Assembly: GCA_002070505.1 (NCBI GenBank)
Contig: MWDJ01000016.1
Location: forward strand, 1-63,422
DNA: 63,422 nt
Reading direction: 5' to 3'
Source: Bacteroidetes bacterium ADurb.Bin145
Lineage (GTDB): Bacteria > Bacteroidota > Bacteroidia > Bacteroidales > VadinHA17
Shown: piece by piece, positions 1 through 63,422 of the stretch
Layout: each line of letters starts with the position of its first letter
How positions within the stretch are numbered: the first letter of the stretch is position 1
The notes under the pieces: generated by a model
Databases searched by the model: none
Told to the model about the DNA's origin: nothing
The model's input: only the letters and a program-made list of their open reading frames with translations
Translations under genes and position numbers: made by a program

Positions 1-1972
1 CCTGAAGAAGATTCACCATCAGATAGGCAGTCTCTTCCGTCAGCACTTCTTCAATTTTCGGATTGAACCTTGCCAGCACGTTCCCGTTTTTATCCTCTAT
101 CCTGGTGACATACATCGGACGAGTATAGATTCCCTTATTGGCAAATGTCCCGTATGCTCCTACCATTTCTTCAAGCTTTACATCCGAGGTCCCGAGAAAG
201 ATCGAATTGACCGGATCTATAAAACTCCTTACTCCCATTTTGTACATAAGGTCGACAACTGCAGTAGGACTGAACTGCTCCATCAGCCATGCAGAAATAT
301 AATTTTCCGACTGTGCCAGCCCCCATTTCAGGGTTACCATTTTCCCATGGTAGGCTTTTGGTCCGGAGCTTCTTGGTGTCCATGTAGAATCTATTGAAGG
401 ATCGTAAAATGACCTGGGAATATTTTCAACTTCGTGGCAGGGCGAGTAACCGCTTTGCATCGCTATCGTATAGAGGAACGGCTTTATTGTACTTCCTACC
501 TGCCTTCTCTGCTGAGTTACAGCATCATATTTGAAATACCTGAAATCCGGCCCCCCCACATAAGCCTTGACATGTCCTGTCCTTGGTTCTTCGACAACAA
601 ATCCAGATCTAATGAAATACTTGTAGTATTTAATTGAATCGAGAGGTGTCATTATTGTATCAATCTCACCCCTCCATGAGAAAACCCTCATCCTGACTTT
701 TGTATTGAAAGCAAGCATTATAGAATCCTCAGGAACACCAAGATGTTTCATTGCGATATATCGGTCGCTCTGCTTCAGCGAAGTCATTATCAGGTTATCG
801 ATCTGTTTCCTTGTCAGGTCATTTGAGAAAGGAGGGTTCTTCAATCCTTTTGCCGTTTTGTAAAAATCGGGTTGTATCTCTTTTGAAAGATGCTCCCTGA
901 TAGCTTCTTCGGCATACTGTTGCATCCTTGAATCGATCGTAGTGAAGATCTTCAGACCGTCACTGTAGATATTATAATTCGATCCGTCGGGCTTTTTGTT
1001 CTTGGTACACCAGCCCCAGAGAGGATTGTTCTCCCATTCCCATAGAGCATCCTCATAGGATGACCTGTTTCCGAACCGTATACTGTCAGGTTCCGGTCTT
1101 GTCATAATATACCTCAGATATTCCCTAAGGTATGTTGCACGACCCGTATTGTGATCTTCAATCTGAAAATGAGTTTCAATTGGCAGCTGCATCACAGAAT
1201 CAGCTACAGTCTGGGTGATGTACCCATATTTTGCCATCTGGGAAATGACGATGTTCCTGCGTTTGAACATGCGTTCATAGTTACGCATTGGATTATAGAG
1301 GGTTGAAGCCTTAAGCATGCCTATCAGAACAGCAGCCTGTTGAATATTCAGCGAATCGGGGGTTGTATCGAAATATACCCTCGCCGCCGATTTGATCCCG
1401 ATTGCCCGGTAATTGAAATCATATTTATTGAGGTACATGGCAATGATTTCTTCCTTTGTGTAACTCTTTTCGAGCTTTACCGCTGTCTGCCATTCCTTGA
1501 ATTTTGACACTCCGAGCCTCAGTTTCCTGACGAAAGCTGAAACCTTCGTCGTATCCCTTGGATAAAGCTGCTTGGCGAGCTGTTGTGTAATTGTACTCCC
1601 TCCCCCGGTGTCCTGCCCGAGAAGTATTGTCCTGACAATTGCTCTTGCAAGTCCGCGTACATCAATACCTGAATGCCTGTAATATCTTATATCCTCAGTT
1701 GCAATAAGTGCAGAAACAAGATAGGGCGAAAGATCCTTGTATTCGGTCCATGTCCTGTTCTCTATCTCTATCTTGCCAAGAAGGATCTCATCCTCCGAAT
1801 AAACTTCAGCTGCCAGGTTATATTCGGGGTTTTCAAGTTCACTGAATGAAGGCATCGGCCCAAGCTTACCCTTTGATATCAGAATGAATATGAGAACAAT
1901 AAGGATAAAAAGGGCACCTACAAGTGACCAGAAGCCGATAATGTATTTTTTTTCTTTTCCAAGGCCAGTCAT
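1..1972 (-). CDS. Class A penicillin-binding protein (PBP1A-type), C-terminus beyond the window
   Basis: Bifunctional peptidoglycan glycosyltransferase/transpeptidase of the inner membrane, building the cell wall on its periplasmic side. The frame is open from an ATG at 1972 to the window edge, giving 657 codons. A short cytoplasmic stretch and one membrane helix (about residues 9-32) are followed by a GT51 domain with catalytic Glu93 in TEDIRYYRHSG and the GGGSTITQQLAK motif. The transpeptidase domain has the SxxK motif STIK (Ser494, Lys497) and SEN (Ser555-Asn557). The KTG motif and C-terminus lie outside the window. All expected motifs inside the window are intact, so it looks functional. 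It is divergent from topA; a TATTTTTG -7 box lies about 20 nt upstream. Family assignment is firm; which PBP1 paralog it is cannot be told. Confidence 0.95.
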   Translation of the reverse strand, partial: MTGLGKEKKYIIGFWSLVGALFILIVLIFILISKGKLGPMPSFSELENPEYNLAAEVYSEDEILLGKIEIENRTWTEYKDLSPYLVSALIATEDIRYYRHSGIDVRGLARAIVRTILLGQDTGGGSTITQQLAKQLYPRDTTKVSAFVRKLRLGVSKFKEWQTAVKLEKSYTKEEIIAMYLNKYDFNYRAIGIKSAARVYFDTTPDSLNIQQAAVLIGMLKASTLYNPMRNYERMFKRRNIVISQMAKYGYITQTVADSVMQLPIETHFQIEDHNTGRATYLREYLRYIMTRPEPDSIRFGNRSSYEDALWEWENNPLWGWCTKNKKPDGSNYNIYSDGLKIFTTIDSRMQQYAEEAIREHLSKEIQPDFYKTAKGLKNPPFSNDLTRKQIDNLIMTSLKQSDRYIAMKHLGVPEDSIMLAFNTKVRMRVFSWRGEIDTIMTPLDSIKYYKYFIRSGFVVEEPRTGHVKAYVGGPDFRYFKYDAVTQQRRQVGSTIKPFLYTIAMQSGYSPCHEVENIPRSFYDPSIDSTWTPRSSGPKAYHGKMVTLKWGLAQSENYISAWLMEQFSPTAVVDLMYKMGVRSFIDPVNSIFLGTSDVKLEEMVGAYGTFANKGIYTRPMYVTRIEDKNGNVLARFNPKIEEVLTEETAYLMVNLLQ

Positions 1973-1990
1973 GGGTTGAGAAATTTCTCC

Positions 1991-1998
1991 CAAAAATA
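1991..1998 (-). promoter_or_regulatory. -7 promoter box for the PBP gene
   Basis: On the minus strand this reads TATTTTTG, an exact match to the Bacteroidota -7 consensus TAnnTTTG, 18 nt before the start codon. No convincing -33 TTTG was found at the usual 19-21 nt spacing. Confidence 0.45.
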
Positions 1999-2025
1999 GC
2001 AAAATTAAAGAATCTTAAATCTTTA

Positions 2026-2058
2026 TTTTGAAGTTTGAAACCTAATTGATTTACTTTG
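2026..2058 (+). promoter_or_regulatory. Probable topA promoter
   Basis: TTTTG (2026-2030) and TTACTTTG (2051-2058) are separated by 20 nt, fitting the Bacteroidota -33/-7 layout (TTTG...TAnnTTTG) with one mismatch in the -7 box. The start codon follows 31 nt later. Confidence 0.5.
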
Positions 2059-2089
2059 CGGTGTCTTTAGAAAAAAAAATTCACCTGGC

Positions 2090-4390
2090 ATGATTGAGAA
2101 TCTGGTAATAGTTGAGTCGCCTGCAAAAGCTAAAACAATTGAGAAATTTCTGGGTAAGGAATTCCATGTCATATCAAGTTTTGGTCATATTAGAGATCTG
2201 TCTAAAAAGAACCTCGGTATCGATATCGCAGATGATTTTAAGCCCGATTATGAGATCCCCAAAGAGAAAATAAAGGTTGTAAATGAGTTACGGAAGGCTG
2301 CAGCCGAAGCTAAAACAATATGGATTGCCTCTGATGAGGACCGTGAAGGAGAAGCAATAGCATGGCATCTTACGGGAGTCCTTAAGCTTGATCCTGCAAC
2401 TACAAAAAGAATAGTGTTCCATGAGATAACAAAGGATGCTATCACTGAAGCAATCCGGAACCCTCGTTCCATTGATATGAATCTTGTAAATTCGCAGCAG
2501 GCCCGCCGTATTCTCGACAGGCTTGTCGGGTTCGAGATATCTCCGGTCCTCTGGAGAAAAGTACAGCCGTCTCTTTCAGCAGGCAGGGTGCAGTCGGTAG
2601 CTGTGAGACTGATAGTCGAAAGGGAAAGGGAGATAATTGCCTTCAAACCGGAATCATCATTTAAGGTCTCTGCCGTCTTCAAAGCGGATACTGAAGGAAA
2701 TAGCTCCCTGATCAGGGCTGATGCCTCAAAAAAATTTCCGGATGAAAAGAGTGCAGGTGAATTTCTGGAACTATGTGCTGCGGCAGCATATAAAGTCACT
2801 GATGTATCCGTCAAGCCAGGAACAAGATCCCCGGCGCCCCCTTTCACCACATCCACCCTGCAGCAGGAAGCTTACAGAAAACTGGGGTTTTCGGTATCGC
2901 AGACAATGGCCGTAGCCCAGAGACTCTATGAAGCCGGGAAAATAACATATATGAGAACCGATTCCACGAACCTGTCAAAACTTGCCCTGGCAAAATCGCG
3001 TGAAGTAATTATTTCTTCATTCGGGGAAAAGTATTCCAGGACAAGGCAGTTCAAGACAAAATCGAAAGGAGCCCAGGAGGCACATGAAGCTATCCGTCCC
3101 GCATATCTTGATAACCAGTCCATCCAGGGCAACCAGAATGAGAAAAAGCTGTACGAACTGATCTGGAAAAGGACAATTGCCTCTCAGATGGCTGATGCTG
3201 AGATTGAAAAAACGACTATAGGCATCGACATGAGCAATTCACCTGTGACTTTCACTGCAACAGGTGAAGTGATAAGGTTTGACGGGTTCCTTAAAGTGTA
3301 TTCTGAATCCAGTGACCAGGAGAACAATGACGAAGAAAGATATATCCTCCCACAGGTCAAAAAAGGAATGCCTTTACAATATAATATTATAACCGCAACG
3401 CAGAAATTCACAGTTCCTCCGCCCCGGTATACAGAAGCCAGTCTTGTTAAGAAACTTGAAGAACTTGGGATAGGACGCCCTTCAACATATGCTCCAACAA
3501 TATCAACTATACAGAACAGAGGTTATATTTCACGGGAAGATCGCCCCGGTGAAAAAAGACAGGTAAAAATACTAACCCTTGAAAAAGGGAAAGTGACAGC
3601 GGTTGGAAAAACCGAAATGGCAGGAAAAGAGAAATCAAAGCTCTTCCCACAGGATATAGGGATGATCGTAAATGATTTCCTCATTGAAAACTTCTCCGAG
3701 ATAGTTGATTATCATTTTACTGCCGAAGTCGAGGAGCAATTTGATGATATAGCGGAAGGCAAGCTGAAGTGGACCGCAATGCTCAGGGATTTCTACGGGC
3801 CATTTCATAAAACAGTTGAAAAAACACTTGAGAATTCCGACAGGAAGAAAGGGATAAGGTTGCTGGGAAATCATCCTGAAACTGGAGAACCGGTCTCTGT
3901 AAGGATGGGACGCTTTGGCCCTGTCGCCCAGATCGGATCCTCCGAAGAGGGTAATAAGCCCCGGTTTGCAAGCCTGGCGAAAAACCAGCTCATCGAAACA
4001 ATAACCCTTGAAGAAGCATTGAATCTGTTCCGCCTGCCACGTTCCCTGGGCATTCATGAGGGTGATGAAATAATAGTTGGAACAGGACGGTTTGGACCAT
4101 ATATAAGATACCGGAGTAAGTTTTTCTCCTTAAAAAAAGGAGTGGATGATCCCTACTCAATTACTTTCGGGAGGGCATTGGAGCTGATAGCCGAGAAAAA
4201 TGAAAGCGAAAAGAAAAAAACAATAAAGGATTTCGGTGATATCTTGGTTCTGAACGGCAAATACGGGCCCTACCTTTCAAAGGATAAGCAGAACTACAGA
4301 TTACCCAAAGGAACAGATACAGAGAAACTGACAAAAGAAGATTGTATCAGCATAATTGAGAAAAGTTCTAAGACCCGGAATAAATCATGA
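2090..4390 (+). CDS. topA: DNA topoisomerase I (type IA)
   Basis: Relaxes negatively supercoiled DNA by single-strand passage. The N-terminal TOPRIM domain begins MIENLVIVESPAKAKTIEKF and contains the acidic SDEDREGEAIAW motif. The active-site tyrosine is Tyr287 in ITYMRTDSTN. The C-terminus (about residues 590-760) has Topo_C repeats of the GRFGPY / GKYGPYL kind. The four-cysteine zinc fingers of E. coli TopA are absent, which is normal for Bacteroidota TopA. At 766 aa the length is ordinary. The arginase-like gene follows after 6 nt, so the two are probably co-transcribed. No defects seen. Confidence 0.97.
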   Translation: MIENLVIVESPAKAKTIEKFLGKEFHVISSFGHIRDLSKKNLGIDIADDFKPDYEIPKEKIKVVNELRKAAAEAKTIWIASDEDREGEAIAWHLTGVLKLDPATTKRIVFHEITKDAITEAIRNPRSIDMNLVNSQQARRILDRLVGFEISPVLWRKVQPSLSAGRVQSVAVRLIVEREREIIAFKPESSFKVSAVFKADTEGNSSLIRADASKKFPDEKSAGEFLELCAAAAYKVTDVSVKPGTRSPAPPFTTSTLQQEAYRKLGFSVSQTMAVAQRLYEAGKITYMRTDSTNLSKLALAKSREVIISSFGEKYSRTRQFKTKSKGAQEAHEAIRPAYLDNQSIQGNQNEKKLYELIWKRTIASQMADAEIEKTTIGIDMSNSPVTFTATGEVIRFDGFLKVYSESSDQENNDEERYILPQVKKGMPLQYNIITATQKFTVPPPRYTEASLVKKLEELGIGRPSTYAPTISTIQNRGYISREDRPGEKRQVKILTLEKGKVTAVGKTEMAGKEKSKLFPQDIGMIVNDFLIENFSEIVDYHFTAEVEEQFDDIAEGKLKWTAMLRDFYGPFHKTVEKTLENSDRKKGIRLLGNHPETGEPVSVRMGRFGPVAQIGSSEEGNKPRFASLAKNQLIETITLEEALNLFRLPRSLGIHEGDEIIVGTGRFGPYIRYRSKFFSLKKGVDDPYSITFGRALELIAEKNESEKKKTIKDFGDILVLNGKYGPYLSKDKQNYRLPKGTDTEKLTKEDCISIIEKSSKTRNKS

Positions 4391-4396
4391 TGAACA

Positions 4397-5566
4397 ATGA
4401 TAGACTTTAACGATTATTTTGATCCGGTAAGTATCGACAGACCTGAATTTGATCTGATTGCTGATCAGTCAGGATTCCCCCATAATATCACAGTCCATAC
4501 CCCGAACCTGTCTTTAAAGGACCTGAATAAATACAAGATAGCTCTGTTCGGCGTTCCCGATGGAAGAAATTCACCTGGTACCGGAACCAAAAGAGGACCT
4601 GACCAGATAAGGGGAGAACTGTACAAATTATCAAGGATACCGGGAAAATCAAAGATAATCGACCTGGGTAATATGAAGAGCGGTGTAACATTCAATGATA
4701 CATTAACAGGTCTCTGCGATATTCTTACAAGTCTTATAAGTGACGGCATATTCCCGGTGATCATAGGAGGCAGCAGTGCGCTGACAGTTGCGATTGATCA
4801 TGCTTTTTCGGATCTGAAAATCAGGTACACCATGATATCTGTCGATCCGCGAATAGATTATATAAATGAAAAAAAGGAACCTGACTCTTTCAGTTACCTG
4901 AACAGGATTATACATAACCACAAAAGCAGCTTCAGACATTTTATCAATTTAGGATATCAGACTTATCTGAACGACCAGCAGGTCCTGAACCGTTTCCTTA
5001 AACAGAAGTCGGAATTAATAAGGATAGGTGATGTAAGGAAAGCCATTCATCTTACTGAACCACTTTTCAGGGACTCTGAGGTAGCAATTTTTGATATATC
5101 CGCTGTGAGGCAGTCGGATGCTCCAGGGACAATTTATCCTTCTCCAAATGGATTTTACGGAGAGGAAATTTGCCTGCTTGCAAGGTACGCCGGAATAAGC
5201 GACAATCTGAAGACCTTCGCTCTATTTGATGTCAACCCTGATCTTGACAACCGGAACCAGACATCCGGCCTTGCTGCTCAGATACTCTGGCTATTCCTTG
5301 AAGGCTTCTCTCAAAAGCAATATGAGACTCCTGCCCTGAGCAATGGAAATTCCGGCAGGTTTATAAGATATCATGTCAGGGTAACAGATCTTGACGATGA
5401 TCTTGTCTTTGTTAAGAGCACCCTTACCGACAGGTGGTGGATGGAATTCAGAAGCACTGCTGAAAATATTGTATATATTTCCTGTTCACATGAAGATTAC
5501 CTGAAAGCGAACCGTAACGAAGTGCCAGAACGCTGGATTATCGGGGTTGAGAGATTAAAAACCTGA
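4397..5566 (+). CDS. Arginase/formimidoylglutamase-fold protein with lost metal ligands (probable pseudoenzyme)
   Basis: Ureohydrolase-fold protein of 389 aa. The three signature regions are recognisable but altered. GGxH is GGSS (His replaced by Ser127). DAHxD is DPRID (Asp150 and Asp154 kept, His replaced by Arg152). FDxDxxDPxxxPG is FDISAVRQSDAPG (Asp233 kept, second Asp replaced by Ser235). Three of the six Mn-binding side chains of active arginases are therefore missing, and binuclear metal catalysis is unlikely. It starts 6 nt after topA and lies 186 nt upstream of porP. The intact length and fold argue against simple decay. Function is unknown; a link with the secretion operon is inference from position only. 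Confidence 0.8.
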   Translation: MIDFNDYFDPVSIDRPEFDLIADQSGFPHNITVHTPNLSLKDLNKYKIALFGVPDGRNSPGTGTKRGPDQIRGELYKLSRIPGKSKIIDLGNMKSGVTFNDTLTGLCDILTSLISDGIFPVIIGGSSALTVAIDHAFSDLKIRYTMISVDPRIDYINEKKEPDSFSYLNRIIHNHKSSFRHFINLGYQTYLNDQQVLNRFLKQKSELIRIGDVRKAIHLTEPLFRDSEVAIFDISAVRQSDAPGTIYPSPNGFYGEEICLLARYAGISDNLKTFALFDVNPDLDNRNQTSGLAAQILWLFLEGFSQKQYETPALSNGNSGRFIRYHVRVTDLDDDLVFVKSTLTDRWWMEFRSTAENIVYISCSHEDYLKANRNEVPERWIIGVERLKT

Positions 5567-5752
5567 ATCGCTTCCCAGGCCTCTGCAGATACCCTGCACA
5601 ACCAGCTAATTAAAATTTTTAGAGCAAATACGAATCAAAGTGAATAATATTTGCGTATAAATAAATAATTCTATACAATTTGACGTTATAGATTTTTATG
5701 TAATTTTACTCGATCAATAAGATTATATCGGTCTGACTGATATGATAAAGAG

Positions 5753-6691
5753 ATGAAAAGATTTTGCACTGCAATTCTTTTATTAGGATTAATTAGCTAT
5801 ACCGGACTGTCACAGCAGGATCCCCTAACCAGTCAGTATATGTTCAGTACGCTGACTTTCAATCCGGGGGCTGCCGGCACATCAGGGATGATCTGTGCCA
5901 CAGCTGTTAACAGGCAGCAATGGCTTGGCTTTGACGGTGCACCTTCTACCACCGTTTTCAATATAAGCGCCCCGATATCGAAAATCAATAGTGGTGTAGG
6001 CCTGGTTGTGGAAAGCGATAATATCGGCTTTGACAAAGATATCAACCTTGCAGCTGCATATTCTTACCTTATGGAACTCGGATCATCTAAACTGGGAATA
6101 GGCATTTACCTGGGCATGGTCAATAAGACTCTTGATCCTTCCTGGGAAATCCCTGATGGCGATCATTTTACTCCACCTGACCAGGATCCGCTTATCCCGA
6201 CTAACAAGGAAAGCGTTGTTGCTTTTGATGCAGGCGCCGGAGTATATCTGAGGAATGACAAATACTATCTGGCTGCTTCCGTAACTCATATAAACCAGCC
6301 TGATATTAAATACACCAAAGGCTTATCATATATAAGCAGGCATTACTACATTACTGCCGGATATACTTTACAGATGCCTGATCCGGCACTGGAATTACTG
6401 CCATCGGTTTTTGCATACAGCGATGGTAAGATAGTTCAGGCAACTGTAACTTCTCTTGTGAGATACAATAAAAAGGTATGGGGTGGCGTTTCATACAGAG
6501 CCGGTGATTCGGTAATCGGGTTGATTGGCATTGAGCTTTTTAACGGGATCCGTATCGGATATAGCTATGACTTCCCGCTTTCGGACGTCCGGAAGAGCAC
6601 TTACGGATCACATGAGTTTATGGTTAACTATTGTTTCGATCTCAGTTTTGGCAAGAGTCCAATGAGATACAAAAGTGTTAGATTTTTATGA
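5753..6691 (+). CDS. porP: PorP/SprF-family outer-membrane protein, T9SS
   Basis: A signal peptide (about residues 1-20, ending near TGLSQQ) precedes the PorP/SprF hallmark QDPLTSQYMFSTLTFNPG and repeated amphipathic beta strands of an outer-membrane barrel; it ends with a hydrophobic/aromatic strand. Family members are T9SS barrels; porP placed just before porK is the standard arrangement of the por/gld core operon. PorP-like barrels can also serve as partners or anchors for particular T9SS cargo, especially type B CTD proteins, one of which lies at the window's far end. It lies 46 nt upstream of porK. At 312 aa the length is normal. Confidence 0.93.
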   Translation: MKRFCTAILLLGLISYTGLSQQDPLTSQYMFSTLTFNPGAAGTSGMICATAVNRQQWLGFDGAPSTTVFNISAPISKINSGVGLVVESDNIGFDKDINLAAAYSYLMELGSSKLGIGIYLGMVNKTLDPSWEIPDGDHFTPPDQDPLIPTNKESVVAFDAGAGVYLRNDKYYLAASVTHINQPDIKYTKGLSYISRHYYITAGYTLQMPDPALELLPSVFAYSDGKIVQATVTSLVRYNKKVWGGVSYRAGDSVIGLIGIELFNGIRIGYSYDFPLSDVRKSTYGSHEFMVNYCFDLSFGKSPMRYKSVRFL

Positions 6692-6737
6692 TTTTTAAAA
6701 AAAAATAACTTACTTGCATTATAAATTCTAAAGAATT

Positions 6738-8084
6738 ATGAAAAAGGTAATCCTGTCTGTCCTGATAATTGTAATTTTTTTAAGCGGGTGCCGTACTTCA
6801 GATAACGGAGAGCTGACGGGTGTTCTGGGAAGGAAGAAATTCTTTGAACCTGAACCGATGGAGATGGCATTTATCCCAGCCGGAAATTTTATGATGGGCC
6901 CGAGCGATCAGGATGCTCTCTTTTCAATGAACAGCCTTTCAAAGTCTGTGACTGTTGATGCATTCTGGATGGACCAGACCGAAATCACTAACAATAAATA
7001 TCGTCAGTTCGTTTACTGGGTAAGGGATTCTATCCTGAGGACCAAACTCGGAAATGCAGGGATTCCGGATCGTGAATATTTCGTCGTTGATGATGATGGT
7101 AACGTTCGGGAACCAAACATAATCAACTGGGAAGAAAAAATCGATCTCAGAGATGAAGCTACAAAAGAAGTCGTCGAAGAAATGTACTATCCTCCCGAAG
7201 AAAGATTTAACGGCAAGAAACAGATAGATGTACGTAAGCTGAACTACTCATACTATTGGGTTGACTACCAGTCTGCAGCTAAAGTCAATTACGTTCAGGA
7301 CTATGAAAACAACACCGGTCGCTACCAGGGTCAGGTCACAAACCTTGATGGTTCCCGTACCGATGTTAAAGACCGCTCTTCATTCATCAAGCACATCGTG
7401 ATCAATATTTATCCCGATACACTTTGCTGGATAAGAGATTTCACATATTCATTCAATGATCCGATGGCAGATCTTTATTTCTGGCATCCTTCCTTCGACG
7501 ATTATCCTGTAGTCGGCGTATCCTGGTTGCAGGCAAATGCCTTCAGTCACTGGAGAACTGATTACATGAACAACGCCCTTAGAAAAAATGGTGTTGTGGA
7601 TGTAATGGCTTACAGGCTGCCGCTCGAAACTGAATGGGAATATGCAGCAAGAGGCGGTCTTGATCTTTCAATGTATCCGTGGGGCGGCCCTTATACACGT
7701 AACTATGAAGGATGTTTCCTGGCTAACTTCAAGCCTCTCAGAGGTAATTATATTGACGACGGAAATGTATATGCAGGGAAAGTAGGATCCTATGAACCCA
7801 ATGAATACGGGCTTTATGATATGGCAGGTAATGTCGCTGAATGGACACGTTGTGCTTACCACCCGTCAGCATACATCTTCCAGCATGACTTACAACCAAA
7901 CTATGAATATAATGCAACCCCTCAGGATCCGCCAGTACTTAAAAGAAAAGTAATCCGCGGAGGTTCCTGGAAAGATATTGCATATTTCCTTCAGACCAGC
8001 ACACGCGATTTTGAATACCAGGATTCCACCAAGCCTTACGTAGGATTCCGGAATGTAAGATCTTATATTGGAGCACAATTATAA
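6738..8084 (+). CDS. porK: T9SS ring lipoprotein PorK/GldK
   Basis: A lipoprotein signal with lipobox ending IFLSGC (Cys18) anchors it at the outer membrane. The body is a formylglycine-generating-enzyme (SUMF1/FGE) fold, seen as MAFIPAGNFMMGPSD near residue 45, RLPLETEWEYAARGG in the middle, then YDMAGNVAEWT and IRGGSWKD near the end. PorK/GldK forms the periplasmic ring of T9SS with PorN; the FGE fold is structural there. At 448 aa it is typical. The order K-L-M-N with 19-38 nt gaps indicates one transcript. Confidence 0.95.
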   Translation: MKKVILSVLIIVIFLSGCRTSDNGELTGVLGRKKFFEPEPMEMAFIPAGNFMMGPSDQDALFSMNSLSKSVTVDAFWMDQTEITNNKYRQFVYWVRDSILRTKLGNAGIPDREYFVVDDDGNVREPNIINWEEKIDLRDEATKEVVEEMYYPPEERFNGKKQIDVRKLNYSYYWVDYQSAAKVNYVQDYENNTGRYQGQVTNLDGSRTDVKDRSSFIKHIVINIYPDTLCWIRDFTYSFNDPMADLYFWHPSFDDYPVVGVSWLQANAFSHWRTDYMNNALRKNGVVDVMAYRLPLETEWEYAARGGLDLSMYPWGGPYTRNYEGCFLANFKPLRGNYIDDGNVYAGKVGSYEPNEYGLYDMAGNVAEWTRCAYHPSAYIFQHDLQPNYEYNATPQDPPVLKRKVIRGGSWKDIAYFLQTSTRDFEYQDSTKPYVGFRNVRSYIGAQL

Positions 8085-8120
8085 TTTAACAATTGAAATA
8101 ACCCTAAAAATAACAGGTAT

Positions 8121-9005
8121 ATGAGCCTAGCAGAATTAGTACAAAGCAGCGGTTGGAAGAATTTTATCGCTAAACTTTATGGTTTAGGTGCTTCCGTCGT
8201 AATTGTTGGTGCATTGTTTAAAATACAACACTGGCCACTGGCAGGAACAATGCTTACAGTTGGTCTGTTAACCGAAGCTGTCATCTTCTTCTTTTCAGCT
8301 TTTGAGCCACTTCATGAAGAGGTAGACTGGTCGCTGGTCTATCCTGAACTTGCAGGAATTCCGGAGGAAGGAGCTGAAGAACTGCAATCTCATGGAGGCA
8401 GAAACCGCGGTATCGGAGGAGGAGGAGGATATGTTGGAGGTGGCGCCGGTTCTGCTGCCCTGGCAAAATTTGATGAGATGCTTGAAAAAGCCGAAATCAC
8501 TCCCGAATTGTTCCAGAAACTCGGAGTAGGAATGAAAAAACTTGGAGAGTCAACAGCAAATATCGCTGCAATGGGGGAGATATCGGCCGCATCATCCAAA
8601 TTCATGAATACAATGAATATTGCAAATGACTCTCTGAACAAACTGGCTGATTCATACCAGAATACTTCAAAAATCATTAATGAGACTGGTTCCAATTACA
8701 AACATATTGCTGATTCCTTATCCGTAATTGAGCTCGGTGGCAAATCGTATCAACAACAACTTGAGACACTGAATAAAAACCTTTCCGCTCTTAATGCAGT
8801 ATACGAACTGCAGAAAAAAGGAGCTGATGATCATCTGAAAGAATCTGATAATCTTTATAAAGGGCTTCAGGGCCTGGTGAAAAACCTTGCTGATTCCGCA
8901 GGCGATACAGCAAAATACCGCGAACAGATAACAAAACTCAACGAAAATTTGTCGGCTCTTAACAACGTTTATGGAAATATGCTTGCTGCTATGAATATCA
9001 AGTAA
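8121..9005 (+). CDS. porL: T9SS inner-membrane motor protein PorL/GldL
   Basis: Two N-terminal membrane helices (about residues 20-35 and 40-60) are followed by a cytoplasmic domain of about 230 residues with heptad-like stretches. GldL/PorL pairs with GldM/PorM to form the proton-driven motor that powers T9SS. Charged residues sit inside the membrane region here as in the family: Lys34 at the end of helix 1 and Glu52 in helix 2 (LLTEAVIFFFSAFEP), Glu52 being the best candidate for the proton-path glutamate. A glycine-rich linker (GGRNRGIGGGGGYVGGGAG) separates the membrane part from the coiled part. Fourth gene of the por operon. Confidence 0.95.
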   Translation: MSLAELVQSSGWKNFIAKLYGLGASVVIVGALFKIQHWPLAGTMLTVGLLTEAVIFFFSAFEPLHEEVDWSLVYPELAGIPEEGAEELQSHGGRNRGIGGGGGYVGGGAGSAALAKFDEMLEKAEITPELFQKLGVGMKKLGESTANIAAMGEISAASSKFMNTMNIANDSLNKLADSYQNTSKIINETGSNYKHIADSLSVIELGGKSYQQQLETLNKNLSALNAVYELQKKGADDHLKESDNLYKGLQGLVKNLADSAGDTAKYREQITKLNENLSALNNVYGNMLAAMNIK

Positions 9006-9043
9006 TAGAGCTTTTATTTCACCAAACTAAACTACCTTAGAAA

Positions 9044-10645
9044 ATGGCTCACGAAAAGCTATCTCCGCGACAAAAAATGATCGGTATGATGTACCTGGTG
9101 CTGACCGCCATGCTTGCACTCAACGTATCAAAGGAAGCTGTGAAAGCATTTATGCAGGTCGATAAGGGGCTTACTCTTACCGTGGATAACTATGTTAAAA
9201 AGAATAACCTGGTTTATGAAGCATTTGACAGAGCCGCTGCTGAAAATCCAACAAAAGCAGGACCATACAAAACAAAAGCATTTGCCGTAAAAGAACGTGC
9301 TGATGAACTTTATAATTTCATCCAGGACCTCAAAATTGAAATAATCAAAACTGCGGAAAGAGATGAGAATACTCCAGCTATTACCGGAACAACGATCGAC
9401 ATCACCCAGGTAAAGAGATTTGATGAAAACAATGTTCCGTCTGAGATCCTCGTCGGATCAAACGAAGCCGGAAAGGGCTATGCACTGAAAGCTGCTATAA
9501 ACGACTACCGTGAATTCCTTATTTCAACTCTCGAGGGAAAGAATCCTACTGCTGAAGAAGCACTTAGACAAACCCTCAATACCGATGATGCAAAAAATGA
9601 GGATGGTGAAATGGAACCCTGGGTTAACCTTATGTTCCAGACTATGCCTGTCGTTGGCGCTACTGCCTTATTGTCGAAAATTCAGGTTGACGTAAGAAAT
9701 GCTGAAACTGAAGTACTAAATTACCTTTACGGCCAGATCGATGCCTCATCCTTCAAATTCAACAAACTGAGTGCAATTGTTATACCTGACGCTAATTATG
9801 TAACGCTTGGATCAAATTATACTGCAAGGGTGTTCATCTCGGCTACCGATACGACCCAGCAGCCGATAATTACCGTAGGAGAACAGCAGTTGCCTCTTGA
9901 CGAAACCGGAAAAGGAATTTATTCCGTGCGTCCTTCCACAACAGGTGCAAAATCCTGGGGAGGTGTCATTTCTCTTAAAGCCCCTGACGGAACAACAAGA
10001 ACTTATCCTTTCAGCGCATCCTATGGTGTGGGAGAACCTAATGTCATCTGCTCTCCTACCGCCATGAATGTTATGTATTACGGAATACCCAATCCCCTTG
10101 ATGTCTCAGTACCCGGTGTCAGCCCTGACAAAATAAAGATCAGAGTGGTTAACGGCACTATAAGCACTGAAAGAGTTAAAAATTCGAAAGGTGAAAACTT
10201 CCGTGGAAGCTGGGCAGTAAGACCTTCAGCTGAAAGACAGAACGTCCAGGTCATAGTATCCTCTACAGATGCCAGCGGAAAAACAATATCATACGCTCCT
10301 TACGAATTCAGAGTTAAACCTGTTCCAAAACCTGAAGCAAGATTCGGTGGTAAAAATTCCGGAACAATATCAAGGAACCTTGCTGTTGCACAGCAGGGAG
10401 TCTTTGCCGTATTGCCCGATTTTGACTTCGACCTGCAATGGAGCGTAACAGGATTTACTGTGCTTTACTCCGACAGAATGGGCGACTTTGAGGAGAAAAG
10501 CTCAAGTAGTAATCTTACTGCCAGACAGAAAGAACTTCTCGGCAGATTAACAAAAGGTAAATACCTTACTATAAAAGATATAAAAGCTCTGGGACCCGAT
10601 AAAAAACCTGTCGACCTGAGTCCTATTATTTTGCAGATAGAGTAG
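9044..10645 (+). CDS. porM: T9SS motor shaft protein PorM/GldM
   Basis: A short cytoplasmic start ([12 protein letters not shown]) and a single membrane helix ([17 protein letters not shown]) lead into a long periplasmic part with an N-terminal helical domain and several beta-sandwich domains, the known make-up of the PorM/GldM dimer. It spans the periplasm and transmits rotation of the PorL/PorM motor to the PorK/PorN ring. At 533 aa it matches the family. The gap to porL is 38 nt and to porN 19 nt. Confidence 0.96.
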
Positions 10646-10664
10646 TAATAAACATTTTATAACT

Positions 10665-11495
10665 ATGAACAAAAAAATTATTTTTGGATTTATCGTTCTG
10701 ATGTTTGGAAGCATAGCTCATGCTCAGGTGCAGTCGTTTGGCGATATTTACCAGAAATCAATTCCCGATGCTAAGAAAATCAATTATGCCTTTCTTAGAG
10801 AAGCTGACGTCATCTGGTCAAACAGATATTACCGGTTGATAGACCTGCGTGAAAAGATCAATCAGCCATTGTACTATCCTACACTCCCGACCCGTGATGG
10901 AAGAAGAAGCTTCATTAATATCCTGCTTGATGAAATTAAAGCCGGTAATATAAATGCTTATTCAGTCCTTGATATTAACGTGCCGACTACTTATCAGGAT
11001 ATAGAGACAAATATGGGCGCTACAACCAGGATCCAGCAGATCCAGATCAATGCAGCCGGCGACACAAGGGATTCTCTTATTACAGAACAGGCCAGACCAG
11101 AAGATGTTAAACAACTCCTTGTTTATGAAGAGTGGTACTTCGATAAGAAACTCTCAAAGATGGATGTCAGGATAATAGCAATATGTCCTTACTGGATGGG
11201 CAACGACCCTGAACTTCAGAGAGCTATGAGGAAACCTCTCTTCTGGGTTAAATTTGAAGAGATCCGGGATATCCTTGCAAAAAATGAAGCTCTTGTTTCA
11301 AATAACGATGCACAAAGGCTCTCATTTGATGATCTTTTCATGCAAAGAAGATTCGGAAGTATCATCTGGGGCGAATCAAATGTTTTCAACGACAGATCAG
11401 TCAACGAATATACCGTTGGCAAAGCTTCCCTCTTCGAAGCTGAACGACTGAAGACAGAACTGTTCAACCTGGAACACGACCTTTGGGAATATTAA
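10665..11495 (+). CDS. porN: T9SS ring protein PorN/GldN
   Basis: A cleavable signal peptide ([20 protein letters not shown]) precedes a periplasmic domain with the family features [20 protein letters not shown] and [18 protein letters not shown]. PorN/GldN assembles with PorK into the outer-membrane-associated ring contacted by PorM. At 276 aa it is of normal size. Last gene of the operon; a strong bidirectional terminator follows 25 nt after the stop codon. Confidence 0.95.
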
Positions 11496-11520
11496 AATAT
11501 CTGTTCCTCAAGTAAATATG

Positions 11521-11550
11521 AAAAAAGGGTGCCCGAAAGCACCCTTTTTT
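11521..11550. terminator. Bidirectional intrinsic terminator between porN and manC
   Basis: A6-GGGTGC-CCGAAA-GCACCC-T6: a 6-bp GC-rich stem extended by A6/T6 pairing, with a U-run on either strand. It lies between the convergent porN and manC genes and can end both transcripts. Confidence 0.9.
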
Positions 11551-11570
11551 ATGGAATTGACTAAAAATGA

Positions 11571-12662
11571 CTAAAGGTATTTTTCACCTGTATCCTTCTT
11601 TACATCTTCAAGGTAGTTTTTAATATTCTGCTCTTCATCTTTCTTTACAATAAGCAATACATCATCCGACTCAACAACTACATAATTCTCCAGTCCCTGT
11701 ATTACAGCAACTTTCCCATCTGAAATATTTATAATGTTCCCTTTATTTTCATATGAAAATACATTACCGCTTATAATTGTGTTGCCATCCTTATCAGATT
11801 TGGAATGTTCATATAAGGAACTCCATGTCCCAAGATCTGACCAGCCTATATCAGTACACATGACATATACATTATCAGCTTTCTCCATTATGCCGTAGTC
11901 GATCGAGATACTCCGGCATTCTGCATACGTCCTGCGTATAAAAACTTCTTCATCCTCAGTCCCGATGCGGGCTTTCCCCTCATCAAATGCTGCATACATA
12001 TCAGGCAGATATTTTTCAAAAGCTGCCAGGATTGTTTTCAGGTTCCAGAAAAAGATCCCTGAATTCCAGTAAAAATCACCACTCTGAAGAAATTTCGTTG
12101 CAAGATTAATATCGGGTTTCTCAGTAAACGTTTTCACCCTGTGCAAATCGCTGTGATTCTCAACCTTTTTCTTAAGATCAGCCTGGATATAACCGTAACC
12201 TGTTTCCGGTCTGTCAGGTTTAATACCTAAAGTGAGAAGAGCATTATTAGAGCTTACAAAATCAATACTTTTACCTATGACCCTGGAGAATTCTTCCTCT
12301 TTTGTTATAAGGTGATCAGCCGGAGTAACAGTGATAACTGCTTCCGGATTTTCCTTCAATATCCTGAATGTTCCGTATGCAAGGCAGGGGGCGGTATTTC
12401 GTCTGACAGGCTCTGCAAGAACATTAGAAGGATTAATATCAAGTTGCTTTACAACCAGATCCTTATGATCATCATTTGTAACAATAAAAATATTCGAGGC
12501 AGGACAGATTGATCTGAATCGCCTGAATGTCTGTTGCAGAAGTGTTTCTCCTGTACCCAGAATATCCAGGAATTGCTTGGGAGTTTCGCGACGGCTAAGT
12601 GGCCAGAAGCGGCTTCCCACACCTCCTGCCATTATTATTACAAATCTGTTATCCATGATCAC
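11571..12662 (-). CDS. manC: Mannose-1-phosphate guanylyltransferase
   Basis: Makes GDP-mannose from mannose-1-phosphate and GTP for surface polysaccharide or glycoprotein sugars. The nucleotidyltransferase signature MAGGVGSRFWPLSR and the following TPKQFLDI are near the N-terminus, and TFTEKPD and FYWNSGIFFW occur further on. The 363 aa form has the pyrophosphorylase domain plus a short left-handed beta-helix tail, without the fused isomerase domain of longer ManC/AlgA enzymes. The frame can start at GTG 12662 or ATG 12656; the ATG seems more likely. Divergent from mlaE, single-gene unit. Confidence 0.92.
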   Translation of the reverse strand: MIMDNRFVIIMAGGVGSRFWPLSRRETPKQFLDILGTGETLLQQTFRRFRSICPASNIFIVTNDDHKDLVVKQLDINPSNVLAEPVRRNTAPCLAYGTFRILKENPEAVITVTPADHLITKEEEFSRVIGKSIDFVSSNNALLTLGIKPDRPETGYGYIQADLKKKVENHSDLHRVKTFTEKPDINLATKFLQSGDFYWNSGIFFWNLKTILAAFEKYLPDMYAAFDEGKARIGTEDEEVFIRRTYAECRSISIDYGIMEKADNVYVMCTDIGWSDLGTWSSLYEHSKSDKDGNTIISGNVFSYENKGNIINISDGKVAVIQGLENYVVVESDDVLLIVKKDEEQNIKNYLEDVKKDTGEKYL

Positions 12663-12775
12663 TGTAATTAAAAGTGAAATATCCCTGCAAATATATAATT
12701 ATGGTTACGGTTTTAAAACTCTCCTCCCTTAAATCGGTAAATATTTGTAATTTTAGGCTCAATTATTTTCCGTGT

Positions 12776-13519
12776 ATGATCAGGTTTCTTAGAGAAATGG
12801 GACGGTATTTTCTGATGCTTCAGAAGGTTTTTTCAAAACCTGAGAAACCGCACATTTATTATAAGCAAACAATGCATGAGCTGGTTTACCTGGGAGTGAA
12901 TTCAGTAGGTATCATTTCTATTATTTCATTCTTCATGGGAGCTGTCATCACACTTCAGACTGCTTATAACACTGAGAATCCTATTTATCCGACATACCTG
13001 ATTGGACTGGGTTGCCGTGACTCAATAATTCTGGAATTTTCATCAACTATCAGCGCTTTGATCCTTGCCGGCAAAGTAGGATCAAATATAGCATCAGAGA
13101 TCGGTACCATGAGAGTTACAGAACAAATAGATGCCCTCGAGATGATGGGGGTCAATTCTGCATCATATCTTGTCCTGCCGAAAATTATCGCTACACTTCT
13201 ATTCAATCCTATCCTGACACTTATCAGCATAACCGTTGGGATCATAGGAGGATGGATCGCCGGAACTGCAGCAGGAGTAATTACATCCGAAGATTTTGTT
13301 TACGGTATACAGTATGCATTCATACCTTATTATATTACGTATTCGTTAATCAAAACTCTGTTTTTTGCATTCATCATAACGAGTGTCTCTGCATTTCAGG
13401 GATATTATGTCGATGGAGGATCCCTGGAAGTAGGCCGGGCCAGTACGAAAGCTGTCGTCTACAGCAGTCTTATTATATTATTATTCAATGTAATCCTAAC
13501 TCAACTCCTGCTGTCATGA
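12776..13519 (+). CDS. mlaE: MlaE-type ABC transporter permease
   Basis: Integral inner-membrane permease of the MlaE/YrbE family, which moves phospholipids between the membranes with MlaF. The ATG at 12776 (MIRFLREMGRYFLML) was chosen because it gives the usual family N-terminus; the frame is open to 12674, but those codons look like promoter region. Family features include FFMGAVITLQTAYN, then GKVGSNIASEIGTMRVTEQI and the LEMMGVN motif, with five or six hydrophobic segments. Its stop overlaps the mlaF start (ATGA). The usual MlaD-like gene is not next to the pair here. Confidence 0.92.
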   Translation: MIRFLREMGRYFLMLQKVFSKPEKPHIYYKQTMHELVYLGVNSVGIISIISFFMGAVITLQTAYNTENPIYPTYLIGLGCRDSIILEFSSTISALILAGKVGSNIASEIGTMRVTEQIDALEMMGVNSASYLVLPKIIATLLFNPILTLISITVGIIGGWIAGTAAGVITSEDFVYGIQYAFIPYYITYSLIKTLFFAFIITSVSAFQGYYVDGGSLEVGRASTKAVVYSSLIILLFNVILTQLLLS

Positions 13520-14271
13520 TTAAAGTGAACAACCTAGATAAGGTTTTCGATGGCAGACTGGTGCTTGACAATATCTCTGTCACTTTTGAATCCGGAAAGA
13601 CAAATCTTATTATTGGGAGGAGCGGCTCAGGAAAAACTGTGCTTCTCAAGTCAATTGTCGGACTCCATGACCCTGACAGAGGTGAAGTCTGGTTTGAAGA
13701 TGTCCTTTTTAACAAGCTCGACTTTGAAGGCAAGAAAAAAATCCGGGCGGAAATGGGAATGCTGTTCCAGGGAAGCGCTCTTTTTGATTCTCTTACTGTT
13801 GAACAGAATGTGAGGTTCCCTCTTGATATGTTCACTGGCAAAACAATGGAAGAGAAGACCGACAGGGTCAATTTTTGTCTGAAAAGAGTGAATATTATCA
13901 ATGCCAATAAGCTGTTCCCTTCCGAACTGTCGGGAGGCATGAAGAAGAGAGTGGCTATTGCAAGGGCTATTTCATTAAATCCAAAATATCTTTTCTGCGA
14001 CGAACCTAATTCAGGACTAGACCCCCTGACTGCCATTCTTATAGATGAACTTATCAAAGAGCTCACCGAGGAATATTCAATGACAACAATTGTGAATACT
14101 CACGACATGAATTCTGTAATTGAGATCGGCGAAAAGATAGTATTCATTCATGAAGGTCTGAAATGCTGGGAAGGAACCAATAAAGAGATCCTTAATTCTG
14201 ACTGTGAAACCCTGAATGATTTTGTATTTGCCAATTCCCTGGCCAAGCAGCTTAAAGGGATTGCGAAGTGA
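13516..14271 (+). CDS. mlaF: MlaF-type ABC transporter ATP-binding protein
   Basis: ATPase partner of the MlaE permease, 251 aa. The start at 13516 overlaps the mlaE stop by 4 nt (ATGA), a coupling arrangement; the same frame is open further upstream only by chance. It has Walker A GRSGSGKT, Q-loop MLFQGSALFDSL, signature LSGGMKKRVAIARA, Walker B YLFCDEPNSGLDP and switch His in NTHDM. SGGMKKR and DEPNSGLDP are typical of the MlaF family. It ends 4 nt from the convergent small gene that follows. Confidence 0.93.
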   Translation: MIKVNNLDKVFDGRLVLDNISVTFESGKTNLIIGRSGSGKTVLLKSIVGLHDPDRGEVWFEDVLFNKLDFEGKKKIRAEMGMLFQGSALFDSLTVEQNVRFPLDMFTGKTMEEKTDRVNFCLKRVNIINANKLFPSELSGGMKKRVAIARAISLNPKYLFCDEPNSGLDPLTAILIDELIKELTEEYSMTTIVNTHDMNSVIEIGEKIVFIHEGLKCWEGTNKEILNSDCETLNDFVFANSLAKQLKGIAK

Positions 14272-14275
14272 CAAT

Positions 14276-14464
14276 TTATTTCACTTCCTCGTAATCAGTA
14301 TATTCACCAATATCTTTTGAAATCTTTTTCTTATCAGGTTTTCGACTGTTATCATTTTCGGGCTCCCTGTCACCGTCATTTTGAACGATCCTGTATCCGG
14401 TAAATGAACGGAAAAGCAATATGATTATCAGGATTATTAAAAAAACTCTGAGCAAATACACCAT
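14276..14464 (-). CDS. Small single-helix membrane protein (DUF4834-like)
   Basis: A 62-aa protein with an N-terminal membrane helix (VYLLRVFLIILIIILLF) and a charged tail rich in Lys, Asp and Glu. Length and layout match the small Bacteroidota DUF4834 proteins, but that assignment is tentative. The stretch AAGGAGGA ends 1 nt before the ATG, unusual for Bacteroidota, which rarely use Shine-Dalgarno sites. It lies just upstream of the DUF5723 barrel gene in mirror orientation to mlaF. No function known. Confidence 0.65.
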   Translation of the reverse strand: MVYLLRVFLIILIIILLFRSFTGYRIVQNDGDREPENDNSRKPDKKKISKDIGEYTDYEEVK

Positions 14465-14479
14465 TCCTCCTTATTTAGA

Positions 14480-15955
14480 TTACTGAATTTCAATCATCGG
14501 TTTATCAAGCTTCCGCGATATTGCCCTGTTGCCAAAGCACATATTCATCCCTAAGCGGATATGAGCTGTGCTCCATATTTCGGGTATGGGGATCTTCTTT
14601 GATTCATTATTAAGTACCTTCCCCCACGTAAGGGGAATCCTGTCAGCCATTGCATATATCTGGAACCATCCTGGACGGAAGGCAATACCGAAGCCTATAT
14701 TATCACGTCTGTAATTTGTTGCTGTATATGCCAGGCTTGTCGAAAAGAGATTCCTGATATTCAGGTTTGCCGAAAGGGTTAATGCTTCCTGGTACCTGCT
14801 GTCGATGAACCTTGTATATGACAACAAACCTAAGGAGAAGCTTTTAGCAAGGCTATAGTTTACTCCTGCCGAGATACCATAAGAAAGCTTTGTTGAAAAC
14901 GGCTGGCTTGTCTCGGTGAATGTCACTGAATTTATTAGTGAATCCATATAGGCAGTGATAATTTCATCAAAATCCGTAGAACCTTCATAAACATCCTGGA
15001 GGTTCTCTCCTGTAAATGTGAACTGGCTTACTCCTTTCACATTTGTGATATCCTTTTTCCAGTCCATAAATCCAATATCTGTCACGGCTGCCGATACAGA
15101 TAACCTGGGGGTTATGTCATAAACCGCTCCGATATCCACTCCAAATCCTTTGTTCCCTGTATTAAGTATCTCTTTTACTATACCTTTTACTGATTCAAAA
15201 CGGTCTTCATACACTGTAATATCCGATGGTTTATCCTCCTCATCCCACTCGATCTCTACCGGACCGCTTATATCCATCTGAATATCTGCGTTCCATGTCT
15301 GGGAATAGTCATTTTCTATAGTAGCATTAAACTCTTTTGTTTTTATTTTAGCTGAATAGATGCCCAGCAACATTTTCCCCTTTACACCAATCCTGAATTT
15401 GTCGGTTATGTTTTTGGAAAATCCCAGTCCAATTTCATTATATGCCATTATCCCTGCCTGTAATGAAGAGAGATCGTACGAGTTTCCTGCGAGAGACTCG
15501 TGCTCATAAAATGCCATACGGAACATATCTTTCGGAAAAAGGAAATTGCCGTCTACCTTTATATTATAGTCGGCAAACACATAAAGATCCTTCCCCGCTG
15601 AAAATCCCAGTCCAAATACCTGTACCAGAGCTTCCGGTCTCAGAAAATTATAATCACTTTTTTCGGACAGGAATCTGTCAACATCAAAATTCTCGTTGAT
15701 GATTGCAATTGAATCGATAGGTTCTCCTTCAAAGAAAATATCCTTGAAATTAAGAATGTTATTATTGATGTTCAGGTTGACCCCGGATATCACGGGAAGG
15801 CCAATATAAACTTTATTGGATGGTCGTAATGCAGGGTTGAGCAAGTGGTTCTGAGGCAGGTTCATATAATAAAGAACCTGGCTGTTTTGGGAAGCTGCGT
15901 TGACGAAAATTGCTGTTAGTGCGACAGTAATTAACAATTTAATCTTGCCATTCAT
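14480..15955 (-). CDS. DUF5723-type outer-membrane beta-barrel protein
   Basis: A signal peptide (cleavage near VNAASQ) is followed by NLPQNHLLNPALRPSNKVYIGLPVI, a start typical of DUF5723 proteins and distantly like the PorP family NPA motif. The rest consists of alternating amphipathic strands of a probable barrel (GLGFSAGKDLYVFADYNIKV, GVDIGAVYDITPRLSVSAAV). It ends with a strand-rich segment near ISRKLDKPMIEIQ. At 491 aa. It lies 7 nt downstream of the DUF3352-like gene and is probably co-transcribed. Role unknown, location outer membrane (inferred). Confidence 0.8.
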   Translation of the reverse strand: MNGKIKLLITVALTAIFVNAASQNSQVLYYMNLPQNHLLNPALRPSNKVYIGLPVISGVNLNINNNILNFKDIFFEGEPIDSIAIINENFDVDRFLSEKSDYNFLRPEALVQVFGLGFSAGKDLYVFADYNIKVDGNFLFPKDMFRMAFYEHESLAGNSYDLSSLQAGIMAYNEIGLGFSKNITDKFRIGVKGKMLLGIYSAKIKTKEFNATIENDYSQTWNADIQMDISGPVEIEWDEEDKPSDITVYEDRFESVKGIVKEILNTGNKGFGVDIGAVYDITPRLSVSAAVTDIGFMDWKKDITNVKGVSQFTFTGENLQDVYEGSTDFDEIITAYMDSLINSVTFTETSQPFSTKLSYGISAGVNYSLAKSFSLGLLSYTRFIDSRYQEALTLSANLNIRNLFSTSLAYTATNYRRDNIGFGIAFRPGWFQIYAMADRIPLTWGKVLNNESKKIPIPEIWSTAHIRLGMNMCFGNRAISRKLDKPMIEIQ

Positions 15956-15962
15956 ATACTAT

Positions 15963-18647
15963 TTATTTATCCTGGGTATCCAGCTTGTAATTATACATGA
16001 ATTTATCAGTTCCTCCGACAATCAGATGCCATTCATTCTTTTCATTTAGTCTTCCTATCGAGAACATTGAAGCTCCCCTTAAAGGAAATCCTTTCATTAT
16101 ATTTCCTTTGTCATCTATCAGGTATATCTGTCTCCTCTCTGTATCATAAACCCCTATCTTCCTGTCAGATGAACTAAATATAAAATTTATCGGTCCTCCG
16201 AGCTTACTGGAGCCGAATTTCCGGCTGAATACCTCTGATCTGTTATGATCATAAAGATATAATATACCGCTATCAATAAAAATATATTCACCAAAACCAT
16301 CTCCGTTTATATCAAAAAAATCGAACGAATGGTCAACAGAGAAGGTTTTTTTACTGAATTTCTTTACTGAGCCGTCGAAGTAGATATGCTGAACCGTACC
16401 GTCAGGGGCTGAGCATACTATTGAAGGTACAGTTCCCGGAGTAAGCCTTATTGATGATCCCCGGGCTTTTGTTACAGGCTCCTTAAGTGTTAGACGTGTA
16501 TTACCCTGCCGGTCAATAAAATAGAGGCTTGTCTCATCAGCTATTACAAGATAATCTTTCCCCGACACCCTGAACCAGCTTATCTCTGATACAACTGTGC
16601 CATTTGTCCTGAATGGTTTCCACCCCTTAACTATGCTGCCTGATTTATCATAGGCATATATCATTTTGTCCTGTCCTGCGATCAGCAGGCGGTAATTCCT
16701 GTTATTATCATAATCGAACAAAGCAAGTGAATTAGTGGCGGGGGAGCGGAGTTTTACAGGGTATCTTTCCACATAATTGCCATTCCGGTCAAGGAGATGG
16801 AGGTAATTTTCACCTGAGAACAAAAGCTGGTATTTTCCGTTCCTGAAGTAATCTATCATGAAAACAGAACTCGTTATTTTTTCCCGCAAAGGCACTTTCC
16901 AAAGGATCCTGCCCGCTGCATTTATAAGATATGCATTGTTTTTCAGATCCTGTATAAAGATCTCCCTTGCTCCGGTTATGTGGTTCGTAAAGAAGAAGGG
17001 TTTAATTGCTGCTATGCTGTCCAGCAGAGTTTCCCATTCAGTGGTAGATTCCTCCCTGGGTTCTTCCTTAAACATGACTGACAGGCTGTTATAGATCATA
17101 TTATTGCTCGGAGTGAACTGATAACCTGCAGCCTGTATCTTGCTTAAAGAGCTTTTATTTGACTTCATTAACCTGATAATATCCTCTGAGAGAAATCTGC
17201 TCAGATAATTTGTTATCTGAGAGGGGACACAATAGAAGAAATACCCGGAAACACTGGGCAATGTGCTTTCAAACTCCCTGTATATCAAATCATTTGCTAA
17301 TGTTTTCTTTAGCAGATTATCATAAAGGATTTTTGAAAGAGCCTTTGCTGAACTGCCCGTAATAAGATAATTATCATAAAAAGTAAAGAAGGAATCATCA
17401 AAATCTATTGAGAATCCAGGTGCAAGGACTTTTGCAAGACCTTTAAATGCAGTATGATAAACCGGAACATTTATCTGATCGTCGGGATGAAAAAAGCTGA
17501 TGTCAATCCTGTTTTCTTCCTGACCGAAATAATCCAGAAATATCTTTTCAGCATATACTCTGTTTGTAAGTTCATAGATTATCGATGAACCGGCTTCTGA
17601 CGAACCGTCTTTCAGATCAATGTAAGCCCTTGTGATCTCGTCACCGAGATATTCCCTTATTTTTTGAGCCAGTTCCACTGTTCCGGTACTGAGCTGCTGG
17701 TACTGGTTACTGTTATAGTCTCCAGGGAAAGGTACAACCGACTCAAAAAGCACTGTTGAGGAAGGCAGGATCTTATATGTTTCAAATGCTGAAGCAGCAC
17801 CTGAATTGTATTTATAGAGTACCTGGGTTGAATCAGTACTTTCAGTGTAACCGCTCAACACAAGTCCATTTTCATTGAAATAAATATCTGCAACAGCGTA
17901 TTCCGAAATATTATCAATACCTCTTGTAGAAAAGAAGTTTTCCATGAAGCCCTTTTTCAGAAGGGGTTTCAGGTTATCTGAAAGCAGGAATATTTTATCT
18001 TCGTTTTTGCCTGAAGCCTGCATTATCCTCGAAAACCCCGGGAGGCTTCTGATATCATCTGAGCCTGTTATGTGGCTGATTGAGGCTTTGATAAGACTTG
18101 AGGATGTCGTACTGACCAGCAATCCCGAATTAATTGTGATAAAAACAGTATCCTGCTGATTATCAATGATAAATGGGATTCCTAGAAGTTTATTTCCATT
18201 AATGTTAAGGTCATTCATTGTTCTGATACCCGATGACTGTAGTATTTCTTTCAGGTGTTTTAACCTGGTATTTGACAGGACTGCAATAGATAACAGAGGC
18301 TGGACTTTCCCTTCAGAAGAGATATGGAATGAAATCAAAGCTGAGTTTCCGTTCAGTATCTTCTGATAACCCGTCTTGTTGATCTGATCAGCCAGGAATT
18401 TTACTTTGGTATTGAACCTTTTAAAGTCCTTAACCTTGCCGATCTCTCCCATTATTCCGGTCCCCGACGTAACCGAGTTTATAAAACTCTGCAGATCGAT
18501 CGTTTCAATAATAAAACAGGCATCAGATTGAACAGCCTTATATGGATCGGTCAGAAAATTTTTCCTCCCCTGGTGCAGGAAATAGACCATTGTTGCCAGG
18601 CCTGCAACAAGAAGTATTACTAAAATAAAGGCAAACCGTTTTCCCAC
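15963..18647 (-). CDS. Membrane-anchored DUF3352-like protein with C-terminal propeller-like repeats
   Basis: 894 aa. An N-terminal membrane anchor (FAFILVILLVAGLATMVYFL) is followed by about 500 residues resembling DUF3352 proteins (VQSDACFIIETIDLQSFIN near residue 40). The last 300 residues contain repeated strand patterns such as GRILWKVPL, LLDRNGNYVERYP, YDKSGSIVKGW and FDINGDGFGEYIF, which look like WD/PQQ-type propeller blades with FG-GAP-like DxNxDG motifs. Probably periplasmic. Co-oriented with the DUF5723 barrel 7 nt downstream, so the two may work together. No enzymatic motif was seen and the function is unknown. Confidence 0.7.
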   Translation of the reverse strand: MGKRFAFILVILLVAGLATMVYFLHQGRKNFLTDPYKAVQSDACFIIETIDLQSFINSVTSGTGIMGEIGKVKDFKRFNTKVKFLADQINKTGYQKILNGNSALISFHISSEGKVQPLLSIAVLSNTRLKHLKEILQSSGIRTMNDLNINGNKLLGIPFIIDNQQDTVFITINSGLLVSTTSSSLIKASISHITGSDDIRSLPGFSRIMQASGKNEDKIFLLSDNLKPLLKKGFMENFFSTRGIDNISEYAVADIYFNENGLVLSGYTESTDSTQVLYKYNSGAASAFETYKILPSSTVLFESVVPFPGDYNSNQYQQLSTGTVELAQKIREYLGDEITRAYIDLKDGSSEAGSSIIYELTNRVYAEKIFLDYFGQEENRIDISFFHPDDQINVPVYHTAFKGLAKVLAPGFSIDFDDSFFTFYDNYLITGSSAKALSKILYDNLLKKTLANDLIYREFESTLPSVSGYFFYCVPSQITNYLSRFLSEDIIRLMKSNKSSLSKIQAAGYQFTPSNNMIYNSLSVMFKEEPREESTTEWETLLDSIAAIKPFFFTNHITGAREIFIQDLKNNAYLINAAGRILWKVPLREKITSSVFMIDYFRNGKYQLLFSGENYLHLLDRNGNYVERYPVKLRSPATNSLALFDYDNNRNYRLLIAGQDKMIYAYDKSGSIVKGWKPFRTNGTVVSEISWFRVSGKDYLVIADETSLYFIDRQGNTRLTLKEPVTKARGSSIRLTPGTVPSIVCSAPDGTVQHIYFDGSVKKFSKKTFSVDHSFDFFDINGDGFGEYIFIDSGILYLYDHNRSEVFSRKFGSSKLGGPINFIFSSSDRKIGVYDTERRQIYLIDDKGNIMKGFPLRGASMFSIGRLNEKNEWHLIVGGTDKFMYNYKLDTQDK

Positions 18648-18688
18648 CCAGTAAATAAGATTTGTCCGACTTCAAAAATAAGCAATAT

Positions 18689-18808
18689 ATGATTACCAAT
18701 TCAGTTCCTGACGGAATGGATATTAACCGGCGTTATCTTTTTATCATATTGATAGCCTGTGCTATAGCAGAAATCCTCTTTTTTGGCACGTTATTTGTTT
18801 TTAAATAG
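18689..18808 (+). CDS. Possible 39-aa single-helix membrane peptide
   Basis: An ATG-started frame begins MITNSVPDGMDINRRYLF and continues into a hydrophobic segment (IILIACAIAEILFFGTLFVF) before a final Lys and TAG. It lies alone on the plus strand between the DUF3352-like gene start and the convergent trpS end. The charge pattern (polar N-terminus with Arg-Arg, then one helix) is protein-like. No recognisable family and no promoter box was found, so this may be chance. Confidence 0.35.
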   Translation: MITNSVPDGMDINRRYLFIILIACAIAEILFFGTLFVFK

Positions 18809-18879
18809 TTACACAGGCAATCTCAATCATATACTTGATTCTTCAAGTTCAGCCAGGCCGCAAGCCTGGCTTTAATTTT

Positions 18880-19869
18880 TCAGAAAGGTCTGTAGCCGAT
18901 GATTTCTCTTACTTCCTTAATAGTTTTCGATGCACTTGCTCTCGCTTTTTCAGCCCCACCGGCAACCACCCGGGCAAGATATTTATTATCTGCCATAAGC
19001 TCATTTATCCTCTTCCTTATTGGGTCAGTGACTTTTATAATATCCTCAGCCAGTTGCTTTTTCATATCACCGTAACGGATTTCACATGAAGCGTGTTTTT
19101 CCATAAAATAGCTGTATGTAGAGTGATCAGAAACAATCTTCATTATTGTGAACAGGTTTTTTACAGGTTCTGAGGGTTTCTCTCCCGGAGTCTTTGGTCC
19201 CTCGTCAGTGACTGCTCTCATAACTTTTTTCCTTATATCTTCAGGACTATCAGCAAGAAAAATCCCGTTACCTTCGCTTTTACCCATTTTACCCGTACCA
19301 TCAAGCCCTGGGACCTTTATCAGCTTCTTGCCGAAATTATAGGCATCCGGTTCAGGGAAATAATTCACCCCATACATCGTGTTGAATCTCCTGGCAAAGC
19401 GCCGGGTCATCTCCAGGTGTTGCTCCTGATCCTTACCGACCGGCACTTTATTTGCCTTATGTATTATTATATCAGCAGCCATCAGCACCGGATAAGTAAG
19501 GAGTCCGGCATTTATATTATCAGGCTGGTTCCTGATCTTTTCCTTAAAAGATGCTGTTCTCTGAAGCTCTCCCACGTAAGCATTCATATTCAGCAAAAGA
19601 TATAACTCTATGACTTCAGGCACATCGCTTTGAATGAACACAGTTGCTATCTCAGGATCAATGCCGCAGGCAAGATATTCAGCCAGCACCTTTTTAATAT
19701 TCCCATGGAGGTCATCGGGTTTCGGATGAGTAGTAAGTGCATGATAATCAGCAATAAAGAAATAACATTGATTTTCCTGCTGCATCTTAAGAAAATTCCT
19801 TACCGCACCGAAATAATTTCCGAGATGTAAATTACCTGTTGACCTGATACCACTGACAACTGTCTCCAT
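18880..19869 (-). CDS. trpS: Tryptophanyl-tRNA synthetase
   Basis: Class I aminoacyl-tRNA synthetase charging tRNA-Trp. The HIGH-type motif is HLGN in STGNLHLGNYFGAVRNF, and the KMSKS loop is KMGKSEGN. At 329 aa it is the normal bacterial length. It ends in IKEVREIIGYRPF, common for the family. Divergent from rbfA with both -7 boxes in a 95-nt gap. Complete, no anomalies. Confidence 0.96.
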   Translation of the reverse strand: METVVSGIRSTGNLHLGNYFGAVRNFLKMQQENQCYFFIADYHALTTHPKPDDLHGNIKKVLAEYLACGIDPEIATVFIQSDVPEVIELYLLLNMNAYVGELQRTASFKEKIRNQPDNINAGLLTYPVLMAADIIIHKANKVPVGKDQEQHLEMTRRFARRFNTMYGVNYFPEPDAYNFGKKLIKVPGLDGTGKMGKSEGNGIFLADSPEDIRKKVMRAVTDEGPKTPGEKPSEPVKNLFTIMKIVSDHSTYSYFMEKHASCEIRYGDMKKQLAEDIIKVTDPIRKRINELMADNKYLARVVAGGAEKARASASKTIKEVREIIGYRPF

Positions 19870-19891
19870 TTCCTGTTTAACAAATTTCTTG

Positions 19892-19899
19892 CAAAGCTA
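19892..19899 (-). promoter_or_regulatory. -7 promoter box for trpS
   Basis: The minus strand reads TAGCTTTG, an exact TAnnTTTG match, 22 nt before the trpS start codon. No clear -33 element. Confidence 0.5.
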
Positions 19900-19937
19900 A
19901 TGGTTTTTTGCTAAAATGGCCTGTAGTAAAATATTCG

Positions 19938-19945
19938 TACCTTTG
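19938..19945 (+). promoter_or_regulatory. -7 promoter box for rbfA
   Basis: TACCTTTG, an exact match to the Bacteroidota -7 consensus, 19 nt upstream of the rbfA start. No -33 TTTG at the right distance. Confidence 0.5.
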
Positions 19946-19964
19946 ACAATTAAAATCGAAGGCT

Positions 19965-20303
19965 GTGGAATCAACAAGACAAAAAAAGGTTTCAAGATTA
20001 ATTCAGAAAGAAATTGCCGATATTTTCCTGCGGAAGGGGAGTGAATATGCTCCAGGGAAACTTATTTCAATAACAAAAGTCAGAGTCAGTCCTGATCTGT
20101 CTTTTGCGAGGATCTATTTAAGTATATTCCCATCAACAAATATTAATGATGTTCTGCAGAATGTACAGGATCATTCCACCAGGATCCGGTTTGATCTTGG
20201 ACATAAGGTCAGGACCCAGCTCCGGATCGTTCCCGATATTGCCTTTTTTATTGATGACAGCCTCGATTATATTGAAAAAATAGACAGGTTGCTGAAATCC
20301 TGA
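19965..20303 (+). CDS. rbfA: Ribosome-binding factor A
   Basis: Small KH-fold protein that binds the 30S subunit during late 16S rRNA maturation and cold adaptation. At 112 aa it has the family start (RQKKVSRLIQKEIADIFLR) and the core ITKVRVSPDLSFARIYLSIF, ending FFIDDSLDYIEKIDRLL. The start is GTG at 19965, placed 19 nt downstream of a good -7 box; no ATG fits the family N-terminus. First gene of a plus-strand run that continues with a methyltransferase after 5 nt. Confidence 0.95.
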   Translation: MESTRQKKVSRLIQKEIADIFLRKGSEYAPGKLISITKVRVSPDLSFARIYLSIFPSTNINDVLQNVQDHSTRIRFDLGHKVRTQLRIVPDIAFFIDDSLDYIEKIDRLLKS

Positions 20304-20308
20304 TATTA

Positions 20309-21121
20309 ATGCAATACGAACCTATAAAGAGAACACTTGGAAAGATCTTTTCCGGACCTCTTTTCATGAGGAAATTGTTCTATTTTATTCTTGACATCGT
20401 CCTTCTCAGGACATGGCATGTTAAAAGGGCGTTAAAATCAGTGAGCCGTTACATCCCTTATAATGCACGGATCCTGGATGCAGGATCCGGACTAGGCCAG
20501 TACTCCTGGAGGATGTGCAGAATGAACAGGGAGTGGATCATCACAGGAGTTGATATTGATAAAGAACAGGTAAATGACTGCAATAATTTCTTTATAAAGA
20601 GCGGATTTTCCAAAAGAGTGGATTTCATTGCTGCCGACCTTGTGAAATATTCAGAACCTGATTCCTTCAACCTAATTCTTTCAGTAGATGTAATGGAGCA
20701 TATAAAGGATGATGAAAGGGTCTTCTCAAATTTCTTCAGATCCTTACAGAATAATGGTTTTCTGATAATCTCCACTCCCTCTGACCTTGGCGGATCAGAT
20801 GTGCATTCGGAAGATGAAAAGTCGTTTGTTGCCGAACATGTAAGGAACGGTTACAGTGTTAAGGAAATAACAGAAAAACTAAGCAGCACGGGGTTCAGGA
20901 ATATAGAAACCAGATATACCTATGGAAAACCGGGTAATATTTCCTGGAATCTTACTATGAAATACCCTATAAAGCTCCTCAACATTTCATATCTGTTTTT
21001 CTTTATCCTTCCAGTCTATTATGCAATCTGTTTACCGGTATCATTAATATTTAACATCTTTGACCTGTGTCTGACTCATAAGTCAGGTACCGGATTGTTA
21101 ATCACAGCAAGGAAAATTTAA
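20309..21121 (+). CDS. Class I SAM-dependent methyltransferase
   Basis: 270 aa. The SAM-binding motif I is ILDAGSGLGQYSWRM (about residues 53-67), followed by the acidic GVDIDKEQV and ILSVDVMEHIKDD, the usual Methyltransf_11/23 pattern. The C-terminus has hydrophobic segments (LLNISYLFFFILPVYYAICL and beyond), suggesting membrane association. The substrate cannot be told. The stop overlaps the start of the LolC/E-type permease by 1 nt (TAATG), indicating coupled expression. Confidence 0.85.
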   Translation: MQYEPIKRTLGKIFSGPLFMRKLFYFILDIVLLRTWHVKRALKSVSRYIPYNARILDAGSGLGQYSWRMCRMNREWIITGVDIDKEQVNDCNNFFIKSGFSKRVDFIAADLVKYSEPDSFNLILSVDVMEHIKDDERVFSNFFRSLQNNGFLIISTPSDLGGSDVHSEDEKSFVAEHVRNGYSVKEITEKLSSTGFRNIETRYTYGKPGNISWNLTMKYPIKLLNISYLFFFILPVYYAICLPVSLIFNIFDLCLTHKSGTGLLITARKI

Positions 21122-22353
21122 TGAAGCTTTCCGTATATATTGCTAAAAGGTACCTGTTCGCAAAGAAATCAAGGAATGCGATCAATATTATTTCTGCCGT
21201 ATCGGTTACCGGAGTCGCCGTAGGTACAATGGCTCTGATCATAATATTGTCAGTATTTAACGGACTTGAAGATATGGTCAGGTCTATTTTCAACACTTTC
21301 GATCCTGATCTGAAGATCACTCCTTCCTTAGGTAAGACATTCATTCCTGACAGCTCAAAACTGGAGATGCTGGCAAATGTAAACGGAGTTGCCTGTTATT
21401 CACTTACAATTGAAGAAAATGCCTTGTTGAGGTACGACGACAGGCAGACCGTTGCAACAATAAAGGGAGTTGATGACACATATGTAAGAGTAACCGGAAT
21501 TGACAGCTCAATGTGGGATGGCGAGTTTATCCTCAAATCCGACAGACAAAGGGACTATGCCATCCCGGGTATCGGAATCGCCAATTACCTGGGAATTGGG
21601 ATAACCTTTGTAACTCCCCTTAATATTTACGTGCCAAAACTTTCAGCCAGCAGCACCGTGAACCCTGAGGATGCATTTAACAGGAAATTTATTTACCCTT
21701 CAGGCATATTCCAGGTCGAACAATCTTATGACTCCAAATATGTTTATGTTCCTATTGACTTTGCGAGAGAACTAATTGGAAATGATAATGGCGTAAGCTC
21801 AATTGAGATCAAATTCACGGATACTGCTGATGAAAAAAGGGTTAAGAAGGAAGTGTCAGATATCTTCGGTGATGATTTCGTCGTTCAGAACAGGTTTGAA
21901 CAGCAGGAGATATTTTACAGGGTAATGAAATCCGAAAGGTTTGCAATATTTCTGATACTAACACTTATTCTTATTATTGCTTCGTTTAATATTATAGGGT
22001 CGCTGACAATGCTGATCATCGAGAAGGAGAGAGATATTGAAATACTTAAAAGTCTGGGGGCAGACAGAGATCTTATACGCCGGATTTTCATTTTTGAAGG
22101 ATGGATGATCTCAATTATGGGGGCGGTTATAGGGTTGATACTGGGGTTCATTATATGCTGGTTACAGCAAACATACGGGCTTGTAAGACTGCAGAGCGAT
22201 TCATTACTGCTTACTTCTTATCCAATTTCCATGGAGTTTAAGGATTTCATAATCGTACCCCTTACGGTTCTCACGATCGGTTACTGGGCCGCCTGGTATC
22301 CGGTAAGGTATCTTACCAAAAAATACCTTGATAAAAATGATAAAAAGGTTTGA
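21121..22353 (+). CDS. LolC/LolE-type (FtsX-like) ABC permease
   Basis: 410 aa with the FtsX/MacB permease layout: an N-terminal helix (AINIISAVSVTGVAVGTMAL), a large periplasmic domain (about residues 45-265), then three C-terminal helices. The start MKLSVYIAKRYLFAKKSRNAINI is characteristic of the LolC/LolE group, which extracts lipoproteins from the inner membrane for transfer to the outer membrane. The LolD-type ATPase is not adjacent. A DUF4296 lipoprotein gene overlaps its 3' end by 26 nt. Lipoprotein release is the likely but unproven role. Confidence 0.88.
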   Translation: MKLSVYIAKRYLFAKKSRNAINIISAVSVTGVAVGTMALIIILSVFNGLEDMVRSIFNTFDPDLKITPSLGKTFIPDSSKLEMLANVNGVACYSLTIEENALLRYDDRQTVATIKGVDDTYVRVTGIDSSMWDGEFILKSDRQRDYAIPGIGIANYLGIGITFVTPLNIYVPKLSASSTVNPEDAFNRKFIYPSGIFQVEQSYDSKYVYVPIDFARELIGNDNGVSSIEIKFTDTADEKRVKKEVSDIFGDDFVVQNRFEQQEIFYRVMKSERFAIFLILTLILIIASFNIIGSLTMLIIEKERDIEILKSLGADRDLIRRIFIFEGWMISIMGAVIGLILGFIICWLQQTYGLVRLQSDSLLLTSYPISMEFKDFIIVPLTVLTIGYWAAWYPVRYLTKKYLDKNDKKV

Positions 22354-23116
22354 AAACAGAGCATTATCAAATGAATTACTGATTGTAGCAATACTTCTGT
22401 TGCTTCTGCCGGTCATCAGTTGTACAAAATCAGAAAAGAAAGGATTAATACCTGAGGATGCATTCAGTGATATCCTGTACGAAATTCATCTGGGGAACGG
22501 CCTTCTGATAGCTCCTGAAGTCAGGAGTATATTCTCAGAACGTGACACTTTGCAGGTCTATCTCGATATTATTGAAAGCCACGGATACTCTCAAGAGCAA
22601 ATGGAAAAAACATTACGATATTATTTTTTAAAACAGCCAAAAAAGCTGATGAAAATATATGACAGGAATATCGGAAAACTTTCTGAAATGGAATCGCTGC
22701 TCCTGAAAGCTCAGCAACCTGATCATGAGTTCACAAACCTCTGGCAGGGAAAAACGGATTTTCATTTTCCCGATACGACAAAAAACAGGTATTTACATTT
22801 TACACATATTTTACAAACTCCCGGCTCGTACTTCTTAAAGTTCTCTGCCACTGTTTTCCCCGATGACCCGTCATTCAATCCGCATTTTACGGCTTTTACC
22901 TGCCATGCTGACAGCATTGGTACAGGCAGAAGGAATTACATTCCCGGATTAAAATACTTCAAGGATGGTAATCCACATACCTATTCAGTGACAATAAAAG
23001 TCAACGAGATATATCCGGTCGCTCTGTCAGTATTTTTCTTTGAACATGATAATTCCCCCGATCCGGGTCAGCCCCATGCAAAGATCAGCGATATTTTACT
23101 TCATAACATTCTCTGA
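22328..23116 (+). CDS. DUF4296 lipoprotein
   Basis: 262 aa. A lipoprotein signal (ILLLLLPVISC) is followed by the DUF4296 region: LIPEDAFSDILYEIHLGNG, then YLDIIESHGYSQEQMEKTLRYY and RNIGKLSEMESLL. The C-terminal half is a separate, beta-rich stretch of unknown type. DUF4296 proteins are Bacteroidota outer-membrane lipoproteins without a known role. It overlaps the preceding permease gene by 26 nt, so translation may be coupled; an ATG 9 nt downstream (MIKRF) is an alternative start. Confidence 0.82.
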   Translation: MIKMIKRFENRALSNELLIVAILLLLLPVISCTKSEKKGLIPEDAFSDILYEIHLGNGLLIAPEVRSIFSERDTLQVYLDIIESHGYSQEQMEKTLRYYFLKQPKKLMKIYDRNIGKLSEMESLLLKAQQPDHEFTNLWQGKTDFHFPDTTKNRYLHFTHILQTPGSYFLKFSATVFPDDPSFNPHFTAFTCHADSIGTGRRNYIPGLKYFKDGNPHTYSVTIKVNEIYPVALSVFFFEHDNSPDPGQPHAKISDILLHNIL

Positions 23117-23122
23117 TACTAT

Positions 23123-24298
23123 ATGAGGTCCTTTTCAGCCCATTATATTCTGACAAATTCCGGTCCGCTGCTTAAAAGATCCGTGATCAGAACAGATGAT
23201 GACGGAACAATAATAAGCATTGAGGATACCAAAGGTTGCCTTAAAGAGGATCCAATGGTTGAATTCTATAATGGTATAATCATCCCTGGATTTGTTAACT
23301 GTCACTGTCATCTTGAATTGTCTCATCTTAAGGGAAAAATCCCTGCGGGGACAGGACTTGCTGATTTTATAACAAAGATAAGGACGCTGAGGGAGACCGA
23401 TGAGGAAACAATCATCTCATCAGCCGCTTCAGCAGATAAGGATCTATTCAATGAAGGAATTAACCTCTGTGCCGATATATGCAATACTCCCGCAACTTTC
23501 GGGATTAAAAAATCAAGCAGGATCAAATACCTGAATCTACTCGAAGTATTTGGTATCGACCCTCTGAAAGCAGATCACAGGATGCAGGAAATAATCAGAT
23601 TATCAGTCGATGCCGCAAATTCCGGATTGGAATGGTCGATAATCCCGCATGCAGTCTATTCAATATCCCTGCCTCTTTTCCGCCTTATAAAGAAGATCAC
23701 CCGGAAAAACAGGGTGACATCCATTCACTTCCTGGAGACTGATTCCGAGGTCTCCTTTCTGGAAGGACTTTCCGGCCGTATCAGCGACTCATATCTGACT
23801 ACAGGGCATATGCCTCGTGTACTGAAAACAGTAAAAGATCATGTAACTGCAATACTCAAGGAGATAACTCCCTCCGGCAACCTTATTCTTGTTCACAACA
23901 CTTTTGCAGACAATAGCACTGTAAGGGCTTTGAAAAAGAGGAAGAACCTTTTCTGGTGCCTCTGCCCCGGATCGAATATTTACATTGAAAATAAACTGCC
24001 ACCCATCAATCTTCTGAGATATGAGAACTGCGATATTGTGATCGGCAGCGACAGTCTTGCTTCAAACACTACCTTAAGCATCCTCTCAGAGCTTAAGATC
24101 CTTCAGGATAATTTCCCGCAGCTGGGTCTGGAGGAACTTGTCAGGTGGGCAACAATTAATGGTGCCAGAGCTCTCGGGGAAGATCAGCACTTTGGTAAAA
24201 TTGAACGGGGAATGAAACCCGGCTTACTTCTGCTCCAGGATATTGATCTCGTTAACCTGAAACTTCTTCCCACGTCAACTGTTACCAGATTGCTTTAA
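23123..24298 (+). CDS. Metal-dependent amidohydrolase (ATZ/TRZ type)
   Basis: 391 aa amidohydrolase-superfamily protein with the usual metal and catalytic positions: HxH in FVNCHCHLELSH, His in IIPHAVYSIS, HxxE in IHFLETDSE, a His in LVHNTF and Asp in IGSDSLASN. CPGSNIYIENKLPPI is typical of deaminases acting on purine or aminofutalosine-type substrates. A part in menaquinone (futalosine) synthesis is possible, but the substrate cannot be read from the sequence. It lies in a tight run with the DUF4296 lipoprotein gene upstream and a radical SAM gene downstream. Confidence 0.85.
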   Translation: MRSFSAHYILTNSGPLLKRSVIRTDDDGTIISIEDTKGCLKEDPMVEFYNGIIIPGFVNCHCHLELSHLKGKIPAGTGLADFITKIRTLRETDEETIISSAASADKDLFNEGINLCADICNTPATFGIKKSSRIKYLNLLEVFGIDPLKADHRMQEIIRLSVDAANSGLEWSIIPHAVYSISLPLFRLIKKITRKNRVTSIHFLETDSEVSFLEGLSGRISDSYLTTGHMPRVLKTVKDHVTAILKEITPSGNLILVHNTFADNSTVRALKKRKNLFWCLCPGSNIYIENKLPPINLLRYENCDIVIGSDSLASNTTLSILSELKILQDNFPQLGLEELVRWATINGARALGEDQHFGKIERGMKPGLLLLQDIDLVNLKLLPTSTVTRLL

Positions 24299-24333
24299 AT
24301 ATTATGCTATTTTTGAATCCGATTTAATCTGGT

Positions 24334-25116
24334 ATGCCAACATTTCTTTTTGATAAAATAGTATTTGGCCCCGTAAAAAGCAGGAGACTCGGTATTTCAT
24401 TGGGAATCAACCTTTTGCCTTCAACACGCAAGATATGTAACTTTAATTGTATCTATTGTGAGTGCGGCTGGACGATGAGTTCAGCTATACAGAACGAATC
24501 TTTGCCATCACGCATAGAAGTTTATGAAGCTCTTGAAAAACGGCTTTCAGGAATGAAACAAAAAAAGCAGGCAATAGATGTTATAACATATGCAGGCAAT
24601 GGCGAACCCACGTTGCATCCTGAATTTCCGGGGATCATCGATGACAGCATTAAACTACGCGACAAATACTTTCCGGAAGCAAAAATTGCAGTCCTGTCAA
24701 ACTCTTCCTCTATCGGGAACCCTGCGATAAGGGAAGCTTTATTAAAAGTTGATTCAAATATTTTAAAGCTCGATTCAGCATTTGAACTTACTGTCAGGAT
24801 CCATAACCAGCCACGCGTCAACCTTAAGATCGGAGAGCTTATAGAAAACTTAAAACAATTCAAAGGAAGACTTATTATTCAGACACTTTTTGTAAGAGGA
24901 AAATTTAAAGACAGGATAATCGACAATACCACGCCTGAAGAAATAGAGGCCTGGCTGGAAGCCCTGAAAAGAATAAGGCCCTCTGAAGTGATGATTTATA
25001 CGATTTCAAGGGATACACCTGTTGAGGGGCAACTTGAAAAAGTGCCGCTCCGCGAATTGAGGAAAATTGCAACGCGGGTCAAAGAACTCGGTATCGAAAC
25101 ACAGGTGTCGGGCTGA
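24334..25116 (+). CDS. Radical SAM protein
   Basis: 260 aa. The [4Fe-4S] motif CxxxCxxC is present as CNFNCIYC (Cys35, Cys39, Cys42), followed by ITYAGNGEPTLHPEF, the GGEP-type SAM-binding region, and VLSNSSSI. It resembles the short radical SAM proteins related to the Fe-S oxidoreductase/wybutosine-type group (COG0731-like); the reaction is unknown. The start PTFLFDKIVFGPVKSRRLG is typical of that group. It lies 35 nt after the amidohydrolase gene and 2 nt before the glycosyltransferase gene. Confidence 0.87.
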   Translation: MPTFLFDKIVFGPVKSRRLGISLGINLLPSTRKICNFNCIYCECGWTMSSAIQNESLPSRIEVYEALEKRLSGMKQKKQAIDVITYAGNGEPTLHPEFPGIIDDSIKLRDKYFPEAKIAVLSNSSSIGNPAIREALLKVDSNILKLDSAFELTVRIHNQPRVNLKIGELIENLKQFKGRLIIQTLFVRGKFKDRIIDNTTPEEIEAWLEALKRIRPSEVMIYTISRDTPVEGQLEKVPLRELRKIATRVKELGIETQVSG

Positions 25117-25118
25117 CA

Positions 25119-26216
25119 GTGAACAAAAAACTCAATATCCTTATCTGCCCCCTCGGCTGGGGACTGGGGCATACCGGACGGATGATCCCGGTAGCCTTAC
25201 GATTGAGAGAAATGGGGCATCGCATTTACTTTGGAGCTGAAGAGAGACATCTTGCATTCCTTGAAAGTGAATTGCCAGGGTCCATCCTTATAAAGTTTTC
25301 CGGATTTAAACCCGGATATTCACGATTCCTGCCTGCTTACCTTGTACTTCTTCTTAAGACCCCTCTTCTCATCTATCATACTATCAACGAACACTTTAAG
25401 GTGAAAAGGATAATCAGGGATCATTCAATCGATATACTTATAAGCGATAACAGATTCGGACTATGGAACAAAAACATCAAAACAGTTTATGTCACACACA
25501 TGCCTGTGATACCTTTTCCGAAAGCATTCAGGTTCCTCGAATACATTGGCATAAAGCTCCATAGAGCAATTATCAGAAGATATTCCTTGTGCTTTATCCC
25601 TGACTTGCCGGGTGCAGTGAATTTCACAGGCAGACTTACTCACTCAACTGCATTACCGGATAATACCCGTTTCATCGGAATCCTTTCCAGATTCAGCGGT
25701 TCAGAATCTAAGGGAAAAGCGGATAATTTCAATTTCCCGTACAACTGTGTCATAATATCCGGGCCGTCTCCCCAGAGAGAAATTCTCAGTAAGAAGCTTG
25801 CCCTGGTGCTGAAGGACAGGCAACCTGTAACAATTTTTCTTGGCGGAAAGCCTGAGCTATCTGCTGAATTGGTGAGATCTGATAATATTATGTATTATAA
25901 TCATCTCCCGACCAACGGAATGAAAACAGTGATCGGTCAAAGTGAAGATATAATTGCCAGGGCCGGATACAGTACAATCATGGACCTTATCTGTCTGAAA
26001 AAAAGCGCTTTGCTCATACCAACTCCCGGGCAGACTGAGCAGGAATATCTGTCGGAGTATCTTTCCGGCAAGGGCTGGTTTTCTTATATATCACAGAAAG
26101 AGATCACCAATGAATTAAAATTCAGCGGTTCCCGGCCAACTAACCGGAGTGACGATATTTTAGTGCAAAGCCGGTTGCTTTTTGAAAGAGCCCTGAATGA
26201 ATTGCTAGAGGATTAA
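25119..26216 (+). CDS. MurG/UGT-like glycosyltransferase (GT-B fold)
   Basis: 365 aa. N-terminal GPLGWGLGHTGRMIPVALRL-type pattern (here PLGWGLGHTGRMIPVALRLR) and C-terminal ARAGYSTIMDLICLKKSALL followed by IPTPGQTEQEYLSEYL are features of GT28/UGT glycosyltransferases, the second being the nucleotide-sugar binding region. Donor and acceptor are unknown. Translation starts at GTG 25119, just after the preceding stop; no better ATG exists. The 3' end overlaps the convergent PAP2-like gene by 12 nt. Confidence 0.85.
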   Translation: MNKKLNILICPLGWGLGHTGRMIPVALRLREMGHRIYFGAEERHLAFLESELPGSILIKFSGFKPGYSRFLPAYLVLLLKTPLLIYHTINEHFKVKRIIRDHSIDILISDNRFGLWNKNIKTVYVTHMPVIPFPKAFRFLEYIGIKLHRAIIRRYSLCFIPDLPGAVNFTGRLTHSTALPDNTRFIGILSRFSGSESKGKADNFNFPYNCVIISGPSPQREILSKKLALVLKDRQPVTIFLGGKPELSAELVRSDNIMYYNHLPTNGMKTVIGQSEDIIARAGYSTIMDLICLKKSALLIPTPGQTEQEYLSEYLSGKGWFSYISQKEITNELKFSGSRPTNRSDDILVQSRLLFERALNELLED

Positions 26217-26837
26217 AAGAGTAAGGCCCGATCCTGCCATTCCAATGAATAAGCCGGTCCACACTTCCGCCGGCTTGTGTGAATTAAGATAAAGTCTTGC
26301 TGACATAATAATTCCAGTAATAAGTATAGCCATGACAAGAAGGCCTCTAAGATCGGCCTGCATCATTATTGAAAGAATTGCTATGAGAGCCGTGACAGCT
26401 CCTGCCGCCGTTGAATGGATCGACACCTTCCACCAGAAATTAAGTATTGTCACAGCAATAACAAGAAAAGCTGAAACAAGAATGTAAGATTTAATAAAAC
26501 CCGGAATCTTAAACCTGTAAATTACATATGCAGTAACGGAATATAGAACTGAAGTCACGATGAGGGGGAGAATTCTCTCTTTTCTCTCCCCAATGGCCCA
26601 TGAAGTGATGATGTTCCTGTAGCGAAAGTATGGCATTAGTGACAGCGGCACGAATACGTTGTTGATCAGGATTATCAGAAAAAGGATCTTTTTTACTGCT
26701 GAAGGAAGATACGCGAGGATAGTCGGAGCATAGAAGATAACAAGCAGACCGTAAAGAGGCATCAGCAGGGGATGGAAAAGCAATGATACAACTTTAGCCA
26801 ATAAGGTAAGATATTGACTGACTCTTTCAGATTTCAT
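26205..26837 (-). CDS. PAP2-like membrane protein
   Basis: 210 aa with six or so hydrophobic segments. Toward the end are SIHSTAAGA and SARLYLNSHKPAEVWTG, which line up with motifs 2 and 3 of PAP2-type lipid phosphatases (SGH and SRxxxxxHxxxD). The final Asp position appears to be Glu, and motif 1 (KxxxxxxRP) is only weakly matched at about ERKERILPL. Activity is therefore uncertain; a lipid phosphate phosphatase or a relative that lost activity are both possible. Its ATG overlaps the rpoN stop (TGATG), so the two are probably one transcript. Confidence 0.72.
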   Translation of the reverse strand: MKSERVSQYLTLLAKVVSLLFHPLLMPLYGLLVIFYAPTILAYLPSAVKKILFLIILINNVFVPLSLMPYFRYRNIITSWAIGERKERILPLIVTSVLYSVTAYVIYRFKIPGFIKSYILVSAFLVIAVTILNFWWKVSIHSTAAGAVTALIAILSIMMQADLRGLLVMAILITGIIMSARLYLNSHKPAEVWTGLFIGMAGSGLTLLIL

Positions 26838-28306
26838 CAGATCTCCTTTCTTAATCGTGCTACCGGTATGTTAAGCTGTTCACGGTATTTAGCAACTGTG
26901 CGACGTGCGATCTGATATCCTTTTTCCTGCAATATCTCAGTAAGTCTTTCGTCGGTCAATGGCCTTCTTTTTTCTTCGTTATCTATACAATCCTGGAGTA
27001 TCCTTTTTATCTCTCTTGTTGAGACTTCTTCGCCGGTATCGGTCTGAAGGCCCTCTGAAAAGAAGAACTTAAGGGGCAGTATGCCAAAATGAGTTTGAAT
27101 ATATTTGCTGTTGGCTACCCTGGATACTGTTGAAATATCAAGTCCGGTCATTTCTGCCACATCCTTCAGGATCATTGGTCTTAATTTTGTTTCATCACCA
27201 TCGATGAAATACTCCTTCTGGTATTCAAGAATTGCATTCATTGTAAGGAGAAGGGTGTTCTGTCTTTGTTTTATTGCATCGATGAACCATTTTGCAGATT
27301 CGATCTTTTGCTTTACAAAGAGGATAGTGTCCTTCATCTCCTTTTTTGTGTTTTTATCCTTGCTGTAGGCCTGAAGCATTTTGCTGTAAGCAGAACTAAG
27401 CCTCAGTTCCGGAAGATTCCGTGAGTTAAGGTGAAGATCGAAGCCTTCTTCTGAATGTTCGAGGATAAAATCAGGGATTATCGGCTGAGACACTTTACTG
27501 AAAGGATCGCTGTAAATGCCGCCGGGTTTGGGGTTGAGTTTTAAAATCTCATCAACAGCCGCTTTGAGATCCTCCTGACTTAAACCCATCTTCGCAATTA
27601 TCTTATCATAATGCCTTTTGGAGAACTCGTCAAAATGCTGATCTAAAACGGAATATGCGAGATTTATTGATTTCTGCGATCTGTCCTTCTTTTCAAGCTG
27701 AAGCAAAAGAGATTCTTTAAGACTCCTTGCTCCTACACCTGCTGGCTCAAGATCCTGGATTATTTTAAGGACCTCTTCCAGTTCCTCTTCAGTTGCAGTT
27801 ACATTCTGGAGAAAGGCCAGGTCATCAATTATGCTTGAGAGCTCTCTTCTCAGGTAACCATCTTCATCGATATTTCCGATGATATATTCACCAAGGATCT
27901 TTTGCTTGTCAGTAAGATCTCTCAGCCCGAACTGTGATTCAAGGTTTTCGTGAAAAGATGAACCCGCTGAAAAAGGTATTTCGGCCCGTTTCTCATCGTC
28001 ACGGCTGTAATTATTTGCCTGAAGTCTGTAATCAGGAATTTCATCTTCCTCTATATAGTCATCGAGAGTGAATTCCTCCTGGTCCTTATCATTATCTTCT
28101 TCTTCAAATTCTTCATTAATAGAGTTTTCATCAGGGATTTCTTCCTCTTCGTTCCCTTCTTCAAGAGCGGGATTTTCTTCAAGTTCTTTTTTGATCCTCT
28201 GCTCGATTTGCAAAGTGGGGACTTCAAGCAGCTTGATCATCTGTATCTGCTGGGGGGAGAGCTTCTGTAAAAGCTTCTGCTGCAGTTTTTGTTTTAACAT
28301 TTCCAC
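26837..28306 (-). CDS. rpoN: RNA polymerase sigma-54 factor
   Basis: 489 aa. Region I begins LQQKLLQKLSPQQIQMIKLLEVPTLQI (key residues QQIQMIKLLE). An acidic region II follows (about residues 48-90), then the core-binding domain, and the C-terminal RpoN box ARRTVAKYRE is exact. Sigma-54 needs AAA+ activators and recognises -24/-12 promoters. The acidic region is long and Asp/Glu-rich, as in other Bacteroidota. It lies 32 nt downstream of asnS and upstream of the PAP2-like gene. Confidence 0.97.
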   Translation of the reverse strand: MEMLKQKLQQKLLQKLSPQQIQMIKLLEVPTLQIEQRIKKELEENPALEEGNEEEEIPDENSINEEFEEEDNDKDQEEFTLDDYIEEDEIPDYRLQANNYSRDDEKRAEIPFSAGSSFHENLESQFGLRDLTDKQKILGEYIIGNIDEDGYLRRELSSIIDDLAFLQNVTATEEELEEVLKIIQDLEPAGVGARSLKESLLLQLEKKDRSQKSINLAYSVLDQHFDEFSKRHYDKIIAKMGLSQEDLKAAVDEILKLNPKPGGIYSDPFSKVSQPIIPDFILEHSEEGFDLHLNSRNLPELRLSSAYSKMLQAYSKDKNTKKEMKDTILFVKQKIESAKWFIDAIKQRQNTLLLTMNAILEYQKEYFIDGDETKLRPMILKDVAEMTGLDISTVSRVANSKYIQTHFGILPLKFFFSEGLQTDTGEEVSTREIKRILQDCIDNEEKRRPLTDERLTEILQEKGYQIARRTVAKYREQLNIPVARLRKEI

Positions 28307-28338
28307 TTTGCGGTGATCTTATTCATTAAACAGATGCC

Positions 28339-29727
28339 CTAAAATTCAGCATTCTTTGGTGTTCTTGGAAATGGTATCACATCACGGATATTCGACATCC
28401 CGGTTATGAACACAATTAACCTTTCAAAACCTAGTCCGAAGCCACTGTGGGGGGCAGTTCCGAATTTTCTAGTTTCAAGATACCACCACAGGTCTTTTTC
28501 CGGCAAATTCAGTTCCTTTATCCTTCCAAGAAGCCTTTCATAATCTTCTTCTCTCTGAGATCCCCCGATTATTTCACCTATTCCCGGGAACAGAACATCC
28601 ATTGCCCTGACTGTTTTTCCATCATCATTCTGTTTCATGTAAAATGCCTTAATGGCTTTGGGATAATCGGTTAGGATAACCGGTTTCCTGAAATGTTCCT
28701 CAACAAGATATCTCTCATGTTCTGCCTGCAGATCCTTCCCCCAGGCTATCGGATACTCCCATTTTCTGTCTGCTTTAATCAGTATGTCGACAGCTTCTGA
28801 GTAAGTCATTCTGATGAATTCATTCCCGAGGACGAAATTCAGGCGATCAATGAGTCCTTTCTGTATCATCTTATCAAGGAATTCAAGATCTTCCCTGCAA
28901 TTTTCGAGAGCATAGCGGATAAGATATTTCAGGAAATCTTCAGCCAGGTCCATGTTATCTCTAAGATCATAGAAAGCCATTTCCGGTTCTATCATCCAGA
29001 ATTCCGCAAGATGCCGGGGTGTATTTGAATTCTCCGCCCGGAATGTCGGACCAAAAGTATAGATCTCGCCTAAAGCCAGGGCTCCCAGCTCACCTTCAAG
29101 CTGCCCTGAAACAGTAAGATTTGTCGGTTTTCCGAAAAAATCTTCAGTGAATTTAACAGTTTTGTCTTCATTCAGCGGGATATTTGTCAGATCAAGTGTC
29201 GTAACATGGAACATCTCACCGGCACCTTCAGCATCACTTCCTGTAATGATAGGTGTATGAAGATAGAAGAATCCCTTATCGTTGAAATATTTATGGATCG
29301 CAAAAGCCATTGCATGTCTTATCCTCAGGACGGCTCCGAAAGTGTTGGTCCTGGGGCGCAGATGTGCTATCTCCCTGAGGAATTCCATCGAGTGCCCCTT
29401 TTTCTGAAGAGGATAGGTCTCGGCATCGCATTTGCCGTAGAGCTCTATAGAATTTGCCTTTATCTCAACATTTTGCCCCTGCCCCACTGATTCAATAAGA
29501 GTACCGGTCACTGCCAGGCATGCTCCCGTGGTTATGTCCCTAAGCAGATCCTCTTTAAAAACTGAAGCATCGGCAACAATCTGAATATTATTAATTGTAG
29601 AACCATCATTGAGTGCAATGAATACAATGTTTTTACTTCCGCGTTTTGTTCTCACCCATCCTTTAACAAATACTTCTTTCCCGGTCTTGTGAGATGACAA
29701 TAATTCTTTAATCTTTTTCCGTTCCAT
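28339..29727 (-). CDS. asnS: Asparaginyl-tRNA synthetase
   Basis: Class IIb synthetase, 462 aa. An N-terminal OB-fold anticodon-binding domain ([20 protein letters not shown]) is followed by the catalytic core: motif 1 around [19 protein letters not shown], motif 2 in [20 protein letters not shown] and motif 3 in [15 protein letters not shown]. The [13 protein letters not shown] segment is typical of AsnRS rather than AspRS. Preceded by a good -7 box. Complete. Confidence 0.96.
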
Positions 29728-29750
29728 TTATGAATAATAAAATAATCCTG

Positions 29751-29758
29751 CAAAAATA
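29751..29758 (-). promoter_or_regulatory. -7 promoter box for asnS
   Basis: The minus strand reads TATTTTTG, an exact TAnnTTTG match, 23 nt before the asnS start codon. Confidence 0.45.
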
Positions 29759-29878
29759 ATAAATTGTTGATGGGAAAACGGGCGCTTACTCTCTTTTGTT
29801 CCGCGATGGCATCATTTTTGTGCAAAACACGATTTTGCTTCTCTTTTACACTAAAATTTTTTTTCCACCAATGAAGGG

Positions 29879-29909
29879 TTTGAAATTTATCAAAATCTGA
29901 ATACATTTG
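29879..29909 (+). promoter_or_regulatory. uspA promoter, full Bacteroidota -33/-7 match
   Basis: TTTG at 29879-29882 and TACATTTG at 29902-29909 with a 19-nt spacer: an exact Bacteroidota housekeeping promoter. The predicted start of transcription lies about 20 nt upstream of the ATG. Confidence 0.7.
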
Positions 29910-29934
29910 ATTAGAATTTGAAATAATATCAATT

Positions 29935-30786
29935 ATGGAAGAGCATCAGAAAATAATTGTGGTACCATGGGACTTCACTCCTGTTGCAGAACATGCTCTG
30001 GCGCATGCAGTTAAAATAAGCCGGATGGTAGGGAATGATATATGTCTTCTTCATATAGTCGATCCGGGTATTAAAACGAGTGTTCTCGGGGAGAAGAAAA
30101 TTCTGCTGCAACATGTTGCTGATGAAAATGGTAAAAAATACAATCTGTCAATAGCATCTCAGATTTACAAAGGGAGCATTTTCACATCAATTGCCGAGTT
30201 TGTCAATGAAAAAGATGCAAGCCTTGTGGTTATGGGAACCCATGGTATGAAAGGGATGCAGAAGCTGACCGGCAGCTGGGCCCTAAAGGTGATCGTTAAA
30301 TCAAAGGTGCCTTTTATAGTCGTTCAGGACCCGCCGCCTGATCAGGGCCGCTATCATAATATTGTTTTCCCGGTCGATTTCAGAAGGGAGAATAAAGAGA
30401 AAACAAAGATGGCCATCTATATGGGGAAATACTTCGATTCGAAGATGCATATCCTTGTTACAACTTCTACCGATCAGAGCCTGGTAAAGAAAACAAAAAT
30501 AAATCTCTCATTCGCAATTAAATATCTCATTCAGAATAATATAGATTATGAGATACACGAGGTCCCGAAAGGTAATTTCGCTCAGCAGACTCTTGATTTT
30601 GCTCAGAAGATAAATGCCGACCTTATCCTGATTGTGACAACTAAGAACATAACTTTCGCCGATTATATGCTGGGAGCTTCAGAACAATATATAATTGCAA
30701 ACAGCTCCAAAATACCGGTATGTTGTGTTAACCCCAAAGCATCTTTTGCCAAGAGCGGACAGTTCATGGGAGGCTGGGGTGATTAA
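29935..30786 (+). CDS. Tandem universal stress protein (UspA family)
   Basis: 283 aa containing two Usp domains in tandem. The first runs from IIVVPWDFTPVAEHALAHAV to about residue 140 and includes the ATP-binding-type MGTHGMKGMQKLTGSWA motif. The second begins NIVFPVDFRRENKEKTKMA and ends with a partial nucleotide-site match (ADYMLGASEQYIIANSSKIPVCCVNP). Such proteins respond to stress and growth arrest; the target is unknown. Single-gene unit with a good promoter, convergent with the symporter gene. Confidence 0.9.
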   Translation: MEEHQKIIVVPWDFTPVAEHALAHAVKISRMVGNDICLLHIVDPGIKTSVLGEKKILLQHVADENGKKYNLSIASQIYKGSIFTSIAEFVNEKDASLVVMGTHGMKGMQKLTGSWALKVIVKSKVPFIVVQDPPPDQGRYHNIVFPVDFRRENKEKTKMAIYMGKYFDSKMHILVTTSTDQSLVKKTKINLSFAIKYLIQNNIDYEIHEVPKGNFAQQTLDFAQKINADLILIVTTKNITFADYMLGASEQYIIANSSKIPVCCVNPKASFAKSGQFMGGWGD

Positions 30787-30815
30787 TCTCCCAGTTCTCA
30801 GGAATTATTATTGAC

Positions 30816-32492
30816 TTATTGCTTCGAAGCAACAGGCTTCGCTGAAGGTACGAGCCAGGTGGAGAATATTGCCACTATCACTGAAAAAATAAATGTGGTC
30901 AGTCTCGCAGGTATTCCTTTTTTCGTGAACGAAGAAGAGATAACAGAATATCTGTCATTGTCCGGATTTGTCCCAAGTTTGTCTTTTACGACAGCTTCAA
31001 ACTTTGAAGAGCTTACAAATTTCTTTCCTTCAAGTGCCAGAAGTGCTTTGCTCTCTTCAATGCTTATTACATTATTATTCATAAGAAATTCTGCCCTGGA
31101 TTTTGTTATCCTGTAGTGTTGCTCGAATCCTCCGCTTATCCAGAACACTGTAAACAGTAATCCGGCTATTATTGTTAAAATGGCAGCCCGGCCGTGAAAT
31201 TTCTTCCAGAAAAGAGTAAACAGGATAACCACCGAAAAAGTGCATCCAATACCGGCCCAGACATAACTGACAATTGTGAAGATCAGTTTTGAAGGTGACA
31301 GATATGAAAGTATAAGAGCTACAACAGCCAGCAGTGCCGTTGTCACACGATGACGGTTTAAAGTGCTTATTTCTTTACTCCCTCCATCCTTATCTTTTGC
31401 CTTCCGCTTCAGGATGTTTTCTGAAAGTTCTGTCGAAGAAACTATCAGAAGAGAATCGGCTGTTGAAATCATGGCAGCAATAGCACCTGCTATAAGTATT
31501 CCTGCAAGAGCAGGCGGAAAGAGTTTTAGTATTACGCTTGGCATTACATATTCCGGATCAGTTAATCCGGTCGGCCCGAAAATTGCGAGTCCGATCCACC
31601 CCAGCATGAGGGCACCGCAATAGGCTATCAGGGTCCATGCAATTCCTATATTACGCGCCTTCCTTGAATGTCTGGTATCCTTGATGGCCATGAATCTTAC
31701 ACTAAGCTGGGGCTGACCTCCGAGGTATCCGAAAAACCAGCTGAATCCACCCGCAATAAGAAGCCCTGCGGCAAAACCACCTGCACCGCCGGTGACAGAT
31801 GTGTAGGAATCCCCGGCCTTAACAAGAGCTTCAGTTATACCTGAGGCATAAAGATCGCTATGATTCAGGATAAAAATTATCCCTGCTATCGGACCGATGA
31901 TAAGTGTGATGATCATTATTATTGCCTGAACCACATCGGTGTAGACGACACTCCTGAATCCTCCATAAACGGTGTAAGGGATGATTATTGCTGCTGTTAT
32001 CAAAGCCCCTGTTCCGGGTTTAAGTCCGAAAAGAGTATGCAATGTCTTACCGCCTCCCAGAAACTGTGCTCCGACATAGAAAAAGAAAAAAAACACAATT
32101 GCCAGACTTGATATTATTCTGAGGATCCTGCCGCATTCACCGTGTTTTACAGAAATATATTGAGTAAAGGTCGAAACCTTGTATTTCTCAGCTTCATCCC
32201 GTAATCTCCATGCAATAAGAGCCCAGGCAGTAATTATACCTGCCACGCAGCCTAAAGCGGTCCATATCTCCGTGAGCCCCATGGCGTAAGCCGCACCGGG
32301 AAGTCCAAGTAAAGCCCATGATGATTCTCCCGTAGCTCTCTCTGAAAGTGCTGCAGCCCATCCCGGCAGCTTACGGCCGGCAATAGCAAAATCATCTCCT
32401 GTTCTTACTTTCCTCCCCTGAAAAATCCCCCAGGAGACTAACAGAATAACATAAACCACCATTACTGTAATGATTCCGATCTGGCTTCCCAT
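30816..32492 (-). CDS. Sodium:solute symporter (SSS family)
   Basis: 558 aa with about 13 membrane helices. The N-terminal part has RTGDDFAIAGRKLPGWAAAL and ERATGESSWALLGLPGAAYA, typical of the PutP-like branch of the SSS family; the sodium-site region includes YTVYGGFRSVVYTDVVQ. C-terminally there is an unusual soluble loop of about 90 residues before the last helix (VIVAIFSTWLVPSAKP). Substrate may be proline or another small organic solute; this cannot be decided from the sequence. Divergent from gldA. Confidence 0.9.
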   Translation of the reverse strand: MGSQIGIITVMVVYVILLVSWGIFQGRKVRTGDDFAIAGRKLPGWAAALSERATGESSWALLGLPGAAYAMGLTEIWTALGCVAGIITAWALIAWRLRDEAEKYKVSTFTQYISVKHGECGRILRIISSLAIVFFFFFYVGAQFLGGGKTLHTLFGLKPGTGALITAAIIIPYTVYGGFRSVVYTDVVQAIIMIITLIIGPIAGIIFILNHSDLYASGITEALVKAGDSYTSVTGGAGGFAAGLLIAGGFSWFFGYLGGQPQLSVRFMAIKDTRHSRKARNIGIAWTLIAYCGALMLGWIGLAIFGPTGLTDPEYVMPSVILKLFPPALAGILIAGAIAAMISTADSLLIVSSTELSENILKRKAKDKDGGSKEISTLNRHRVTTALLAVVALILSYLSPSKLIFTIVSYVWAGIGCTFSVVILFTLFWKKFHGRAAILTIIAGLLFTVFWISGGFEQHYRITKSRAEFLMNNNVISIEESKALLALEGKKFVSSSKFEAVVKDKLGTNPDNDRYSVISSSFTKKGIPARLTTFIFSVIVAIFSTWLVPSAKPVASKQ

Positions 32493-32621
32493 CTGGCTCA
32501 GGATTTAGTGATAAATCAAATTTATTAACGAGATGGTAAAACGCCAAATATTTTAACTCATATTTCGTTGACTAATAAATGCTATTTTAGCATCTGAAAT
32601 ATTAAACGGATTTCATACTAA

Positions 32622-33536
32622 ATGTCAATTGTAGTCAGTGGCGTGACAAAATATTACGGGGAACAGAAGGCCCTCGATAATGTTTCTTTTCAGGTTAAAA
32701 CAGGAGAGATAGTGGCATTTCTTGGTCCTAACGGAGCAGGGAAATCGACTATGATGAAAATAATTACCGGTTATATCCCCGCCTCTTCAGGTAGTGTGAT
32801 TGTTAACGGTATTGAAACCTCAGCCGATAACCTTGAGATCAGGAAAAAGATCGGATATCTGCCTGAAAACAATCCTCTTTATCCTGAAATGTATGTCAGG
32901 GAATATCTGAAGTTCGCAGCATCATTATATAAGACCGGGAAATCTGCGGGTAAGAAAATAGATCATATAATTGAAGTGACAGGGCTTGCTCCTGAGCAGA
33001 AGAAAAAAATCGGTTCACTTTCAAAAGGATTCCGTCAGAGGGTCGGTCTTGCCCAGGCTTTGATCCACGATCCTGACGTCCTGATACTTGATGAGGCCAC
33101 CACTGGCCTTGATCCCAACCAGGTAGTCGAAATCCGGAACCTTATCCGTGAAACAGGAAGGGAAAAAACTGTAATGCTTTCAACTCATATAATGCAGGAA
33201 GCTGAAGCTGTGTGCGACAGGATAATCATTATTGATAAAGGTGTAATAGTTGCCGATGAAAAGAAAGACGATATCTATTCAAAGATAAGGGTGCCCAGGC
33301 AGATTATCCGTGTTGAATTTGACAGGGATCCGGGAGAACCGGCCCTGCTTACAATTCCCAATGTGATCATAACCAACCATATAAAGAAGAACCAGTGGCT
33401 TATTGAAGCAGAAGGAAAAGATGACATCAGGCCTGCTGTTTTTTCATTTGCAGTAAGAAACAACCTTACAGTGCTATCCCTCCAGAAAGAAGAAAGCAGC
33501 CTGGAAGAAGTATTCAGGCATCTGACCTCCGGATAA
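32622..33536 (+). CDS. gldA: GldA-like ABC transporter ATPase
   Basis: 304 aa. Walker A GPNGAGKST, signature LSKGFRQRVGLAQAL, Walker B VLILDEATTGLDPNQ, switch His in LSTHIMQEAEAV. The start MSIVVSGVTKYYGEQKALDNVSF and the overall length fit GldA, which with GldF and GldG forms an ABC transporter needed for gliding in Flavobacteriia; close homologs also occur in non-gliding Bacteroidota. No gldF or gldG is in this window. The gene is separate from the por operon. Family placement is good, a role in motility is inference. Confidence 0.8.
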   Translation: MSIVVSGVTKYYGEQKALDNVSFQVKTGEIVAFLGPNGAGKSTMMKIITGYIPASSGSVIVNGIETSADNLEIRKKIGYLPENNPLYPEMYVREYLKFAASLYKTGKSAGKKIDHIIEVTGLAPEQKKKIGSLSKGFRQRVGLAQALIHDPDVLILDEATTGLDPNQVVEIRNLIRETGREKTVMLSTHIMQEAEAVCDRIIIIDKGVIVADEKKDDIYSKIRVPRQIIRVEFDRDPGEPALLTIPNVIITNHIKKNQWLIEAEGKDDIRPAVFSFAVRNNLTVLSLQKEESSLEEVFRHLTSG

Positions 33537-33581
33537 TTTTTCTTTTCAGGATTTTTTATTTTCTTTGTGTCCAGTTTGAAT

Positions 33582-33635
33582 GGTGGAAAGATTTGTGCTG
33601 ATTGCAACCACAGGAAAAAATGCTAAAATTACAGC
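33582..33635 (+). promoter_or_regulatory. SAM-II-type riboswitch aptamer upstream of metK
   Basis: The 54-nt segment carries the conserved SAM-II features in order: P1 GUGG (33583-33586) pairing with CCAC (33608-33611), GAUUUG in the loop, UUGCAACCAC, an A-rich linker, and GCUAAAA (33622-33628). GCUG (33597-33600) can pair with CAGC (33632-33635) to close the H-type pseudoknot. It lies 156 nt upstream of the metK ATG. A TTTCTTTG -7-like box at 33560-33567 would start transcription just before it. Feedback on SAM synthesis by SAM is the obvious role. The motif match is by eye; a covariance search with the Rfam SAM-II model would settle it. Confidence 0.82.
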
Positions 33636-33693
33636 TCTTTTCTTTTTCTGATCAACCAATTTTCCCCTCAACTGTTTAAGTAATTAGTTTTTA

Positions 33694-33712
33694 AAAAGCT
33701 TATTAAGCTTTT
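33694..33712 (+). other. AT-rich hairpin in the metK leader
   Basis: AAAAGCTT and AAGCTTTT form an 8-bp perfect stem with a 3-nt loop between the SAM-II aptamer and the metK start. The built-in U-run could act as a weak terminator forming the expression platform, but no U-tract follows the stem, so this is a suggestion only. Confidence 0.35.
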
Positions 33713-33750
33713 ACGTATTCTGAAATTCAAATAAAAACAATAATTAACTC

Positions 33751-33769
33751 TAAGTACTTTAAGTACTTA
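33751..33769. promoter_or_regulatory. Perfect 19-nt palindrome before metK
   Basis: TAAGTACTT-T-AAGTACTTA, 9-bp perfect half-sites around one central T, ending 22 nt before the metK ATG. The half-site AAGTACTT is itself palindromic, so the motif is also a direct repeat. It could be an operator or an RNA hairpin next to the translation start. Confidence 0.45.
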
Positions 33770-33791
33770 AGGCACTCCAAACTTAAAAACT

Positions 33792-35141
33792 ATGGGATAT
33801 TTTTTTACTTCCGAATCAGTATCCGAAGGACATCCGGATAAGGTAGCCGATCAAATATCAGATGCTTTGCTTGATGAATTTCTCAGGTGGGATCCTGATT
33901 CAAAAGTCGCATGCGAAACTTTTGTGACAACCGGTCTTGTAGTATGCGGAGGCGAAGTTCAGACAAGCGGGTGGGTCGATGTTCAGGAGACAGCCAGGAG
34001 AGTGCTTCGCAACATTGGTTATACAAAAGCTGAATATCGTTTTGATTGCGATTCCTGCGGGGTTATTTCAACTATACATGAACAGTCGCCGGATATAAGA
34101 CAGGGTGTGGTCCGTGACAAACCAGAGGACCAGGGGGCAGGAGATCAGGGAATGATGTTTGGTTATGCCTGCCGTGAGATGGATAATTTCATGCCTCTGA
34201 GCATAGAGCTGGCACACCTTCTCCTCCGCGAACTGGCTGCCGTTCGCCATGAAGGAAAACTGATGAAATACCTCAGACCAGACGCTAAATCGCAGGTAAC
34301 GATAGAATACGATGATGACAGCAATCCTCTGCGAATAGATACTATTGTTATAAGCACCCAGCATGATGAATTTATTCTGCCGAAAAACAGGACAAAAGCT
34401 TCAGAAAAAGCTGCTGAAAAAGCTATGCAGCAAAAAATAAAGGAGGATATCATAAAAGTTCTGTTACCAAGGGTAAAAAAATCATTATCACCAAGGATCC
34501 GCCGGCTTTTCCCGGATGATATGAAGCTTCTTGTCAATCCGACCGGTAAGTTTGTGATAGGCGGACCTCACGGCGATACAGGATTGACCGGGCGTAAAAT
34601 TATAGTTGATACATATGGTGGCCATGGCGCCCATGGTGGTGGAGCCTTCTCCGGTAAAGACTCTTCAAAAGTTGACAGATCAGCAGCTTATGCCGCAAGA
34701 CATATAGCGAAAAACCTTGTAGCTGCAGGTGTCTGTGATAAAGCTCTTATACAGGTAGCATATGCTATCGGAGTTGCTCAGCCGGTAGGATTATTCCTGA
34801 ACACTTTCGGAACAGCTAAAATAAAGGATAGCAAAGGACGGGTAGTAAAAGACAGTGAGATTGCCGGAAAAATCGAAAAGCTGTTCGACATGAGGCCCTA
34901 TGCAATCGTAAGAAGATTCGGCCTCAATAATCCCATCTTCATCCGCACAGCATCGTACGGACATTTCGGTCGTGAATGCCAGGTTATTAATGAGGAAGTC
35001 TACTATGAGGTACCGGGAAGCACACCAAAAGCCGTAAACAACAATGGAAAGAATGCCTGGCAGAAAAAAGTCGAGCTCTTTGCCTGGGAAAAGCTTGATT
35101 ATGTTGATAAGATCCGGAAAGAGTTTAAAATGAAGCCCTGA
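33792..35141 (+). CDS. metK: S-adenosylmethionine synthetase
   Basis: Makes SAM from methionine and ATP. Diagnostic motifs: [20 protein letters not shown] at the start, [12 protein letters not shown], and [13 protein letters not shown] followed by [18 protein letters not shown]. At 449 aa it is longer than E. coli MetK (384 aa), largely because of a Lys-rich insertion around residues 195-235, normal for Bacteroidota. Preceded by a SAM-II-like aptamer. Its last 17 bp overlap the convergent metF 3' end. Confidence 0.97.
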
Positions 35142-36078
35142 CGATCCGGGCAACATTATCGGATCTGCCGAGAGTATAATAATGAATTCCCGGCACTCCC
35201 TTACTGATAAGCTCTTTTGACTGCATAATTGCCCATTCAATACCTACCTCCCTTGCGTCCTTGTCGGTGGTGCATTTTTTTATCGCATTTACCAGGTCGT
35301 TCGGAACATCAATATGAAATGTCTGTGGCAGCATCCTTATATCATTCAGTGCTGAAATCGGTTTTATTCCGGGAATAACAGGAACATTTATTCCAATTGC
35401 TTTGCATTCATCCCTGAATCTGAAGAATTTAGAGTTATCAAAAAACATCTGTGTGACAATATAGCTCGCACCGGAATCTACCTTAAGTTTAAGATTTTCA
35501 AGGTCAACATGCCTGTTCGGAGCCTCATTATGCTTTTCCGGATAACCGGCAACCCCCACACAAAATGAAGTTGGTGTGGTATCTTCAAGCAATTCTTCAA
35601 GATATTTGCCATTATTCATGTTAATGATCTGTTTTACAAGATCAGAAGTATGAGAATGCCCGTCTTTTTCCGGAATGAAAGTCCTGCTGCCTTTTTGCGG
35701 ATCACCTCTCAGAGCAAGCACATCATCAATCCCGAGAAAATTCATTTCGATGAGAACGTTCTCGGTCTCTTCCCTTGAAAATCCTCCGCAAAGCAGATGA
35801 GGAACAACTGTCAGATTATATTTGTACTTGACAGCCGCGGCCAGGGCTATGGTCCCGGGTCGTTTTCTGACAATTTTTTTCTCAAGCAACCCGTCGGGTC
35901 TTTCACTATATATTATCTCATCTCTGTGCGAAGTGAAATTTATATAAGCCGGATCAAATTCCACCAGCCTGTCAATAGCCGAGTATACTCTTTCAATACT
36001 GTGTCCTTTTAAAGGTGGAAGCAGTTCAAAAGTGAACAGCGGGCCCTTAGCGTTCTTAATCTTTTCTATTACACTCAT
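35125..36078 (-). CDS. metF: Methylenetetrahydrofolate reductase
   Basis: Flavoprotein reducing 5,10-methylene-THF to 5-methyl-THF, the methyl donor for MetH. 317 aa TIM-barrel with [17 protein letters not shown] at the start, [10 protein letters not shown] and [11 protein letters not shown] (folate/FAD region), and [14 protein letters not shown]. Last gene of the metY-hom-metH-metF operon, 7 nt after metH. The 3' end overlaps metK by 17 bp on the other strand, so the makers and the user of methionine converge here. Confidence 0.95.
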
Positions 36079-36085
36079 ATTGCTC

Positions 36086-39000
36086 TTATAAATTCTGAGA
36101 TAGCCATCTTTCAGCCTCTTTTATTGTGAAATCTTTCCGCGATGCATAATCACTCAACTGATCAGCTCCTATTTTTCCGATGTTAAAGTAAACCGATCCG
36201 GGATGAGCGAATATGTACCCGCATACCGATGATACCGGTTTCATTGCAAATGTCTCAGTAAGACAGGCGCCGGTGACCCTTTCGGCATCCAGAAGATCAA
36301 ATATTGTTCTTTTTTCAGTATGATCAGGACAAGCCGGATAACCCGGTGCGGGCCTTATACCGGTATATTTGACCCCGAGCAGTTCTTCAATTGTCAGATC
36401 CTCATCTTTTGCGTAACCCCAGTAATCTTTCCTTATCCTGAGATGCAGATATTCTGTTGCAGCTTCAGCGATACGGTCGCTGAGAAGCCTTATCATAAGC
36501 AGGGCATAATCGTCATTCCTGTACTTAGTTTCTATTTTTTCTGATGGAACTGCAGTAACCAGAAATACTCCGATAGTATCAATTTTCCCTTCTGACTCAG
36601 GAACTATAAAATCTGAAAGCGATAGATTCGGGACTCCCTTCTCCTGCTGTTCCTGGTTTCTCAGAAATCTCAAAACCTTTTTCACTTCATTCCTCTCATC
36701 CAGGATTTTCACATCATCACCCGACGATACAGCCGGGAACAACCCGAAAACACCATTGGCTTCAAGAAGGTCATGATTAATGATCTCATTAAGATATATC
36801 TGGGCATCATTGAAAAGCTTCCGTGCCTCATTGCCTTTAATCGGATCATCAAAAATTGAAGGGTATTTACCGTTTATCTTCCAGGCGAAGAAGAAATATG
36901 TCCAGTCAATGAACCTAATCAACTCCCTGATATTGAATCCTTTGATAACATGAATTCCCGGCTGGACCGGTTTAGGTAATTCTATTGTGTCCCAGCCGGT
37001 CCTGAAACCATTCTTGCGGGCCTTATCAAGGGTGATAAGCTTCCTCTCCGCCTTCCTCGCATTATGTTCTTCTGAAAGCTTCGAGTATCTGTGTTTGATA
37101 TTTCTGATATATTCCTCATTATCTTTTTTCAGAAGTGCGGAGATTACACCCGCAGCTTTCGAGGCGTCCCTTACGTGAACTGCCGGACCGGAATATTCGG
37201 GAGCTATTTTGACTGCAGCGTGTATCTCTGAAGTAGTGGCCCCGCCTATCAGCAATGGTAATCTTATCTTCTGCCTCTCCATCTCCGAAGCGATATGAAC
37301 CATTTCCTCAAGCGACGGAGTGATCAGACCGCTGAGACCTATTATATCAGCTTTTTCCCTTATCGCTGTTTCGATGATCTTCGCTGAAGGAACCATTACC
37401 CCCAGATCAATTATCTCATAATTATTACAGCCAAGCACAACACCGACGATATTTTTACCTATATCGTGGACATCTCCCTTTACTGTTGCAAGAAGAACTT
37501 TCCCTGCATTCTGCTTTCTGGCTCCCCTGCTTTCCTCTTCAAGATATGGGGCCAACCTGGAGACTGCCTTTTTCATTACCCTGGCGCTTTTAACAACCTG
37601 CGGCAGGAACATCTTACCGGATCCGAAAAGGTTCCCTACTTCATTCATCCCATCCATCAGAGGACCTTCAATTATATCGATCGATTTCGGGAAAAGTGAA
37701 CGGGCTTCTTCAATATCCATCTCTATGTGTTCATCCAGACCCTTAATCAAAGCCTGTCTGATACGATCAACAACAGGCATTTTACTCCATTCATCAACCT
37801 TTACGGTTTCCTGGTTTCCCTGCTTAAGTCCCTGGGCAAATCTGACCAGTTCCTCTGTAGCATTCTTTCTTCGGTTCAATACAACATCTTCAGTCAACTC
37901 CAGCAGATCGGAAGGTATTTCAGTGTAAACCTGAAGCATCCCCGGATTTACTATACCCATATCGAGACCTGCATTTATGGCATGAAACAGAAAGACGGAA
38001 TGCATTGCCTCTCTCACTTTATCAAAACCCCTGAATGAAAATGATAGATTGCTGATGCCGCCGCTCACTTTTGCATATGGAAGATTGTTCTTGATCCATT
38101 CTGTTGCCCTGATGAAATCGACAGCATACCTGTTATGCTCCTCGATACCTGTTGCTATGGCCAGTACATTCGGATCAAAGATCATGTCCTCAGGTTTGAA
38201 TCCGAGCCTGTCAACCAGAAGGTTATACGATCTTCTGGCAACTTCTGTTTTCCTTTCATAAGTATCCGCCTGTCCGTTCTCGTCAAACAGCATTATAACT
38301 GCTGCAGCTCCGTATTTTCTTATAAGGCGGGCATGTTCAAGAAAAATCCCTTCACCTTCCTTGAGGCTTATGGAATTGACAACCGACTTCCCCTGTATGC
38401 ATTTCAGTGCCGATTCTATGACGTTCCATTTCGATGAGTCGATCATTAACGGCAGTTTTGCAATATCCGGCTCGGCCATTATGAGATTCACAAATCTCAC
38501 CATTGCCTTTTCGGAATCGATCATTGCCTCGTCCATGCAGATGTCAATCACCTGCGCCCCTCCTTCAACCTGGCTGCGTGCAACCGAAAGGGCTTCTTCA
38601 TATTTTTCTTCTCTGATAAGCCTTGCAAATTTCAACGAACCCGACACATTGGTTCTCTCTCCTATATTCACAAAATTTGTATCAGGAGTTATTATTAAAG
38701 GTTCCAGGCCGCTAAGCTTTGTGTATCTTTTAATTACAGGTCGAATCCGGGGTTTGTATTTCCCGGAAGCTTCTGCTATCAGCCTGATATGTTCCGGTGT
38801 AGTTCCGCAACAACCACCTATGATATTCACCCAGCCGGCTTTCATAAAAGTTTCGGTAACTGAAGCCATATATTCAGGAGTCTGATCGTATTCCGCGAAC
38901 TGGTTTGGTAAACCTGCATTCGGATGAACAGAGACATAGAATTCCGTCCTTGCTGACAATTCTTCAACATAAGGTCTGATCTGATCAGCTCCAAGCGAAC

Positions 39001-39730
39001 AGTTAAGTCCCAGGCTGAACAGAGGAAAGTGAGATACAGATATCAAGAATGCCTCAAGAGTCTGGCCGGTAAGTGTCCTGCCGCTGATATCAGTTAACGT
39101 CACCGATACCATTACCGGAAGGGTTATATTTTTCTCTTCAAATACCGAATCGACAGCAAACAATGCTGCCTTGCAATTAAGTGTATCAAATACAGTTTCA
39201 ATCAGCAGGATATGAGCCCCTCCGTCGATAAGTCCCCTGGCCTGTTCAGAATATGCCTTAACAAGCTCATCAAATGTAACGGCGCGGGCGCCGGGATCAT
39301 TTACATCTGGTGATAATGATGCCGTACGGTTTGTGGGTCCCATTGAACCTGCAATGAAATGTTCTGACGGTTCAGTGCTTTTCTCAAAATCAGTTATAGC
39401 CTCCGCGGCGATCTGAGCCGCCCGCAGATTCATCATGTAGACCTGATCCTTCAAGCCATAGTCAGACTGGGATATGGCATTGGCATTGAAAGTATTTGTA
39501 CTTATGATATCTGCACCGGCTTCAAGGAAGCCCTTATGGATATCTTTGATTACCGCCGGACTTGTAAGTGACAACAGGTCATTGTCTCCTTTAAGAGGTT
39601 TGGGATGATCCCTGAACTGATCTCCCCTGAAATCACTCTCCTGAAGCCTGTACTTCTGGATCATGGTTCCCATCGCACCATCAAGGATCAGGATCTTTTC
39701 CCGGATTATCTCTTCGAGAGTGTATTTCAT
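36086..39730 (-). CDS. metH: Cobalamin-dependent methionine synthase
   Basis: Full four-module MetH, 1214 aa (E. coli 1227). The homocysteine-binding barrel has the zinc cysteines in GLNCSLG and [12 protein letters not shown]. The pterin domain begins [20 protein letters not shown]. The B12 domain has DxHxxG as GDVHDIGKN, with axial His755. The C-terminal reactivation domain contains [15 protein letters not shown]. It needs B12 and SAM for reactivation. Its ATG overlaps the hom stop by 4 nt. No cobalamin-independent metE is in the window, so methionine synthesis here depends on B12. Confidence 0.98.
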
Positions 39731-40932
39731 GTGTTTATACCCTTTCTTCCAGTATTAACAATAAAAACATCCAATCCCTGGATTTTTTTTCTCAGAGCAT
39801 ATAGGGTCTGAAGGTTAATTATCCCGATCACATATTTATACGATGCGCTGCTGAAAAACTCAGAAATCTCCTCAAATTTAAACAAATCCCTGTCTTTTTC
39901 TTTGCTGTACCTGAGATATACCTCCAGCTTGTAATCGCGCGTATAATCCGATACTGTTCCCTGCTGGTATTTTTTATATTCATATCTGTAGCCATATGAA
40001 TTTGCGGATATATCGGACAACACCGCACTCCCTGTGGCATGGCCTCCGGCCCCTTTCCCTGAGAAGAACTGTTTATCGGCAAAAGCAGCCTCAGTTATAA
40101 CACCGTTATATTCATAATCGACATTATAAAGGTATTTATCTGATGAGATGAAACGGGGAAGTACAAAACTTGTTATTGTGTTTTCATTTGTTTTTCCGAC
40201 AAACGGAACAAGCTTGATCTTAAAACCCTTCTCCCTGGCATACCTGATATCGAACTTTGAAATAGTCTTTATGCCATAATGAAAGACCTCTTCAGGATCA
40301 AGGAAAAGCCCATAGGCATGACCGGTTATTATACATAGCTTGTATTTGGCATCCCATCCTTCAATATCAAGTGTCGGATCAGATTCAGCAAAACCTTTGG
40401 CCCTTGCTTCTTCAAGAGCTATGTTGAAGTCGATCGCATTATTATGCATCAATGTAAGAATATAATTTGTTGTGCCGTTCAGTATACCCCTCAATGAATA
40501 CAGAAGCTCATTATCATAGTATTCCTCGAGATTGCGTATTATCGGTATACTGGCCCCGGCAGATGCTTCGTACAACAACGATACTTTATACTTATCCTGC
40601 ATCTCAACAAGCTGTTTGAAATGCTTTGCCAGCATCACCTTGTTTGCAGTAACGACATTTTTTCCCTTCTTCATGGCAGTTGTGACAATATTAAATGCCG
40701 CAACAGGATCATCGATCAGTTCGACAACGAGGTTTATTGACGGATCATTAAGAATGTCGTTCTTATCGAATGTGAAATTCGACATCGGGATCCTTCTTTT
40801 CTTGTTTGGATCTTTAACACAGATCTTAACTATATCGGCTTTAAATCCCTTGCTGCTGTTCAGGACATCGTGCAAGCCCTGGCCTACACAACCATAACCG
40901 AACATTCCTATTTTTAATTTTTCGCGTGTCAT
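39727..40932 (-). CDS. hom: Homoserine dehydrogenase, monofunctional
   Basis: 401 aa. The NAD(P)-binding motif [12 protein letters not shown] is at the start, then [11 protein letters not shown], and the catalytic-domain signatures [12 protein letters not shown] and [22 protein letters not shown]. Reduces aspartate semialdehyde to homoserine for methionine and threonine. There is no fused aspartokinase and no clear ACT domain; the last 90 residues are unlike the usual regulatory tail. Placed after metY in the SAM-I-controlled operon, which suggests it serves methionine synthesis in particular. Confidence 0.93.
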
Positions 40933-40946
40933 TTCAATAGTATTTT

Positions 40947-42308
<1,362 letters not shown>

Positions 42309-42319
42309 TTAATAATAGT

Positions 42320-42352
42320 AAAAATGGTAATATCCGCAATAAGAATTACCAT
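42320..42352 (-). terminator. Leader terminator of the SAM-I riboswitch
   Basis: On the minus strand ATGGTAAT (42352-42345) pairs perfectly with ATTACCAT (42331-42324), a 13-nt loop between, followed directly by Us. The loop contains GCGGAT, which can pair with ATCCGC about 40 nt upstream in the leader, giving a possible antiterminator. Lies between aptamer and metY. Confidence 0.7.
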
Positions 42353-42431
42353 CGCATGTCCATAGGCATGAATGGGAGGAAGTGTTTTTCGCGGATCATT
42401 TGAATCTGGTTCATTGTTCCCGTGTTTATTT

Positions 42432-42540
42432 TTATCATCTCCCGGTTGCCCGGGATTAGGTTTTGGCACCTTTCCCCGCTTTTCTGCGGATTGGTTGCCA
42501 GGGCTTCCCTGAGCCTAATCTCTCCACCCTTCTTAATAAA
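42432..42540 (-). promoter_or_regulatory. SAM-I (S-box) riboswitch, controls metY-hom-metH-metF
   Basis: Read on the minus strand it has the S-box core in order: P1 TTATTA pairing with TGATAA, AAGAAGGGTGGAGAGATTAGG, GCCCTGGCAACC, a P3 stem CCGC/GCGG, AGGTGCCAAAACCTAATC, a P4 stem CCCGG/CCGGG with a GCAA tetraloop, and AGATGATAA. SAM binding would stabilise P1 and favour the downstream terminator, shutting off methionine synthesis. Two small reading frames overlapping it are spurious. Confidence 0.95.
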
Positions 42541-42582
42541 AATCAAACACCCTTAATTGGAAGGAATATTTGATTTGTGGGC

Positions 42583-42614
42583 CAAAGATAGAGACGTTTT
42601 TCAAAAAAGCAAAA
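42583..42614 (-). promoter_or_regulatory. Promoter of the SAM-I-controlled met operon
   Basis: On the minus strand TTTTG (42614-42610), a 19-nt spacer and TATCTTTG (42590-42583) match the Bacteroidota -33/-7 promoter exactly. Transcription would begin near 42576, about 36 nt before the aptamer. Confidence 0.7.
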
Positions 42615-42623
42615 TAATTAATA

Positions 42624-42631
42624 TACTTTTG
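42624..42631 (+). promoter_or_regulatory. -7 promoter box for cysS
   Basis: TACTTTTG, exact TAnnTTTG match 19 nt before the cysS ATG. It sits 10 nt from the -33 box of the divergent met operon, so the two promoters are back to back. Confidence 0.5.
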
Positions 42632-42650
42632 TCTTTCTAAGTGATCTCAT

Positions 42651-44120
42651 ATGCAGAACAATCTGGCATTATACAACAGTCTTTCCAGGAAGAAAGAACC
42701 ATTTAAGCCGCTTCATCCGCCTTTCGTGGGTTTATATGTCTGCGGCCCCACAGTTTACAGCGACGCCCACCTTGGACACGCACGCCCTGCTATAACCTTC
42801 GACCTTCTCTACCGCTACCTGATGCATCTTGGCTACCGTGTGCGCTATGTCAGGAATGTAACAGATGTAGGGCATCTGGAGAATGATGCCGATGAAGGTG
42901 AGGATAAGATCCAGAAGAAAGCCAGGCTTGAACATCTTGAACCTATGGAGGTGGTACAGAAATACCTGAACAACTTCCTGAAGAATATGGAAAAACTAAA
43001 CACACTTCATCCTTCAATTGAACCACGTGCATCAGGACATATAATTGAACAGCAGGAATTTATTAAGTCGATTATTGAAAAAGGGTACGCATACGAGGTG
43101 AACGGATCTGTCTATTTTGATGTTCTGAAATATTCACAGAAATATCCTTATGGCAAACTTTCAGGAAGGGTTCTCGAGGAATTGCAGGCTACTGTGAGAG
43201 ACCTTGAAGGCCAGGATGAAAAACGGAATCTTTTCGATTTTGCGCTCTGGAAAAAAGCTGCACCTGAACATCTTATGAGATGGCCGTCACCCTGGAGCGA
43301 TGGATTTCCGGGCTGGCACCTCGAATGCTCTGTGATGAGCACTAAATATCTTGGCAATATATTTGATATTCACGGGGGAGGCATGGATCTTCAGTTCCCT
43401 CATCACGAATGTGAGATAGCACAGTCTACTGCAGCCCTTGGAAAAGAATCGGTAAGATACTGGATCCATAATAACATGATCACGATCAACGGCCAGAAAA
43501 TGGCCCGTTCTTTAGGTAATTACATCACTCTTGACCAGCTTTTCAACGGCGAACATCCGTTGCTTCAGCAGAAATACAGTCCGATGACTGTCAGGTTTTT
43601 TATTCTTCAGGCTCATTACAGGAGTACGATTGATTTCTCAAATGAGGCGCTGCAGGCTGCAGAAAAAGGTCTGCAAAAACTTCTTAAGGCAACTGCCACC
43701 CTGAAGAACCTCAGGCCTTCGTCTGAATCAACAGTAGATATTAAAAATCTGCAGGCAAAATGCTATGAGGCTATGGACGATGATCTGAACAGCCCCGTCC
43801 TTTTGTCTAATCTCTTCGAAGGAGTAAAATATATAAATTCTGTTAACGACAGTGCAGAAAAACTGACAGCAGGCGATATTGAACTGCTTGGAAACGTATT
43901 CAGAACATTTGTATTTGATATTCTCGGACTGACCGATGAAGGAATAAATGCAGGAGATGAAAAGCTGACAGAAGGACTGATGAAGATTATAATAGATCTC
44001 CGGCAGGAAGCAAAGAACCGAAAGGAATGGAGCACTTCCGACAAGATAAGGGAAGACCTTAAGAAAGCAGGCATAATACTCAGAGATGTAAAGGATGGTG
44101 TTGAATGGGAACGGGAGTGA
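42651..44120 (+). CDS. cysS: Cysteinyl-tRNA synthetase
   Basis: Class I synthetase, 489 aa. Zinc ligands are in [18 protein letters not shown] (which also holds the HIGH-type HLGH), WHLECSVMS and [10 protein letters not shown]; the KMSKS loop is KMARSLGN. All are where expected. Divergent from the sulfur-amino-acid operon. The 3' end overlaps the ispG start by 16 nt. Confidence 0.97.
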
Positions 44121-45706
44121 ACAATAAGGAGCACAGCGGGTCTTTCTACAGATCGTCTGTTATCTCTGTCGGTTCGGTTCCTCTTGGCGGGGATCATCCA
44201 ATTCGCGTTCAGTCTATGACCAATACCGACACCAACGACACGCGAGCATCCGTCGGACAATGCATCAGGATAATAGAGGCAGGGGCTGATTTTGTAAGAC
44301 TGACAGCCCAGGGGATAAGGGAGGCCGAAAATCTGAAGAATATAAAAAGGGAACTCCGCAAAGCAGGCTTCAGTACTCCTCTTATTGCTGATATCCATTT
44401 CAATCCTGCGGCAGCTGAAGTGGCAGCTCGTATTGTAGAGAAGATCCGGATAAACCCCGGAAATTACGCTGATAAGAGAGCTGAATTCATCAAAACAGAC
44501 CTTACCGATAATGAATACAACCTGGAGGTTGAACGGATCCATGAGAGGCTGCTTCCTCTCATAAATATCTGCAGGGAAAACAGCACTGTGATAAGGCTGG
44601 GCATCAATCACGGATCACTGTCGGACCGTATAATGAACAGGTATGGCAACACGCCGACAGGAATTGTAGTCTCAGCAATTGAATTTGTAAAGATCTTCCT
44701 TTCAGAGAACTTCAGTGATCTTATTATCTCGGTCAAATCGTCTGACACTGCAGTTCTTGTGGAATCAAACAGGCTTCTTGTAAAAATGCTTCAGAAATTC
44801 GGGCTCTCCTATCCTATTCACCTTGGTGTGACAGAAGCGGGAGAAGGAGAAGACGGCCGCATAAGATCAGCAGCAGGTATCGGCACCCTCCTTTCAGAAG
44901 GAATCGGCGATACGATAAGAGTATCTTTATCAGAGGATCCCGAACACGAAATCCCGGTTGCAAAGGAAATAGTACGCTTTCTCTGCGGCTCAAAGGGGAG
45001 AGTCACCAACCCCATTGAACCTGCTGCGTTCCAAACCCGGACTAATTTGTATAAACCGGAAGTGATCACTTATAATAACGGAAGATATCTCAGGGAAGAT
45101 GGTAATTCTTATCAGGGTGATATGCTGATATTTAATTATAAGACAGCTCCATTGATAACAGGAAAGGAAGAAGGTAATATAATTCTGAATCCTGTTTTTT
45201 CTGAAGATGATCCGGAAAAGCTTGTAATTGATTCAGCTGCATTGCTTGGAAGATATTTCATCCTCAAACAGGCCGACGGTATTTGCATAACAAACAGCGG
45301 GAAGATCCAGGGCGATAAACTTAAGGAATTATCATTTTCGATACTCCAGGCAACTGAAGCAAGGATCACACGAAACAAGTATATATCGTGCCCCACCTGC
45401 GGCAGAACTAAATTCGACCTACAGGATGCCGTCAGAAAGGTAAAAGCAGCGACTGGTCACCTTACGGGACTGAAAATTGCTATTATGGGGTGCATAGTAA
45501 ACGGCCCCGGAGAGATGGCCGGAGCAGATTACGGTTATGTAGGAGCCGCAAAAGGGAAAGTTCATATTTACAAAGGACAGACTCCTGTTATGAAGAATGT
45601 ACCCGAAAAAGATGCCATTAAAGAGCTGCTCAGGATCATTGACGAGGACGGGCAAGCCGGTAATCAAGCTGCTTCTTCTGCAGATCAGCCTTTACTACCT
45701 CAATAG
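44105..45706 (+). CDS. ispG: 4-hydroxy-3-methylbut-2-enyl diphosphate synthase (IspG/GcpE)
   Basis: Iron-sulfur enzyme of the MEP isoprenoid pathway. The barrel domain has [15 protein letters not shown] and [12 protein letters not shown]; the [4Fe-4S] cysteines are Cys429 and Cys432 (CPTCGRT) and Cys463 ([11 protein letters not shown]). At 533 aa it is of the long type, with an insertion between barrel and Fe-S domain as in plants, Chlamydia and Bacteroidota (E. coli 372 aa). Start overlaps cysS by 16 nt. The last 71 bp overlap the rnr gene on the other strand. Confidence 0.95.
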
Positions 45707-47777
45707 TTATTTTATCACCGAGAGTATAGACCTTGCCGCCTGAACGTCCCCGAAGGCAGTAATTTTCCTCGTCGTATTCGTAGTAATCATCATCCAGTTC
45801 CCTTACATTAATCATCCCTTCACACTGGTTCTCAATAATTTCAACATACAAGCCCCATTCAGTGACACCAGAGATTATCCCTTCAAATTCCTTCCCTGTC
45901 TTGTCGCTCATGAATTCAACCTGCTTGTATTTAATTGATGCTCTTTCTGCCTCCGTTGCAAGCCTTTCCATCTTTGAAGAGTGTTCGCACAGCTTTTCGA
46001 ATTTACCTTTTTCTTCGGGCTTCCCTCCGTCAAGATAAGATGTCAGCAGGCGGTGGACCATCATATCGGGATATCTTCTTATCGGTGACGTAAAATGCGT
46101 GTAATATTTCAATGCAAGTCCATAATGCCCGATATTATCTGTTGAATACACAGCCTTGGCCATGGCCCTTAATGCAAGCGTTTCAATGATATTCTGCTCT
46201 TTCTTTCCGGCTATCGAACCCAGTAGCTTGTTCATTGATTTGGGTAATGATGTGACATCGTCATCAATAAGCTTATACCCGAATCTTGTTATAAAATGAC
46301 TGAAATCGCTTATCTTCTCCGGGTCTGGCTTATCATGCACCCTGTAGACAAATGTTTTTCCCTTCATCTTCTTTCCCACCAGTTCGGCAACCTTCAGATT
46401 GGCAAGGATCATGAATTCCTCTATCAGCTGGTTGGCAGTTCCCATCTGACGGAATTTTATCCCGAGAGGCCTCCCTTCATCGTCAAGATCAAACTGCACC
46501 TCAACTTTTTCAAATGAGAACGCTCCTCCGGCATAACGCCTTGTCCGAAGGTTCTGTGCAAGCTTATGAAGGACCAGGATCTCATCCCTTAATTCACCCT
46601 CTCCCTTATCAATTATTTCCTGGACTTCCTCATAGGAGAATCTACGGTTGGAATTAATTATCGTCCTGCCATACCATTCATTGAGTATTTCTGACTTCTC
46701 ATTAAGTTCAAATACAGCTGAGTAAGTAAGCTTATCCTCTGATGGATTAAGTGAACAGATATTATTTGAAAGTCTTTCCGGAAGCATAGGCACTACCCTG
46801 TCGACCAGGTAAACTGATGTTGCGCGCTGTTTTGCCTCCTCTTCAGTGAGAGATCCCTGCTTAACATAGTATGTCACATCAGCTATGTGGACGCCCACTT
46901 CCCAGTTACCGTTGTCAAGTTTTTTTAAAGAAAGGGCATCATCAAAATCTTTTGCATCGGCCGGATCAATTGTAAGGGTAAACACCTGACGGAAATCCCG
47001 CCGGGTTTTTATTTCATCCGTCGTTATTCCGGATCTTATGGTTTCAGCATCTTTTTCAACCTCTTCAGTGAAACGATAAGGAAGCTCAAATTCCGCCAGG
47101 ATGGCATGCATTTCGGTCTCATGGAGCCCCGGTTCTCCCAGCACTTCAACGATTTCGGCAACAGGATTCTTCGATCCGGTATTCCAGTCAGTGATCTTAG
47201 CCACCGCTTTCTGGCCCTGCCTGGCTCCATTCAGCTTTGAGGAGGGAATGAAAAGATCGAAAGGCATATTCCTGTTGTCGGGAATGAGAAAAGCAAAATT
47301 TGGCATTATTTCCACAGTGCCCACAAATGTATTTCGCCATCTTTCGATTATTTCAACCACTTCTCCCTCCGGTCTGGAACCTTTTCTGCGGGGTAAAAGC
47401 AGCACCTTTACTTTATCACCATGAAGCGCAGTACGCAGATTTCTTGCAGCTACAAAGACATCCTCTTCAATATCCTCTGATTTAACAAAGCCGTAACCCA
47501 TGCGCGTCATATCGACAGTCCCGGTTATATACCCCCTGCGGACCTTAGCCCTGTATTTCCCCTTGTTGATTTCCTCAATAGTACCACTCTCTGAAAGTTC
47601 CCTGAGAATATCCGAGACCATCTTCCTCTCAGAAGGATCATTTATATTCAGACGTTTGGAGATCTGCTTGTAATTAAAGCCCTGCGCTGGACTTTTAGAT
47701 ATTATTGCAAGTACCTGTTCTTTAACTGACTCCGGTGTTATGACTGCCTTCTTCTTCCCTCTTCCCTTCCTGCTCAT
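45636..47777 (-). CDS. rnr: Ribonuclease R
   Basis: 3'-5' exoribonuclease of the RNB family that degrades structured RNA. The ATG at 47777 (MSRKGRGKKKAVIT) is preferred over an upstream in-frame ATG at 47822 because a -7 box (47799-47792) lies between them. Order of domains: N-terminal winged helix (VLAIISKSPAQGFNYKQISK), cold-shock domains, RNB catalytic domain with TIDPADAKDFDDALS, and C-terminal S1 domain (GVTEWGLYVEI). 713 aa with this start. Its last 71 bp are antisense to the ispG end. Confidence 0.95.
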   Translation of the reverse strand: MSRKGRGKKKAVITPESVKEQVLAIISKSPAQGFNYKQISKRLNINDPSERKMVSDILRELSESGTIEEINKGKYRAKVRRGYITGTVDMTRMGYGFVKSEDIEEDVFVAARNLRTALHGDKVKVLLLPRRKGSRPEGEVVEIIERWRNTFVGTVEIMPNFAFLIPDNRNMPFDLFIPSSKLNGARQGQKAVAKITDWNTGSKNPVAEIVEVLGEPGLHETEMHAILAEFELPYRFTEEVEKDAETIRSGITTDEIKTRRDFRQVFTLTIDPADAKDFDDALSLKKLDNGNWEVGVHIADVTYYVKQGSLTEEEAKQRATSVYLVDRVVPMLPERLSNNICSLNPSEDKLTYSAVFELNEKSEILNEWYGRTIINSNRRFSYEEVQEIIDKGEGELRDEILVLHKLAQNLRTRRYAGGAFSFEKVEVQFDLDDEGRPLGIKFRQMGTANQLIEEFMILANLKVAELVGKKMKGKTFVYRVHDKPDPEKISDFSHFITRFGYKLIDDDVTSLPKSMNKLLGSIAGKKEQNIIETLALRAMAKAVYSTDNIGHYGLALKYYTHFTSPIRRYPDMMVHRLLTSYLDGGKPEEKGKFEKLCEHSSKMERLATEAERASIKYKQVEFMSDKTGKEFEGIISGVTEWGLYVEIIENQCEGMINVRELDDDYYEYDEENYCLRGRSGGKVYTLGDKITIEVVKADLQKKQLDYRLARPRQ

Positions 47778-47791
47778 AAATTCGGTTTTTG

Positions 47792-47799
47792 CGAAGGTA
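47792..47799 (-). promoter_or_regulatory. -7 promoter box for rnr
   Basis: The minus strand reads TACCTTCG, one mismatch from TAnnTTTG, 14 nt before the chosen ATG. It decides the rnr start. Confidence 0.4.
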
Positions 47800-47821
47800 G
47801 CAAAATGAACCAGTAATTTCA

Positions 47822-47829
47822 TAAATTTG
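47822..47829 (+). promoter_or_regulatory. -7 promoter box for the PqqD-led cluster
   Basis: TAAATTTG, an exact -7 match, 19 nt before the pqqD-like ATG. It is the only promoter-like site seen for the five-gene cluster that follows. Confidence 0.45.
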
Positions 47830-47848
47830 AATCATAATATGACGTTTC

Positions 47849-48133
47849 ATGATTGATCTTAAATCCGTTCTGTCTCACTCTTCATCAGTAGTCACAAGAA
47901 AGACCGGAAATGAATATGTGCTTGTCCCGATATCTGACAATGTCGCCGATATGGACAGTGTTTACACTCTTAATGAGACGGGAGCTTTCATCTGGGAGCT
48001 GATCGACGGAAAGAAAAGTGTCAGTGACCTTATCAAGGCTTTAGCTGAAGAATATAAAATTGATATTGAAACTGCAGAATCGGATGTTCTTTCATTCATA
48101 AATAAGATGAAAGAATATCTGATGGTGAAATAA
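47849..48133 (+). CDS. PqqD-like RiPP recognition element protein
   Basis: 94 aa PqqD-family protein. The winged-helix RRE fold is recognisable from LNETGAFIWELIDGKKSVSD and LIKALAEEYKIDIETAESDVL, FINKMKEYLMV. Such proteins bind the leader of ribosomally made peptides (RiPPs) and present it to the tailoring enzymes. First gene of a head-to-tail cluster with a kinase, peptidase, exporter and nucleotidyltransferase. No precursor peptide is evident next to it. Confidence 0.88.
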   Translation: MIDLKSVLSHSSSVVTRKTGNEYVLVPISDNVADMDSVYTLNETGAFIWELIDGKKSVSDLIKALAEEYKIDIETAESDVLSFINKMKEYLMVK

Positions 48134-48211
48134 AAATACTAATTTTAGGAAGTACACTACCGGTTTATCCTGAGGAGCTGAAACGCATAAATTTAGTTGT
48201 TACCCGGTTCG

Positions 48212-49096
48212 ATGAGGAACTATAATTTAATAATAGCAGGATACAATATCAGGCTCGAGGCCTCTGATGACGGGCCCGATCTGTGGCCGGCTGAAAGATT
48301 CCAAAGAAATATCTGCCAGTCAAACGATTTTGATGTTATTATCAGGGTCCATCGCGGATATTATTCTCTCCCTGAAGATTCCGAAAGATTATTTGTTGCC
48401 CCGTATGCGGTTGAGGTTAAAGACATGAAAATTACAACCCGGGATAATTTCTGGAGTGTTTACAGGCATCAGTCAGGCATGTTCCTGGCTACCAATTTCC
48501 CGGCTAATCATAATAAAACCGCTGTCCTTAAATTCTCCCTGATTATACGGGAATGGGAGCTGTGGATAGACGGGATAGATAATTCGACCGATCCTCTTGA
48601 ATATCCGCTTGACGGCCTGATCCTTTATTACCTGACAGTTATCAGCGGTGACATAATGATACATGCTTCAGGCGTAAATATTGCCGGACGCGGCTACCTT
48701 TTCAGCGGTACTTCAGGTAAAGGGAAATCCACAATTGCCAGGATCTGCGGTGAATCAGGGGCAACGATCATCCATGACGACAGACTGATAATCAGGAGTA
48801 TTAACGGAGAATATCATATCTATAACACCCCTGTTTACAGGGATGACAAGCCTGCAGAATCCCTTCTCCACAGGATCTTCCTTATAGAGCATGGTAATGA
48901 GAATAAAATAGTGCCGGTAGCCGGAGCCTCAGCTGTTTCTCTTGTCATTGCGAACTGTATCCAGCATAATTATAATCCGGAGCTTATTGCCCGCTTCCTC
49001 GGATCAGTATCTATTATGTGCTCAGTGATACCGGTTGCATCCCTCCATTTCAGACCCGACCGCAGGGTGATCGATCATATCCTTGAAAATGAATAG
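48212..49096 (+). CDS. HPr-kinase-like protein kinase of RiPP-type cluster
   Basis: 294 aa from the ATG at 48212 (MRNYNLIIAGYNIRL); a TTG 15 nt upstream is in frame but less likely. The P-loop is GTSGKGKS (residues 166-173) after IMIHASGVNIAGRGYLFS, followed by the HprK-type Asp-Asp in IIHDDRLIIR. HprK relatives in lasso-peptide clusters such as paeninodin phosphorylate the precursor's C-terminal residue. Here the N-terminal 130 residues, unlike HprK, are a beta-rich domain. The 3' end overlaps the peptidase gene by 14 nt. Substrate unknown. Confidence 0.82.
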   Translation: MRNYNLIIAGYNIRLEASDDGPDLWPAERFQRNICQSNDFDVIIRVHRGYYSLPEDSERLFVAPYAVEVKDMKITTRDNFWSVYRHQSGMFLATNFPANHNKTAVLKFSLIIREWELWIDGIDNSTDPLEYPLDGLILYYLTVISGDIMIHASGVNIAGRGYLFSGTSGKGKSTIARICGESGATIIHDDRLIIRSINGEYHIYNTPVYRDDKPAESLLHRIFLIEHGNENKIVPVAGASAVSLVIANCIQHNYNPELIARFLGSVSIMCSVIPVASLHFRPDRRVIDHILENE

Positions 49097-49547
49097 GGAT
49101 CCGGATAAGCATAAAATCATAAGGGATATCGGATTCTCTTTGCTTGATGCAGGCAGGATCATTAAGGTCAGGGCAGACGGGTTCAGCATGTTCCCGTCAC
49201 TGAAACCCGGTTCAACAGTCTATATTCAGCCAATCAACGGAGATATCACTCCTTTACCCGGTGAGATAGTTGCATGGAAAAGGGAATCGGGACTGGTGGT
49301 CCACCGCCTGGTAAGGATCCTGAAAAATGAAAGCAGCATCCTGTTTATTACAAGAGGAGACAGTTGCGCCAATGAAGATAAAGCTGTTGGTGCCGATCAG
49401 GTTGTCGGAAAGGTCGTTCGTGTTGAAGATCTTAAAGGGAGAACAATAACCGGAGAAGATCTTATAAGGAAACCTTTTTATCTTTATAACAGAGTATTTG
49501 TGCGGATCTTATTAATAGTCCGGAAATTGCTGAATACCATTTCGTAA
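49083..49547 (+). CDS. S24/S26-type signal-peptidase-like serine protease, no membrane anchor
   Basis: 154 aa. The catalytic Ser35 is in GFSMFPSLKPG; His74 in VVHRLVRI takes the place of the usual lysine general base, and Asp93 lies in TRGDSCANED. This Ser-His-Asp set is that of SipW/eukaryotic-type signal peptidases. No N-terminal membrane helix is present; a hydrophobic segment near the end (RVFVRILLIVRKLL) is the only membrane-like part. In this cluster it could cleave the leader of a modified peptide during export. The alternative start ATG at 49089 is equally possible. Confidence 0.8.
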   Translation: MKMNRDPDKHKIIRDIGFSLLDAGRIIKVRADGFSMFPSLKPGSTVYIQPINGDITPLPGEIVAWKRESGLVVHRLVRILKNESSILFITRGDSCANEDKAVGADQVVGKVVRVEDLKGRTITGEDLIRKPFYLYNRVFVRILLIVRKLLNTIS

Positions 49548-49582
49548 TTCAGGCGTGGATGAAATTAACTCCCGATACCTAA

Positions 49583-51370
49583 ATGAGAACCAGGATAAAA
49601 TATTTCAGGGAATCAATCAGACTTGTCTGGAAAAGCGCTCCTTCCTGGACGCTGGCAAATATCATTATATCTGTCCTGCGCAGCTTCCTTCCCCTCGTTC
49701 TTATATGGCTCCTTAAAGAGCTTATCGATATAATAACAAAGGTTGCATCATCAGGTCAGGGAACAGTACCGGCTGATGTCCTCTGGCTGATAATTGCCGT
49801 CGTTATTTTCTGGTTCCTTGACGAAGCAGCTTCCGGCCTTGATACATATATCAGGAAGAAACAATCGATGAAGCTCGAGGATTATATGTACGGACTTCTT
49901 CATTCCAAATCAGTGAAGCTTGATCTGATCAATTTTGAAAGATCGGAATATTACGATGCCCTCTCCAGGGCCTCACGCGAAGCGCCCTGGAGGCCAAACA
50001 GCATCCTTAACAACATTGTATCAATGACCCGGGGACTACTTTCCCTTTTGCTTATGGCAGGAGTCCTTGCATTTCTCAACTGGTGGCTGGCAGCATTGCT
50101 GCTTGCAGTAAATATTCCCGGTATCTGGCTAAGGCTTCATTATACCGGCATCCTTTATAGTTTCCGCCTCAGGCAGACACCTGAAGCCAGAAAAACCGCC
50201 TATTTCAACTGGCTGCTCACAGGAGAGAGACCTTCGAGAGAAATAAGGCTTTTCGGACTGGGAGATTACTTTATATCTCTTTTCAGAAAATCCTTCCTTA
50301 AGACCCAGGAAGAAGAATTAGATATCCTTAAAAAGCGGACTCTCATTGAACTGATCTCGGATGTTGTTAAAGCAGCCGCTGTTCTGTTAACTCTTGTCAT
50401 AATAGCAGAAAAAACGGTTTCAGGTGGCATTACCCTGGGCCAGATGGCTATGTTCGTCCTGGCTTTCAGGCAGGGAATGATATATATAAAGGATTTCCTG
50501 GGTTCACTTGCAGGCCTCTACGAAGATTCCCTTTTTGTTGGTGATGTTTTTGAATTCCTTTCACTTGAAGAGAATGTGAAAGCCTTTCCTCCGGAAGCTG
50601 AACTTGAAGATTTCAGACATAACATTGTTGCTGATAAGCTCTGCTTCACCTACCCCGGAAATAAGACAAGGACCATAAACAACGTTTCATTTGAGATAAA
50701 AAAAGGTGAGATCATTGCCCTTGTGGGACCAAACGGAGCGGGTAAGAGTACGCTGGCAAGACTTCTCTGCAGGCTTTATGATCCGGAGTCGGGATCAGTG
50801 ATATGCGACGGTATCAATATAAAGAATCTCGACCCTAAGAAATACCGCAAGCTTCTGTCAGTAGTATTCCAGGATTTCATGCTTTATAATATGGCTGCCG
50901 GTGAGAATATAAGGATGGGTGATATAGATGAGAAAATGCCTGATGACAAGATCATAGCCGCTGCGAAAGTCACCGGCATTGATGCTCTCATAAGAGAGCT
51001 GCCTGAAGGTTATAACACTGCCATTGGCACATTGTTTGAAGACAGCCGAGAACTGAGCTGGGGCGAATGGCAGAAAATAGCGCTTGCCAGAGCCATCTTC
51101 AGGGAAGCACCCCTCCTGATACTTGATGAACCGTCAAGCGCTCTCGACGCTGAAACCGAATATGATATATTCAACCGTTTCAGGGATATAGTCAAAGGCC
51201 GGACATCAATATTGATAAGCCACCGTTTCACGAATATTAGTCTTGCCGATCGCATAATTGTCATAGACAAGGGTGAAGTTGTTGAATCGGGCACCCATGA
51301 GGAACTTATGAAAAGAAAAGGCCTCTATTATACAATGTATTCTAAGCAGAGCAGCAGGTTCGACAGATGA
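49583..51370 (+). CDS. ABC exporter, fused permease-ATPase
   Basis: 595 aa. Six membrane helices in residues 20-310 are followed by a nucleotide-binding domain: Walker A GPNGAGKST, Q-loop VVFQDFMLYN, signature LSWGEWQKIALARA, Walker B LLILDEPSSALDAE, switch His ISHRFTN. The LSxGxWQK variant is common in peptide exporters of lanthipeptide and lasso-peptide clusters. Resembles the D protein of lasso clusters. Its stop overlaps the nucleotidyltransferase start by 4 nt. No C39 peptidase domain is fused, so leader removal would need another enzyme, for which the S26-type protease is a candidate. Confidence 0.9.
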   Translation: MRTRIKYFRESIRLVWKSAPSWTLANIIISVLRSFLPLVLIWLLKELIDIITKVASSGQGTVPADVLWLIIAVVIFWFLDEAASGLDTYIRKKQSMKLEDYMYGLLHSKSVKLDLINFERSEYYDALSRASREAPWRPNSILNNIVSMTRGLLSLLLMAGVLAFLNWWLAALLLAVNIPGIWLRLHYTGILYSFRLRQTPEARKTAYFNWLLTGERPSREIRLFGLGDYFISLFRKSFLKTQEEELDILKKRTLIELISDVVKAAAVLLTLVIIAEKTVSGGITLGQMAMFVLAFRQGMIYIKDFLGSLAGLYEDSLFVGDVFEFLSLEENVKAFPPEAELEDFRHNIVADKLCFTYPGNKTRTINNVSFEIKKGEIIALVGPNGAGKSTLARLLCRLYDPESGSVICDGINIKNLDPKKYRKLLSVVFQDFMLYNMAAGENIRMGDIDEKMPDDKIIAAAKVTGIDALIRELPEGYNTAIGTLFEDSRELSWGEWQKIALARAIFREAPLLILDEPSSALDAETEYDIFNRFRDIVKGRTSILISHRFTNISLADRIIVIDKGEVVESGTHEELMKRKGLYYTMYSKQSSRFDR

Positions 51371-52539
51371 AAAAAGAACTTGAACTAAAAGACGAAGAGA
51401 TACTCCTGCTCGGACTGTGCAGAAGTTACTTCAATCCGGAGCTGAAAGTAATGCTCCGGGCACTTGCCGAGAATATTAAAGACTGGAATCATTTTATCCT
51501 TATGTCCTCGGAACACGGGGTTGCTGCACTGGTATATCATAATCTTGAGAGGCTTGACTTCCTTCAATATCTGCCAGAGGGAGGGAAAAACTTCCTGAAG
51601 AACTGCCTCCTGAAAAGCCTTACCAGAAACACAAGGAATGTTAAGGTGCTGGCAGAGGCTCTGCACCTGCTTAATGCGAAGAACATGAAGGTGATCCTGC
51701 TTAAAGGTCTCGCCCTTGAACTGATGGTCTACGGAAATGAGGGACTGAGGCAGATGACCGATCTTGATGTATTGCTTACCCGTCAGGATTGTCTTAATGC
51801 AAGGATGCTGTTGATGGAGAACGGGTTCAGATCCTACCCGGTCAAGTCGGCCTTCCATAAACCGATAATGGGTTACATAGGCAAGCATCTGCCGACTCTT
51901 GTAAAGAATGACCTGAGGCTGGAGCTTCATCACGATCTCTTTGGAAAAGATAATTTCTCTCTCACCGGACTTCTGTATGAGCGAAGCATTGAAAGGGAGA
52001 TAAATGGGGAAAAAGCTTTCCTCCCTCCAAAAGATATCTTCTTCCTTTATCTGGTACGGCATTTGTGCATGCACGAGATGAATAATGAATCTCAGCTAAG
52101 GCTTTATTCAGATCTCGTTTTTCTAACTGAGAAATTCAGAGATGAAATATTTACGACCGATCTGATCGGTTATGCCGGCAAGGCAGGTTTGAATGCGCTG
52201 CTTGCAGCTAAACTTGAACCATTGAGGGATCTGTGGGGATTGACATTTCCTGAATGGATAAATGAATTCATTGATAAATATTATGATCCTGCATCAATAA
52301 ATGATTTTGTTTTCTTCATTAAGAGCCCGAAGAATAACCCGTCTAAAAATAAAGGAAAGTTCTATTATAATACTTTCAGGGAGATTCCCGGGATCCACAG
52401 GAAGATCCTTTATATTTTAGGAGATCTCTTCCCTACTCCCGGCTTCATGAAAAGAAGGTATAAGTGTAAAAGCAGTCTGGGGATCATTTCCTGTTATATG
52501 CTTCGGTGGGGAAAGTTGTGGTATCTGATAAGGCACTGA
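51367..52539 (+). CDS. Nucleotidyltransferase of the PF14907 type
   Basis: 390 aa. The NTP-transferase core is seen in VILLKGLALELMVYGNEGLR, then MTDLDVLL with two acidic metal ligands (Asp-x-Asp), and LRLELHHDLFG. Members of this family (uncharacterised nucleotidyltransferase) recur in RiPP clusters with HPr-type kinases; their chemistry is unsettled. Overlaps the ABC exporter gene by 4 nt (ATGA), last gene of the cluster. The C-terminal 120 residues have no known domain. Confidence 0.8.
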   Translation: MKKELELKDEEILLLGLCRSYFNPELKVMLRALAENIKDWNHFILMSSEHGVAALVYHNLERLDFLQYLPEGGKNFLKNCLLKSLTRNTRNVKVLAEALHLLNAKNMKVILLKGLALELMVYGNEGLRQMTDLDVLLTRQDCLNARMLLMENGFRSYPVKSAFHKPIMGYIGKHLPTLVKNDLRLELHHDLFGKDNFSLTGLLYERSIEREINGEKAFLPPKDIFFLYLVRHLCMHEMNNESQLRLYSDLVFLTEKFRDEIFTTDLIGYAGKAGLNALLAAKLEPLRDLWGLTFPEWINEFIDKYYDPASINDFVFFIKSPKNNPSKNKGKFYYNTFREIPGIHRKILYILGDLFPTPGFMKRRYKCKSSLGIISCYMLRWGKLWYLIRH

Positions 52540-52707
52540 TCGAAAGCAATAACGATTATTGCCTAAGCCATTAGTTACCTGCATTTTAATGATCACAATT
52601 TCTCAATAAATTTTTGCTAAATTCCTTTAGAAATATTTGGAGATATTTCATTATTTGTTTAACTTTAAAGTAACAATGTCTGTAACAATTTAGACTTTTT
52701 CAAGGAT

Positions 52708-52908
52708 ATGACACGGAAAGATAAGGAAGATATCAAGTTCCGTATATTAAGGCTCGCTGCATTAAGAAGTACCGGACGTCCTGCTGATCTGGCTTTGAGG
52801 CTGGATATAAGTGTAAGGAGTGTAAAGAGGTTTGTCGGGGAGATAAGGAAAGAGGGGAATGAGATCAGGTTCAGTCAGGTTGCCGGGTCTTATGTAACAG
52901 AGAACTAA
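52708..52908 (+). CDS. Small helix-turn-helix protein
   Basis: 66 aa. One HTH domain (RPADLALRLDISVRSVKRFVGEIRKEG) resembles the HTH_11/DeoR type, ending IRFSQVAGSYVTEN. It has no effector domain. It lies 168 nt after the nucleotidyltransferase gene, without a clear promoter box, and just ahead of a hairpin-rich non-coding element. Possible regulator of the cluster or part of a small mobile unit; both are inference. Confidence 0.7.
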   Translation: MTRKDKEDIKFRILRLAALRSTGRPADLALRLDISVRSVKRFVGEIRKEGNEIRFSQVAGSYVTEN

Positions 52909-52925
52909 TATTGACGGGTTTTTTT

Positions 52926-53030
52926 ACGACCGCTCGTACTTAAGGTCTCGCTAAAATGATCCTTTTGGTCGTTCTGACCTGAGACCCCTGTGCGTCCCCG
53001 GGAGGGTTATGCTCTGCCGGGGACTTCTTT
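52926..53030 (+). ncRNA. Candidate structured RNA downstream of the HTH gene
   Basis: Four pairings in 105 nt: ACGACC (52926-52931) with GGTCGT (52967-52972); GGTC (52967-52970) with GACC (52976-52979); GGTCTC (52944-52949) with GAGACC (52981-52986); GTCCCCGG (52994-53001) with CCGGGGAC (53017-53024), the last followed by TTCTTTT like an intrinsic terminator. The first pairing excludes the second and crosses the third, so the RNA could switch or form a pseudoknot. No known family is recognised. Confidence 0.45.
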
Positions 53031-53071
53031 TAGAAGTTGAAGCGGTTGAAAGGTTGAAGAGGGGAAGAAGG

Positions 53072-53111
53072 TGTTAAGGTGTTACGGCGTTAAGGCGTTA
53101 CGGCGTTACGG
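53072..53111. repeat. Five 8-bp tandem repeats
   Basis: Units TGTTAAGG, TGTTACGG, CGTTAAGG, CGTTACGG, CGTTACGG follow one another exactly. Preceded by irregular GTTGAA-type repeats (53037-53060). Simple-sequence spacer with no gene. Confidence 0.8.
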
Positions 53112-53124
53112 TGAGGAAGTTGTA

Positions 53125-53229
53125 GTGAAAAGACAATTCTGCTTCAGTGAAAGGGAGAGAGCTATCCTGGAAGAGCTAATCAGACAAGTGAAAGGTATTA
53201 ATTATGTACTTGGTCTGCAGATATCTTAA
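53125..53229 (+). pseudogene. Possible 34-codon gene remnant
   Basis: A GTG-started frame of 34 codons with protein-like composition (ERERAILEELIRQVKGINYV...) ends in TAA at 53229, inside the first hairpin of the repeat element. It may be the tail of a decayed gene; the family is not recognised and it could be chance. Confidence 0.25.
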
Positions 53230-53330
53230 GCCCCTTCAGGGCTTACTTCGGGAGAGATGCCCTTACCTCCGGTTGCACCGGAGGTTATTCATATTCAGTC
53301 ATTTAATGACTGCTTTGTTAAGCCCTTAAC
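53227..53330 (+). repeat. Multi-hairpin interspersed element, copy A
   Basis: Four hairpins in a row. h1 is TAAGCCCCTTCAGGGCTTA (53227-53245). h2 is ACCTCCGG/CCGGAGGT (53265-53285). After the spacer TATTCATATT comes h3, CAGTCATTTAATGACTG (53296-53312). h4 is GTTAAGCCCTTAAC (53317-53330). Same plan as copies C, D and E but with different stem sequences. Confidence 0.7.
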
Positions 53331-53698
53331 AGGTCTTTGAATCTGGATTAATTACCGTTCACTCAAAGTATAGGGGGGCTGGAAATAAGGAATCCCCATT
53401 CAATAACCTGGTATTGAAGCGAGGCCGTTATTAAACTTTATTGAGACGGTCGATTTTTACTCACTACATATGCGAGCTCGCCCTTTCAGGGCTTCGGTTC
53501 TTTGGTTTCTTTCTTGTAGAGGAGCAAAAGAAAGTGACATAACCAAAAAAGAAAGGGTGCCTTTTCAGACACCCTGGGGGGACCCCCTCACCAGAAACTA
53601 CATCCCTGAATAGCACGATCAAAATGCAGCGATAGCTCTGGTTCCTTTATCATGAATTAAACCCGAACCCATAAATTTCCATGCTGTGAATCTGCAGC
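53331..53698. other. Gene-poor stretch with further hairpins
   Basis: No convincing gene. Visible structures: TTCAATA/TATTGAA around 53400; GCCC-TTTCA-GGGC (53480-53492); a compound hairpin TTTGGTT/AACCAAA with inner CTTTCTT/AAGAAAG (53501-53547); AGGGTG/CACCCT (53554-53575); GGGGG/CCCCC (53576-53587). Several loops hold TTTCAG. Probably decayed repeat or mobile sequence. Confidence 0.5.
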
Positions 53699-53722
53699 TA
53701 CCCTGGGTTTTCACCCAGGGTA
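53699..53722. repeat. Isolated 10-bp hairpin, possible element copy B
   Basis: TACCCTGGGT-TTTC-ACCCAGGGTA, a perfect 10-bp stem resembling the central h2 hairpin of the other copies. The neighbouring spacer and h3 are not recognisable, so it may be a decayed copy. Confidence 0.45.
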
Positions 53723-53780
53723 CGCAGGTTCTTTCAGCACTAAGTGTCCACCACGTAGCGAGAATTTTTTTAAGGCCGGT

Positions 53781-53812
53781 CCCGGTCCTACCGGGATTGT
53801 TTCAGTAACAAT
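53781..53812 (-). terminator. Paired hairpins after the barrel gene
   Basis: Directly after the stop of the minus-strand gene at 53813 lie ATTGTT/AACAAT (53796-53812) and CCCGG/CCGGG (53781-53795), with a short T-run farther on (53765-53771). They may terminate transcription, but the U-run is not directly adjacent. Confidence 0.4.
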
Positions 53813-54487
53813 CTAAAAAATACAACCTATGAAGGGGGATACTGATATAGTCTCAAAGCCTATATCAAATATCAGGTTGGTCGAACAGGAGAGGCCCAAC
53901 ATGAACCTGTTGTTGAAACGGTAACTATATTCCAAATTAAGAACTAATCCAAGATCATTCATTTTTAAATTATAGGGCTCCGGCAACCCCATCAGCACTT
54001 CTATAAGTTCATTATCCTGGTTATAAACAGGGGTGATTGGATAATCAACATCCTGGTGATTATAAGACCTGTATACTAATCCGGTTCCAAGAGAAAAACG
54101 GTTTTTCTTTTTACCGATTTCCTTTGAGAACATTACATTAGCGATTTTGTAAGTATCAGTCAGATATTCGTCCCAGAACAGAGCCAGCGGATCATTTATC
54201 TTATAAGAAATAGCAGCCATTGAACAGTAGCCGGAGATTATATAACCGGTTTTAAGATTATAGCCCAGGCGGAACCAGACATTCATTCCGTCATGGATCT
54301 TGCCGCGAACTGCGGGATTGACTTTGGCATAGTCTGGTTCATTAAATCCTGGCTTCAGAAACTGAGTTACGTCCCCAAAATATCCAGTTCCGCAGGTAAG
54401 ACGAAATTTGTTTATAGTATCTACCTGGGCCCTAACAAAATTACCACATAGCATCAAAATAACCAATCCGAATAATGAAGTCCGCAT
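53813..54487 (-). CDS. Predicted outer-membrane beta-barrel protein, 224 aa
   Basis: A signal peptide (MRTSLFGLVILMLCGNFVRA) precedes alternating strands with aromatic girdles (GMNVWFRLGYNLKTGYIISG, RFSLGTGLVYRSY, GLVLNLEYSYRFNNRFMLGL), ending in VSPFIGCIF with a terminal Phe as in barrel proteins. No family recognised. Its ATG lies 3 nt beyond the stop of another small barrel gene, so the two likely form a pair. Set between repeat-rich stretches, which suggests accessory DNA. Confidence 0.65.
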   Translation of the reverse strand: MRTSLFGLVILMLCGNFVRAQVDTINKFRLTCGTGYFGDVTQFLKPGFNEPDYAKVNPAVRGKIHDGMNVWFRLGYNLKTGYIISGYCSMAAISYKINDPLALFWDEYLTDTYKIANVMFSKEIGKKKNRFSLGTGLVYRSYNHQDVDYPITPVYNQDNELIEVLMGLPEPYNLKMNDLGLVLNLEYSYRFNNRFMLGLSCSTNLIFDIGFETISVSPFIGCIF

Positions 54488-54490
54488 GAG

Positions 54491-55066
54491 TCAGATTTTT
54501 ATATTTATGCCCATTCCGATCGAAGAAACACCTGTACCATTTTTATAATTATCCATTTCACCATTTAAGATGATACTTATTTTTGGTGAGATTTTGTAAC
54601 TGAATCCTAAATAAACAATGTAACCTGTGTCAAAAGAAAAATTGTCGGTATAATCATAAGTGATATTGCCACCATAATTACTATAACCAGATAAAACTAT
54701 TTCAGCTCTGTACCTGTTACTGCTTCCAAGACCAAGATATCCGGTAAACCTTTTAGTCTTAATTGGCAGTATTCTGATATAGAAATTACCCATCAGATAA
54801 GAATTATTATGATATAGAAAGATATTACTTTCACCATTATTAGAAGAATATATGAATCCCAGAGATGCGCAGATCTGAAGTAAAGGAGTAACTGAGTAGT
54901 TTATACCATTATTATAATAGAATGCCGAATAATCTCCTGTTCCTAATAATGAGTAATGACAAGATGAATTAAGTTCTATTTTGCTTTCTTCATTCTGGCA
55001 GTTTGCAGAAGAATAAATGCATAAAATGAAAATGCCCAGGATTATTTTTGATTTCATATTATACAT
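54491..55066 (-). CDS. Predicted outer-membrane beta-barrel protein, 191 aa
   Basis: A signal peptide (KIILGIFILCIYSSANC, then QNEESK) is followed by barrel-like strands (SVTPLLQICASLGFIYSS, YLMGNFYIRILPIK, YIVYLGFSYKISPKISIIL) and a C-terminal strand GMGINIKI. 191 aa from MYNMKSK, or 188 from the internal ATG at 55057. Not recognised. A strong hairpin lies just upstream and may separate its expression from the lipoprotein gene before it. Base composition is more AT-rich than neighbouring core genes. Confidence 0.65.
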   Translation of the reverse strand: MYNMKSKIILGIFILCIYSSANCQNEESKIELNSSCHYSLLGTGDYSAFYYNNGINYSVTPLLQICASLGFIYSSNNGESNIFLYHNNSYLMGNFYIRILPIKTKRFTGYLGLGSSNRYRAEIVLSGYSNYGGNITYDYTDNFSFDTGYIVYLGFSYKISPKISIILNGEMDNYKNGTGVSSIGMGINIKI

Positions 55067-55073
55067 ATTTAAA

Positions 55074-55109
55074 AAGCTGTTTTAAGGTACATATACCTTA
55101 AAACAGCTT
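55074..55109 (-). terminator. 16-bp hairpin between lipoprotein and barrel genes
   Basis: AAGCTGTTTTAAGGTA and TACCTTAAAACAGCTT form a perfect 16-bp stem with a 4-nt loop; on the minus strand it is followed by TTT. It begins 8 nt after the lipoprotein stop, and acts as terminator or as partial terminator for the barrel pair. Confidence 0.75.
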
Positions 55110-55117
55110 AATTATTG

Positions 55118-56278
55118 TTAATACTCAATTAAAGGTAAGGTCCAGGATACACATCCAGCAGTATATATTCTAAAGGCATCCTGAATTCCATTACCCATAT
55201 CCACCTTATTGAACCTTTCAAATGTATCCCTACTTAGAAAATTATCTAATTTTATCCATCCTTCAGCAGATTCAATTTTAAGTTCGATTTTCCCTGTAGA
55301 AACATCAATTTTATCTATCTTGACCTTCGGTTCAAAGCTAATTGTGAAGGTTGTCTTATTCTTATCAAACTCGATCAATCCAAACTGCCTGCCTCCTTCA
55401 TCAGTTGAACCGTCAGAAGATACATACCAGTCATCATCGAGTTCGTATTGAAAATTCACCCACACCTTTCTTCTTATCTGGGATCTTGTTAGATTACAAG
55501 ATTGAAGTGCCATAAATGAACTTGCTGTTGTGAGTGTAATTGTCCCTCCTAACAAACAGAATTTAAATTCAGAACCTCCACCAAAAAGTCCATCGTATTG
55601 CTTTGTACATTTTACATGTCCTACTCTTAACTGATGTACACCTGGGAGAGGATTAGTAGGAACAGGCATGGTTATGATATCCTCCTCTTCCGGCATAACA
55701 ATCCAGACCGGATAATCTTCACTGTACTCTTCTGTGATGTCAACAACCGAATATGATCCATCGCTCTCAAGCTGGTAGCCGGTGTTTATTACATCATTAT
55801 CCAGCGGATCAGAAGTACAGGAAGGAAGCTGGTTTTCAGCAGGATAATCCTCAACAGGGTAAGGACAATAAAGTGTGATATTATTAGTAACGAGGTACTC
55901 TTTAATATCAGGGAAATTAATATCGCCCGATTTGCTCTCAATTACTTCGTCAAATGTCTTTTCAAAGAGAGGAGCTCCGCAGACAACACCTTTATTACTG
56001 TTCACTGAACCAAACAGATCCCTGAAATAAATATAGTCATCCCGGTACAATTTGAGACCTATCAGGTCACTAACTTCTTCAACAACAGCAGGTTGGCGGA
56101 GAACAACATCCCTTACAACCTGCGCCGCAACAGCAAGCTTTTCTTTCAGTAAAGCCTCTTCAGGTGTCAGTACACGTCTTATCACCCGATCGGTTTTTTC
56201 AACATCAGGAATTACATCCTTCGTACACGAGGCAAAAAGTGCAACAAGGCACATCAAAACAACTGTCAGTTTTTTCAT
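55118..56278 (-). CDS. Lipoprotein of unknown function
   Basis: 386 aa from the ATG at 56278 (MKKLTVVLMCLVALFASC), chosen because it gives a proper lipoprotein signal with lipobox LFASC; the frame is open 38 codons further up but those are Cys-rich noise. The first half contains EEALLKEKLAVAAQVVRDVV, a predicted helix, and an acidic middle (residues about 145-225). The end is strand-rich with DDDWYVSSDGSTDEGGRQFG-like turns. No domain recognised. Alone with the two small barrels between repeat-rich spacers. Confidence 0.7.
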   Translation of the reverse strand: MKKLTVVLMCLVALFASCTKDVIPDVEKTDRVIRRVLTPEEALLKEKLAVAAQVVRDVVLRQPAVVEEVSDLIGLKLYRDDYIYFRDLFGSVNSNKGVVCGAPLFEKTFDEVIESKSGDINFPDIKEYLVTNNITLYCPYPVEDYPAENQLPSCTSDPLDNDVINTGYQLESDGSYSVVDITEEYSEDYPVWIVMPEEEDIITMPVPTNPLPGVHQLRVGHVKCTKQYDGLFGGGSEFKFCLLGGTITLTTASSFMALQSCNLTRSQIRRKVWVNFQYELDDDWYVSSDGSTDEGGRQFGLIEFDKNKTTFTISFEPKVKIDKIDVSTGKIELKIESAEGWIKLDNFLSRDTFERFNKVDMGNGIQDAFRIYTAGCVSWTLPLIEY

Positions 56279-56739
56279 AACACAAATTTTAATGCAGTTA
56301 GACAATAATTTAATTCCACTTAAATATATAAATATTAAGCACTTACAAATTTGTCTATTACATAAGCCGTTCACAAAAAACCAACAGCACAAACTCTACC
56401 TGACTTTCGATTTACAGATTCTATGATCTTTCACTACAACAATTATAAAAACTCCCGGGGCCAGAATTTTAAAAAATTGGAATTTTTTTTCGATTTTTTT
56501 TAAATTTTTTATATAAGCTTCAATATGTGATAATTACAAAGCTGTATTTTTTGAAAAATCTATATTTTTTGAAAAAAATATTTGAAAATATCGGTTTTGA
56601 AAACAGCTAAGCCATCTGAAAAAAGGCAAAAAATCTCTCAGCAAACAGAAAAATCAAATAATCTCCGGTTAATAATTACCATTGGGATAAACTCCATTAA
56701 ACTTGTAGTGAATTTATTTAATATGAGATCAGCAACTCG
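56279..56739. other. AT-rich spacer
   Basis: No gene is seen. Runs of A and T dominate 56460-56600, including the direct repeat TATTTTTTGAAAAA (56544 and 56563 regions). A promoter for the lipoprotein gene must lie at the 56280-56400 end but no exact -7 box was found. Confidence 0.5.
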
Positions 56740-56851
56740 CAGTTCACCCCTTTCAGGGATGAACTGTCATGAGATATGCATTTCCCCGGGTTGTCAACCC
56801 GGGGTCATTCACATCTGGCTCCTTCAGAGCCGGTGCAGTCAGGAAGACTGC
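56740..56851 (+). repeat. Multi-hairpin interspersed element, copy C
   Basis: h1: CAGTTCA (56740-56746) with TGAACTG (56760-56766) around CCCCTTTCAGGGA. h2: CCCCGGGTT (56784-56792) with AACCCGGGG (56796-56804). Spacer TCATTCACATCT. h3: GGCTC-CTTCA-GAGCC (56817-56831). h4: GCAGTC/GACTGC (56835-56851). Same order and spacing as copy A. Confidence 0.8.
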
Positions 56852-57007
56852 CTACTCCCTGGCACTTCGGACATCACACAAATAAAGTTCTTTCAGTGAC
56901 GGGCAGAAATAATCATATGCAGATGTGTGTCTCTTCTTGGATTTTCCTTTTCAGGATATTTCAGTACCAGATAGAACCTTTTATTAACTCATTTCTATGG
57001 TAAACTG

Positions 57008-57098
57008 GCACCGACAGGTGCTATATTTGAATAACCCCGGGTCGACAACCCGGGGCGAAGGAGGCTATATATATAATGTATCAGCGCCGAAGGTGCTG
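57008..57098 (-). repeat. Multi-hairpin interspersed element, copy E (inverted)
   Basis: On the minus strand: h1 CAGCACC/GGCGCTG (57098-57082), h2 CCCCGGGT/ACCCGGGG (57055-57035), spacer TTATTCAAATAT, h3 GCACC/GGTGC (57021-57008). h3 differs wholly from copies C and D but still pairs. Confidence 0.7.
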
Positions 57099-57125
57099 AA
57101 TATAAGCTGGCCGCCACATATAACA

Positions 57126-57215
57126 GTTCACCCCTTCCAGGGATGAACCGATATGGGGTATCCCTTTCCCCGGGCTTTCGGCCCGGGGTCATTCACATCT
57201 GGCTCCTTCAGAACC
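57126..57215 (+). repeat. Multi-hairpin interspersed element, copy D
   Basis: h1 GTTCA/TGAAC (57126-57148) around CCCCTTCCAGGGA, h2 CCCCGGGC/GCCCGGGG (57168-57188), spacer TCATTCACATCT, h3 GGCTCCTTCAGAACC (57201-57215, one mismatch). Closest relative of copy C; no clear h4. Confidence 0.8.
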
Positions 57216-57317
57216 TCAAGGTAAAAAGGTTTCTGACTATAGAGCGTAACACTGACAGCAGAATTTCAAGTCCCCCCTGGGGGTCCAGATAATTATCGGG
57301 ATAGGAGTGGGTTACAT

Positions 57318-57361
57318 AAAAAAATTCCCCCTCCAAACGACGTAGCGCCTGGAGGGGGAAA
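57318..57361 (-). terminator. Terminator of the giant T9SS cargo gene
   Basis: On the minus strand TTCCCCCTCCA pairs with TGGAGGGGGAA (11 bp, 14-nt loop) followed by seven Ts, 31 nt after the stop codon: a strong intrinsic terminator. Confidence 0.9.
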
Positions 57362-57391
57362 TAATCCGTAGGCCTGCTTATATGCTTCTTC

Positions 57392-60300
57392 CTAATGGAG
57401 CAAGGTCACATCACCTACTTTCTTGAATGGCTCGCCATTGGCGTACTTGCCTTCGACATACCATACATATACTCCCTGCGGACACAGCTGACCCTTATAG
57501 TAGCCGTTCCATGGGACGTTAATATTACGACTTTCAAAAATCAGCACTCCAAGCCTGTTGAAGATCTGCAGCTTGTAGTTGATCACTTTCTCCCTTATCG
57601 GCGGGAAGAAGAACTGGTCTATCTCTGTCCCTCCGGTCGGCAGATCAGTTCTTTCAATCGGTCCTTCCTTATTAGGCGTGAAGACTGTCGAGAACCTGAC
57701 CTCTCCTGCCGGTTCAACAGTGACAGCCGGCGATAATACATATACATCCGAACATCCGTTGTTTGAGTAAGCCCACAAGGTGATATCGTAGACTCCCTCT
57801 TCCATATACCTGTGGAACGGTTCTTTCTGCTTCGATGTATCACCATCACCGAACTCCCACAGATAAGAATCAGCAAACTGGCTCAGGTTGAAACACCTTA
57901 CCCGCTCATCATTGACAAAGACAAGCGAAGGCGTTACTTCGAAATATGCCCTTGGTGATATGTAAACATTCACGATCTGCGATTTGACCGATGTACCACC
58001 AGGTCCTGTAACCGTCAACTCGATCCTATAAGTACCCGGGTTATAATATGTATATGTCGGGTTCTTGACAGTTGAATAGTTACCGTCGCCGAAATCCCAC
58101 CTGTATGTGGTGCCCGGTGTTTCAGTATTCAGTGAAGTGTTATTCGGACTGATATACAACGGTTCGCAACCCGAAGGTATTGAATCGAAGTTGGCTACCG
58201 GTGGTATCGGCAGGATGTTGACCTGGTGAGTGACACTGTCTTTGCAGTTGATGTTATCCACTATAAGTGTCACATTGAAGGTACCTACATTAGTATAGGT
58301 GTGTGACGGATTGTCCTGTGTCGATGTGCCACCGTCTCCAAACCTCCAGAAGTAATTCCATGTACCGGTATTTGTCTGATTAGTGAAGTTAACAACATTA
58401 CCTGCAGGATTGAATGTCTGCGGTGTCGGAGCTGCACTAAACTGAGGTATTGGTACAGGCATCACTACTATATCAACTGTCTTGACATCCATGCAACCAT
58501 AGAATGAAGTGGTTGTAAGGGTGATTGTACGTGTTATGGGTGCTGTTGTTGTGTTGACGTACAGATGAGTTGAGACATAAGAACCCGGACCGCTTGCAAG
58601 GTCGCCGTAATCCCAGAAGTAATTGTTGGCTCCCGAGAGGGCGGTGAATATCACCGTGCTTCCGCTGCAGACAGTATCGGTGCTGGCTGTGAATGTAGCA
58701 TCAATTGCCGGGTATACGGTAGTCATCTGAGTGAATGTTGCTGTACATCCTGCATCCGAGACTACAGTAAGACTTACGTTGTAGTACTCTATCGCAGTCG
58801 GATTCGTATTGGTGAAGATATGTACAGGATTAGCATCAACAGTGTTGACCGGTGTACCGTCACCGAAGTTCCATGTGAAGCTTGCGATGCCAGTCATATC
58901 CTTCGTGAATGTAACTGTATCCGGAGTACACATCATACTAAGATCCTGGGTGAAGGTAGCATCCGGACTGTCTACACTGACAACAACACTTCCTTCGCCG
59001 TAACAACCATTAGTATCCCTTACCCTGTAGTTGAGATTATAAGGACCGGGTATCAGCGACCTGAAGTTAGGTACTTCGACAAAGTAGTTGCTCAAAGCTC
59101 CTATATCGCCTGTCCATACATGCTGCGACCATGAGCCTGATCCTCCTGAAGGATCCGGATCAATAGGTATTGTAACTCCTCCGCAGGCAGGTATCGTATC
59201 ACTTGCAAAGTTCACAACAGGATTGGAGTTGACTGTAAGTGTTGCTGTGTTGGTATAAACTGTATCGCAGAATGCCTTCAGACCAAGCCTGTACTGGTTG
59301 GTGTTAAAGGACAAAGGAATGTTCACTATCGACAACTGCTGGGTGGTACTTCCACTGTAATTAGCATCATCGTGAATATCAGTCCATACACCAGCACCGC
59401 CGACATTCACCTGCCACCTGAGAGAATCGATCATTCCCGACCCGTTGGCTATGAAGTAAACTGGTCCGCCACCGGCGCATATAGCTTTATTTGTCGGGTT
59501 AATTGTCACAGTCGGCGGTACGTTAACTCTCAATGGGACTATGTTTGAATAGACTGGTACACCGCAGATCCCGTTCACTATTACCCGGAAGATATTGTTA
59601 TTGAAGGTCCCCGGAGCATTAGTGATAACAAGAACGCTGTCCTTTGTACCGCTGAAGTTTATATTGTCTGACAGGTTAACAAATCCCGTACCTGAATTCC
59701 TCTGCCACTGGAAGCTTATTGCCGTACCGGTCGCAGAAACATGGAATGATGCGTTCTGTCCCGAACATATAGTTGTATCCTTTGGTTGATGAATTATCTC
59801 CGGAACCGTGTTAACAGTCAGCAGTGCAGTTGCAGAAGTTTCCGTATTCAAACATCCTGTAACCTCTGCATTGTAAACGAATCCATTCATGTCTCTTGTT
59901 GCACCGAACAGATAGAGCTTTGGAGTGGTGGCTCCGAAATAGATCCCTCCGTCCGATATGGCAACCGGTCCTGCGCCTTCGTTAACGTACCACTGATATG
60001 TCAGATCTGATCCTGTTGCCTTAACTTCAAAGGTTACTATTCCGTATTCACAGGTTATCACATTATCCGGATTCTGGGTTATAACAGGAAGATCCCTTAC
60101 AGTTATTGTCGCCGAACCCATTATGTTGGGAGGCCCTGTTACTGCGCATGAATTTGAATCTGCCACACTTGTAAGCGTATATGTTGTCGTAACAAGAGGT
60201 TTGACCCAAATTGTATCATCACTTCGGTACCCGGTAACAGGTCCGAAATTATCCATTACCAAATTGTAAGGAGGTGTTCCGACAGGCAGGTTCACCTTGA

Positions 60301-63300
60301 TCACTGCAGAATCTCCCGGGCATATTACAGCACCGCCGCTCAGTATTGCTATCGGCCGCGGATTGACCTTGATCATTATAGTGTCGGTGTAAACCGGCTG
60401 ACAAATACCTGATGTAGCCATTCTCCTGTAGAAGAGAGTGCTTGTTGCATTCGCAGGCGGAGTGTATCCGGTTCCATTAGCGCCGGCAATATTGAAGTAT
60501 ATCCCAAGTGAATCAGTTGCATACTGCCACTGGTAAGTTATTGCTCCGGGACCGCCTGTTGCAGGAGTAACCTGTGTAAGAGGAGCCGGGCTGTCACCTG
60601 TGCAGAGAACCTGGTCAGTTTGTATGCTTCCCGGTAATAACTGCGTGGGCTGGGTCAGATTGATTGTTGCCTCCCTGAAGCATCCGTTGGCATCCGTGAC
60701 CCTGACAGTAATTACACCTGCACCTGCATTGAAGAAAGTGTAAGAATTGAACCCTGGTGCTGCAAATGTTGCATTGGCAGAGTTAGTCTGAATCGTAAAG
60801 GTATAAGGCAGTGTGCCTCCGACAGCATTGAATGTACCTGTTCCGTCCTTGTCGTTATAGCAGTCAAGGAGCATATCCGGTGTGGCCGTAAGTTGCAGCA
60901 GCGAGGGTTCTGTTATTAGTACAGGAACTGTCACCATACAGTTGTTGTTATCCCTTACCACGACATTGTATGAGCCTGCTGTACGGCCTGAGAATGTCCC
61001 GTCAGTCTGCCATGTTGTTCCTCCGTCAATACTATATGTGTAAGGAGCAGTACCCGAACCTGCTGTGGCAGTAACCGTTACAACACCATTATTGCCTCCG
61101 TTGCATGAAACATTTGTTATGGAAGTAATTGATGCTGTAAGCTGCGTAGGCTGGGTTATTGTCACCAGTACTTGTTTTATACAGTTGTTGGCATCTCTCA
61201 CAAGTATTGTGTAGGTTGTTGCTGCAAGAGAGCTGAAGGTACCGTTTGCCTGCCAGGTTGCTCCGCCGTTATAGCTGTACTGGTAAGGTGGTGTACCTGT
61301 TCCGGCAACAGCTTCGACAGTTACTGAACCGGTTGAGTTACTGTAGCAGAGGACATTTGTTTGTGAAGTTATTGTTGCATCAAGAGCTACAGGTTGTGTA
61401 AGTATAACACTGCCTGTAATCATGCAACCGTTTATATCCATCACTTTCACGAAGTAATCGCCGGCTGCAAGATTGATCGCATCGGGCGTCAGCTGACCTA
61501 TTGGAATTGTCATCGCTGCATCACTGTACCAGCTGTAGAAATATACTCCTGTTCCGCCTCCTGCTACTGCCTGAGCCCTGCCATCGGATGCTCCGAAGCA
61601 GCTTATATCCTCACCGTTATAATTACTTGTCACATTGACGATCAGGGTTAATGCCGGTGGCGGAGTTATGGTGACCGGAGCTGTTGTAGTATTGCATCCG
61701 TTCTTGTCAGTCACAGTGAAAGTATATGTCCCTGCGGGCAGACCGGTGAAGACGCCGGTTATTGCACCGCTTGTGTTTCCTGGTATCTCTACAAGTGCAT
61801 AGGAAAGAACACCAGTGCCGCCACTTGCAGAAACTGTTATCCTTCCGTCTGATGCTCCGTTGCAGGAGATCTGGCTTCCGTAATAATTGCTCGTTACTGC
61901 GGCTGTCGCGGTGATCACAGATGGCTCGTTGACATTTACAGGCACTGTAGTGACATTGCAGAGGTTAACATCTGATACTGTTACCGTGTAACTTCCGGCC
62001 GGTAATCCGGTGAATATTCCTGTTGTCGCTCCGGTAGTATTTCCCGGTATCTGATCAAGAACATAATTCAGTGTGCCTGTACCTCCGGTGGCTGTTACTG
62101 TTATCTCACCGTCGGACACACCATTACAGCTTATATGGCTGCCGTTATAATTGCTTGTTACCGATGCAACAGCAACAATATTAGATGGATTGCTGACTGT
62201 TATTACCGGAGTTTTCTTTGTGCATCCGTTAAGGTCTGTTACAGTCACTGTATAGTTGCCTGCAATAAGTCCGGTGAAAATGCCTGATGCTGCACCGCTT
62301 ACATTAGCAGGATCCTGATCAAGAACATAACTGAGTGTACCTGTGCCTCCGCTTGCACTTATTGTAATAATACCATCGGCTGCACCAAAACAGCTCACCT
62401 GGCTCCCGTTATAGTTGCTTGTTACCGAACCTGTAGCTGTGATTACTGTCGGATTGTCAACGACAACATCAGCCGAGACTCCGAAACATGCATTTGCATC
62501 TGTAACCCTGATAGTATAGGTTCCTGCCGGAACTCCGGTGAATATCCCTGATACTGTCCCCGTAAGATTACCCGGCATCTGTACTATTGAATATGAAAGT
62601 GTGCCTGTTCCTCCATTTGCTGTGGCGGTGATCACACCATCAGATGATCCATAGCAGCTGAGTTCACTGCCGTTATAGTTGCTTGTTACCAAAGCATTTA
62701 CAGTCACTGCTAACGGAGGGCTTATTGTTACCGGCGCCGTTACAGTACTGCATAAGTTCTTGTCGGTTACTGTGACGGTATAAGTTCCAGCCGGTAAATT
62801 GGTGAATACTCCTGTTATAAGTCCGCTTACATTTGCAGGTATTTCGACAAGGGCATATGACAATATTCCTGTACCTCCTGATGCAGTAACTGTTAGTCTG
62901 CCATCACTTGCACCGAAGCAGGAGATCTGACTTCCGTTGTAATTGCTAGTCACTGCTGCCGAGGCCGTGATTGCCGGCGGATTAACTATTGTCACCGGAG
63001 CTGTGGTCTGAGTACATCCGTTCTCATCGGTTATTGTTATTGTATATGTTCCTGCCGGAACTCCGGTGAATACTCCGGTGGCGGCTCCTGTTATATTACC
63101 TGGTATTTCAACTAACAGGTAACTTAGTGTCCCTGTACCTCCTGAAGCTGTCACTGTTATCTCCCCGTCTGATGATCCGTTACATGACACATGACTTCCG
63201 TTATAATTACTTGTGATAAGAGCAGATGCTGTTATTACTGCAGGATTACTGATAGTAATATTTGTTGATGTCTTTGTACAGTTATTGGCATCCTTTACAG

Positions 63301-63422
63301 TTATCGTATACGTTCCTGCTACAAGTCCTGTGAAGACCCCTGTTATCGCTCCGCTTACATTGGCCGGATCCTGATCAAGCGTATATGTCACAGCTCCTGT
63401 ACCACCTGTCGAAGTCACCGTT
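57392..63422 (-). CDS. Giant SprB-repeat surface protein with T9SS type B C-terminal domain, N-terminus beyond the window
   Basis: At least 2009 residues, open at the window edge. Order from the N-terminal side: seven or more 88-residue SprB-type repeats (core SNYNGSQISCFGASDG, GTGTLSY, PAGTYTVTVTD), then two SprB-type repeats of another kind (SITNVSCNGGNNGVVTVTA), Ig-like domains (about residues 1050-1450 of this piece), and several PKD domains (FTWNFGDGTP, YFWRFGDGGT, YRWDFGDGNY, YLWEFGDGDT). The last 90 residues are the gliding-motility-associated type B sorting domain (VFTPNKEGP, LQIFNRLGVLIFES, WNGYYKG). It is a cargo of the T9SS encoded by the por operon and would be an adhesin or sheath protein at the cell surface. 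Confidence 0.93.
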   Translation of the reverse strand, partial: TVTSTGGTGAVTYTLDQDPANVSGAITGVFTGLVAGTYTITVKDANNCTKTSTNITISNPAVITASALITSNYNGSHVSCNGSSDGEITVTASGGTGTLSYLLVEIPGNITGAATGVFTGVPAGTYTITITDENGCTQTTAPVTIVNPPAITASAAVTSNYNGSQISCFGASDGRLTVTASGGTGILSYALVEIPANVSGLITGVFTNLPAGTYTVTVTDKNLCSTVTAPVTISPPLAVTVNALVTSNYNGSELSCYGSSDGVITATANGGTGTLSYSIVQMPGNLTGTVSGIFTGVPAGTYTIRVTDANACFGVSADVVVDNPTVITATGSVTSNYNGSQVSCFGAADGIITISASGGTGTLSYVLDQDPANVSGAASGIFTGLIAGNYTVTVTDLNGCTKKTPVITVSNPSNIVAVASVTSNYNGSHISCNGVSDGEITVTATGGTGTLNYVLDQIPGNTTGATTGIFTGLPAGSYTVTVSDVNLCNVTTVPVNVNEPSVITATAAVTSNYYGSQISCNGASDGRITVSASGGTGVLSYALVEIPGNTSGAITGVFTGLPAGTYTFTVTDKNGCNTTTAPVTITPPPALTLIVNVTSNYNGEDISCFGASDGRAQAVAGGGTGVYFYSWYSDAAMTIPIGQLTPDAINLAAGDYFVKVMDINGCMITGSVILTQPVALDATITSQTNVLCYSNSTGSVTVEAVAGTGTPPYQYSYNGGATWQANGTFSSLAATTYTILVRDANNCIKQVLVTITQPTQLTASITSITNVSCNGGNNGVVTVTATAGSGTAPYTYSIDGGTTWQTDGTFSGRTAGSYNVVVRDNNNCMVTVPVLITEPSLLQLTATPDMLLDCYNDKDGTGTFNAVGGTLPYTFTIQTNSANATFAAPGFNSYTFFNAGAGVITVRVTDANGCFREATINLTQPTQLLPGSIQTDQVLCTGDSPAPLTQVTPATGGPGAITYQWQYATDSLGIYFNIAGANGTGYTPPANATSTLFYRRMATSGICQPVYTDTIMIKVNPRPIAILSGGAVICPGDSAVIKVNLPVGTPPYNLVMDNFGPVTGYRSDDTIWVKPLVTTTYTLTSVADSNSCAVTGPPNIMGSATITVRDLPVITQNPDNVITCEYGIVTFEVKATGSDLTYQWYVNEGAGPVAISDGGIYFGATTPKLYLFGATRDMNGFVYNAEVTGCLNTETSATALLTVNTVPEIIHQPKDTTICSGQNASFHVSATGTAISFQWQRNSGTGFVNLSDNINFSGTKDSVLVITNAPGTFNNNIFRVIVNGICGVPVYSNIVPLRVNVPPTVTINPTNKAICAGGGPVYFIANGSGMIDSLRWQVNVGGAGVWTDIHDDANYSGSTTQQLSIVNIPLSFNTNQYRLGLKAFCDTVYTNTATLTVNSNPVVNFASDTIPACGGVTIPIDPDPSGGSGSWSQHVWTGDIGALSNYFVEVPNFRSLIPGPYNLNYRVRDTNGCYGEGSVVVSVDSPDATFTQDLSMMCTPDTVTFTKDMTGIASFTWNFGDGTPVNTVDANPVHIFTNTNPTAIEYYNVSLTVVSDAGCTATFTQMTTVYPAIDATFTASTDTVCSGSTVIFTALSGANNYFWDYGDLASGPGSYVSTHLYVNTTTAPITRTITLTTTSFYGCMDVKTVDIVVMPVPIPQFSAAPTPQTFNPAGNVVNFTNQTNTGTWNYFWRFGDGGTSTQDNPSHTYTNVGTFNVTLIVDNINCKDSVTHQVNILPIPPVANFDSIPSGCEPLYISPNNTSLNTETPGTTYRWDFGDGNYSTVKNPTYTYYNPGTYRIELTVTGPGGTSVKSQIVNVYISPRAYFEVTPSLVFVNDERVRCFNLSQFADSYLWEFGDGDTSKQKEPFHRYMEEGVYDITLWAYSNNGCSDVYVLSPAVTVEPAGEVRFSTVFTPNKEGPIERTDLPTGGTEIDQFFFPPIREKVINYKLQIFNRLGVLIFESRNINVPWNGYYKGQLCPQGVYVWYVEGKYANGEPFKKVGDVTLLH
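61617..63422 (-). repeat. 264-bp tandem repeats encoding SprB modules
   Basis: The segment coding for SNYNG recurs at 61617, 61881, 62145, 62409, 62673, 62937 and 63201, each exactly 264 bp (88 codons) apart, and the array runs on past the window end. Units differ at many third positions, so they are diverged, not recent copies. Confidence 0.92.

Follow-up and report, generated by a model that had tools for sequence, protein, structure and literature searches.

A five-gene module in Bacteroidota is probably the core of an LPP-type phosphopeptide pathway acting on a precursor encoded in trans

Results

Five genes match the core of the LPP pathway

Five adjacent genes of contig MWDJ01000016.1, which we analysed over a stretch of 63,422 nucleotides (the window), probably constitute the maturation and export core of a Bacteroidota RiPP pathway of the Linear Polyphosphorylated Peptide (LPP) type. 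Their probable substrate is a 73-aa precursor supplied in trans by a separate contig (C33) of that genome. The LPP pathway was described in Bacillota in May 2026, from the lpp cluster of Paenibacillus alginolyticus, and comprises the RRE LppB, the HprK-like kinase LppK, the SipW-like leader peptidase LppS, the MsbA-like exporter LppD and the NTP transferase LppN; LPPs were reported as restricted to Bacillota and their biological role as unknown (PMC13381572). A first-pass annotation had taken the five genes for a lasso accessory cluster. Rather than a crippled lasso cluster, they are a gene-for-gene match to the LPP core and belong to a kind of pathway already described in Bacillota. The layout given in the annotation, five plus-strand genes with overlaps or short gaps, and the families named were confirmed by the open reading frames and the family matches.

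All five genes are intact, with uninterrupted frames on the plus strand. A PqqD-like discrete RiPP recognition element (RRE, 47849..48133; PF05402, E 2e-21) is the equivalent of LppB. The HprK-like peptide kinase that follows (48212..49096; LppK equivalent) matches NCBIfam ScmC and HprK_rel_B at E ~3e-8, under their cut-offs, and Hpr_kinase_C at E 1e-4, under Pfam's own cut-off; the protein nonetheless has both the Walker A and the DDR residues. Its frame is open from a TTG at 48197, the ATG at 48212 being the likelier start. The leader peptidase gene (49083..49547; LppS equivalent) overlaps the kinase gene and encodes a SipW/archaeal-type signal-peptidase-like protein (sigpep_I_arch E 2e-10, SipW E 2e-9, both under curated cut-offs). 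Next comes an ABC exporter with transmembrane and ATPase parts (49583..51370; LppD equivalent; ABC_tran E 2e-32, ABC_membrane E 3e-9), which contains the sequence LSWGEWQ and whose nearest NCBIfam family is MsbA (E 9e-82, under its cut-off). The last gene, overlapping that of the exporter, encodes a nucleotidyltransferase-fold protein, NTP_transf_5 (51367..52539; LppN equivalent; PF14907, E 7e-38), the sole PF14907 match found in this genome.

The module itself holds no precursor, lasso B2 protein or cyclase, as had been noted; B2 and cyclase are encoded on contig C107. The 78 bases between the RRE and kinase genes lack any plus-strand ORF of at least 18 aa. A 41-aa ORF at 53204-53329 carries YLKP by chance, and the rest of the precursor motif is missing from it.

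The module and its active sites are conserved among relatives

The comparison covered 41 loci whose kinase matches this family at E<1e-70; the window and two duplicate records (L202, L206) are among them, and several contigs are short. Beside the kinase, an RRE was found in 36 loci, an S26 domain in 36, a PF14907 protein in 22 and an exporter in 20, no exporter being recognised near the kinase in the other 21. The complete set of five occurs in 9 of the 41, window counted, and the five-gene association exceeds chance. One relative (L073) has the identical gene order, with a precursor ~0.7 kb downstream and one opposite-strand ORF between. In 5 of the 36 S26-bearing loci (L047, L049, L051, L074 and L075) peptidase and exporter are fused, the protease lying N-terminal to the ABC protein. 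A plasmid search with the kinase gave no match.

Kinase residues H151, G169, G171, K172 and D190 are invariant (41/41) and D189 is kept in 40 of 41, duplicate records counted. Among 42 aligned peptidases, the triad residues S35 and H74 are universal and D99 is present in 37; the triad spacing, 39 + 25, is identical to that of S29/H68/D93 in LppS. The leader groove of the PqqD-like protein, which the annotation had singled out for checking, keeps its residues: N42 is Asn and D79 is Asp in 46 of 49 aligned RREs each (duplicates counted), and by alignment to 9x8z_B they are the equivalents of LppB N33 and D70, which hold the leader Tyr and Pro. Our RRE profile (A7) matches solved leader-binding RREs, the lasso proteins TbiB1 (6e-11) and PbaB1 (2e-9) better than LppB (2.8e-7). 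A model of the PqqD-like protein, of middling confidence (pLDDT 75), has leader-bound TbiB1 as its best fold match (TM 0.69).

A precursor family encoded in trans

The RRE and kinase genes of relatives flank a short ORF, from which we built a profile of the precursor family, trained in part on module loci. Whole-genome searches gave a single match in the genome of the window, a candidate precursor of 73 aa with a TTG start on contig C33 (G000:C33, 24686-24907; E 2e-13), at least 16 kb from the module. A precursor in cis, within the window, was accordingly rejected, and the suggestion that the precursor is encoded elsewhere has found its candidate. A congener yields a precursor in the same way. 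The precursor gene is under purifying selection (dS 0.96, dN 0.16). Run against the PDB, the profile gave three matches at E 0.36 or worse, which we regard as chance.

Family members share the motif YxxPx[VIL]....[IL]D......[ST], within the block YxxPx[VIL]....[IL]D..IS[LM].MM[ST]. The Tyr of YxxP is present in 69 of 76 members. YxxP was matched in 72, and 70 were counted as correctly anchored, the script having anchored L201 and L218 at a chance upstream motif; the four members without a match are truncated where the contig stops (L047, L196), were read from an internal start (L121) or have no Tyr (L213). A Ser or Thr lies exactly 20 residues past the Tyr (Tyr+20) in 70/70 correctly anchored members, with Thr in about a quarter of precursors. 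In LPPs the phosphorylated Ser, which bears multiple phosphates, is at Tyr+18, and the full consensus is YxxPxVLxHQxIxFETxxS, with cleavage after T-1 (PMC13381572); neither the HQ nor the FET motif was found in the block of the 76-member Bacteroidota family.

Precursor and kinase tend to occur together. In a class sample, the precursor was found in 6 of 7 kinase-positive genomes versus 3 of 385 others (p 1e-10), in a count that leaves out the three genomes identified as sources of the precursor profile and includes G475, which was not one of its sources; the kinase cut-offs of 1e-18 and 1e-70, both stricter than the original ones, were set after the score gap was seen. Exceptions exist on both sides and count against an LPP-type reading: no precursor was detected in G112, a genome of the same genus that is 98% complete and has the module, nor in the kinase-bearing G038, G233 and G475, and a precursor occurs in five order-level and three class-level genomes with no kinase match.

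Precursor genes lie behind T9SS cargo genes

The gene just upstream of the C33 precursor encodes a large, secreted sorting-domain cargo of type IX secretion (T9SS) at the cell surface, and the PorU sortase is present in this genome. Across the precursor family, a T9SS sorting-domain tail ends 43 of the 56 genes directly upstream of precursors versus 4 of 56 controls. The latter were the first 56 of 272 shuffled genes of at least 200 aa, drawn from those loci after exclusion of module genes and partners. Among the 76 precursors, 57 have a same-strand upstream neighbour (56 distinct genes), 11 an opposite-strand one, and for 8 no upstream gene was available; L202 and L206, duplicates of L080 and L076, were dropped from the upstream-gene count. 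Cargo adjacency is seen again at unlinked precursor copies of a single genome and across several families, and some precursors adjoin unrelated genes.

Two possible signatures of the partners were rejected. The cargo proteins do not appear to share a body domain, as Pfam gave no match to one in 10 full or partial proteins (E<=0.001) and their bodies are diverse. Nor is an RFxLHF tail lacking PNP their private mark. PNP occurs in 3 of 46 partner tails versus 22 of 41 other sorting-domain tails, a set that also contains tandem neighbours of partners and the duplicate record L202; full-length matches to the RFxLHF tail, however, occur in module-free genomes too (17 of the 39 rows tallied). In module genomes, 14 of 22 tail rows precede a precursor, but these are mostly profile seeds and, being circular, were left unused as evidence.

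Discussion

Proposed pathway

In the pathway that we propose, the PqqD-like protein would bind the precursor leader through YxxPx[VIL], and the HprK-like kinase would phosphorylate the invariant Ser/Thr at Tyr+20. Cleavage just before or near the Tyr+20 residue would then fall to the SipW-like Ser-His-Asp peptidase, to which the RRE may present the leader. The ABC protein would export the resulting linear phosphopeptide, to whose phosphate a nucleotidyl or sugar-phosphate group may be added by the PF14907 protein; deletion of lppN caused no detectable product change in a heterologous host (PMC13381572). The weakest step is the last, in which the exported peptide might serve the T9SS surface protein encoded just upstream of its precursor. 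What survives of the first-pass annotation is a putative stand-alone phosphorylating system with a distant precursor and an S26-type protease in the place of the lasso protease; the lasso set does not survive, and the alternative of a non-RiPP substrate found no support.

Gene content and triad spacing, RRE Asn and Asp, the retention of active-site residues, a precursor family encoded in trans with its Tyr+20 Ser/Thr and its signs of selection, co-occurrence, cargo adjacency and PorU all argue for such a pathway. Against it stand the Thr in about a quarter of precursors, given that LppK left an S3T variant unphosphorylated (PMC13381572), the missing FET cleavage motif, an RRE profile closer to lasso RREs than to LppB, the presence of the partner tail form in module-free genomes, the exporter unseen in 21 of 41 loci and the partly module-trained profile.

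With LPP, the Bacteroidota module has in common a discrete RRE, an HprK-like kinase, a Ser-His-Asp SipW-like peptidase, an MsbA-like exporter, an NTP transferase, the lack of a cyclase, a YxxP leader and a conserved hydroxyl residue at a fixed distance from it. It differs in its host, in precursors that are encoded in trans and often multi-copy, in a hydroxyl at Tyr+20 instead of +18 that can be Thr, in peptidase-exporter fusions, and in neighbours that are T9SS cargo genes and not capsule loci. Like PCAT (C39-ABC) peptidase-exporters (PMC6363468), it would couple the leader protease to the ABC exporter, yet with an S26-type serine protease instead of a C39 cysteine protease and with no double-Gly leader. 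It resembles paeninodin-like phosphorylated lasso peptides in its PqqD-like RRE, HprK-like kinase, NTP transferase and exporter, but has neither macrolactam synthetase nor B2, carries Tyr in the leader where they have Trp, and lacks the Thr that lasso leaders have as their penultimate residue. In the NCBIfam ScmC/HprK_rel systems an HprK-like kinase also stands beside a PqqD-like protein, although the kinase of the module scores far below those family cut-offs.

Competing explanations

Could the five proteins be a lasso accessory or remnant set, decorating and exporting a lasso peptide made by a B2 protein and cyclase encoded elsewhere? The genome does hold a lasso cluster on C107, with precursor, B2, adjacent cyclase and its own HprK-like gene, and in Bacillota about a third of SpI-like peptidases are linked to lasso genes (PMC13381572). 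This cluster already has a kinase, however, and a PqqD protein on C84 may be its partner; among 25 other module genomes, PF13471 exceeds its cut-off in only 4, with the module always on a different contig; and the module is accompanied by a non-lasso precursor family of its own. Lasso C and B2 genes beyond the module ends, whose regular presence the annotation had proposed as a test, were found in 0 of 41 module loci. We therefore rejected a lasso remnant and hold this origin to be very unlikely. Five genomes that carry both systems (B2 above cut-off) tell the two apart by their leaders: their separate lasso clusters use WxxP, so that the Tyr/Trp split between LPP and lasso known from Bacillota returns in Bacteroidota. 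Still less credible to us is a non-RiPP substrate such as a polysaccharide or a carrier, with the YxxP peptides unrelated. Kinase, nucleotidyltransferase and MsbA-like proteins could, as families, serve a glycan; in many relatives, though, the peptides are encoded between RRE and kinase genes, they track the presence of the module from genome to genome, and their leader holds the RRE-binding motif.

More weight is due to a question of descent that is compatible with the LPP-type reading, namely that the mechanism is LPP-like while the Bacteroidota systems were built independently from lasso-type parts, as analogues outside the LPP clade. The higher RRE profile scores of TbiB1 and PbaB1 favour this, as do the block ID..ISL.MMS where LPP has LxHQxIxFETxxS and the argument that paeninodin and LPP themselves arose independently and then converged (PMC13381572); the five-family gene set and the triad spacing, identical to those of LPP, speak for common descent, and we put independent assembly somewhat below even chances. 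The T9SS neighbourhood, for its part, might be uninformative on function, cargo operons being mere expression or insertion sites for precursor genes. Diverse cargo bodies, unrelated genes beside some precursors and a partner tail type found also without precursors agree with this; the strength of the adjacency and its repetition in unlinked copies of one genome and in several families do not, and we consider it rather unlikely. It is unlikely, in our estimation, that the phosphopeptides are dedicated T9SS cargo partners, each bound or covalently joined at the surface to the one neighbouring sorting-domain protein. Such a peptide might, for example, accept or cap the C-terminus that sortase processing leaves on a cargo whose tail is without the usual PNP motif. 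If true, this would be a peptide-based route for anchoring or decorating surface proteins and the first function for LPP-type peptides.

Implications

New here are an LPP-type system in Bacteroidota, its in-trans and often multi-copy precursors, five peptidase-exporter fusions and precursors directly behind T9SS cargo genes. A Bacteroidota branch of this form suggests that the pathway is wider than reported and that one workshop can serve several substrates. The natural fusions support a coupled cut-and-export step, and the repeated pairing of precursor and T9SS genes offers a concrete, testable clue to the role of these phosphopeptides.

A five-gene module built like the LPP pathway

The window is the 63422-base contig C16 of genome G000. 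Five intact plus-strand ORFs occupy its positions 47849-52539. The first encodes a PqqD-like RRE and the second, with its ATG at 48212, an HprK-like kinase; genes follow for a signal-peptidase-like protein of SipW/archaeal type, an ABC exporter resembling MsbA and a protein with the PF14907 nucleotidyltransferase fold. The same five components are described for the Linear Polyphosphorylated Peptides (LPPs) of Bacillota, a pathway type known since May 2026 (Popov et al., Nat Commun 2026; PMC13381572). According to that paper, the RRE binds a YxxP motif, the kinase LppK places several phosphates on core Ser3 (Tyr+18) and does not accept Thr, and the SipW-like peptidase removes the leader in vitro only when the RRE is present.

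Likeness to this pathway extends to individual residues: the window peptidase carries S35, H74 and D99, the LPP triad with identical spacing, and the RRE has equivalents of LppB N33 and D70. P-loop and catalytic residues are kept in the kinase. Searched against PDB, the RRE profile matched the LppB chain 9x8z_B (E 2.8e-7), with TbiB1 (6e-11) and PbaB1 (1.6e-9) scoring better. The module would most likely work in the manner of the Bacillota pathway, with the Ser/Thr at Tyr+20 of its candidate substrate as the inferred phospho-acceptor. Two points count against a simple carry-over: LppK did not accept Thr, which some precursors of the family described below have at Tyr+20, and FET, the cleavage motif given for LPPs, is missing here.

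The module in relatives

Searching the 295 order genomes with the kinase gave matches in 32 at E<=1e-8, 26 of them below 1e-18. Our locus set comprised 41 loci with kinase E<1e-70; the window is one of them, and two entries are duplicates (L202 of L080, L206 of L076). The RRE and the S26 domain were each present in 36 of the 41, a recognised exporter in 20 and the PF14907 protein in 22; all five families came together in nine. RRE, kinase, peptidase and then the exporter, if any, is the commonest order. The PF14907 gene is found on one strand or the other, or is missing. Five loci (L047, L049, L051, L074, L075) encode the peptidase fused to the exporter's N-terminus. The window's five-gene order recurs in L073, a more distant Bacteroidota MAG contig whose kinase is 46% identical.

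Other arrangements were seen as well. In the congener G112 (L044, contig C24, 8616-12042), an insertion, restriction-modification-like by eye, separates the kinase and peptidase genes and splits the module; this genome is also without a detectable precursor. Acidobacteriota MAGs (L082-L085) show the permuted order peptidase-kinase-RRE, with no precursor of the YxxP family recognised, and may represent another branch of this type of pathway. In L087, a Candidatus Desulfobacula maris MAG, genes for the kinase, the RRE, an S26-type peptidase and an ABC exporter follow one another at 2889-6797; as this MAG belongs to another phylum, the module may reach further still.

A candidate precursor encoded in trans

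The 78 bases between the RRE and kinase genes of the window hold no plus-strand ORF of at least 18 aa. Many relatives have a short ORF in this position, and eight such sequences were used to build profile A2. Among 14 module genomes searched, 13 gave a best match of E 2e-7 or better (two of these, G090 and G192, had contributed to A2) and G112 gave none. The single match in G000 (E 2.2e-13) lies at 24722-24886 of contig C33, within a 73-aa ORF with a TTG start (24686-24907), which is the candidate precursor. Judging from the distances to the contig ends, module and precursor are at least 16 kb apart. The congener G294 also has one match (E 2.5e-12), and the two genes differ by dS 0.96 and dN 0.16 (custom Nei-Gojobori script), indicating purifying selection. 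Elsewhere the copy number reaches five, with the G085 copies spread over five contigs, and in L073 the precursor sits approximately 0.7 kb downstream of the five genes, with one opposite-strand ORF between. A PqqD-like gene directly precedes some precursors located away from any recognised kinase (L118 7960-8497, L128 8207-8658, L212 4417-4865, L213 2252-2728).

Of 76 family members, 72 contain [YFWH]xxP, with Y in 69. Among these 72, V, I or L occupies position +5 in 66 and D occupies position +11 in 70, and position +20 is Ser in 52 and Thr in 20; dropping two members anchored on a chance upstream motif leaves Ser/Thr at +20 in 70/70. The tail is variable and P/G/D/S-rich, frequently ending in, for example, NPFK, SPFE or NPLRWWK. 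No Pfam family matched any of 38 members at E<=0.1, and NCBIfam gave one weak match to each of four families (best E 0.033). Four tandem leader-only precursors, stopping at or up to 2 residues past the Ser/Thr, adjoin an RRE/kinase/peptidase/PF14907 set in G477 (L195, contig C5, 10320-10780, minus strand).

Co-occurrence of kinase and precursor

The precursor profile A3 matched 28 of the 295 order genomes. With the original kinase cut-off of 1e-8, the precursor was found in 23/32 kinase-positive genomes vs 5/263 others, and with 1e-18 in 23/26 vs 5/269, an association with some circularity, A3 having been derived from loci of this kind. Kinase without precursor was seen in G112, G038 and G233, and precursor without a kinase match in G123, G163, G236, G256 and G291. 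Among the 395 genomes of a class sample, 12 matched the precursor profile and 15 the kinase profile (E<=1e-20), the kinase scores leaving a gap from 7e-75 to 3e-30. Precursors were present in 9/15 kinase-positive genomes vs 3/380 others at 1e-20, and in 9/10 vs 3/385 at 1e-70. Removing G000, G029 and G508, which had contributed to the precursor profile, leaves 6/7 vs 3/385 (p 1e-10), a count in which other profile sequences may still derive from close relatives of sampled species. All three genomes with a precursor alone share a genus with positive genomes, and the one kinase-only genome at 1e-70, G475, is 83% complete.

Separation from lasso peptide clusters

G000 also has a canonical lasso cluster, separate from the module, on one short contig (C107, L253, 560-3857): a WxxP-leader precursor with KPWSRP, B2, cyclase and its own HprK-like kinase gene. 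A PqqD gene on another contig (C84, L012, 228-542) may belong to it. Profiles from lasso loci detected neither cyclase nor B2 in any of the 41 module loci (E<=1e-5), and of the 25 other module genomes, 4 had PF13471 (lasso B2) above its cut-off, always off the module contig. In the five genomes combining the module with an above-cut-off B2 (G000, G157, G047, G170, G263), WxxP marks the lasso leader and YxxP the module precursor; two further genomes, G038 and G233, have sub-threshold B2 matches. PMC13381572 reports this W/Y split for Bacillota, as a way to keep the two pathways apart. At a Paenibacillus sp. LHD-117 locus (L089, 7399-10548), an HprK-like gene and an ABC gene accompany one for a peptide that combines WxxP with a GS-repeat tail. 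No lasso B2/C was recognised in the 16 kb, and the locus is possibly another kinase-only peptide cluster.

PMC13381572 calls paeninodins and LPPs restricted to Bacillota and describes a network mostly, not only, of Bacillota proteins; 'Bacteroid' has 0 occurrences in its main text. PMC7470986 notes that a discrete RRE with no lasso genes nearby may be part of a RiPP class still uncharacterised. Across the portions of open-licence PMC literature covered, which took in PMC10352776 and PMC5067487 too, we found no Bacteroidota branch, in-trans multi-copy precursors, fusions or T9SS pairing.

Pairing with T9SS cargo genes

The precursor gene, or the RRE gene just before it, mostly lies directly 3' of a same-strand gene for a large protein. 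Among 76 precursors, the upstream neighbour was on the same strand for 57 (56 distinct genes) and on the opposite strand for 11, and eight had no upstream gene to examine. The T9SS sorting domain PF18962 (E<=0.01) was found in 43/56 upstream tails vs 4/56 other genes of the same loci (p 2e-14), many of the upstream matches falling below Pfam's own cut-off. Seven of ten whole cargo proteins have this sorting domain at E<=0.001, three of them reaching the Pfam cut-off. The G000 cargo (C33, 939 aa) is outside these seven; its tail matches the NCBIfam T9SS type A domain at 27.6 bits (cut-off 23), and G000 encodes a PorU sortase (1227 bits). The PNP motif occurs in 3/46 partner tails vs 22/41 other sorting tails, and the PNP-less form is also found in module-free genomes.

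Small proteins behind T9SS sorting-domain genes were also seen outside the module. In L246 (G020:C192) and L237 (G299:C3), from genomes with no module detected, the gene directly after such a gene encodes a small protein, signal-peptide-like, that combines a stretch rich in P and G with the PID-CTERM sorting domain NF046080; it is a possible alternative partner peptide. In L236 (G019:C113), from a genome with no module kinase detected, another YxxP peptide (YIAPAIETIEVIVERGFAQSPPP...) starts 17 bases behind one and looks like a different peptide family.

The bodies of the cargo proteins are diverse. From gene position, we infer that the peptide may do something for the T9SS cargo encoded next to it.
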